In this document: one piece after another, positions 1-33,643 of the stretch
Position numbering within the stretch: the first letter of the stretch is position 1
How the letters are laid out: each line of letters opens with the position of its first letter
From: a bacterium
Lineage (GTDB): Bacteria; Cyanobacteriota; Vampirovibrionia; Gastranaerophilales; Gastranaerophilaceae
Direction: 5' to 3'
Assembly: GCA_017471365.1 (NCBI GenBank)
Contig: JAFUUC010000056.1
Coordinates: forward strand, 1-33,643
DNA: 33,643 nt
The notes under the pieces: model-generated
Databases searched by the model: none
What the model was told of the DNA's origin: nothing
Seen by the model: only the letters and a program-made list of their open reading frames with translations
Program-made: the position numbers and the translations under genes

Positions 1-1
1 A

Positions 2-685
2 GTATTAGGAGACGGTACACCGATAATATTATCTTATGATAAAAAATGTATCTCAGATCCTGATAGTGTAAAGGTAGATAATAAACAAATCCACAGTTGT
101 GTAGCGGGTATTTATGACTTCAACGGCTCCAGAAAACCAAATCTTTACGGTGGCGATGAACACACAAGAAACGACCTTATCTCATTTAATGGAGCAAAAC
201 TAAAAGATTCTTATATAGAGATAGGCGGAGTGAAGATAATCAGCCAGGCTAAAGTTCCTACAGGTGTTAGTTGTAGTGACTACATTGGAAAATCCGGCTA
301 CGAAGCAATCAAATCATGCGAATACAATAACAACGATGATTACTGGGTAGGGGCAATGGTTGAGTGTAAGAACCAAGGAGGCAGATTACCAAAAGCAAGT
401 GAACTGGCAAAAATAGCTCAGGCAATATACAACGACAATTCAATTAGCGAATCGGAAGATTACAACTATACAAACCCAACAGCAAACAATTGGGATAAGA
501 GCGTAACAGCCAAGCTGGGCATAGAAGACTCCGCTTCGTGGTTCGGCCTTTGGGGTGGCCTCGAGTACGACTCGGGCAATGCGTGGAACCGCTACTTCAG
601 CAGTTCGAACACGGGATGGGGCTACGACAGCGACGACCGCAGCCGCAGTAACTCCGATATCCGCGTTGTTTGTGTAGGAGGCTAG
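2..685 (+). CDS. C-type-lectin/FGE-like protein with DGR-type variable C-terminus (5' partial)
   Basis: The reading frame is open to the left edge, so the true start lies outside; at least 227 residues are visible. A GTG at 230 is in frame but has no reason to be the start. The middle holds GGRLPKASELAKIAQ, resembling the GGRLPTEAEWE-type motif of formylglycine-enzyme/C-type-lectin folds. The C-terminus reads AKLGI...FGLWGGLEYDSG and ends RVVCVGG, as in variable proteins of diversity-generating retroelements. Two Cys pairs in the visible N-terminal part (KKCISD, HSCVAG) and AGIYDFNGSRKPN are reminiscent of pilin-like/secreted proteins, but no signal or prepilin leader can be seen because the start is missing. 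The last ~150 bases are much richer in G+C than the rest of the gene. Likely a surface-displayed binding protein; the ligand is unknown. Downstream is a palindrome, a terminator, then convergent mazG. Confidence 0.75.
   Translation, partial: VLGDGTPIILSYDKKCISDPDSVKVDNKQIHSCVAGIYDFNGSRKPNLYGGDEHTRNDLISFNGAKLKDSYIEIGGVKIISQAKVPTGVSCSDYIGKSGYEAIKSCEYNNNDDYWVGAMVECKNQGGRLPKASELAKIAQAIYNDNSISESEDYNYTNPTANNWDKSVTAKLGIEDSASWFGLWGGLEYDSGNAWNRYFSSSNTGWGYDSDDRSRSNSDIRVVCVGG
531..682 (+). other. Candidate DGR variable region (VR)
   Basis: This 3'-terminal segment is GC-rich in an AT-rich gene. Its codons are dominated by NNC/NNT, including TTC, GGC, CTC, TAC, GAC, AAC, CGC and AGC. That is the spectrum expected when AAC/AAT codons of a template repeat are randomised at adenines. 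The resulting residues (N, Y, D, S, G, R, F, L) cluster at positions that form the ligand face in C-type-lectin DGR targets. Less variable anchors flank it (AKLGI before, RVVCV after). No template repeat, accessory gene or reverse transcriptase is present in this window, so mutagenesis would have to act from elsewhere. Confidence 0.6.
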
Positions 686-700
686 TTTGAATTTACTCTT

Positions 701-722
701 TTACCTTGTTTAAACAAGGTAA
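701..722. repeat. Perfect 22-bp palindrome downstream of the variable region
   Basis: Arm TTACCTTGTTT is followed directly by its exact complement AAACAAGGTAA, beginning 15 bases after the stop codon of the DGR-like gene. There is no loop, and no T-tract follows on the plus strand. DNA hairpins or cruciforms just after the variable region are known to promote target recognition in the Bordetella phage DGR, so this is a candidate for that role. It may equally be part of a transcription-end structure with the next hairpin. Confidence 0.6.
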
Positions 723-737
723 AGGAAATGTTTTGAT

Positions 738-770
738 ATCCACATTCTTTTATGAATGTGGATGTTTTTT
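738..770 (+). terminator. Intrinsic terminator of the DGR-like gene
   Basis: A 10-bp stem ATCCACATTC / GAATGTGGAT (738-747 and 754-763) has a 6-nt loop and is followed by G and six Ts. It overlaps the last codons of the convergent mazG gene, whose stop is inside the loop. Confidence 0.75.
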
Positions 771-1520
771 CGCTTGTTTCCAGAGTGCATCAAACTCTTC
801 AAATGAATATTCCGTTAACGGCTTTGTTGAGAGTTCTTCCATTTTGCGAAAACGTTTTTCAAATTTTTTATTAGCTTTTAACAAAGCCTGTTCTGCATCA
901 ATTTTGTTCCATCTGGCAAGGTTTACAGCTGCAAATAATATGTCTCCAAACTCTTCTTCCATATGTAGCTTATCACCTTCTTGTTTTGCCTGTTTAAATT
1001 CTTCTATCTCAGAATAAAAACACTCATACAAAGAATTTTCATCCGGCCATTCAAAGCCCGTTTTAACCGCTTTTTTAGATATTTTCTGTGCTGACATCAA
1101 TGCCGCCTGGGATCTTGAAATACCGTCCATTGCGGATTTTCTTTCTGTTTTTTCTTCTGCTTTGAGTAAATCCCAATTTCTCTTAACTTCATCAGCATCA
1201 GCAACCTTAGTAGTACCAAAAACATGCGGATGGCGATGAATAAGTTTATCTTTTAATTCCTTAGCCACATCTTCAATATCAAAGTCACCGTTTTCACAAG
1301 CTATTTGAGAATGTAATAAAACTTGCAAAAGTACATCTCCAAGTTCTTCTCTCAGGTGAGCCATATCTTTATCATCAATTGCGTCCACGGCTTCATAAGC
1401 TTCTTCAAGCATGTTTGGTCTAAGACTTTCGTGGGTTTGTACCCTATCCCAAGGACATCCTTCAGGTGAACGTAATTTTGCAATAACTTCAATTAACTCT
1501 TCCAAATTTTTATACTTCAT
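750..1520 (-). CDS. mazG: Nucleoside triphosphate pyrophosphohydrolase MazG
   Basis: Cytosolic enzyme hydrolysing (d)NTPs to the monophosphates and pyrophosphate; removes aberrant nucleotides and can affect ppGpp levels. The 256-residue length and two-domain layout fit full-length MazG. It begins with a typical RSPEGCPWDRVQTHESLRP segment. The first metal-binding helix set is EEAYE (39-43) and EELGD (58-62); the second, C-terminal set is EEEFGD (188-193). All acidic ligands appear intact. The ATG at 1518-1520 has no Shine-Dalgarno; a TAAAAT box with an extended TG lies 6 nt upstream, suggesting a leaderless mRNA. It is monocistronic between divergent and convergent neighbours, and its 3' end overlaps the terminator of the preceding plus-strand gene. 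Confidence 0.95.
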   Translation of the reverse strand: MKYKNLEELIEVIAKLRSPEGCPWDRVQTHESLRPNMLEEAYEAVDAIDDKDMAHLREELGDVLLQVLLHSQIACENGDFDIEDVAKELKDKLIHRHPHVFGTTKVADADEVKRNWDLLKAEEKTERKSAMDGISRSQAALMSAQKISKKAVKTGFEWPDENSLYECFYSEIEEFKQAKQEGDKLHMEEEFGDILFAAVNLARWNKIDAEQALLKANKKFEKRFRKMEELSTKPLTEYSFEEFDALWKQAKKHPHS

Positions 1521-1526
1521 ATATAA

Positions 1527-1532
1527 ATTTTA
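1527..1532 (-). promoter_or_regulatory. Extended -10 box of mazG (leaderless)
   Basis: On the minus strand TGT-TAAAAT lies 6 nt before the mazG ATG, which has no Shine-Dalgarno. The expected start of transcription is at or within a base or two of the ATG. The -35 region is weak (TCCACC at 17-nt spacing). Confidence 0.45.
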
Positions 1533-1616
1533 ACACAAATCATACAAAAGGTGGATTTAATAATTAACCGGTATGGTAGACTTGATGAGTGGATATAGTT
1601 TAAGAAAGAGGTAAAT

Positions 1617-2150
1617 ATGTCAACAGTAGAAAAAATTAGTATGTTACGTAGCCGAATTTTCAATTCTACCCGCACCGAAAACGAGGTAGCAAGAAATTCA
1701 AATAGGACGGATTCGTTCGCAAAATCTAATTTTCAAAAAAATATTTTGATGGAAGATGTTTTCCAATCAAGTAAAAATCATAATAGCGATAAAATTAGTT
1801 TTACAGGTAAACTAAATGCCGGTTCAAAAAGAATTTATTCAACACTGGTTGGTTCAATATCTAATTTTGGAAGCAAAATACAAGAAGGTATCGAAGCTAT
1901 TAATGCATTTGGTACCAGAATGAAAAATAGTATTGTAAATACATGGCATAAGATTTCTGAATATGGAAGTAGAGAAATCAGATTTGACGGTTTGAAAAAT
2001 GTATTAACAGCAGATATTTCGACTCTGTTTGGAAAATCACATGAAAGAGAAGTCATAAAACTTGCCAAGTTAGATCCGGTAACAGAAGTTAAACCGATGT
2101 TAACAGAAGCACTTGCAGCTTTAGAAGCAGATATGTTAAAGGCAGCGTAA
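1617..2150 (+). CDS. Unrecognised 177-residue protein
   Basis: I do not recognise this family. The ATG follows GAGG at suitable spacing. The N-terminal ~65 residues are polar, Ser/Asn-rich and probably disordered, followed by KISFTGKLNAGSKRIYS. The rest looks mainly helical and amphipathic (FGSKIQEGIEAINAFG), ending in the Ala/Leu-rich LTEALAALEADMLKAA. There is no clear signal peptide or transmembrane segment. It is followed after 15 nt by another small unknown gene and probably co-transcribed with it; both end at the strong hairpin at 2565-2607. An I-S-F-x-G element near a disordered N-terminus recurs in proteins I associate with Melainabacteria, a weak lineage hint only. Confidence 0.7.
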   Translation: MSTVEKISMLRSRIFNSTRTENEVARNSNRTDSFAKSNFQKNILMEDVFQSSKNHNSDKISFTGKLNAGSKRIYSTLVGSISNFGSKIQEGIEAINAFGTRMKNSIVNTWHKISEYGSREIRFDGLKNVLTADISTLFGKSHEREVIKLAKLDPVTEVKPMLTEALAALEADMLKAA

Positions 2151-2165
2151 TTTGAGGAGGATAAG

Positions 2166-2549
2166 ATGAGAGATTTTAACAATAACAAAAATTTTAGCAG
2201 AGTTACAGAGATTATTGACTCTTTAACAATAAACCCGAGTCACGACGCAGTTGCCGTATTGGAAGAAATTGGCACCAATTCTCCGATTGATGAAGTAAGA
2301 GAATTAACATCAAAAGCCCTCGTAAAAAGAAATGAACACGATTCGTTATCTGTTGTTATTTCAAACAGAGGTAAAGGTATAAATGACATGTCCACATTTG
2401 TTGCTATGAGTACAATTAATGAACTCCTATCTTTAGAAAATAAAGAAGAAGCAATGAAAGTTCTTGAAAACACTATATCCAATGAATGCTTTGAAGATGA
2501 AGTAAAAGAAAATGCTCGTTCAGTAAAAGCATTAATGGCGTTAAGCTAA
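2166..2549 (+). CDS. Unrecognised small helical (HEAT-like?) protein
   Basis: 127 residues, start ATG preceded by GAGGAG. The sequence alternates amphipathic helices such as AVAVLEEIGTNSPIDEVRE, LTSKALVKRNE and AMKVLENTISNECFEDEVKE. This spacing resembles HEAT/armadillo-like helical repeats, but no repeat is clear enough to assign. It has no Cys clusters, signal peptide or membrane segment, so it is likely cytosolic. It is the second gene of a two-gene unit with the 177-residue protein upstream and ends 15 nt before the terminator stem. A scaffold or interaction role is conceivable but unproven. Confidence 0.7.
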   Translation: MRDFNNNKNFSRVTEIIDSLTINPSHDAVAVLEEIGTNSPIDEVRELTSKALVKRNEHDSLSVVISNRGKGINDMSTFVAMSTINELLSLENKEEAMKVLENTISNECFEDEVKENARSVKALMALS

Positions 2550-2564
2550 TAATACAAAGACACA

Positions 2565-2607
2565 ATAATCAAAGAGGCACCGCCTTTGGCGGTGCCTCTT
2601 TGATTAT
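2565..2607. terminator. Bidirectional intrinsic terminator
   Basis: A perfect 20-bp stem (2565-2584 with 2588-2607) has a 3-nt TTT loop; its core AAAGAGGCACCGCC pairs with its complement. The outer stem supplies short T-rich flanks on both strands. It separates the two-gene unit on the plus strand from convergent xerD, and can serve both. Confidence 0.85.
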
Positions 2608-2614
2608 AAATTGA

Positions 2615-3481
2615 TTAATTATTTATTGCAAAATAGACCTCTTTAAGGCGTTTTTTCGTGATATGCGTATATAGTTGTGTTGTAGATACATCACTATGAC
2701 CAAGAAGTTCTTGAACAACTCTTAAATCTGCACCATTTTCAAGTAAATGAGTTGCAAAAGAGTGTCTCATAGTATGTGGAGAAATATGTTTGTGAATCTT
2801 TTCTCCCTGTTTTTTTATAAAATTATAAATATCTTGTCTTGTAATAGTTTTACCATTTTCTTTTAAAAGAAGTTTTTTTGAAGATATGTTATTTTTCAAA
2901 ATAATCATATCCCGAATTTTTAAATATTTTTTCAAAGCATTTTGTGCTTTTTTACCGAATGGAACAATACGTTCTTTTCCACCTTTGCCGTAACATTTTA
3001 CAAATTTTGAATTTAATTCAACATCACTAATTTTCAAATTAACCAGTTCGGAAACTCTCAGTCCACAACCGTACAATAATTCCATAATGACTATTTCTGG
3101 TTCATTTAAATCTGAATTTAAGATTGTAAGTATGTCATCTAAAGTTATAACCTTTGGGAGTCTTTTTGGGAGTTTTGGTTGTTCAATGAGCTGTGTAGGA
3201 TTTTTTTGAATGTATTCATTTGCACTTAACCATTTAAAAAATCCTCGTAAAGAAGCAATTTTTCTCATTACGCTGCGAGGATTAAAACCCTTTTCTCTGA
3301 GATTTAGGATGTAAATATTTATATCTTTTCGTTCAATTTTATCAATTTCTGAAAGTTTCTTATCCGAACAAAATTTCAAAAAAAACGTTAAATCACGCCG
3401 GTAAGCATCAATGGTATTACTCGACAGACCTTTTTCTACTTCGATATATTCAAGATATTCTGATATAAATTGAACATCCAT
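2615..3481 (-). CDS. xerD: Tyrosine recombinase XerD (XerC/D family)
   Basis: Site-specific recombinase acting at dif to resolve chromosome dimers. The 288-residue length is typical. An N-terminal SAM-like DNA-binding domain (about 1-95) is followed by QPKLPKRLPK, a feature of XerD. Catalytic residues are all visible: R142 (CGLRVSEL), K166 (GKGGKER), H236 and R239 (HTMRHSFATHLL), H262 (LGHSD) and nucleophile Y271 (TTQLYTH). The C-terminus is slightly short, lacking the usual HPR tail. The ATG starts 12 nt after the dgt stop on the same strand, so the two are probably co-transcribed. With housekeeping neighbours, a chromosomal Xer role is more likely than a mobile-element integrase; XerC versus XerD is less certain. 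Confidence 0.9.
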   Translation of the reverse strand: MDVQFISEYLEYIEVEKGLSSNTIDAYRRDLTFFLKFCSDKKLSEIDKIERKDINIYILNLREKGFNPRSVMRKIASLRGFFKWLSANEYIQKNPTQLIEQPKLPKRLPKVITLDDILTILNSDLNEPEIVIMELLYGCGLRVSELVNLKISDVELNSKFVKCYGKGGKERIVPFGKKAQNALKKYLKIRDMIILKNNISSKKLLLKENGKTITRQDIYNFIKKQGEKIHKHISPHTMRHSFATHLLENGADLRVVQELLGHSDVSTTQLYTHITKKRLKEVYFAINN

Positions 3482-3493
3482 AAATTTAAATCC

Positions 3494-4516
3494 TTACTCA
3501 TCTGTAGCATTGGCAAGTTTGAACAAATAATCATCCTGAGAACCATTTTTGAAACCGTTTGGAATAAAGTTTTCTTTGTATCTTTCAATAGCATACCGAT
3601 CAGTCATTCCGGAAATATAATCTGTAACAATTCTAACTGCTCTTTGCTCTTTACACAGTGGTTCTATTTTTTTTAAGTAGTAATGAAAAAGTTCTTTTAT
3701 CACGTGCTTTGCTTTTTCTTCCTCAAGTTTTGCCGGAGAATTTATATACACATTATCAAACATCCATTCTCTTAATTTTGTTGTATAAGCCCAACCTTCT
3801 TCACTCATAGAAATTTCGGCGGTTCCAATTGAATTTTTAATAACCTCGGAAATCATTTTGTTAAGTCTCCGGCTTTGGTTTGAAGAAAAGTAAGCGATAC
3901 AATCTTTGGGTAAATCACTTTCGGAAATAACTCCGGCACGAATTGAGTCTTCAATATCGTGATTTATATAGGCAATTTTATCAGCCAGTTGAACAACCTT
4001 ACCTTCGGCAGTTGTTGGTTTGTAACCCCAGGAATGAGTTCTTATACCTTCGATAGTTTCTTTGCATAGATTAAGTTTTTCCAGTTCTTCAACTACTCTC
4101 ACACTTTGTAAATTATGATGAAATCCGCCTTCGACTAATTCATTTAAAACTCCTTCACCACAATGACCGAATGGCGTATGCCCAAGATCATGCCCTAGTG
4201 CCATTGCTTCAACAAGATCTTCATTCAAATCTAATGCCCTTGCTATGGTTCTGCCAATTTGGGATACTTCCAGTGTATGTGTGAGTCTTGTCCTAAAATG
4301 ATCGTCAAATGGAGAAAGAAATACCTGAGTTTTGTGTTTTAAACGTCTAAATGCTTTAGAATGCAAAATTCGATCTCTGTCACGCTGAAATTCAGTACGC
4401 AAGTCGCATTTTTGTTCATATTCTTTGCGAGTTGCTTGTGCTGATTTTGACGCGAAATCGCTCAAATATTTATATTCTCGTTGTTCTAATTTCTCTCTTA
4501 TGCTGCCTGTTGCCAT
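3494..4516 (-). CDS. dgt: dGTP triphosphohydrolase-like HD protein
   Basis: HD-superfamily phosphohydrolase that cleaves dGTP (or other dNTPs) to deoxynucleoside and triphosphate, controlling nucleotide pools. The 340-residue size fits the shorter type-2 dGTPase-like subfamily. Near the N-terminus is DRDRILHSKAFRRLKHKTQV, diagnostic of this family. Metal ligands follow: H80 (RLTHTLEVSQIGRTIARAL), H109-D110 (LGHDLGHTPFGHCGE) and H113/H118. A later VQLADKIAYINHDIED segment supplies the final Asp. The ATG is preceded by GGGGAG. xerD follows after 12 nt. Together with MazG it gives two nucleotide-pool sanitation enzymes within 4 kb, though on separate transcripts. Confidence 0.93.
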   Translation of the reverse strand: MATGSIREKLEQREYKYLSDFASKSAQATRKEYEQKCDLRTEFQRDRDRILHSKAFRRLKHKTQVFLSPFDDHFRTRLTHTLEVSQIGRTIARALDLNEDLVEAMALGHDLGHTPFGHCGEGVLNELVEGGFHHNLQSVRVVEELEKLNLCKETIEGIRTHSWGYKPTTAEGKVVQLADKIAYINHDIEDSIRAGVISESDLPKDCIAYFSSNQSRRLNKMISEVIKNSIGTAEISMSEEGWAYTTKLREWMFDNVYINSPAKLEEEKAKHVIKELFHYYLKKIEPLCKEQRAVRIVTDYISGMTDRYAIERYKENFIPNGFKNGSQDDYLFKLANATDE

Positions 4517-4580
4517 AATTCTCCCCTTATACAGTTATTTTAGTAAAATTTAAAAGGGTTTACATACTGTATTTGAAGGA

Positions 4581-6290
4581 TTATGCTTGTTTTTGCAGGT
4601 AATATTTTTTGAGCATTTTATCAGAGTAAGATCCGATCTTACCTACGACAATACTTGAAAGCGTTGCAAAAATCATGGATTTCGTTCCTGCAAAAAGCTT
4701 TGCATTACAATACAAAGACGTGCCAATGCCGGCAATCGCCGGAATACCGTACCTTAAAAGTACGGATTGACGTTCTTGCTTGCTGTTTGAGTCTTTAAGA
4801 CAGTAACCAAGAGTTCCAAATGCACCTAGAACAGTTAAAATATCGGTAGGAGCACTGCCTAAAGTTAAATCCCGTGATTTACTTACAAAATCTTCGGTTT
4901 CTGTTTGTATGGCTTTATCCATTGATTTTATTGCTCTTTCATAAGATTTTTCTAATGCTTTGTATTCTTGCGGAGAAAGCAGTTTTTTGTATATTGAAAG
5001 TATTTCTTCAACTTGCCCTTGGCGAAAATCTTTTAACATTGTACGAAGTTCTAGAATATCTTCAAGCATTTTCTGGGCAACATCTACAGGCATTTTTTTA
5101 TCTTTTAATGATGCGAGAATTTCATTTGTAAATTCGTCAATTTCTTTGAAAATAGAATCTCTAATTGCTTTTTGTTCTTTTATATCAGATATCTTTACCA
5201 GTTTATTAATGTTCTGCCTTATCAATCTGAGTCTACCAACTTGTGTTGTATCATTGTAGCCAAGCATTTTTGCTATATTCAAAATATATCCTTCGCAGTC
5301 TTTAATAAGATCATCAGTTGAATATGATATTGCTCGCCTAAAACCTTTTACAGAATTTTGCAATGCTTGTTTGGCTTCAGAAATAGATGATTCTGCAACA
5401 AATTTGTTTAGCGTATCTTTTGACCAGAACCAGAAATTTCCTCTATTATTAAAATCATTTTCTAATTTGTGTGTAGTACCTTTTATCGTAGTGTATCTGC
5501 CAAGTAAAGTTTTTCTATTAAAATTCCTTTCATAGAGTTTTACTATTTCATCATTCATTTGAGAAAGTTTTTGCAGCCACTGTGCAGCAGTTTTTGACTC
5601 GCCGTTAATCTCTACAATTGCGTTGGGATTGGATGAAAGTACTCTTTTTTCAATTAATTTGATTAATTCCGAAGTGTTATTAAATGATTTTTCGGTAGCT
5701 TCGTAGGCATTTACAACAGCTTGACGTCCTATTCTTTCAAACATTTTAGTTATCTTTGAATGTATGCCAGCTGTAAAAGAATTTTTCTTCATAAAATTTT
5801 TGAAAGCAAAATCTTTTAATGTCGTAAAATTATTAATGGCTTCTGTTTTTGTTAGCAAAGTATCAATAACTCTAATTAAAAACAAATAAGTCTTGTTAAT
5901 TTTAGGATTTTTTTGATTTTCAAGACGTGCCTTTTGGATTTTACTTTCTAATGAATTTCTCAAATTTATAAAGCCCTTAGTTAATCCTTTAGGTCCGCCT
6001 TTCAGGAGTAATACAAGACCAATCGCAGTTAAAACGGTTGCTCCGGCAATTGATATTCCAATAAGTTTTAAATTATGCGTTTTGCGGGCTTGTTCCGGTG
6101 TCATAATCGGAGGTATTATATTTGCATTAACTGTGGCACCAAGAGTATTATTTTCTATTTTTGAATTTTGATTTTGTGGTTGAGTGGTAATCCAATATCT
6201 ATCAGGTGATGTTCTGTTCGTAACATTACCAAACTTTTCCTGCCTTTGATTTGAAGGAATTGTATTCATCATATTGCTACCGATTTGCAC
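4581..6290 (-). CDS. Large membrane-anchored helical protein, unrecognised
   Basis: 569 residues, family not recognised. The N-terminal ~65 residues are Asn/Gln/Pro-rich and polar. They are followed by a transmembrane helix at about residues 75-97 (LIGISIAGATVLTAIGLVLL). A long, charged, probably coiled-coil helical region runs to about 480. The C-terminus has further hydrophobic stretches (ILTVLGAFGTLGYCL, RYGIPAIAGIGTSLYC, SMIFATLSSIVVGKIGSY). This suggests an envelope protein with a large helical domain between membrane segments. The frame opens with GTG at 6290 or ATG at 6272; neither has a Shine-Dalgarno. It lies 88 nt downstream of lpxB and 64 nt upstream of dgt on the same strand, so it may belong to the LPS operon tail or have its own promoter. 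Confidence 0.75.
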   Translation of the reverse strand: MQIGSNMMNTIPSNQRQEKFGNVTNRTSPDRYWITTQPQNQNSKIENNTLGATVNANIIPPIMTPEQARKTHNLKLIGISIAGATVLTAIGLVLLLKGGPKGLTKGFINLRNSLESKIQKARLENQKNPKINKTYLFLIRVIDTLLTKTEAINNFTTLKDFAFKNFMKKNSFTAGIHSKITKMFERIGRQAVVNAYEATEKSFNNTSELIKLIEKRVLSSNPNAIVEINGESKTAAQWLQKLSQMNDEIVKLYERNFNRKTLLGRYTTIKGTTHKLENDFNNRGNFWFWSKDTLNKFVAESSISEAKQALQNSVKGFRRAISYSTDDLIKDCEGYILNIAKMLGYNDTTQVGRLRLIRQNINKLVKISDIKEQKAIRDSIFKEIDEFTNEILASLKDKKMPVDVAQKMLEDILELRTMLKDFRQGQVEEILSIYKKLLSPQEYKALEKSYERAIKSMDKAIQTETEDFVSKSRDLTLGSAPTDILTVLGAFGTLGYCLKDSNSKQERQSVLLRYGIPAIAGIGTSLYCNAKLFAGTKSMIFATLSSIVVGKIGSYSDKMLKKYYLQKQA

Positions 6291-6378
6291 ACTTTGTCAG
6301 TCAATTTTGCACCGACATTAATAATAAAGCCGAAATAGATGTTTTATTGCCAAATACAACCTGTGCTTTAAAAAATTG

Positions 6379-7509
6379 TTACAAAGATAACTCAGTATCT
6401 ATAATCTTTGCAACTTCAAGAGCTGAATTTTTGGATGATAAAAGGTTTTTCACTTTAGATAGCTCATCAACCATATTTTTTCTGGCATTTTCATCATATA
6501 ATATTTTTTCTATTTCATCTGCTATTATTTCCGGCTTTACATCATCTTCAATAATTTCCGGAATTATGGATTTGTCAGCAATTATGTTTGGCAGAGAAAC
6601 TCTTTTTATACATCTAACGAGAAGATAAATCCAATACAAAATTTTTGGTCCTCTGTAAGCAATTATCATAGGAGTTTTGTACAAACAAGCTTCAAGAGCA
6701 ACCGTACCGGATGCAAGAATTAACGCATCTGAAACGCTTAGTAATGCTTGGTTTTCACCTTTGATAATTTTTAAATTCGACGAACTATCCAAATATTTGT
6801 CAAAAACTTCATCCTGCAAATTCGGTGCATGAGAAATGCAAAATTGCAATTCAGGATGACGTTTTTGCAAAATTTTTGCCGTATTTATAAAAACCGGCAT
6901 TAGATTGCGAAGTTCAAATTCTCTTGAACCGGGGAATATAGAAATTAATTTCCTTTCAGTATCAAATCCGTGTGCTTTGAAAAAAGAAATTCTGCCGGCA
7001 GGAGAAGGGAGCTGTGATATTAATGGATGCCCGCAATAGTGATTTTCTATTCCATAACTTGAATACAATTTTGGTTCAAAAGGAAAAATACAAAGAACTT
7101 TGTCCACATATTTTTTTATGCGTTTAATACGATATTTTCGGCTTGCCCAAACTTGCGGCGGGATATAATAATAAATTTTAGTACCAATTTCTTTCAAATA
7201 TTTTGCAATTGTAAGATTAAACCCGCCATAATCAATTAGTAAAACAAGATCTGGTTTGAAATCTTCTTTTAAATATTTTATTAAGGCTTTACCAAGTTTA
7301 ATATGTTTTATTAAAATTTGTGGTGAAATCCCAACGGAAGATAGATTTTTTATATGTTCAAAGAGTTTTACCCCGCAAGAAGAAAGATCATCTCCGCCAA
7401 TTCCTTCAATTTCGACATCAGAACCTATATTATGCAACTCTTTTACAACATTTGAAGCATGTATATTTCCTGAATATTCACCCGATATTATAAATATTTT
7501 TTTAGTCAT
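6379..7509 (-). CDS. lpxB: Lipid-A-disaccharide synthase LpxB
   Basis: GT19 glycosyltransferase that joins UDP-diacylglucosamine and lipid X into the lipid A disaccharide at the inner face of the inner membrane. 376 residues, normal length. Visible family motifs are the N-terminal SGEYSGNIHAS (family usually G-x-x-SGD; here Asn replaces Asp), LLIDYGGFNLTIAKYLK, YYIPPQVWASRKYRIK, the CGHPL segment, FPGSREFELRNLMP, and the UDP-binding ALILASGTVALEACLYKTPM. The ATG follows the lpxI stop directly (TAA-ATG), so expression is translationally coupled. LpxI and LpxB act in consecutive steps, LpxI making the lipid X used here. Confidence 0.95.
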   Translation of the reverse strand: MTKKIFIISGEYSGNIHASNVVKELHNIGSDVEIEGIGGDDLSSCGVKLFEHIKNLSSVGISPQILIKHIKLGKALIKYLKEDFKPDLVLLIDYGGFNLTIAKYLKEIGTKIYYYIPPQVWASRKYRIKRIKKYVDKVLCIFPFEPKLYSSYGIENHYCGHPLISQLPSPAGRISFFKAHGFDTERKLISIFPGSREFELRNLMPVFINTAKILQKRHPELQFCISHAPNLQDEVFDKYLDSSSNLKIIKGENQALLSVSDALILASGTVALEACLYKTPMIIAYRGPKILYWIYLLVRCIKRVSLPNIIADKSIIPEIIEDDVKPEIIADEIEKILYDENARKNMVDELSKVKNLLSSKNSALEVAKIIDTELSL

Positions 7510-8325
7510 TTATACCGCCATAATTACAATATTATTTTTATCTGCGTACTCTATGACTTTTTCTTGTTCAACTATTATAGTTTCATTAGCTTCGACTGCT
7601 ATTAAAGATGCCCTTTTGTGTTTCATTGTTCTTAGTGTTTTCATACCAATAACAGGAATGTCAAATCTTTTATCCTGCTTTGGTTTTGAAACTTTAACAA
7701 CAACGGCACCTTTTTTAGCCAATTTCGCACCCCGTTTTATACAAACATCAGTTCCCTCAATTGCTTCAACAGCCATAATCATTTTGTCTTTAATTACAAC
7801 TGATTGTCCGACATCGAGCTTACCCATTTCTTTTGCAAGCCAAAAACCATAATTTACATCTTCCATCTGAGCTTCAGACGGCTTGTGAGTCCCAAGAACT
7901 CCGGATGGTATCATAAGATTTTTTATAAAAATTGTCTGATCAAGAACTTCTATACCAATTTTTGCTAGCTCATCCACAATAAGTAGCATAACCTTATCAT
8001 CATTCAATCTTACTGCTTCTTTTAAAATATCAATTGCTCTTTTATCAAATTTGTGAAGTTTTAAAAGTACTTTTTTATGTACTTTCCCAAGAAAAGTAAG
8101 TTGTTTGATTCCTTCATCTTTCAAAATACTTTCAATCCTGTTTATTTCACCCGGATGACAGGTATAGACTTTTGAACAATATTTTTTTAATTCATTACAG
8201 TTATCTTTAGCTAAAGATATGCAAACAACTTCAAACCCATTTTCTTTAGCATACTGTGCCATTTTTATCGGTAATGTTCCGTCACCGGCGATAAGTCCTT
8301 GTTTGTTTTCTAATGTTATACTCAC
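7510..8325 (-). CDS. lpxI: UDP-2,3-diacylglucosamine pyrophosphatase LpxI
   Basis: Cleaves UDP-2,3-diacylglucosamine to lipid X and UMP, the step before LpxB; the LpxI (formerly DUF1009) family replaces LpxH in many bacteria. 271 residues match the family. The N-terminus has the typical GLIAGDGTLPIKMAQYAKENG. The C-terminal domain contains GAKLAKKGAVVVKVSKP and DKRFDIPVIGMKTL, both hallmark segments. The start is GTG with GAAGGAAA a few bases upstream. It is 15 nt downstream of the aldolase gene and abuts lpxB. Confidence 0.94.
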   Translation of the reverse strand: MSITLENKQGLIAGDGTLPIKMAQYAKENGFEVVCISLAKDNCNELKKYCSKVYTCHPGEINRIESILKDEGIKQLTFLGKVHKKVLLKLHKFDKRAIDILKEAVRLNDDKVMLLIVDELAKIGIEVLDQTIFIKNLMIPSGVLGTHKPSEAQMEDVNYGFWLAKEMGKLDVGQSVVIKDKMIMAVEAIEGTDVCIKRGAKLAKKGAVVVKVSKPKQDKRFDIPVIGMKTLRTMKHKRASLIAVEANETIIVEQEKVIEYADKNNIVIMAV

Positions 8326-8340
8326 AATTATTTCCTTCTC

Positions 8341-8961
8341 TTACTGTTGTCTTAATTCATAAATCTTTTTTACTTCTTCGGTATTTAAAGTGTTAACACT
8401 ACCTAAAAGTTTTGTCATTAAAATCATTTTTGCATACGATTCGCAAGTCTCAATTTTTAAAAAAGCATCTTTAACACTTTTACCACACGCAATAACTCCA
8501 TGATTTTTCATCAAAATAATATCATGATCAACAAAATACTTTGCGGTATTTTCCACAAGTTCAATAGATCCTGGAATCGCGTATTCTGCCAATGGAATAT
8601 GACCAAATTCATACACAATCTCAGGTAAAACATTTTTATCAGGCTCTACACCTACTGCCGCAAAAGCAGTCAAAAATGGGGGATGAAAGTGTAAAACGGC
8701 ATTAATGTCCGGACGTTCTTTGTAAAAACGTATGTGCAAAAATTTTTCACTAGAAGGTTTGTTCCCTGCAAGATTATTGCCATCAAAATCAATTAGAGAA
8801 ATATCTTCCTCATCCAAAAAACCATTAGAAGATCCCGTAGCAGTAATGAGAATTTTATCTCCATATCGAATAGACATATTGCCGGAATATCCAGGGGTCA
8901 AACCTCGTTTTGCCGCAATTTTGCCATATTTAAGAAGTTTTTTCAACTTATCAACAACCAT
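8341..8961 (-). CDS. Class II aldolase/adducin-family protein (FucA/AraD-like)
   Basis: 206 residues, the size of L-fuculose-phosphate aldolase. Visible motifs are TPGYSGNMSIR near the N-terminus, phosphate-binding TGSSNG, PSSEKFLH with the catalytic acid position, the zinc ligands in LHFHPPFLTAFA (HxH), and the third His in LMKNHGVIACG. The fold catalyses aldol cleavage, epimerisation or dehydration of phosphorylated sugars, so the reaction here is not fixed by sequence; fuculose-phosphate or ribulose-phosphate chemistry are the main options, methylthioribulose dehydratase less likely. It lies between the LptD-like gene (3-nt gap) and lpxI (15-nt gap), within an LPS operon, suggesting a link to an envelope sugar. 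Confidence 0.88.
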   Translation of the reverse strand: MVVDKLKKLLKYGKIAAKRGLTPGYSGNMSIRYGDKILITATGSSNGFLDEEDISLIDFDGNNLAGNKPSSEKFLHIRFYKERPDINAVLHFHPPFLTAFAAVGVEPDKNVLPEIVYEFGHIPLAEYAIPGSIELVENTAKYFVDHDIILMKNHGVIACGKSVKDAFLKIETCESYAKMILMTKLLGSVNTLNTEEVKKIYELRQQ

Positions 8962-8964
8962 TCC

Positions 8965-11229
8965 TTAATCTATCCTTTCCCTCTCAGGATCTTCGATTTC
9001 AATCACTTTTGCATATTGTAACACTGCCGGTTTTGAAACTGTATTTTTACTTCTTAACGATGCAGGAGTTTGCGGTCGTTCTTTTGTTTTAACAAAAGCA
9101 ACTTGGTGTTCTTCTTCTTCACCTGTATCTTTTTTTCCAAGTCTTTCCGGATTTTTTATTTCCATTTTTTCATATTCAATTTTAGTTCCCTTAGGATCAA
9201 ATGCGACATTTACCCCGAGGTATGTCCTTTCTCTTGTAAAATCGTAACCAAATATCAATCTGCAATCATCCGGCCCAACAGAAACAATAAACGCATTTTC
9301 TTGAAACATTTTACCGTTAGGGGAGTCATCTGAAAGATTTATATACCCGGACCAACCAACAGAAAGATATCTGTTAATTCTGAAAGCTTCTGTAATAGAA
9401 ACACTCTGTCTACCATAACGATAAGCATCATATCTTTTTAACGGAGTATTGTCTTCAAATCCCGATAAATAATATGCGATATCTTGCATCCAGTTTTTGT
9501 ATTGCATATGAACAGCCGGACCAACACGTGCAATAAATTGAGTGTCGCCTGTACCATATAAAGCTGCTGATCCTTGCATTACAAGACCGGCATTAAAAAC
9601 AATCCTTCTTTCTTCGTCCTTGTAAGAATATAAATTTTGTGCAATTTGAGCCATATATCTGGTTCTTGTAGTAGACATATTGCTTGCGGCAAATTTTTCA
9701 CCTTTAGAGTTTCTATCATCATTTTGCATCAAACCAAATCCAACTCTATGGCGGAATGATAAACCTCTATTTTCGCCCAAAAAATCTTTTTTAGAATACC
9801 CTTTATCATAGTATGCTTCTACCATGTATTTTGCCATTCTACCGCCTAAAAACCATTCATTAGCGTATGTGTTTGAGCCGTAGTGCAAATACAAATTATC
9901 ATCAAGTACTTGATCACCCTTTAAAAAGAAAATATCATTAGCTGAACCATATCCCAAAATTGTACGGTTGTAGTTGTTTATATACTTAACCATACCACCG
10001 ATACCAAAGTCTTTTTTATAGTTCAAAAATGGTGTAATTTTCATTATAGAACCGAATGGTCCGCTAAACACAAACCCGGGACCTGCAAACATACCAACTT
10101 TTCTCGAAGAACCCAATTCAGGATAATTAGCCTCAAAATAAGTTCTTTGCTTATTTGTGTATGCGGTTAAAGAAGGCCATTTAAAAACATATTTGTCTTT
10201 ATGATAAACTTTGATATCCTTAGCTTTATATACATCGTGATTTTTCTTTGCATTGACGTAAATAGAACCAATTTTTAGCGTCAAATTATTCCCTTCGGGA
10301 TTTCCAAAAAGTAATGATTGAGCTTCAGGGTTAATAAGCATTCTTTCAAAACGAGGACCGGCAACTCTTGTTGCTAATCTGTTAATAGATGAATGCTCTG
10401 AAGAAAATGTACCTTTTGTTAAAACAAGCAGACCATCTTTTTGAATTGCTTTTTCTGCTGTTGCATCGGCACTTGGTGTTTTGGAGAAAACATCATCCAT
10501 TATAATTGTTTCCTCGTTCATATCTATTTCCAGATAATCACCTTTTGTAGGAATACCATCTTTATAGACAATTACATTATCAATACCTTTGAGAATATTT
10601 GAATATTCGTTGTAAATCATCTTGTCAGCGATAACAATCATATTTTGCGGAGGAACCTTCAATATCGGACGACCTGTTGCAATCATATCCCCTGTATCAT
10701 CGTCAAAAGTGACATCTTCGGCATCCAGCTGCATCTCTTTTTCTGTCACATCCTGATTTACTCCGCCTGATAGTGATAAAACTTTTTCCGGAATTTCTGA
10801 TGAAGTTTCAGATTCAAGCATATCGGATAATTCATTTTTAGATTGGGAATTAGATATATTATCTTCAATATTAATATTTGCGTTTGATTTTTCCCAAAAT
10901 TTTAGTTTTGAAAATCCGGTTTGCGAAGAATTATTTTCCTTATATTGAGTTTCTAAAATTTTATTTGATAATTTCAAACGCATTTGCTTAAAAAACGGCA
11001 TATTATCAGGATCAATTTCTTGATAATTTCGAGAATCATCGTAGTAATATATATCACTGTTATTGCCAAGTGAATGAGCAGGATTATCAACCGTATCAAG
11101 TATCGCAGGCTTGAAAATTACGTCCTGATCCGGAAACATAACGTCTTCGTATGTGGCTCCCTCATCTTGAGAATATGCACATCCTGTAAAGGTTAATATT
11201 AAAGTTATTGCGATTAAGTATTTTTTCAA
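8965..11229 (-). CDS. lptD: LptD/OstA-like LPS-assembly outer-membrane protein
   Basis: 754 residues, similar in size to LptD, which inserts LPS into the outer leaflet. The N-terminus MKKYLIAITLILTFTGC is an export signal with a lipobox-like end, so it may be a lipoprotein, unlike classical LptD. Roughly residues 165-275 are an OstA/LptA-like domain (LDAEDVTFDDDTGDMIATG, ADKMIYNEYSNILKG, GDYLEIDMNEETIIMDD). The rest alternates aromatic and polar residues with many Tyr/Gly, as in an outer-membrane beta-barrel, ending in the polar tail EIEDPERERID. The start is TTG with AAGGGG upstream. It is followed by an aldolase, lpxI and lpxB. Cys content is low, so the disulfide maturation typical of E. 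coli LptD may not apply. Confidence 0.8.
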   Translation of the reverse strand: MKKYLIAITLILTFTGCAYSQDEGATYEDVMFPDQDVIFKPAILDTVDNPAHSLGNNSDIYYYDDSRNYQEIDPDNMPFFKQMRLKLSNKILETQYKENNSSQTGFSKLKFWEKSNANINIEDNISNSQSKNELSDMLESETSSEIPEKVLSLSGGVNQDVTEKEMQLDAEDVTFDDDTGDMIATGRPILKVPPQNMIVIADKMIYNEYSNILKGIDNVIVYKDGIPTKGDYLEIDMNEETIIMDDVFSKTPSADATAEKAIQKDGLLVLTKGTFSSEHSSINRLATRVAGPRFERMLINPEAQSLLFGNPEGNNLTLKIGSIYVNAKKNHDVYKAKDIKVYHKDKYVFKWPSLTAYTNKQRTYFEANYPELGSSRKVGMFAGPGFVFSGPFGSIMKITPFLNYKKDFGIGGMVKYINNYNRTILGYGSANDIFFLKGDQVLDDNLYLHYGSNTYANEWFLGGRMAKYMVEAYYDKGYSKKDFLGENRGLSFRHRVGFGLMQNDDRNSKGEKFAASNMSTTRTRYMAQIAQNLYSYKDEERRIVFNAGLVMQGSAALYGTGDTQFIARVGPAVHMQYKNWMQDIAYYLSGFEDNTPLKRYDAYRYGRQSVSITEAFRINRYLSVGWSGYINLSDDSPNGKMFQENAFIVSVGPDDCRLIFGYDFTRERTYLGVNVAFDPKGTKIEYEKMEIKNPERLGKKDTGEEEEHQVAFVKTKERPQTPASLRSKNTVSKPAVLQYAKVIEIEDPERERID

Positions 11230-11249
11230 TTTATCGTATCCCCTTAATT

Positions 11250-12413
11250 TTAAATGTAATTTAATGGATTAGTCGGCTTACCATTTACACGAACCTCAAA
11301 GTGACAATGGGGGCCCGTACTGTAACCTGTTGAACCTTCTTTTCCGACAGTTTGTCCTTTTTTAACCATTTGTCCGTTGCTTACGCTGATTGAAGACATA
11401 TGAGCATACAAAGTTGTAATAGGTTGTCCGTTTATAACACCGTGATCAAGTATTACACATTTGCCGTATCCGCCGTACCAGCCCGAATAAATAACTTTTC
11501 CATCATTAGATGCCTTAATTGCACCGCCATTCGGACCTCCAATATCAATCCCTGAGTGAAAAATTCTACTTTTGAATATTGGATGAGTTCGCCAACCGAA
11601 AGGAGATGTTATTGGACCTGATATTGGTCTTATAAAACCGGTAGACGAAACTTTAACCGTTGTTCCGCTCGATTGATTTTTCTTAGTAAGATTTGCTATC
11701 ATGCTCTCAATACTTGCAGATTGTCTTGCCAACTCTCGTTCGGTCTTTTCATAATAATTTTTGTCTTTTTGCAGACGTTCAATCATACTTTTATTTTCTG
11801 CTATTGAATTTTGGATACTTACTTTTTGATTATTTATTGTCTTAATTGACGCTGCTACAGCCCGTTTTTGAGCTTCAACCTGAGATTTTAAACGTGCAAT
11901 TTCATCTGCTTTTGCTTTTACAGCTTGCATTCTTTTGTAATCTTCTTGAATAACTATTTTTTCAAAATAGAATGTATCCATTAAGGAATTGATACTCCTT
12001 GCTGAAAGAATCAGTTCAAACATGCCGGATCGCTGATGTTTAAATACCTGACGAATACGACTTTTCATTGAATAATCAATGTTTCTAAATTCCGCTACAG
12101 CATTGTTTAACTGAGATTCCATTGAATTTAAATTAGATATTAGCTGGTTATAATGATTTTGAGTTACTTCGAGATCTTGTCTTGCTTGTTCTAATTTTTG
12201 TTGATTATTGCTCAATTTGTTACGTTCTTTTTTTAGTTTAAGATCAGCCTGACGTTTTTTTTCGTGAATATAACTTTGTTTATTTTTAGTCTGTTTTAAT
12301 TGTTGCTTAAGGTTACTTTCCGATGCAGCATAAGACGGAACCCCCAATATCCCGAGAATTCCAACACAAACCCAGCTTATAATTATGTATTTTAAAAATC
12401 TTTTTATATCCAT
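11250..12413 (-). CDS. M23 peptidase with coiled coil (EnvC/NlpD-like murein hydrolase)
   Basis: Envelope protein of about 387 residues. The ATG at 12411-12413 is chosen because it starts a signal sequence, MDIKRFLKYIIISWVCVG...PSYA; a TTG further up at 12464 would add 17 residues and overlap the microprotein gene. After the signal comes a long Gln/Lys-rich coiled coil (about 30-240). The C-terminal LytM/M23 domain has zinc ligands in HSGIDIG and in GPHCHFEVR, so it looks catalytically competent, unlike EnvC itself. Such enzymes cut peptidoglycan cross-links or activate amidases at division. Another gene of envelope assembly (LptD-like) follows after 20 nt. Confidence 0.9.
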   Translation of the reverse strand: MDIKRFLKYIIISWVCVGILGILGVPSYAASESNLKQQLKQTKNKQSYIHEKKRQADLKLKKERNKLSNNQQKLEQARQDLEVTQNHYNQLISNLNSMESQLNNAVAEFRNIDYSMKSRIRQVFKHQRSGMFELILSARSINSLMDTFYFEKIVIQEDYKRMQAVKAKADEIARLKSQVEAQKRAVAASIKTINNQKVSIQNSIAENKSMIERLQKDKNYYEKTERELARQSASIESMIANLTKKNQSSGTTVKVSSTGFIRPISGPITSPFGWRTHPIFKSRIFHSGIDIGGPNGGAIKASNDGKVIYSGWYGGYGKCVILDHGVINGQPITTLYAHMSSISVSNGQMVKKGQTVGKEGSTGYSTGPHCHFEVRVNGKPTNPLNYI

Positions 12414-12421
12414 TTTATTTT

Positions 12422-12526
12422 TTATCTTGCAAGTAAAGGCAATAACATTAATCCGACTGTCCAAGCAAGGAAAGTCAGTGCTATTATTGCAATTATTCCT
12501 TTTTGGTGTTTTCTGAAAAATTCCAT
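12422..12526 (-). CDS. 34-residue single-pass membrane microprotein
   Basis: A short frame opens with ATG preceded by GGGGAG at good spacing and ends 8 nt before the start of the M23 peptidase. The product has a basic N-terminus (MEFFRKHQKG) and one hydrophobic helix (IIAIIALTFLAWTVGLMLLP), then LLAR. Family unknown. The N-terminus recalls the first helix of SurA/PpiD-type membrane anchors, but this may be coincidental. A promoter candidate lies directly upstream, so it would be the first gene of the long envelope operon. Confidence 0.6.
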   Translation of the reverse strand: MEFFRKHQKGIIAIIALTFLAWTVGLMLLPLLAR

Positions 12527-12550
12527 AATTTCTCCCCTTATATATTCAAT

Positions 12551-12579
12551 ATTTTACTATTAAAAAAAACTTTGTGCAA
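12551..12579 (-). promoter_or_regulatory. Promoter candidate for the microprotein-M23-lptD-lpx operon
   Basis: Minus strand: TTGCAC (12574-12579), 17-nt spacer, TAAAAT (12551-12556). The -35 matches the consensus only in TTG. It is followed by AAGGGGAG and the microprotein ATG. Confidence 0.45.
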
Positions 12580-12607
12580 GAAATTTAGTGCATATGTTTA
12601 CATTAAT

Positions 12608-12636
12608 GAACTTTTTTGATTTAGAATCGTTATAAT
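12608..12636 (+). promoter_or_regulatory. ECF-type promoter (GAAC-N16-CGT) of the stress cassette
   Basis: GAAC at 12608-12611, a 16-nt spacer, then CGT at 12628-12630; this is the classical arrangement for ECF sigma factors. A vegetative TATAAT (12631-12636) directly follows and could allow basal transcription. AGAGG and the anti-sigma ATG come next. Autoregulation by the ECF factor encoded two genes downstream is the natural reading. Confidence 0.6.
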
Positions 12637-12653
12637 AGTATAGAGGTAAGAAA

Positions 12654-12998
12654 ATGAATGATAAATGCTCAAAATACGAAACAATTTTTACCTTCAGATC
12701 TGATGAAGAATTGAAAGATCATATCAAAAGTTGTCCTGATTGTGAAGAAATCCATTCAAAAATGGAAAAGGTTTCAAAATTAATTCAGGAAGTAAAGCCT
12801 TTTTATATGAAAAAGCAAAAAAATACTCTGAAATTTAGGGCAGCTTGTGTTCTTTTGTTCCTTATAGTAGGTGGTTCGACCATCGGACTTATCTCTACAA
12901 ATACGGATATCTCCGATACAATTATGTATGGTACAACACTAAGTGCGGAAGATCTAGGATTCCCTGTAGATTCTTATGGACTTATATCGGTTGAATAG
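12654..12998 (+). CDS. Zinc-finger anti-sigma factor, membrane-anchored
   Basis: 114 residues. The ZAS motif H-x3-C-x2-C is visible as H23, C27 and C30 in DHIKSCPDCEE. A single transmembrane helix (about 61-80, FRAACVLLFLIVGGSTIGLI) is followed by a short ~34-residue extracytoplasmic tail. Such proteins bind and hold their ECF sigma factor at the membrane until an envelope signal releases it. The ECF gene begins at the very next base after this stop, so the pair is translationally coupled. The order is anti-sigma before sigma, the reverse of most such operons. The extracytoplasmic tail is too short for a substantial sensor domain, so signalling may need a partner. Confidence 0.82.
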   Translation: MNDKCSKYETIFTFRSDEELKDHIKSCPDCEEIHSKMEKVSKLIQEVKPFYMKKQKNTLKFRAACVLLFLIVGGSTIGLISTNTDISDTIMYGTTLSAEDLGFPVDSYGLISVE

Positions 12999-13496
12999 AT
13001 GGATTTTAATAAAATAATAGAAGATAATAAACAAAATATAAAAAGTATAATACGCCTGATTACAAAAGAAGATAATGAAGATCTTGAGCAGGAGGTATAC
13101 CTGAAAATCTGGAAAAATTCAGATAAATACCGGGAAAAAGGCTCGATAAAAAGTTGGATAAGTGCTATAGCAAGAAACACTTCTTTAGATTATTTGAAGT
13201 CCGCGTTTTACAAAACAAGTCAAAAATCAACTTCTGAAGATTTGGTTCTTGCCAACATAAAAGATAAAAAAATTAACCCGGAAAGCAATATTATAAGCCT
13301 TGAACGTCAAAAAAGAATAATTAATGCAATTGAAAATTTAAAACCAAAATTTAAAGAAGTAATAATCATGTGTGAAATCAACGGATATTCATATGAAGAC
13401 TGTGCAAAGCACTTAAAATGTCCTTTAGGTACAGTGAAATCAAGAATTTTTAATGCAAAAAAAGAATTAGCAAAAGAATTAGAAGACTTACTATAA
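12999..13496 (+). CDS. ECF (extracytoplasmic function) RNA polymerase sigma factor
   Basis: 165 residues, normal for ECF sigma. Region 2 contains DLEQEVYLKIWKNSDKY and KSWISAIARNTSLDYLKS. Region 4 contains the helix-turn-helix YSYEDCAKHLKCPLGTVKSR that reads the -35 element, then AKKELAKEL. Regions 1.1 and 3 are absent, as expected. It starts immediately after the anti-sigma stop and is followed by a Spy/CpxP-like exported protein whose start is 19 nt downstream. The GAAC-N16-CGT element in front of the operon is probably its own target. The specific ECF group cannot be assigned by eye. Confidence 0.92.
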   Translation: MDFNKIIEDNKQNIKSIIRLITKEDNEDLEQEVYLKIWKNSDKYREKGSIKSWISAIARNTSLDYLKSAFYKTSQKSTSEDLVLANIKDKKINPESNIISLERQKRIINAIENLKPKFKEVIIMCEINGYSYEDCAKHLKCPLGTVKSRIFNAKKELAKELEDLL

Positions 13497-13515
13497 AGTG
13501 AAAGGAATAAAAAAA

Positions 13516-14046
13516 ATGAAAAAAATATTTTCACTATTACTATTATCAACAATCATACTAATTTCAACTACAACAGCACAGGCTCAACCTCCTTCAAAAG
13601 ATCAAGTTCGTCAAAAATTTGAGCAGCGTTTGCAGCTTACTAAAAAGCAAAAAGAAAAGGCTAAAGCTATTCATCAGCAGGGTTTCGAGCAAATGAAACC
13701 TGTGATGATAAAGATTGAACTTGCTAAAACGGATATAGACAAAATAAAAAATTCTGATTTAGATCAAAAATCTAAAGACGAACAAATTTCCAGAAAGCGT
13801 GATGAAATAAAAGTACTTGAAAAACAAGCTCGTGAAATTCGCCGTCAAAATAGCCAGGAGTTTGAAAAAATTCTTACCAAAAAACAGAAAAAGGAATTAG
13901 AATTGATGAAAGCTGAAGGGCGAGCAAATTTCAACAAAAAACATCCGCCACGCCCACCTTTTGGGAATTTTGGCACAGGCTTTAATGGTCAAGGATTTTT
14001 TGCTCCTCAAAGACTTTTCCCGATATTTCAGCCACCAAGTTATTAA
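13516..14046 (+). CDS. Spy/CpxP-like exported protein (LTxxQ family)
   Basis: The start chosen is ATG 13516, which has AAAGGA upstream and opens a clean signal peptide (MKKIFSLLLLSTIILISTTT...AQA); a GTG at 13498 would only prepend six residues. The mature part has two LTKKQK motifs (RLQLTKKQKEKAKAIHQ and ILTKKQKKELELMK) about 85 residues apart, characteristic of the Spy/CpxP/CnrX helical fold, in a highly charged, Lys/Gln-rich alpha-helical body. The tail is Pro/Gly/Phe-rich (HPPRPPFGNFGTGFNGQGFF). Family members are periplasmic chaperones or stress/metal sensors. Encoded with the ECF/anti-sigma pair, it may be the effector or the periplasmic signal receiver. Confidence 0.8.
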   Translation: MKKIFSLLLLSTIILISTTTAQAQPPSKDQVRQKFEQRLQLTKKQKEKAKAIHQQGFEQMKPVMIKIELAKTDIDKIKNSDLDQKSKDEQISRKRDEIKVLEKQAREIRRQNSQEFEKILTKKQKKELELMKAEGRANFNKKHPPRPPFGNFGTGFNGQGFFAPQRLFPIFQPPSY

Positions 14047-14372
14047 TTGTTAATTTGTTTACTACGGGCTTCTTCGCTTTTTATGTAGTTACAAAATTCT
14101 TCCAGGCGATTGTCTTCCATCGCATCAATAAGTGCTTGAATGTTATTAAATTTTTTGAGTGCAAAACCTGTTTCTGCTAAAAGTACACAATCATTGCAGA
14201 GCCTATATTTGTCATATTGAATTGATCCTGCCATACAAGATGTCTTGCCGCAACAATCACACTCAAAATATTCATCTGCCAAATCCGGATTTTCATCCAA
14301 ATCATCTTTTACCATTTGTTGAGCTACTATTTGCATTTCTGCTATTATTTCTTCGTTTGTTTTTTTTGTCAT
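14043..14372 (-). CDS. Small Cys-rich (zinc-ribbon-like) protein
   Basis: 109 residues, unrecognised. Six Cys lie at 38, 40, 41, 46, 59 and 62 in FECDCCGKTSC and YRLCNDC; the C38-x2-C41 and C59-x2-C62 pairs look like a zinc ribbon. The N-terminal third is acidic and helical (EEIIAEMQIVAQQMVKDDLD); the C-terminal third is helical (NNIQALIDAMEDNRLEEFCN). It is probably cytosolic. The start overlaps the pdxJ stop by 4 nt (ATGA-type overlap), so it is co-expressed with murT and pdxJ. Its 3' end overlaps the convergent Spy-like gene by 4 nt, with no terminator visible between them. Confidence 0.75.
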   Translation of the reverse strand: MTKKTNEEIIAEMQIVAQQMVKDDLDENPDLADEYFECDCCGKTSCMAGSIQYDKYRLCNDCVLLAETGFALKKFNNIQALIDAMEDNRLEEFCNYIKSEEARSKQINN

Positions 14373-15079
14373 TCTATTAAATCCTTCATTTCTTTAACTG
14401 CTTTATCAAGCCCTACAAATACGGCTTTAGAAATTATGCTGTGACCAATATTCAATTCATACAAACCTTCGATTTCATGCATTCTATGAACATTTTCATA
14501 ATTTAATCCGTGACCTGCATTAACTTTTAACCCAAGGTTTTGGGCAAGTTTTGTAGCATTTTTTAAGTTTAAAAATTCCTTTTCTTCATCAGGTGTTCCG
14601 AAAGCATTTGAATAAGCTCCGGTGTGCATTTCAATAAATTGAGCTCCGGTTTTAGCACTTGCTTTAACTTGTTCTTCTGATGGGTCAATAAAAAGACTAA
14701 CAATAATGCCTGCATTCTTTAAAGGTTTGACAAATGCTGTAATTTTTTCAAGCTGACACGCAACGTCTAATCCGCCTTCTGTTGTAACTTCTTGACGTTT
14801 TTCAGGCACAAGACAAACCGAGTGAGGAAGAATTTTTAGAGCAATTTTTCCCATTTCTTCGGTTACAGCCATTTCAAGATTTAAATTAGTTTTTATCTCC
14901 TTTGAAATATTTTCCACATCTTGATCTTTAATATGTCTTCTATCTTCGCGAAGGTGAGTTGTAATGGATGTTGCACCGTTTTCTTCACAAATTCTTGCTG
15001 CAAGTAAAACATCCGGTTCTGCTCCGCCTCTTGCGTTTCTTAAAGTAGCTACATGATCAATATTTACACCTAAAAGCAT
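14369..15079 (-). CDS. pdxJ: Pyridoxine 5'-phosphate synthase PdxJ
   Basis: TIM-barrel enzyme condensing 1-deoxyxylulose 5-phosphate and 3-amino-2-oxopropyl phosphate to pyridoxine 5'-phosphate, in the DXP-dependent vitamin B6 route. 236 residues, full length. Motifs: MLLGVNIDHVATLRNARG at the start, ATSITTHLREDRRHI, the Glu-containing VCLVPEKRQEVTTEGGLD, FIEMHTGAYSNAF, LKVNAGHGLNYENV and LYELNIGHSIISKAVFVGL. It starts 7 nt after the murT stop and overlaps the Cys-rich gene at its end. No other B6 gene is in the window. Confidence 0.97.
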   Translation of the reverse strand: MLLGVNIDHVATLRNARGGAEPDVLLAARICEENGATSITTHLREDRRHIKDQDVENISKEIKTNLNLEMAVTEEMGKIALKILPHSVCLVPEKRQEVTTEGGLDVACQLEKITAFVKPLKNAGIIVSLFIDPSEEQVKASAKTGAQFIEMHTGAYSNAFGTPDEEKEFLNLKNATKLAQNLGLKVNAGHGLNYENVHRMHEIEGLYELNIGHSIISKAVFVGLDKAVKEMKDLIE

Positions 15080-15086
15080 TTTATTT

Positions 15087-16415
15087 TTATCCTTTCAAAA
15101 ATTTCATTTTTGTAATTTTTAACAGTGCGGTATAAGACGGAAGTATTGTTATTTTTTCTTCCGAATTTGAAAAAGAAACAAGTTCTATTGCCTTTTTTAT
15201 ATCTTCTTCAACAATAATTTTGTCTTGTGGTATGCCGGCATATTTTAGTCTTAATGCCATATCTTTTGCCCTAATACCGGATGTTATAACAAGTTTTTGT
15301 GCATTTTTTAACTGTTCAAAATCGCTATCCCAAAGCCACGAAATGTCTCTTCCGTCTGCATAATTATCATTTATAGCAACAATTATGTTTGAATTTAAAT
15401 CAACTGTTTTTAAAACTTCACTTGCTCCGGTTGGATTTTTGATAAGTTGAATTAATGTTTCATGACCATTTATTATTCGTTTTTCAGTTCTCCCAAAAAT
15501 AGACTGATATGACTCAACAGCTTTTTTTATTGTTTCATAAGGAGTATCAAGCAATAATGAGCATGATATTGCCCCTAAAGCATTGTATGCATTGTAAAGC
15601 CCGACCAAATTAATTCTGAAATCATAGCTTTTACCCTCGAACTCAACTTTCATTTCTGTATGGTCATCATATATTTTTGCATAAGCTTTGAAATTAGGTT
15701 CCGGACGTTTATATCCACATTTTGGGCAGTAGTAATGCCCTTCCTGGGCAAAAAACTGTGTGTCGTATTTTAGTTCTTCTGAACAAACACAATTAAAAAT
15801 TTCTTCCGGTGCATTTGAAACAGATTTATGCGAATTGGAATAAAATTCAACATGTTCAAAACCGTAATAAAAAGCCTTTTTATTTTTCCCAAAATTCGCA
15901 ACAAGCGGGTCATCCGCGTTCAGAATTAAAGTTGGAGTAGATTTATCTATTGCATTTTGTATGAACCCTGCTGTTGTCGAAAGTTCTCCATATCTATCAA
16001 GCTGATCTCTAAAAAGATTAGTCACAATAAGAAAATCCGCCGGCATATAATCATAAAGCTTTGTTAAATATGCCTCATCAGATTCAAGAACCGCAAAATC
16101 GAAAACACGGCAAGGCAAGCTCAATGCAAAAACATTTGCAATTCCTGTAAGCATATTTGCACCTTTTACGTTGTGAATAATTTTAGCATCGTTCTTTTCC
16201 AAAATACTTGCCAAAATACCGGATGTAGTAGTTTTTCCGTTTGTTCCGGTTATTGTAATTTTTTGATTTACAAACTTTTTACAATAAACCAAAAAATTCG
16301 GGCAAATTCTTAATGCAACCATTCCTGCAAAAGATGTTCCACCTGAGTGTCTTATTGTTCTTATTAAATAATATGCGAGTTTTGAAATTACTAATGCAAT
16401 ATAAAATCTAATCAT
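15087..16415 (-). CDS. murT: Lipid II isoglutaminyl synthase subunit MurT (Mur ligase family)
   Basis: MurT works with the glutaminase GatD to amidate the D-Glu of lipid II stem peptides. The start is taken at ATG 16415 (AAAGGA upstream); a TTG at 16439 would add eight residues. Motifs, numbered from this ATG: the P-loop TGTNGKTT at 56-63; the inserted Cys4 zinc ribbon (CVCSEE...YYCPKCGYKRPE) typical of MurT; and the C-terminal DUF1727-type domain with NDNYADGRDISWLWD containing the catalytic-type Asp. An N-terminal hydrophobic segment (FYIALVISKLAYYLI) may associate with the membrane. GatD, normally the adjacent gene, is not next to it: pdxJ follows after 7 nt and a divergent gene lies upstream. 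Confidence 0.9.
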   Translation of the reverse strand: MIRFYIALVISKLAYYLIRTIRHSGGTSFAGMVALRICPNFLVYCKKFVNQKITITGTNGKTTTSGILASILEKNDAKIIHNVKGANMLTGIANVFALSLPCRVFDFAVLESDEAYLTKLYDYMPADFLIVTNLFRDQLDRYGELSTTAGFIQNAIDKSTPTLILNADDPLVANFGKNKKAFYYGFEHVEFYSNSHKSVSNAPEEIFNCVCSEELKYDTQFFAQEGHYYCPKCGYKRPEPNFKAYAKIYDDHTEMKVEFEGKSYDFRINLVGLYNAYNALGAISCSLLLDTPYETIKKAVESYQSIFGRTEKRIINGHETLIQLIKNPTGASEVLKTVDLNSNIIVAINDNYADGRDISWLWDSDFEQLKNAQKLVITSGIRAKDMALRLKYAGIPQDKIIVEEDIKKAIELVSFSNSEEKITILPSYTALLKITKMKFLKG

Positions 16416-16488
16416 AAATAGTCCTTTAGACGTATTCAAAAAACGTTTGAACTATATTATCATAATACAAAATTAAGAAAATCATAAA

Positions 16489-16866
16489 ATGTTGACTTTA
16501 TTTTTTACAATAATTTTTATAGCGGAAGTAATTATTGCGTTTCAATTAATTTTACTGATTCAAAAAGTTGATCATAAAGTTAGTGAATACAATGCGAAAG
16601 TTTTGAGTTTGACCCCTCAAATTGAAGTTAACATATCGAAACTCCGAAAAAATGTCGAAGTTGCATTAAATGGAGTATTAAAACTTGAACAAATAATTCA
16701 AAAACAGAAGAAAAAATATAAATACACAATATTAAAAAACATTTTTACCACGTTAATATTTTTGGTTTTAAACAAAAACGGTCGTCAAATTTTGACAGCA
16801 ATTGATCTTGTTTTTACGGCAAAAGAATTTTTTGATCGGGCAAAAAGTCGTAAATCCTCATTATAG
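16489..16866 (+). CDS. Small N-terminally anchored membrane protein
   Basis: 125 residues, not recognised. The N-terminus is a transmembrane helix (LTLFFTIIFIAEVIIAFQLI). It is followed by a helical stretch (about 27-75) with the heptad-like pattern DHKVSEYNAKVLSLTPQIEVNISKL. A second moderately hydrophobic part (ILKNIFTTLIFLVLN) precedes a basic tail. This resembles DUF948-like anchored proteins such as the 122-residue protein two genes on. It is divergent from murT with a 73-nt spacer and followed after ~80 nt by a YtxH gene that has its own promoter. Confidence 0.7.
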   Translation: MLTLFFTIIFIAEVIIAFQLILLIQKVDHKVSEYNAKVLSLTPQIEVNISKLRKNVEVALNGVLKLEQIIQKQKKKYKYTILKNIFTTLIFLVLNKNGRQILTAIDLVFTAKEFFDRAKSRKSSL

Positions 16867-16887
16867 TTGCTTTTTACACTTAAACTA

Positions 16888-16916
16888 TTGAAATTATTGA
16901 CAAAGTATGTTACAAT
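16888..16916 (+). promoter_or_regulatory. Promoter of the first YtxH gene
   Basis: TTGAAA (16888-16893), exactly 17 nt, TACAAT (16911-16916). Transcription would start around the hairpin that precedes the gene. Confidence 0.6.
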
Positions 16917-16917
16917 G

Positions 16918-16940
16918 ACCTCGTAATTTAGAAACGAGGT
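16918..16940 (+). promoter_or_regulatory. Leader hairpin covering the Shine-Dalgarno
   Basis: ACCTCGT (16918-16924) pairs with ACGAGGT (16934-16940) across a 9-nt loop. The GAGG that would serve as ribosome-binding site (9 nt before the ATG at 16949) is inside the 3' arm. If formed in the mRNA, the stem would hide the site; if transcription starts within it, the stem would be lost. Confidence 0.4.
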
Positions 16941-16948
16941 TTACAACT

Positions 16949-17278
16949 ATGAGTAAAGACAAAACATTTATGTTCTCCCTTGGATTGATGGCAGGTGTTG
17001 TCGGTGGTATAGTTGCCGGCGTACTCTATGCTCCAAAATCCGGAGAAGAATCACGAAAGGAACTTAAAGAGGCAGCTTGCGAATTTTACGAAAAACACGC
17101 CCCTCAAATTGAAGATGCTAAAAAACAGGCAATGGAATCCGTAGATTTGATGAGATACAGATTAGAAAGGCAATTTAGAAAACTGAATAATTCTGTGAAA
17201 TCAAAAAAAATGTTGAAAGCAAAAGAACTTGAAGACAGTGGCAACGGTGAAAATTGTGACAACGAGTTTGATTATTAA
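16949..17278 (+). CDS. YtxH-domain protein (1)
   Basis: 109 residues. The N-terminal Gly-rich membrane helix and the junction VLYAPKSGEESRKELKEAA are the hallmark of the YtxH (general-stress-like) family. A helical, charged region follows, ending in an acidic tail. Function of the family is poorly defined; it is membrane-associated and often stress-induced. It shares its core with the second YtxH protein at 17730-18008 and is 11 nt from the next gene, so it is co-transcribed with it. Confidence 0.85.
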   Translation: MSKDKTFMFSLGLMAGVVGGIVAGVLYAPKSGEESRKELKEAACEFYEKHAPQIEDAKKQAMESVDLMRYRLERQFRKLNNSVKSKKMLKAKELEDSGNGENCDNEFDY

Positions 17279-17289
17279 GGAGAAAAATT

Positions 17290-17658
17290 ATGGAATATCA
17301 AATATCTCAAATTGCTCTTAATAACGGATTAACTTTTCTTGCAATAGCAACAGGTATTGTAATTATTGTTGTCGGTGGTTTTTTGGTTAAACTTTTAATG
17401 GATTTATCCGAACTTACAAAAAACATCAATACAACTTCGATTATTTTAAATGAAGAACTCAAACCAACACTGAAAACGCTGAATAAAACTATTTCATCTT
17501 TCAATGAAATTATTCAAAATACAGGCGAAGGAATGGGTAACATGAAAATAGGGTTTGAAAATGCGGTATCAAAAACTAAATTGTTTTCACAAAATCTTTT
17601 TGGAGGATTTTTGAAAGGGTTTATGACCGTATATTCTCTATTTTGCAAGAAAAAATAA
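17290..17658 (+). CDS. DUF948-like membrane-anchored protein
   Basis: 122 residues. A transmembrane helix (about 14-37, LTFLAIATGIVIIVVGGFLV) is followed by a helical region in DUF948-like style (LSELTKNINTTSIILNEEL, TLKTLNKTISSFNEIIQN). The C-terminus is hydrophobic/basic (GGFLKGFMTVYSLFCKKK). DUF948-like and YtxH genes are often adjacent, supporting the assignment. AAGGAG precedes the ATG. Function unknown. Confidence 0.72.
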   Translation: MEYQISQIALNNGLTFLAIATGIVIIVVGGFLVKLLMDLSELTKNINTTSIILNEELKPTLKTLNKTISSFNEIIQNTGEGMGNMKIGFENAVSKTKLFSQNLFGGFLKGFMTVYSLFCKKK

Positions 17659-17729
17659 ATATTTTGGGCAGTAAAAAAGTCCTAAAAATGATTTATAGTA
17701 TGTAAGAATAATAAAAAAGGAGAAAGAAT

Positions 17730-18008
17730 ATGTCATCATTAACTAAATTTGTAGCAGGTTTTGCAATTGGCGGTGCTATCGGTGCAATTGCCGGTATTTT
17801 GCTTGCCCCAAAATCAGGTGAAGAAACAAGAAAACAGCTCAAAGAAACAGCCCAAGAAATGGCTCGCAAAGCTGATGAGACTGCAAAACAAATTCAATCA
17901 AAAGCAGACGAAACTGTAAACAGATTACAAAAAGAAGCCGAAGAAATTAAAGGCAAAATTCAAGACAAAATTCAAGATCTCGTAGGTAAAAAAGAAGATC
18001 AAGAATAG
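17730..18008 (+). CDS. YtxH-domain protein (2)
   Basis: 92 residues. A Gly/Ala-rich membrane helix (FAIGGAIGAIAGILL) runs into APKSGEETRKQLKETAQEMA, nearly repeating the first YtxH protein. The rest is a long, strongly charged helix (KADETAKQIQSKADETVNRL) resembling LEA/apolipoprotein-like repeats. A consensus AAGGAG precedes the ATG. It ends just before the terminator at 18031-18065. Probably membrane-associated and stress-related. Confidence 0.88.
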   Translation: MSSLTKFVAGFAIGGAIGAIAGILLAPKSGEETRKQLKETAQEMARKADETAKQIQSKADETVNRLQKEAEEIKGKIQDKIQDLVGKKEDQE

Positions 18009-18030
18009 AAAAGTGTTAAACTGGAAAGCA

Positions 18031-18065
18031 AAAAACAGGCGACTTTTTTAAGTTGCCTGTTTTTA
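18031..18065. terminator. Bidirectional terminator
   Basis: AAAAACAGGC-GAC pairs with GTT-GCCTGTTTTT across a T-rich loop (13 pairs with one G-U). A- and T-tracts flank both sides, so it serves the YtxH gene (+) and the XRE gene (-). Confidence 0.85.
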
Positions 18066-18070
18066 GATTA

Positions 18071-18283
18071 TTAATCTATTAATTGCCTAATATCTACTTG
18101 AAAACACTCACACAGTTTTTCTATATGAGACAAATAAAGTCTTTTTGCTTGTCTATCTTTAATTTTATACAAAAACATTTCATTAATGCCTGTTTTTATG
18201 GATATTTCTTTAATTGTCATCCCGCTCGATTTAAGTAGTTTATTAAAGTTTTTATATACGATTGTTAAAACTGTTCTACTCAT
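18071..18283 (-). CDS. Small XRE-type helix-turn-helix regulator
   Basis: 70 residues forming one HTH domain of Cro/CI type (MTIKEISIKTGINEMFLYKI) and a short C-terminal helix (LCECFQVDIRQLID). It has no sensor domain. The ATG is preceded by AAGGAG. It is transcribed towards the shared terminator at 18031-18065. There is no toxin-like partner next to it; the nearest small ORF (18482-18637) is on the same strand, ~200 nt upstream, with its own terminator. Target genes unknown. Confidence 0.85.
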   Translation of the reverse strand: MSRTVLTIVYKNFNKLLKSSGMTIKEISIKTGINEMFLYKIKDRQAKRLYLSHIEKLCECFQVDIRQLID

Positions 18284-18370
18284 AAAATCTCCTTTTTAGC
18301 AACCACCAAATTTTTACACAGCGGTTTGTAAATTTCATTGAGATTTAACAATACAGGTAAAATAAAACGG

Positions 18371-18391
18371 ATCCTGAAACGAGTTCAGGAT
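18371..18391. repeat. Small hairpin repeat (ATCCTGAA / TTCAGGAT)
   Basis: Arms of 8 bp separated by ACGAG. The same core (GATCCTGAA...TTCAGGATGAC) is a common dispersed palindrome in several bacterial groups. No second structured copy was found in this window. Confidence 0.4.
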
Positions 18392-18419
18392 GACGCTTAG
18401 GTATATTTCCGATATTACA

Positions 18420-18448
18420 AAATAAAAATCCGGCTTGTACAAAGCCGG
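18420..18448 (-). terminator. Terminator of the 51-residue ORF
   Basis: CCGGCTT / AAGCCGG stem (18430-18436 with 18442-18448), 5-nt loop. On the minus strand it is followed by ATTTTTATTTT. It lies 33 nt after the stop of the small minus-strand ORF at 18482-18637. The remainder of the 18284-18481 gap holds only the repeat at 18371-18391 and the XRE leader. Confidence 0.65.
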
Positions 18449-18481
18449 TTAATTTTATAAATTACTCTCTTTTCTTATCTT

Positions 18482-18637
18482 TTACTTCACAACTCTCAAA
18501 TTTGCTTTAATACCTGCATCTGAATTGATTTCGGATGCATTTGCATACGCCATCATTCTGCGTTTCTTTGCTCCTCTTAATATTAACCCAACACATTCTG
18601 ATCTGTTCTCCGAGGGTGTTGTTATCTTCTTTAGCAT
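18482..18637 (-). CDS. 51-residue basic small protein (hypothetical)
   Basis: A short frame opens with ATG preceded by GGAG at 8 nt and ends close to a good intrinsic terminator. The product is basic and has no membrane helix: MLKKITTPSENRSECVG, LILRGAKKRRMMAYANA, SEINSDAGIKANLRVVK. The RGAKKRR cluster could bind nucleic acid. I do not recognise a family. The Shine-Dalgarno plus terminator support expression as a discrete small gene or a small RNA. Confidence 0.5.
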   Translation of the reverse strand: MLKKITTPSENRSECVGLILRGAKKRRMMAYANASEINSDAGIKANLRVVK

Positions 18638-18747
18638 TTAATTGACTCCATAATTTCTGATTACAAATTATTTATCGGCAACCAAATTAGAAAACTTTAA
18701 ATTATTAGCCACTTTGTTAACAAATATTAAAATCATTCTATTAGTGT

Positions 18748-18776
18748 ATGACAAAGGGGTAAAAAAAATATAGAAT
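18748..18776 (+). promoter_or_regulatory. Promoter giving a leaderless mRNA
   Basis: ATGACA (18748-18753), 17 nt, TAGAAT (18771-18776), then 6 nt to the ATG at 18783. Each hexamer matches the consensus at five of six positions. No Shine-Dalgarno precedes the ATG. Confidence 0.6.
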
Positions 18777-18782
18777 TTTGAA

Positions 18783-19580
18783 ATGCATAATGCTTCTTTT
18801 GATGAAAGTAATACTGCCAGTATTGACGCGGGTTTATACGTTGATACTATTGCGGAATATGAAAAAAAAGAAAGAGCATTTGTAATTGTTCTTATTTTGT
18901 TAATAGTTATATTTCACGGGTGGTTTGGTTATTGGTTGCGTTATGGTCACGCTCGTGTTTCAGGGATAGATGCAAGACCGATAAATATTGAGGATGATCC
19001 GATACAAATAAATTATTCTGACAAAGAAAAAAAAGAAAAAATGTTTGTTTATTCGTCAATGATAAACCGAAACAAAATTACTATAATTCCTCAGGCACAC
19101 TATGAAATGTCTGGGATGGCAGTTGCATACAATCACGATTTTATTTTTACAAATAATTTTTTTGACAGTGCTGCCCTCTATGATTTAGGAACAGCATGGG
19201 GAAAAATGGGTGACAAAAATTTCTACCGCAAATATTTCAAATGCTATAGCCAGAAAAATGAAATTCAAGGCTCAAGAGTGCTTTGGACCCAGCCAAAAAC
19301 AAATCCACCAGCCTTACCTAGGGAGTATAGTACTTCACATTATTCTCATTCACACATAGTTCCCGCAAATAGAAACGTTATGGCTGCATTATTGAGGATT
19401 AAAGTTTGGGATAAGATTAAGATAGAGGGTGAATTGATTGATATGCAAGTTGGCAATTGGGATTATCATACAAGTATGTCGAGAACAGACAATACTTCTA
19501 TGTATGGTGATCGCGGAAATGGCTCTTGTGAAACAATTTATGTAACAAAGGTTCAAATAGGGAAAAGGATCTATAAATAA
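18783..19580 (+). CDS. Unrecognised single-pass membrane protein with large extracytoplasmic domain
   Basis: 265 residues. The first ~35 residues are polar; a transmembrane helix (AFVIVLILLIVIFHGWFGYW, about 36-55) follows. The remainder, rich in Tyr/His/Trp, likely lies outside the cytoplasm. Striking segments are AAHYEMSG-like QAHYEMSGMAVAYNHDF, SAALYDLGTAWGKMGDKNFY, STSHYSHSHIVPANRNV and the end WDYHTSMSRTDNTS...CETIYVTKV. The last set (SHSHIVPANRNV..AL....WDKIKIEGELID) suggests an OB-like beta domain, and I have the impression of a widespread uncharacterised family, but cannot name it. It sits alone, with its own promoter, facing rnhB at a 2-nt gap without a visible terminator. Confidence 0.7.
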   Translation: MHNASFDESNTASIDAGLYVDTIAEYEKKERAFVIVLILLIVIFHGWFGYWLRYGHARVSGIDARPINIEDDPIQINYSDKEKKEKMFVYSSMINRNKITIIPQAHYEMSGMAVAYNHDFIFTNNFFDSAALYDLGTAWGKMGDKNFYRKYFKCYSQKNEIQGSRVLWTQPKTNPPALPREYSTSHYSHSHIVPANRNVMAALLRIKVWDKIKIEGELIDMQVGNWDYHTSMSRTDNTSMYGDRGNGSCETIYVTKVQIGKRIYK

Positions 19581-19582
19581 CT

Positions 19583-20215
19583 TTAGAACAGTGTTAATTG
19601 CTTATTAAAATGCCGTTCCAGGAAGGATGGTCTGTGATACTTTGTCAAACCGTATTTATCGATTGCATCTAGGTGATCTTTAGTGAGGTATCCGGCATTA
19701 TTTGCCCAGTTGTATTGAGGAAATTCTTCGGCTAACTCCTCCATATATCTGTCTCGGGCAACTTTTGCAAGAATACTTGCTGCGGCAATAGATGCAGATT
19801 TTGAATCTCCTTTTATAACAAATTGCTGAGGAAAAGTATAATTTTTAATGAGGTTGTTGCCGTCTATCAGCGTAATAAAATCTTGCAAATTTGCTTTTTG
19901 AATAACATTTTCACAGGCAATTTTCATTGCTTTCAAGGAGGAATTTAGAATATTTATTTTTTCAATTTCGTCAACATCGATGAATGCTATATGGTTTATA
20001 GAATTTGAAAAAATTACGTCATATAAATTTTCGCGATTTTTTTTGGAGATTTGTTTTGAATCGTTCAATTTATCCAAATCTTTTATTAAATTTTGAGAAA
20101 CTTCGGGGAAATAAACACATGCAGCAAAAACACCGCCGGCGGCAGGACCTCTGCCAGCTTCATCAGTTCCTATTGCAATTTTGTACTGTTTATCAAAATT
20201 GAATAATTTATTCAT
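19583..20215 (-). CDS. rnhB: Ribonuclease HII
   Basis: Degrades RNA in RNA:DNA hybrids and removes single ribonucleotides from DNA. 210 residues, typical size. The catalytic DEAGRGP motif (D18, E19) is followed by LNDSKQISKKNRE, SIAAASILAKVARDRYM and HRPSFLERHF, all family hallmarks. A third Asp is in LIDGNNLI. It starts 4 nt after the stop of the exonuclease gene and is the last gene of a three-gene minus-strand unit with it and a membrane protein. Confidence 0.96.
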   Translation of the reverse strand: MNKLFNFDKQYKIAIGTDEAGRGPAAGGVFAACVYFPEVSQNLIKDLDKLNDSKQISKKNRENLYDVIFSNSINHIAFIDVDEIEKINILNSSLKAMKIACENVIQKANLQDFITLIDGNNLIKNYTFPQQFVIKGDSKSASIAAASILAKVARDRYMEELAEEFPQYNWANNAGYLTKDHLDAIDKYGLTKYHRPSFLERHFNKQLTLF

Positions 20216-20219
20216 TCAT

Positions 20220-20783
20220 TTAATCTTTCTTCAGGTATATTTTTAATAATTGTTCAAACAATTCTGTTGTAGCAACAGCATCTGACAAGGCACTATGCCT
20301 CTTTGAGGCTACAATATTAAAATAATTAAACGCTTTATCTGAACTTGATATATCTTCATCAAAATTCCCGGTCATATATAGATATTTCAATATAGATGAG
20401 GTGTCTATAGTCCTGTGCGAAAACAGTTGCTCATAAGGAATTTCAGAATTTTTATATAATTTTTTTAAAAAACTTATATCAAAATTAATATTGTGACCTA
20501 CAAGGGTAATTGTTGGAGGAATTTCAAAATTATTTTTACAAAATTCATTGATCAATTTGACACCTTCGTTGTATTCAACAGCATTTTTTTTATGTTCTTC
20601 TAGATCGATGCCATTAACTTCCATTGCGGAGGAATTAACTTTGAAATGTTCTTCTTTAAGTAAAATTTCCTTTTTATCAATAATTTTAAAATCTTCCCAC
20701 GCAACTAGTCCGACTGAAAGCAAACTATGAAAATCAGGATTTAATCCTCCGGTTTCGGTATCAAGAAATAGCAGTTTTGTCAT
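20220..20783 (-). CDS. DnaQ-like 3'-5' exonuclease (DEDDh)
   Basis: 187 residues. Exo I: FLDTETGG (D8, E10). Exo II: GHNINFDISFLKKL. Exo III: RHSALSDAVATTELF with the catalytic His and Asp. The size and form fit the epsilon/RNase T superfamily. The product could proofread for DnaE or be an RNase; the separation from dnaE (9 kb away, opposite strand) leaves this open. The start overlaps the end of the upstream membrane-protein gene by 23 nt. Confidence 0.88.
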   Translation of the reverse strand: MTKLLFLDTETGGLNPDFHSLLSVGLVAWEDFKIIDKKEILLKEEHFKVNSSAMEVNGIDLEEHKKNAVEYNEGVKLINEFCKNNFEIPPTITLVGHNINFDISFLKKLYKNSEIPYEQLFSHRTIDTSSILKYLYMTGNFDEDISSSDKAFNYFNIVASKRHSALSDAVATTELFEQLLKIYLKKD

Positions 20784-21597
20784 TTTCTTTCCCCTTCATG
20801 CATAAATAATAATATACACCCATTAAAGCTTCATTACCGGAAAGTGTCCAGTAGCGTTTGTATTTTTCGTGAAAAGAGTAACTAAAAAGGACTAATATTA
20901 CAAGCAAAATTGCTGTTTTGTAATCGAATACCCGATATTTGAAAATAAGGCATAAAGTAAAAATTATGTTTATAAAAAATATAAACGACATAGATCTGTA
21001 AAAATTATATTTTGCTAGAAACGTAGATGATAAAGTTTTTACATTTTCATTGTCACGAAAAATTCCGGCTAGTTTATATATTGCATAATGTAATTTTTTT
21101 TCTGATTTTTCTTCCCTCAAATCTATATCATAATCTTTAGCCAACGTTTCAAGAACTTGTTCGTAATATCTTTCGCTTGCTGAGTCGTATCCTGCGGCAC
21201 TGAATTTAAAAGCACCTGCCAGAATATCTCGGCTTTCTTCTAGTACATCTTTGATCAAAGATGTTCCAACACTGCCTATTTTTTTAATAATTTCGTTACA
21301 TGCAGGATTTAAATTTTTATCAAAAATAGCTTTACCAAAGTTATAAAATCTAACAGAACAAATTTTTACAACGTGTCCAAAAAGGTAGAAAAATGCTAAA
21401 ATCGGTATTATAATAAGCCATTTTGCAAATGGTGTTTTCAATGAATCGAAGTAGCCAATAAAATTATTTAAAATATTGAAAATGGTATTCCAATCATAAA
21501 CAATAGCGAAAATTACAGCCGGAATAAGAATAAACAATGCCCCGGGGGCTAAAAGTCCTATCAGATCAAATAAAAATTGATCAATTTTATCCATCAT
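20761..21597 (-). CDS. Polytopic membrane protein, unrecognised
   Basis: About 278 residues from ATG 21597 (AAAGGA upstream); a TTG at 21606 would add three residues. Hydrophobic segments occur near the N-terminus (LLAPGALFILIPAVIFAIVY), at about 63-83 (LIIIPILAFFYLFGHVVKIC), and near the C-terminus (FIFFINIIFTLCLIF and TAILLVILVLFSYSF). The loop between the second and third is ~100 residues, charged, probably cytosolic. The pattern resembles small membrane proteins of unknown function found with restriction or defence genes, but no such neighbours exist here. Overlap with the exonuclease gene implies coupling. Confidence 0.7.
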   Translation of the reverse strand: MMDKIDQFLFDLIGLLAPGALFILIPAVIFAIVYDWNTIFNILNNFIGYFDSLKTPFAKWLIIIPILAFFYLFGHVVKICSVRFYNFGKAIFDKNLNPACNEIIKKIGSVGTSLIKDVLEESRDILAGAFKFSAAGYDSASERYYEQVLETLAKDYDIDLREEKSEKKLHYAIYKLAGIFRDNENVKTLSSTFLAKYNFYRSMSFIFFINIIFTLCLIFKYRVFDYKTAILLVILVLFSYSFHEKYKRYWTLSGNEALMGVYYYLCMKGKENDKTAIS

Positions 21598-21724
21598 CTT
21601 TTTCAAATTCCTTTCTGATTTAAGTACATTCTATCTAAAAAATATTTAAAAATAAATCCCATATTATTATAGGATGTCGAATGAACAAAAAAGTGTTTTA
21701 ATCGTTCTAGTATGGTGTAATACA

Positions 21725-23209
21725 ATGAGGATAATTTTGAAAAATTTTAATAAAATATTTGCAACAATACTGATTGCAACCGCATTAACGGTACAAAGTG
21801 TTTATGCAATAGACGAAGTTAAGGTAGAAAAGGGTTCTGTATTGGGTATCGAGGATTGTATTTCTATCGCTTTGAATAACAATCCCGCAATAAAGAATGC
21901 AAGATTTAACTATGGAATTTCAAAATCAAATGTTGGCAGAGCAAGATCGGAGTTTTTCCCTACAGTAGGAGTCGGTACGGGTTATAATTACACAAATACA
22001 AATACAAAACGAACAGATTATGATACAAATGCTTATACTGTACAAGCAACTTTAAATCAGTTATTATGGAATTTTGGCAGAACAAATGCACGTATTAAGA
22101 TGCAAAAATTCTATATGATTGCAGATGAATTTAATTTTGAAAATGTTGTTCGTCAAACGATATTTTATGTAAAACAACGATATTATGAAGTACTTGCTGC
22201 ACGTGCTTCTGTTTTGATAAATGAAGCTTATGTAGACATAAACGAAAGAAATTACCAGAGAACTAAAGCATATTATGATGAAGGTTTGAAATCTAAAATA
22301 GATCTTGTTAATGCAGAAGTTACTCTTAGTGATTCAAAAATTTCTCTTATACGCTCACAAAATTTATACAAAAATTCTCTTGTAAACCTTAATAACGCAA
22401 TGTATTTAACTAATGCACCATCTTATTCAATTTCAGATAATGGGAGTTTCAGTGTAAAAGATAACGTTGCACCTATAGATTTGACAAGGATAACCGGAGT
22501 GAATACTCAAACGAGTCACCAGGTTCCGGTTAGAGTAAATGATGCAAAACAACTTACAGCAACTATTGAAACTTTAGAAATGCTGACGGATTATAAAATT
22601 GAAGAATTTCCTTATACGTTTGAAGAGTGTATCGAAATGGCATATAAAAATCGAGCCGATTTGAAAGCTTATACTTCAACTCTGGATGCAGTGAAAGAAA
22701 ATCTTGTTTATGTAAAACGGAATTATTATCCGGAAATTTCAGCCAATGCCGGTTATGGGTTTAGAAATCAGAATCGAACAAATTCTTTGAATGTGGGAGT
22801 AAATCTTTCAAGTTCGCTGAATATTATGGCTCAAAAATATGATGTAGATGCTGCAAAATATCAGGTTGATATTGCACAAAATTCTTTAAATCAATTAAAT
22901 CAAGATATATATTTTGAAGTTCAAAATGCTTACATAAATATGGTTGAATTAGAAAAACAAATTCCTTTACAAGGTGTAAAAGTTCGTCAAACATTGGAAA
23001 ATTACGAACTTGCTGAAGGTCGATATTATGTTGGATTAGGCGATTATATTGAACTTCAAGATGCGAAAGTAAATTACAACAATGCACAAAATTCATACAT
23101 TGAAACAATTCATAATTACAATGTGGCAAGAGCGAATTTGGAAAGTGTAATTGCTATGCCACAAAAGGTTACAATAACATTAGAGGATAAAAAAAATGGC
23201 ACCAAATAA
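21725..23209 (+). CDS. tolC: TolC-family outer-membrane efflux protein
   Basis: Outer-membrane channel of a tripartite exporter. ATG 21725 is selected since it opens a signal peptide (MRIILKNFNKIFATILIATA...YA); an upstream in-frame ATG at 21674 would place 17 residues in front. Two OEP repeats are visible: the first around LGIEDCISIALNNNPAIKNA, the second around YTFEECIEMAYKNRADLKAY, each followed by long helices and Tyr/Asn-rich strands (GVGTGYNYTNTNTKRTDY; NAGYGFRNQNRTN). Total 494 residues, normal for TolC. The gene overlaps macA by 14 nt. Neither start has a Shine-Dalgarno. Confidence 0.93.
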   Translation: MRIILKNFNKIFATILIATALTVQSVYAIDEVKVEKGSVLGIEDCISIALNNNPAIKNARFNYGISKSNVGRARSEFFPTVGVGTGYNYTNTNTKRTDYDTNAYTVQATLNQLLWNFGRTNARIKMQKFYMIADEFNFENVVRQTIFYVKQRYYEVLAARASVLINEAYVDINERNYQRTKAYYDEGLKSKIDLVNAEVTLSDSKISLIRSQNLYKNSLVNLNNAMYLTNAPSYSISDNGSFSVKDNVAPIDLTRITGVNTQTSHQVPVRVNDAKQLTATIETLEMLTDYKIEEFPYTFEECIEMAYKNRADLKAYTSTLDAVKENLVYVKRNYYPEISANAGYGFRNQNRTNSLNVGVNLSSSLNIMAQKYDVDAAKYQVDIAQNSLNQLNQDIYFEVQNAYINMVELEKQIPLQGVKVRQTLENYELAEGRYYVGLGDYIELQDAKVNYNNAQNSYIETIHNYNVARANLESVIAMPQKVTITLEDKKNGTK

Positions 23210-24395
23210 TATAAGGAACATTGTATTGAAGAAACGGATTTTAATACCTGCAACCTTGATAGCTGTAGGATGTTTTTGTAGTTGGTCTACAATAGAAAAT
23301 CATAAAATCCATTATCAGACACAAAATTTGAATCGATGTACTATTACTCAAGTTGTGGAAGCTTCCGGAACTATTAACCCGGTAAATACTGTTAGTGTTG
23401 GTTCTACGGTATCCGGTTTAATGAAAGAAATTTATGCTGACTACAATTCAGAAGTTAAAAAAGGTCAGTTACTGGCTCAAATTGATCCGGCAAATTTTCA
23501 AGCTTCAGTTGAACAAAATCAGGCACAAATAAATAATGCAGAGGCGAATCTGGCAAGATTAAACGCTGAACTTGTATATTCTGAAAAAACATATAACCGT
23601 TATAAAAATTTATATGCGAAAAACTTTATAGCTCGCAGTGAACTGGATCAGGCAGAAAGTGATTATCTTGCTAAAAAAGCTTCTGTTGGAGCTCAAAGAG
23701 CTTCCATAGCTCAGGCCAGAGCAAATTATAACACATCAATGACAAATCTTGGTTATACAAAAATTATTGCTCCTGTAGATGGAACAATTATAAAAAGAGC
23801 AATTGATGTTGGTCAACCGGTAGCTGCAAGTTTTCAAGCACCGGAACTTTTCGTTATCGCTCAAGACTTAAAAAAAATGCAAATTGAGGTAAACGTCTCA
23901 GAAGCAGATATCGGTAAAGTAAAGGAAGGACAAGAGGTTCAATATACGCTGGACGGATATCCGGATAGTACTTTTCACGGTGAGGTAACTCAGGTTAGAT
24001 TAGATTCTACTACAACATCAAATGTTGTAACTTACACCGTAATTGTAAGTGTAAATAACGATGACTTAACTCTAAAACCCGGCATGACTGCAAATGTGTC
24101 TATTATTACAAGCAAAAGTGAAGATGTGCTTTGTGTTCCAACAATTGCACTAAAATATACTCCTGACACAACGGGTCAAAAATATAAAAATCAAGGGGTT
24201 TGGATTTTAAATGCAGGCAAACCTGAAAGAATAGATATTAAAGAAGGTTCAAGTGATGATTCCAACGTTGAAATAATTTCAGATAAACTTAAAGACGGTG
24301 ATAAAATTATCGTAGGTTCAATTAAAGGTAAATCTAAATCTGGAGCAAAGGGGAAAAATTCTGCTCGCAGAGGTGGACCTCCGGGAATGTTCTAA
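23196..24395 (+). CDS. macA: MacA-like periplasmic adaptor (HlyD/RND-MFP family)
   Basis: 399 residues. After a short basic N-terminus a hydrophobic segment (ILIPATLIAVGCFCSW) anchors it in the inner membrane. Typical motifs: VEASGTINPVNTVSVGSTVS and LLAQIDPANFQASVEQNQAQ (lipoyl half), a helical hairpin (about 90-170), YTKIIAPVDGTIIKRAIDVG (second lipoyl half) and TLKPGMTANVSI in the beta-barrel domain. It links TolC to the MacB transporter. The last residues are basic/Gly-rich (KGKSKSGAKGKNSARRGG). GAGG precedes the ATG inside the end of tolC, indicating translational coupling. Confidence 0.95.
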   Translation: MAPNNIRNIVLKKRILIPATLIAVGCFCSWSTIENHKIHYQTQNLNRCTITQVVEASGTINPVNTVSVGSTVSGLMKEIYADYNSEVKKGQLLAQIDPANFQASVEQNQAQINNAEANLARLNAELVYSEKTYNRYKNLYAKNFIARSELDQAESDYLAKKASVGAQRASIAQARANYNTSMTNLGYTKIIAPVDGTIIKRAIDVGQPVAASFQAPELFVIAQDLKKMQIEVNVSEADIGKVKEGQEVQYTLDGYPDSTFHGEVTQVRLDSTTTSNVVTYTVIVSVNNDDLTLKPGMTANVSIITSKSEDVLCVPTIALKYTPDTTGQKYKNQGVWILNAGKPERIDIKEGSSDDSNVEIISDKLKDGDKIIVGSIKGKSKSGAKGKNSARRGGPPGMF

Positions 24396-24419
24396 GGGTG
24401 CGACAAAGTAAAAAAGTAC

Positions 24420-24438
24420 GTTGGGCTTTTGACCCAAC
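24420..24438 (+). repeat. Inter-gene hairpin 1 (GTTGGG / CCCAAC)
   Basis: A 6-bp stem with a 7-nt loop lies between macA and the macB ATPase gene, 14 nt before the ATG and directly ahead of its AAAGG ribosome-binding site. It is related to the hairpins at 25169-25204 and 26457-26476. Confidence 0.6.
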
Positions 24439-24452
24439 CATAAAGGTAAATA

Positions 24453-25169
24453 ATGGACTTAATCGAAGTAAAACACGCAATAAAAACATATTCAACAGGA
24501 GAAGAATCGTTTAACGCCCTGGACGATGTATCTCTCAATGTAAAAAGGGGGGAATTTGTCGCGATTATGGGAACATCCGGTTCTGGCAAGTCAACTTTTA
24601 TGAATATGCTTGGTACTCTTGACAAGCCAAACTCGGGAACTTACTATCTGGACGGCGAAGATATGCTGAACCTTGATTCAAACAGCCTTGCACGTGTTCG
24701 TTGCGAAAAGATGGGGTTTGTATTTCAGGGCTTTAACCTAATTTCTCGCACATCTGCACTAGATAATGTTTGTCTGCCAATGATTTATAAAGGCATACCG
24801 GAATCTGAACGTATTGAACGCGGTAGAAAAGCACTCGAAATAGTCGGGCTTAAAAACCGCGAAGATCATATGCCTAATCAAATGTCCGGAGGTCAGCAGC
24901 AGAGAGTTGCAATCGCAAGGGCTTTGGTAAACGATGCTCCGCTAATTTTTGCTGATGAACCGACAGGAAACCTTGATACTAAAACCAGTATTGAAGTTAT
25001 GGAATTTTTCGTCAAACTCAATGAACAGCTTGGCAAAACTATTGTACTTGTCACCCATGAACCCGACATCGCAGAATACACCCAGCGTGTAGTAAAATTT
25101 AAAGACGGGAAAATAGTACTCGATCTTCCCAAAAGAGAATGGCTAAAACAAAGAACACGCGAAACATAA
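24453..25169 (+). CDS. macB: MacB-type ABC transporter ATP-binding protein
   Basis: 238-residue ATPase of the MacB/LolD group. Walker A is GTSGSGKST, the Q-loop lies in GFVFQGFNLI, the signature is MSGGQQQRVAIARAL, Walker B is PLIFADEPTGNLD and the H-loop is LVTHEPDIA. In E. coli MacB, ATPase and permease are one chain; here they are separate, with the permease 1.3 kb downstream. AAAGG precedes the ATG. Powers export of a substrate, possibly a macrolide, peptide or lipid-like molecule, through MacA-TolC. Confidence 0.95.
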   Translation: MDLIEVKHAIKTYSTGEESFNALDDVSLNVKRGEFVAIMGTSGSGKSTFMNMLGTLDKPNSGTYYLDGEDMLNLDSNSLARVRCEKMGFVFQGFNLISRTSALDNVCLPMIYKGIPESERIERGRKALEIVGLKNREDHMPNQMSGGQQQRVAIARALVNDAPLIFADEPTGNLDTKTSIEVMEFFVKLNEQLGKTIVLVTHEPDIAEYTQRVVKFKDGKIVLDLPKREWLKQRTRET

Positions 25170-25204
25170 AAGTTGTGTTTGGCATACTGACCCAACGCAA
25201 CTTT
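25169..25204 (+). repeat. Inter-gene hairpin 2
   Basis: A 14-bp imperfect stem (AAAGTTGTGTTTGG with CCCAACGCAACTTT; one mismatch, one G-U) around CATACTGA. It starts at the last base of the macB ATPase stop codon and could act as a weak terminator/attenuator or a repeat; no T-tract follows. Confidence 0.55.
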
Positions 25205-25243
25205 AAACCAAACGAAAGAACAGGACTATAAAAACAAACGTAG

Positions 25244-25263
25244 GTCGGTACTGCTATACCGAC
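25244..25263 (+). repeat. Inter-gene hairpin 3 (GTCGGTA / TACCGAC)
   Basis: A 7-bp stem with a 6-nt loop lies 16 nt ahead of the ATG of the DUF3137-like gene, just before AAAAGG. It opens with GTAGGT like the hairpin at 26457-26476, so it belongs to the same style of element. Confidence 0.55.
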
Positions 25264-25279
25264 AACGAAAAGGTAAAAT

Positions 25280-26398
25280 ATGACACAAAATTACAGACAA
25301 AAATTTTATGAAGCATATACAAAAGAACTTTCAAATTTTAAAGAATTTGAAACTGAACGCAAACGTATATTAAAAGATTTTTGGCATGAAAATAACAAGT
25401 TGCTATTAGGACTTTTAGGAATAATTATTTATGATGTCGCTTGCATAGTTTATATGGCTGTTACTGGGGCTTTGAATAAATTTGATGCTCAGCCGTTTGA
25501 ATATATTCTGTTTATATTATTGTTCTTTTCAATTTATCCGTTGTTATTTGGATTTATCGGGCTTGGGAAAAATTATTATATTTCAAAGAACATGTATAAA
25601 AAATACTTGAAAGGAAAGTTTCTTTCAAAACTTTTAAAAGTTTTTGGTGATATTGAATGGAACATTGGTAATTACAGTTCAGAAATCAACCGAATTATTA
25701 ATCAAAGCGGATTGTACATGGAATATCAGCTTTTATATGCGGATGACGTATTGCAGGGTACATACAAGGGTGTAAAATTTGAAATTGCAGAATGGTTGAA
25801 GGAGAAAAAACATCATGGCATAATTCTATGTTTTGACTCTAATAAAGAATTTAAAACAAAAACCCTTATTGAAACTAAAAAAGATTTATCCAATATAAAT
25901 TATCAGTTTATCCAAAATATAATAATAGGAATTATTGTATTGGCTTTAGTGGTGCTAAGTTCATTTATATACTTAAGCGAATCTAATTACTTTGAGTTTT
26001 TTATGTCAATATTTTACATAGTTGTTGTAATTGCAATATTTGCTTATCCCATTATCAACTACAAATCAACTCAAAAAATTAAAACTGAAAGTTCGGATTT
26101 TGAAAAAAGATTTAATATATACTCTGATGATGAAATAGAAGGCAGGTATTTAATAACTCCGGCATTTATAGAAAGATTCCAAAATTTAGAAACAGCTTTT
26201 GGAACGAAGAATATTAAATGTGCATTCGTAGAGAATAAAATTGGTTTTGTAATATCAACAAAACGGGATTTGTTTGAAATTGGAGATTTATTTGTTCGGA
26301 CGACAAATTCAAAATACATAAACAATTTTTACAATGAGATAACTGCAATATTGAGAATGATCGATTATTTCAAATTAAACGAAAAAATAGGCTTGTAA
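25280..26398 (+). CDS. DUF3137-like membrane protein
   Basis: 372 residues. N-terminal helical region MTQNYRQKFYEAYTKEL, then two transmembrane helices (LLLGLLGIIIYDVACIVYM and ILFILLFFSIYPLLFGFIG), a soluble part with GTYKGVKFEIAEWL and GIILCFDSNKEFKTKTL, two further helices (about 215-265) and a C-terminal module FEKRFNIYSDDEIEGRYLIT plus TKRDLFEIGDLF. These late motifs match my recollection of DUF3137. Function unknown. The gene is inserted between the ATPase and permease genes of a MacB system and is followed at once by a truncated copy of its own start. Confidence 0.75.
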   Translation: MTQNYRQKFYEAYTKELSNFKEFETERKRILKDFWHENNKLLLGLLGIIIYDVACIVYMAVTGALNKFDAQPFEYILFILLFFSIYPLLFGFIGLGKNYYISKNMYKKYLKGKFLSKLLKVFGDIEWNIGNYSSEINRIINQSGLYMEYQLLYADDVLQGTYKGVKFEIAEWLKEKKHHGIILCFDSNKEFKTKTLIETKKDLSNINYQFIQNIIIGIIVLALVVLSSFIYLSESNYFEFFMSIFYIVVVIAIFAYPIINYKSTQKIKTESSDFEKRFNIYSDDEIEGRYLITPAFIERFQNLETAFGTKNIKCAFVENKIGFVISTKRDLFEIGDLFVRTTNSKYINNFYNEITAILRMIDYFKLNEKIGL

Positions 26399-26400
26399 AT

Positions 26401-26493
26401 ATGAAACAAAATTATAAACAAAAATTTTATAATCAATATCAAGAATTAGAAAGTAGGTTGGGCATACTTGCCCAACACAGCAAAAAGGATTAA
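26401..26493 (+). pseudogene. Truncated copy of the DUF3137-like gene start
   Basis: A 30-residue frame begins MKQNYKQKFYNQYQELE, nearly the same as MTQNYRQKFYEAYTKEL of the full gene just upstream, and the DNA of the first ~30 bases is almost identical. Similarity ends where the hairpin GTTGGGC...GCCCAAC (26457-26476) starts; the frame then runs out. It looks like a tandem duplication mostly deleted, the repeat marking the junction. Confidence 0.65.
26457..26476 (+). repeat. Inter-gene hairpin 4 (GTTGGGC / GCCCAAC)
   Basis: A perfect 7-bp stem with ATACTT loop, preceded by GTAG. It lies 20 nt before the permease ATG and just ahead of AAAAAGGA. The loop ATACTT echoes CATACTGA of the hairpin at 25169-25204. 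Confidence 0.6.
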
Positions 26494-26496
26494 TCT

Positions 26497-27726
26497 ATGT
26501 TAGATTTCAAATCAATATTAAAAATGGCGACAGTGTCGCTCAGAATTAACAAAATGCGTTCAATGCTCACAAGTCTCGGTATAATTATCGGTGTCAGTGC
26601 TGTAATTATTATGCTTGCAGTCGGAGCAGGAGCCAGCAAAAAAATTGCCGCCGATATGGAATCCATGGGCAGCAATCTTTTAATGATTCGTTCAGCTTCT
26701 GCAAAGTCAGGCGGAGTTAGAATGGGAATGGGTACAAAACCCACACTTACAATGAAAGATGCAACGGCAATAGAAGAAAAAGCTCGAGGTATTCTTGCTG
26801 TTGCCCCTTATTCATCAGAATCCAAGCAACTCACCTATGGCAACCAAAACTGGGCAACTTCAGTTGCCGGTACTACGATGCCTTATTTTATGATTAGAAA
26901 CTATGAAATTGATTTCGGACGCGGTTTTATCAAAGATGATACCAAAAATGCAACAAAAGTTACTGTTCTTGGTCAAACAGTTGCAACAGAACTTTTTGGA
27001 GATGTTGATCCTATAGGAAAAACTATTCGTATTGGCAATATTCCATTCAAAGTAGTTGGATTACTCAAAAGTAAGGGGTCAAGTGGAATGGGGCAAGATC
27101 AGGATGATATTGTTTTTATTCCAATAACAACGGCTCAAAGAAAAGTTTTCGGAACAGATTTTCCCGGAACCGTAAATATGATTACTGTAAAAGCACAAAA
27201 TGACGAAGTTATAACGCTAACTCAAGAAGACATAACAGAAATTTTAAAATCACGCCATCACATAGGAGCAAAACAAGAAAACGACTTTGAAATTCGTAAC
27301 CTTGCTGAAATGCAGGAAACTATTAAATCAACCGCCAAAACTATGTCGTTACTACTTGGTGCAATTGCAGGAGTTTCATTGATAGTCGGAGGAATTGGCA
27401 TTATGAATATAATGCTGGTTTCAGTAACAGAAAGGACAAAAGAAATTGGTATCAGAATGGCAATTGGAGCAAAAGCCTCGGATATAAGAATACAGTTTTT
27501 GATAGAATCATTCTTGCTTTCTATATCAGGAGGTTTGATTGGCGTTTTAATCGGAATAGGTGGAGCAAATTTAATGCACTCTCTAGCCGGCATGAATATA
27601 GCAATAACCTTGTCATCTATCCTTTTGTCACTGGGTTTTTCAGCTGCGATAGGTATAGGCTTTGGTTATTATCCTGCCTACAAAGCCTCGTTGCTAAACC
27701 CTATCGATGCATTGAGATATGAATAA
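26497..27726 (+). CDS. MacB-type ABC transporter permease (FtsX family)
   Basis: 409 residues. The first transmembrane helix, TSLGIIIGVSAVIIMLAVGAG, is followed by a large MacB-PCD periplasmic domain (about 50-270). Three more helices lie in the C-terminal FtsX domain (LLLGAIAGVSLIVGGIGIMN, LSISGGLIGVLIGIGGANL, ITLSSILLSLGFSAAIGIGF). The conserved VTERTKEIGIRMAIGAKASD and the ending YPAYKASLLNPIDALRYE are characteristic. It pairs with the ATPase at 24453-25169. AAAAAGGA precedes the ATG. Confidence 0.95.
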   Translation: MLDFKSILKMATVSLRINKMRSMLTSLGIIIGVSAVIIMLAVGAGASKKIAADMESMGSNLLMIRSASAKSGGVRMGMGTKPTLTMKDATAIEEKARGILAVAPYSSESKQLTYGNQNWATSVAGTTMPYFMIRNYEIDFGRGFIKDDTKNATKVTVLGQTVATELFGDVDPIGKTIRIGNIPFKVVGLLKSKGSSGMGQDQDDIVFIPITTAQRKVFGTDFPGTVNMITVKAQNDEVITLTQEDITEILKSRHHIGAKQENDFEIRNLAEMQETIKSTAKTMSLLLGAIAGVSLIVGGIGIMNIMLVSVTERTKEIGIRMAIGAKASDIRIQFLIESFLLSISGGLIGVLIGIGGANLMHSLAGMNIAITLSSILLSLGFSAAIGIGFGYYPAYKASLLNPIDALRYE

Positions 27727-27747
27727 AAATCACAATTATAGTGCTAG

Positions 27748-27951
27748 TTAATTATCAGTTAAGCAAACGAACCTCGGGTAGTTGTCATTGCGATTAGAGT
27801 TGCCTATACCGCTCGTGCCACCTCTGCCGAAGCGGCGGCGGCGAGAGGTACTGCTCGCACTCGAGTCTTCCTCTGAAGACCACAGGTAGAAGGCCGAAAC
27901 AGAAGAAGGGGCAATGCCTAGTTTTGCTACCTCTGTAGTAGGGAGGGAAAC
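27748..27951 (-). pseudogene. Orphan DGR-like variable-region fragment
   Basis: On the minus strand an open frame without its own start reads VSLPTTEVAKLGIAPSSV, then SAFYLWSSEEDSSASSTS, RRRRFGRGGTSGIGNSNRND and NYPRFVCLTDN before TAA. AKLGI, F-x-LW-x-x-x-E and RFVC match the anchors of the variable region at 531-682, and the DNA is GC-rich with many NNC codons (AGC, CGC, GGC, AAC, GAC, TAC). Stop codons just upstream (27952-27954 and again 15-18 nt further) cut it off from any start, so it is a decayed or truncated DGR target. No template or reverse transcriptase is adjacent. Confidence 0.55.
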
Positions 27952-28076
27952 TTATGGGGTAGTAACCCAAAGCTACTTTTGTCCCCACTCAAATGATGCT
28001 GTGGGCGAGAAGCTATTTCTTTTTCATTTATCCCCGCAACACCTCTGCTCTGTTTAATAAAACCTCTTTTCTGCAT
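27927..28076 (-). CDS. 49-residue ORF preceding the variable-region fragment
   Basis: An ATG with a consensus AAGGAG six nt upstream opens a 49-residue frame (MQKRGFIKQSRGVAGINEKE...FPSLLQR) that stops inside the upstream end of the variable-region fragment, in a different frame. It is probably the damaged 5' part of a former DGR-target gene or a chance small ORF; no domain is recognised. The 27727-28195 interval otherwise holds only this, the fragment and the operator below. Confidence 0.35.
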   Translation of the reverse strand: MQKRGFIKQSRGVAGINEKEIASRPQHHLSGDKSSFGLLPHKFPSLLQR

Positions 28077-28126
28077 CTTTTTCTCCTTAACTTTAATTTG
28101 TTTTCAATCAATTTTATTTATATATC

Positions 28127-28158
28127 ATAACTATAGTTATAAAATATAAATATAGTTA
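28127..28158. promoter_or_regulatory. Candidate operator of the XRE regulator
   Basis: A perfect 14-bp palindrome ATAACTATAGTTAT (28127-28140) is followed 10 nt later by a half copy TATAGTTA (28151-28158). It lies 25-70 nt upstream of the -10 box of the XRE gene, a usual position for autoregulation. Confidence 0.45.
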
Positions 28159-28182
28159 CTGGAGAGGTAATTGTCAAGAGAT

Positions 28183-28188
28183 TATAAT
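28183..28188 (+). promoter_or_regulatory. -10 box (TATAAT), leaderless XRE gene
   Basis: A consensus TATAAT is 7 nt before the ATG at 28196. No Shine-Dalgarno lies in range. The -35 is not obvious. Confidence 0.5.
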
Positions 28189-28195
28189 ATTAAAA

Positions 28196-28420
28196 ATGGA
28201 TAAAAACGAATTTCTTGCTAAGTACGGTCTCAATCTCAAAATCGAAAGGATTCGTAACCACATGACGCAGGAAGATCTTGCGGAAAGAGTTGATTGTAGT
28301 GCGGTACATATAGGTTACATTGAACGCGGATTAAAGTGTCCTACAATCTTTCAGTTTTTAAAAATAGCAAGGATTTTAAATATTCAATTAGATGATTTTT
28401 TTAAAGATTTTGTTATTTGA
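28196..28420 (+). CDS. XRE-family transcriptional regulator
   Basis: 74 residues: a single helix-turn-helix (MTQEDLAERVDCSAVHIGYIERGLKCPTI) followed by a dimerisation-like helix (LKIARILNIQLDDFF). Cro/CI-type fold, cytosolic DNA-binding. A palindromic operator candidate and a consensus -10 precede it, suggesting autoregulation from a leaderless mRNA. It is unrelated in detail to the XRE protein at 18071-18283. The stop overlaps the -35 of trmFO. Confidence 0.9.
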   Translation: MDKNEFLAKYGLNLKIERIRNHMTQEDLAERVDCSAVHIGYIERGLKCPTIFQFLKIARILNIQLDDFFKDFVI

Positions 28421-28445
28421 CAACAAATTTTATATTTAATAAACT
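28417..28445 (+). promoter_or_regulatory. trmFO promoter (leaderless)
   Basis: Consensus TTGACA (28417-28422), exactly 17 nt, TAAACT (28440-28445), then 6 nt to the ATG at 28452. No Shine-Dalgarno. The -35 overlaps the stop of the preceding gene. Confidence 0.55.
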
Positions 28446-28451
28446 AAAGTA

Positions 28452-29768
28452 ATGGAAGTTAATGTTATTGGTGCGGGTTTAGCGGGTTCCGAGGCAGCAT
28501 TACAGCTTGCTAAAAGGGGAATTTATGTAAACTTATACGAAATGCGACCGGGTGTTAAAACCGGAGCACATACGACTGAGGATTGTGCAGAGTTTGTATG
28601 TTCAAATAGTCTTGGTTCGTATGACGTTAATAACGCAAGCGGCTTATTAAAACACGAAATGGAATATATTGGCGGAGAACTCATCCAAATTGTAAAGGAT
28701 TGTGCTGTCCCGGCGGGAGGGGCTTTGGCAATTGATCGACATAAATTTTCACAGGCGGTAACAAGAAAAATTAAACAAAACTCTAATATAAAACTTATAC
28801 GCACAGAACTAACAGAAATTCCTGAAACTCCAACCATAATAGCTTCCGGTCCTCTAACAAGCGACAAATTAGCACAAAAAATTAAAGAATTTACGCAAAG
28901 TGAATATTTGCACTTTTTTGATGCAATAGCTCCTATTGTAGAAAAAGACAGTATAAATTTTGATATTGCGTTCTATGCAGGACGATATGACAAAGGAGAA
29001 GCTGATTATATCAATTGTCCAATGAACAAAGAACAATATGAAAGATTTTATGAAATTCTCGTAAATTCCCCACGCATTGAACAGCACGATTTTGAAAAGG
29101 GTGCAAAATTTTTTGAAAGTTGCTTACCTGTGGAAGTGCTTGCTTCTCGAGGCAAAGACACGCTTCGTTTTGGTCCAATGAAACCGGTTGGTCTCGTTGA
29201 CAAACGCACAGGAGAAAAAAGCTATGCAGTAGTTCAGCTCAGACAAGATAATTCTGCAAAAACATTATACAATCTTGTTGGTTTTCAAACAAATTTAAAA
29301 TGGGGAAGCCAAAAAGAACTCCTGCAATCAATACCTGGCTTAGAAAACTGCAATATAGTTCGCTATGGAGTTATGCACAGAAATACATTTATTAATTCTC
29401 CCAAACTGCTAAATCCAACCCTACAAACACGTACACGCAAAGATTTGTTCTTTGCCGGTCAAATAACCGGAACAGAAGGATATACAGAATCAATAGCATC
29501 CGGTTTGTTAGCAGGAATAAATATGGCAAAATACTTATTCGGTGAGAGCTTGATCGAATTGCCAAAAGAAACAATGCTTGGAGCCTTAACACATTATATT
29601 ACGAATCCTGAAAACGAAAATTTTCAACCAATAAATTCAAATTGGGGAATAGTTCCAACTGTAGATTTACCTAAAAAAGAACGCAAAAATAAGAAACTTA
29701 AAGGTGAACTTATGGCAAAACGAGCTATTGAAAAATTAGAAAATATAATACATCAAGTATCTATATAA
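28452..29768 (+). CDS. trmFO: tRNA (uracil-54-C5)-methyltransferase TrmFO
   Basis: Folate/FAD-dependent enzyme that makes ribothymidine at position 54 of tRNAs, using methylenetetrahydrofolate. 438 residues, full length. N-terminal FAD-binding VIGAGLAGSEAALQLAKRG; then YEMRPGVKTGAHTTEDCAEF, CSNSLGSYDVNNASGLLKHE, VPAGGALAIDRHKFS, and the C-terminal LFFAGQITGTEGYTESIASG. Family hallmark of Firmicutes, Cyanobacteria and deep lineages that lack TrmA. Confidence 0.97.
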   Translation: MEVNVIGAGLAGSEAALQLAKRGIYVNLYEMRPGVKTGAHTTEDCAEFVCSNSLGSYDVNNASGLLKHEMEYIGGELIQIVKDCAVPAGGALAIDRHKFSQAVTRKIKQNSNIKLIRTELTEIPETPTIIASGPLTSDKLAQKIKEFTQSEYLHFFDAIAPIVEKDSINFDIAFYAGRYDKGEADYINCPMNKEQYERFYEILVNSPRIEQHDFEKGAKFFESCLPVEVLASRGKDTLRFGPMKPVGLVDKRTGEKSYAVVQLRQDNSAKTLYNLVGFQTNLKWGSQKELLQSIPGLENCNIVRYGVMHRNTFINSPKLLNPTLQTRTRKDLFFAGQITGTEGYTESIASGLLAGINMAKYLFGESLIELPKETMLGALTHYITNPENENFQPINSNWGIVPTVDLPKKERKNKKLKGELMAKRAIEKLENIIHQVSI

Positions 29769-29851
29769 ACTGGCGACTTGTTTTGATGCAAAGATCAACT
29801 ATTTCTTTTAAATAATTTTAATATTTACTTCCAATAAGAAATTTAGCAATT

Positions 29852-29857
29852 TAAAAT
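29852..29857 (+). promoter_or_regulatory. -10 box of dnaE (leaderless)
   Basis: TAAAAT lies 6 nt before the ATG at 29864; no Shine-Dalgarno is visible. The -35 (TTCCAA at 17-nt spacing) is weak. Confidence 0.4.
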
Positions 29858-29863
29858 CGTCAT

Positions 29864-32800
29864 ATGCCAGATGAAATGCAATATGTTCCGCTTCACCTGC
29901 ATACAGAATATTCTCTGTTAGATGGGGCAATAAGAATAGGGGATTTGTGTAAGTTTTGTGTTGAACATAACATGCCGGGAGTTGCTATCACAGACCACGG
30001 GGTTATGTACGGTGCCATGGATCTGTATTTGGAAGCAGATAAAATAAATGCAAAAGAAAGAGCTAAGACAGAAGAAGATCCAACCTACAAACCAAAATTA
30101 TTTAATCCTATTATTGGCGAAGAATTTTATGTTCATGATAAAGATTTAACGGACAAAGATCCTGCCCATAACCCTCGTTATCACCTTATTTTATTGGTAA
30201 AGAATAATACAGGTTATAAAAATCTTGTTAAATTATCTTCTATTTCGCACATTGAAGGATTTTACGTTAAACCTCGTATAAATTTTGAACTCTTAGAAAA
30301 ATACCACGAAGGTTTGATTTGCTGTAGTGCCTGTCTGGGAGGGGAAGTAATTCAACACCTCCTAAAAAGTGATTATGAAGGTGCCAAAGCCGTAGCTCAA
30401 AAATACAAAGATTTATTTGGAGAAGACTATTACATAGAACTTCAGGATCATAATCTGGATGAACAAAAACGCACAAACCCCGAATTAATAAGGCTTGCCA
30501 AAGAACTTGGCTTGAAAATGATTATAACAAATGATTCTCATTATCTAAAAAAAGAAGATGCAGATTGGCACGATACACTTTTGTGTATGCAAACCAAATC
30601 TCTAAAATCAGACACTAATCGTTTTCACTTTCCAAATAATGAATTTTACGTAAAAACTGTTGACGAACTCCGTGATGCCTTTCGCTGGATGGATTCTGAC
30701 ACATTTAATGAATGTATTAAAAACACTGTAGATATATCAAATAAATGCCATATAACAGTGGAATGGAAAGCTCCATTGCCAGATTTTCCTGTTCCGGACG
30801 GATATACGACAGATACATACCTTGATACTTTAGTACAAAAGGGGATGAAAAAGAAATATAGTGAAGAACAAATTACTCCGGAATTGAAAGAAAGAGCAAA
30901 ATATGAACTTGGCGTAATCCAGAAAATGGGCTTTAGTGCATATTTCTTAATTACCTGGGATTTTATAAGATTTGCAAAAGAAAACGGTATTCCTGTAGGT
31001 CCGGGCAGAGGATCTGCGGCTGGTTCGCTTGTTGCATATTGTCTTGACATCACAGATCTTGACCCGATTGCGAACAATTTATTGTTTGAAAGATTTTTAA
31101 ATCCGGAACGTTTCAGTATGCCCGATATTGATACAGACTTTTGTATTGATCGCCGTGGCGAGGTAATAGATTACGTTGTTCAAAAATACGGAGCTGATAA
31201 AGTTTGCCAAATTATTACATTCAACACTCTGGCGGCACGAGCTGCAATGAAAAGTGTTGCAAGAGTTTTTGATATTCCTTATGCAAGGAGTAAACAGCTT
31301 TCAGACTTAATTTCAGGCGATCCCGGAGCAAAAATTTCTGATGCTCTGCAAGATGGGATGGAGCTTAAAAAGCTTTACGATGAAGATGAAGAAGTCAAAC
31401 GGCTTGTAGACACGGCTTTACACGTTGAAGGTTTAAAAAACGCAACCGGCATGCATGCTGCCGGTGTCATAATCTCTTACAAACCACTTGACGAGATAGT
31501 TCCGGTTCAATTCGGTAAAGAAGGTGCCGTTGTAACCCAATATCACAGAGAAATTCTTGAAAAAATGAAGTTACTGAAAATGGATTTTCTGGGGTTACGC
31601 AACCTTACAATGATTTCCAAGACAGTCAAACTTGTAAAAAAGTGTCAAGATATAGATATAGACATAAATCACATTCCAATAGACGACAAGCCTACTTTTG
31701 ATATGCTTATACGAGGTGAAACGGTAGGAGTCTTCCAGCTTGAATCTCAGGGGATGACAAACTTAGTCAAAAAGCTTCAACCTGATGTGTTTGAAGATTT
31801 GGGAGCTTTGGTTGCGTTGTTCCGTCCGGGACCTTTAGGTTCAGGTATGGTGGATGATTTTGTTGAACGTAAACACGGAAGACAAAAAATTACCTATCCA
31901 CACCCTAGACTTGAACCTGTACTAAAAGACACTTATGGTACAATGGTTTATCAGGAACAAATTATGCAAATTTTCCAGATTATGGCGGATTATTCTCTCG
32001 GTGAAGCTGACAAAGTTCGTCGTATGATGGGTCATAAAGATCCGGCGGCAATGGCAGCACAAGAAGGGAAATTGGTCCAAGGTGCTGCAAAATACGGGAT
32101 GAAAGCAGAAGATGCAAAAAAACTTTTTGAACAAATTCAGAATTTCGCGGCATACTGTTTTAATCGTGCTCATTCATCCGCTTACGCTTTTGTGGCTTAC
32201 CAAACAGCGTATTTAAAATGTCATTACCCGGTTGAATATCTTTCAGCTTTACTTTCAAGTGTTCCAAATGATCAGGAAAAAACTCAAGCATATATTGAAG
32301 AAGCTTTAAAATATGGCATAAAAGTTTTGCCTCCAGATATTAATAAATCATATCTGGAATATACTCCGGATGGACATAATATCCGTTTCGGTCTTGCTTC
32401 AATTAAACAAGTTGGAGAAGGTGTTGTTGAAGAAATTATTAAAGAAAGAGATGAAAACGGAGAATATAAGTCGATTTATGATTTTATTAAACGACTTGAT
32501 GTAAAATGTTCAAATAAAAAAACACTGGAAGGCTTAATTAAATCAGGGGCATTTTCTTCAATAGAAAAAAGTCGCAGACAATTATGGGAAAACATTGAAT
32601 ATATAACATCAACAGCATCGAAAGAAGCTAAAGAGAGGGAATCAGGACAAGCAAGTTTGTTTGATATGCTAGGGGATTCAGTTTCAGTTGACAATGCGAA
32701 ATTCCAACTTTCAGGTCCAGATGAAGAATATGATGTACGCCAAATTCAGATTTTTGAGAAAGAATTTTTAGGATTTTACGTAACCAGTCATCCCCTATCG

Positions 32801-33379
32801 ACTATAAGAGATAAACTGCCATTTTTAATGACACACAAAATATCTCAAGTAAATAATCTTGCGAACGATAAAATTGTAACTATTTGTGGTCTAGTTACAT
32901 CTACAAAACAAATTCCAACGAAAAATGATCCGACGAAATTTATTCGATTTGTTACGATAGAAGACTTAACGGGTAAAATAGACACACTTGCATTTAATAG
33001 TAAAATAGCAGAGTATGGAGATTTACTTCAAAATGAACAGCGTGTAATTATATCAGGCAAAGTTAGCCGTAGAAGCGATGATGAACCCGCAACAATTTTA
33101 ATTGATACAGTAAAACCTGTTGATAATACTAACATTTTTACTATTGAGCTAAAGGATGATTTCAAATTTGAAGAATTAATGATGTTAAAGCAAATGCTGT
33201 GTAAATATTCAGGTTCAGATCCGGTTATGATGAAAATGTCAGACTTAACTGGCGATGCAAAAATATTGACTTCATCCATTTTTTGGGTAAATTCCTCAAA
33301 CGACTTGGTAAACAGTATAAACAAAGGATTTGGAGAGCGTTTGTCGGTAAATATTAAATCAATGGATAAAAAATGGTAA
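29864..33379 (+). CDS. dnaE: DNA polymerase III alpha subunit DnaE
   Basis: Replicative C-family polymerase, 1171 residues, normal size. The N-terminal PHP domain has intact metal-binding-type residues: H11 and H13 (HLHTEYSLLDG), TDHGVMYG and NDSHYL, so it may bind metal, unlike the degenerate E. coli PHP. The catalytic Asp pair is in MPDIDTDFCIDRR (about 421-425). Typical palm/finger motifs: GPGRGSAAGSLVAYC, NATGMHAAGVII, FQLESQGMTNL, YGTMVYQEQIMQI and AAYCFNRAHSSAYAFVAYQT. Near the C-terminus an OB-fold (IVTICGLVTSTKQ...VTIEDLTGKIDTLAF) is seen. Complete; the last gene before tRNA-Gly. Confidence 0.98.
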   Translation: MPDEMQYVPLHLHTEYSLLDGAIRIGDLCKFCVEHNMPGVAITDHGVMYGAMDLYLEADKINAKERAKTEEDPTYKPKLFNPIIGEEFYVHDKDLTDKDPAHNPRYHLILLVKNNTGYKNLVKLSSISHIEGFYVKPRINFELLEKYHEGLICCSACLGGEVIQHLLKSDYEGAKAVAQKYKDLFGEDYYIELQDHNLDEQKRTNPELIRLAKELGLKMIITNDSHYLKKEDADWHDTLLCMQTKSLKSDTNRFHFPNNEFYVKTVDELRDAFRWMDSDTFNECIKNTVDISNKCHITVEWKAPLPDFPVPDGYTTDTYLDTLVQKGMKKKYSEEQITPELKERAKYELGVIQKMGFSAYFLITWDFIRFAKENGIPVGPGRGSAAGSLVAYCLDITDLDPIANNLLFERFLNPERFSMPDIDTDFCIDRRGEVIDYVVQKYGADKVCQIITFNTLAARAAMKSVARVFDIPYARSKQLSDLISGDPGAKISDALQDGMELKKLYDEDEEVKRLVDTALHVEGLKNATGMHAAGVIISYKPLDEIVPVQFGKEGAVVTQYHREILEKMKLLKMDFLGLRNLTMISKTVKLVKKCQDIDIDINHIPIDDKPTFDMLIRGETVGVFQLESQGMTNLVKKLQPDVFEDLGALVALFRPGPLGSGMVDDFVERKHGRQKITYPHPRLEPVLKDTYGTMVYQEQIMQIFQIMADYSLGEADKVRRMMGHKDPAAMAAQEGKLVQGAAKYGMKAEDAKKLFEQIQNFAAYCFNRAHSSAYAFVAYQTAYLKCHYPVEYLSALLSSVPNDQEKTQAYIEEALKYGIKVLPPDINKSYLEYTPDGHNIRFGLASIKQVGEGVVEEIIKERDENGEYKSIYDFIKRLDVKCSNKKTLEGLIKSGAFSSIEKSRRQLWENIEYITSTASKEAKERESGQASLFDMLGDSVSVDNAKFQLSGPDEEYDVRQIQIFEKEFLGFYVTSHPLSTIRDKLPFLMTHKISQVNNLANDKIVTICGLVTSTKQIPTKNDPTKFIRFVTIEDLTGKIDTLAFNSKIAEYGDLLQNEQRVIISGKVSRRSDDEPATILIDTVKPVDNTNIFTIELKDDFKFEELMMLKQMLCKYSGSDPVMMKMSDLTGDAKILTSSIFWVNSSNDLVNSINKGFGERLSVNIKSMDKKW

Positions 33380-33386
33380 AAAAGTA

Positions 33387-33414
33387 TTGCAATTTTTTTT
33401 TTAGCATGTACGAT
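33387..33414 (+). promoter_or_regulatory. Promoter candidate of tRNA-Gly
   Basis: TTGCAA (33387-33392), 16 nt, TACGAT (33409-33414); transcription would start about 12 nt before the tRNA. Confidence 0.45.
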
Positions 33415-33433
33415 AAGTGAGTACCTGATGTGA

Positions 33434-33505
33434 GCGGGGGTAATTCAGTGGTAGAATGCCTCCTTGCCAAGGAGGATGTCGCGAGTTCGAGCCTCGTCTC
33501 CCGCT
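33434..33505 (+). tRNA. tRNA-Gly(GCC)
   Basis: A full cloverleaf can be drawn: acceptor GCGGGGG with CTCCCGC (one G-U), D stem ATTC/GAAT, anticodon stem CCTCC/GGAGG with loop TTGCCAA (anticodon GCC at 33466-33468), T arm GCGAG-TTCGAGC-CTCGT, discriminator T at 33505. The terminal CCA is not encoded (TAA follows). Confidence 0.96.
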
Positions 33506-33512
33506 AATAAAG

Positions 33513-33538
33513 AGAAGTCCTGAAAAGGGCTTCTTTTT
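33513..33538 (+). terminator. tRNA-Gly terminator
   Basis: AGAAGTCC (33513-33520) pairs with GGGCTTCT (33527-33534, one G-U) over a TGAAAA loop and is followed by Ts. Confidence 0.8.
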
Positions 33539-33540
33539 AT

Positions 33541-33643
33541 TAGCCTGAAGATAGAACGAGAAGCTCGATTTTCGAGTTTGAGCGATACCTTCTAACAGGA
33601 CATTTGGTCGGAAGTTTTTATGCACATTGCGAGGGCAAAAGCC
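33541..33643. other. Unassigned right edge
   Basis: There is a short CTCGA-TTT-TCGAG inverted repeat at about 33568-33580. An ATG at 33620 follows GGAAG and opens MHIARAKA, which runs off the window; it could be the start of another gene but cannot be supported further. Confidence 0.25.

Follow-up and report, generated by a model that had tools for sequence, protein, structure and literature searches.

The 3′ end of the partial gene that opens the window (the whole stretch of 33,643 nucleotides analyzed here, which is contig C57 from its very first base) is very probably a variable repeat (VR) of a diversity-generating retroelement (DGR). The VR, at 529-677, closes a prepilin-like gene that would be a remote target of a template (TR) lying on another contig. 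The sequences themselves document the templates, an Avd gene, an adenine-specific pattern at dozens of loci, a homogenised non-adenine backbone and a DGR-type reverse transcriptase (RT) in relatives. We infer that an RT is present in the species now, or was until recently, and that retrohoming may be ongoing.

We propose a putative mechanism for this diversification. One template, TR1, is carried by an intergenic cassette made of a conserved leader followed by the TR; on a third contig there is a related cassette, which combines TR2 with an Avd gene. An error-prone DGR RT acting with Avd would reverse-transcribe the TR RNA. The product, a cDNA with random bases at the template adenines, would then take the place of the 3′ end in any one of some 60 dispersed pilin-lectin genes. 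Variable lectin tips could then be displayed on pilus-like fibres for binding.

A variable gene end and its remote template

2..685, + strand: target gene, truncated at its 5′ end (open reading frame; full-length paralogues have a prepilin N-terminal methylation motif at the start and a C-type-lectin-like domain at the end)
529..677, + strand: probable DGR VR written from TR1 (adenine-biased mismatches, p = 2e-10)
620..631, + strand: in-frame insertion of 12 nt in the AAC tract of the VR relative to TR1 (from alignments; its placement inside the tract is arbitrary)
700..723, + strand: perfect 12-bp inverted repeat TTTACCTTGTTTAAACAAGGTAAA, 22 bases after the VR, a candidate retrohoming hairpin or a plain terminator
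C36, about 508-645: TR1 template, an AAC-rich near-repeat upstream of rpoB, on another contig than the window

An earlier note on this DNA had described an abrupt change to a GC-rich gene end of NNC/NNT codons between AKLGI and RVVCV, and both the composition along the window and the open reading frame agree with it. The GC content of the partial gene is 0.61 in 501-650, about 0.39-0.41 upstream and 0.33-0.36 downstream, and clustered NNC/NNT codons fill the gene end between the two flanking motifs. Composition alone would suit an ordinary GC-rich or low-complexity gene end that belongs to no system. However, that reading is contradicted by the template match and the mismatch statistics given below, and we regard it as scarcely credible.

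When positions 500-690 were searched against the window's own genome (G000; 1.81 Mb, 109 contigs, 96.9% complete, 0.08% contaminated), 28 clear copies were found (E ≤ 3e-10, that of the window among them), almost all located at gene 3′ ends and contig edges. The single non-target copy is TR1, which is AAC codon-rich and reads ...WNRNFNSSNTEWNNNNRNNNNIRVVCV. Compared with TR1, the window VR is altered at 18 of 41 adenines and at 1 of 96 other bases (Fisher p = 2e-10); it ends 5 bases before the stop codon. A near-repeat elsewhere in the genome, with mismatches on its adenines, is what the earlier note had proposed to look for, and its reading of the gene as a DGR target is supported by this comparison. 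It had also remarked that no template or RT lies nearby and that the next gene is a convergent mazG; indeed, mazG occupies 750-1520 and neither component adjoins the gene in the window. Its further idea of a remote target served in trans holds for the template; an RT was not found in the assembly.

The 12 extra nucleotides of the window VR are in frame and lie within the AAC tract. Most indels of TR1-type VRs are likewise in frame and fall at TR1 positions 91-108 in the alignments; nine of the ten TR1-type VRs with insertions have a single in-frame block there, and the tenth has 4+2 bases. Slippage by multiples of three in AAC repeats has been proposed before (PMC12875486), and these insertions are therefore not new.

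Template cassettes and Avd

C101, 30203-30337: TR2 template, an AAC-rich repeat beside the Avd gene, upstream of secA
C101, 29837-30175, - strand: Avd (bAvd) gene, just after TR2 (PF22296, PHROG Avd)

The product of the Avd gene matches PF22296 above the cut-off and the PHROG family "Avd protein of DGR" with E = 9e-23; against NCBIfam DivGenRetAVD it scores 54.7 bits, below the cut-off of 80. TR1 has no Avd gene alongside. The two templates share a roughly 70-base leader that differs little between them, as well as a short stretch downstream, while the repeats themselves differ. The leader upstream of the TR is kept across TR1, TR2 and two other genomes, G004 and G064; in the same-genus genome G008 it overlaps the end of avd and lies directly upstream of the TR, ahead of the RT. 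It probably acts in cis as part of the template RNA. Scanning with the leader pattern gave no match among viral contigs and a sole match, RUG12020, which is G004, in the genome-contig collection; near TR1, Rfam yielded sub-threshold matches only. The leader can be written GAGCTTGT...CAGGGTGTAC-TTTTT-ATC-CGTC and is seen upstream of TRs in G000, G004, G064 and G008 (L017:296-345, L104 on the minus strand, L084, L142 and L143).

The tail differs from TR2 in 25 of 35 TR2-type VRs. Two tail classes occur at TR2 positions 125-133 (L117, L120, L121, L123, L125 and others), which implies a third template, TR2b, with the expected tail AACTCNGGANACAGG. Against TR2b as deduced from the VRs, L121, L123 and L125 show 0 non-A mismatches. 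TR2b was not found in the G000 assembly; judging from these tails, it may be absent from the assembly or may be a recent ancestor of TR2.

Probable template-directed rewriting across the genome

A profile of the C-terminal domain has 98 matches in G000, both templates and a few fragments included, and about 90 genes there carry the domain. The same profile finds 28 matches in G034, 21 in G065, 15 in G064, 7 in G021 and 0-6 in the remaining genomes of the genus. Adenine bias against TR1 or TR2 at p<1e-3 is seen in 62 family members, each read singly. Of the 62, 55 show no more than 15 non-A mismatches (20 TR1-type, 35 TR2-type) and 18 no more than 3; VR ages in G000 spread from 0 to over 20 non-A mismatches. 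Judged by sequence, the remaining members are older or unrelated to TR1 and TR2. In TR1-type VRs (n=21) the mismatch rate is 0.50 at adenines and 0.044 elsewhere; TR2 finds a large VR set of its own, with rates of 0.48 and 0.067 (n=29). Three other TR1-type VRs combine 17-23 adenine changes with 0/96 non-A mismatches. We considered that the VRs might be strain duplicates of one locus, and this was ruled out, since the downstream flanks of 94 loci are distinct.

The most variable columns of TR1 are almost all adenines (36 of 39), and when a VR is used as a mock template the pattern is weaker (0.43 at A, 0.17 at non-A). Segmental gene conversion among paralogous pilin genes, as in Neisseria pilE/pilS, would be in keeping with a large paralogue family with shared blocks. 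However, the changes sit on adenines of the template (per-gene p as low as 3e-15), and conversion has no such base preference; we therefore consider gene conversion very improbable.

Between paralogues, 57% (TR1) and 52% (TR2) of VR A sites are different, compared with 6.3% and 7.6% at non-A sites. In the 260 bases just upstream of the VR the difference is 16.8% (TR1) and 26.1% (TR2), values inflated by a short length-variable stretch. Because non-A sites differ less than the gene body upstream, simple divergence fails to explain the VR backbone, which appears to be overwritten from the template; as the VR backbones are nearly unmutated, the writing would be recent. The GTTTGCGTAG end is conserved and common to TR1 and most VRs, and is a candidate initiation of mutagenic homing site. 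Inverted repeats of at least 8 bp within 90 bases were found in 37 of 84 family members, compared with 3% in shuffles; terminators can account for many of them. The inverted repeat TTAGTGGTGGGGTANGTACCCCACC recurs downstream of many VRs in both families (e.g. L002, L008, L118, L129 and L121); possible identities for this element are a terminator, a dispersed repeat and a homing hairpin.

The window also contains a second trace of the system:

27748..27866, - strand: decayed TR2-type VR (23/48 A and 8/104 non-A mismatches to TR2, p = 4e-8)

It belongs to a remnant target gene at 27748-27951 (-) of 67 residues, with a short prepilin-like start, a large internal deletion and a still recognisable VR.

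The reverse transcriptase in this genome and its relatives

The check proposed in the earlier note also called for a DGR RT beside the template, and none is there. No RT was found in the G000 assembly, an incomplete bin, with PF00078 (RVT_1), a single-RT query or the genus DGR RT profile; local tblastn over selected stretches gave chance matches only, and the pgm site, which an RT follows in G004, has no RT in G000. Only the joint absence of template and RT was to count against a DGR; the template was found, so the DGR reading stands.

Relatives do encode the enzyme. An intact DGR-type RT with the SQ motif is present in G004, G008 and G064. Target, avd, leader, TR and RT all lie in one locus in G008. 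The RT of G004 is beside pgm and a target gene, with TR-avd on a different contig, and that of G064 adjoins a target gene and is unlinked to the template, which is on another contig. In G065 the RT (L178, G065:C90:14457-15092) is truncated at both ends; it lies between hom and thrC and not at a contig edge. As G065 is rich in targets and keeps only this truncated RT, RT loss is real in the genus. Viral and phage relatives of the RT reach no more than about 52% identity, and plasmid ones 34% or less among the matches listed; these sequence comparisons give no evidence of a close RT donor.

We think it rather probable that the RT exists in the organism and lies outside the metagenome bin, in a repeat-flanked locus or an unbinned element. 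VRs with 0-1 non-A mismatches out of 96-104 are consistent with this, and the unseen TR2b needed for L121, L123 and L125 suggests that the assembly may lack part of the DGR. Additionally, the RT of G004 and G064 lies immediately upstream of a repeated target gene, the kind of place where the G000 assembly tends to break, and G034 likewise has fresh-looking VRs and no detected RT. However, an intact RT is absent in four of the five genomes with at least 7 targets (G000, G034, G065 and G021). Random gaps at 91-98% completeness are an unlikely cause of this, unless the RT site is systematically lost, and TR2b may just be the recent ancestor of TR2.

The RT may instead have been lost recently, leaving templates and targets as a young fossil, a possibility that we consider less likely. 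The truncated RT of G065 and the range of VR ages speak for it, as do several Treponema denticola strains that hold VR genes without RT or TR (PMC4891356). However, G000 retains intact copies of both templates, of the leader and of Avd, and the youngest VRs show near-zero non-A divergence; therefore, any such loss must be very recent.

Comparison with known DGRs

In the canonical DGR of Bordetella phage BPP-1, the order is avd-TR-spacer-brt and the target is mtd. G000 resembles it in its adenine-specific TR-VR differences, in the position of the VR at the 3′ end of a C-type-lectin-like gene and in the presence of Avd; G008, of the same genus, comes close with target-avd-TR-RT in one locus. Unlike in BPP-1, the templates, Avd and targets of G000 are scattered over contigs, one template has no Avd, Avd comes after TR2 rather than before it, and an RT was not found in the assembly.

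As in Treponema denticola (TvpA), one TR serves several dispersed lectin-fold targets, and some strains of that species hold targets without an RT, as does the G000 assembly. In contrast to its 2-7 targets, mostly lipoproteins (PMC4891356), G000 has about 60 adenine-biased targets, which are prepilin-like. Several templates and trans targets within one genome are also known from Trichodesmium erythraeum, with 18 loci of TR/VR homology (PMC8867640), and from Thiohalocapsa PB-PSB1, with 14 diversified targets from 9 DGRs (PMC10907252); both, as described, have far fewer targets than G000. Dozens of TR-VR pairs per genome are noted in one survey, the example given being atypical and non-adenine (PMC6642488). 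Set beside the descriptions cited here, the system is of a known kind and unusual in scale and layout.

Our tentative picture of that layout has about 60 hypermutable pilin-lectin genes (in a family of about 90), two or three stand-alone template cassettes and an RT supplied by a separate element, so that the repertoire of templates and targets would no longer depend on the RT locus. Should a closed genome bear out the count, the target number would be several times that of the multi-target DGR genomes compared here, and the system would be an example from nature of a single mutagenic machine that rewrites an entire family of surface-fibre genes. It also makes testable how far TR RNA reaches in trans and whether templates persist after their RT is gone.

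Target proteins

A literature search for DGRs with Melainabacteria or prepilin found no paper. The full-length paralogue L018 matches PF07963 (N_methyl) and TIGR02532 above their cut-offs. In the AlphaFold model of the window protein (pTM 0.67), residues 70-227 have a pLDDT of about 88, and the best structural matches are almost all C-type-lectin-like (top Z 9.1 over 96 residues, rmsd 2.8); Foldseek E-values are weak. The C-terminal fold of the target proteins is thus predicted to be C-type-lectin-like, as the earlier note had supposed of the window gene. At the N-termini of L018 and L019, the prepilin motif is preceded by long leader peptides that resemble translated intergenic repeats (PSLAREG, SPLVGEG).
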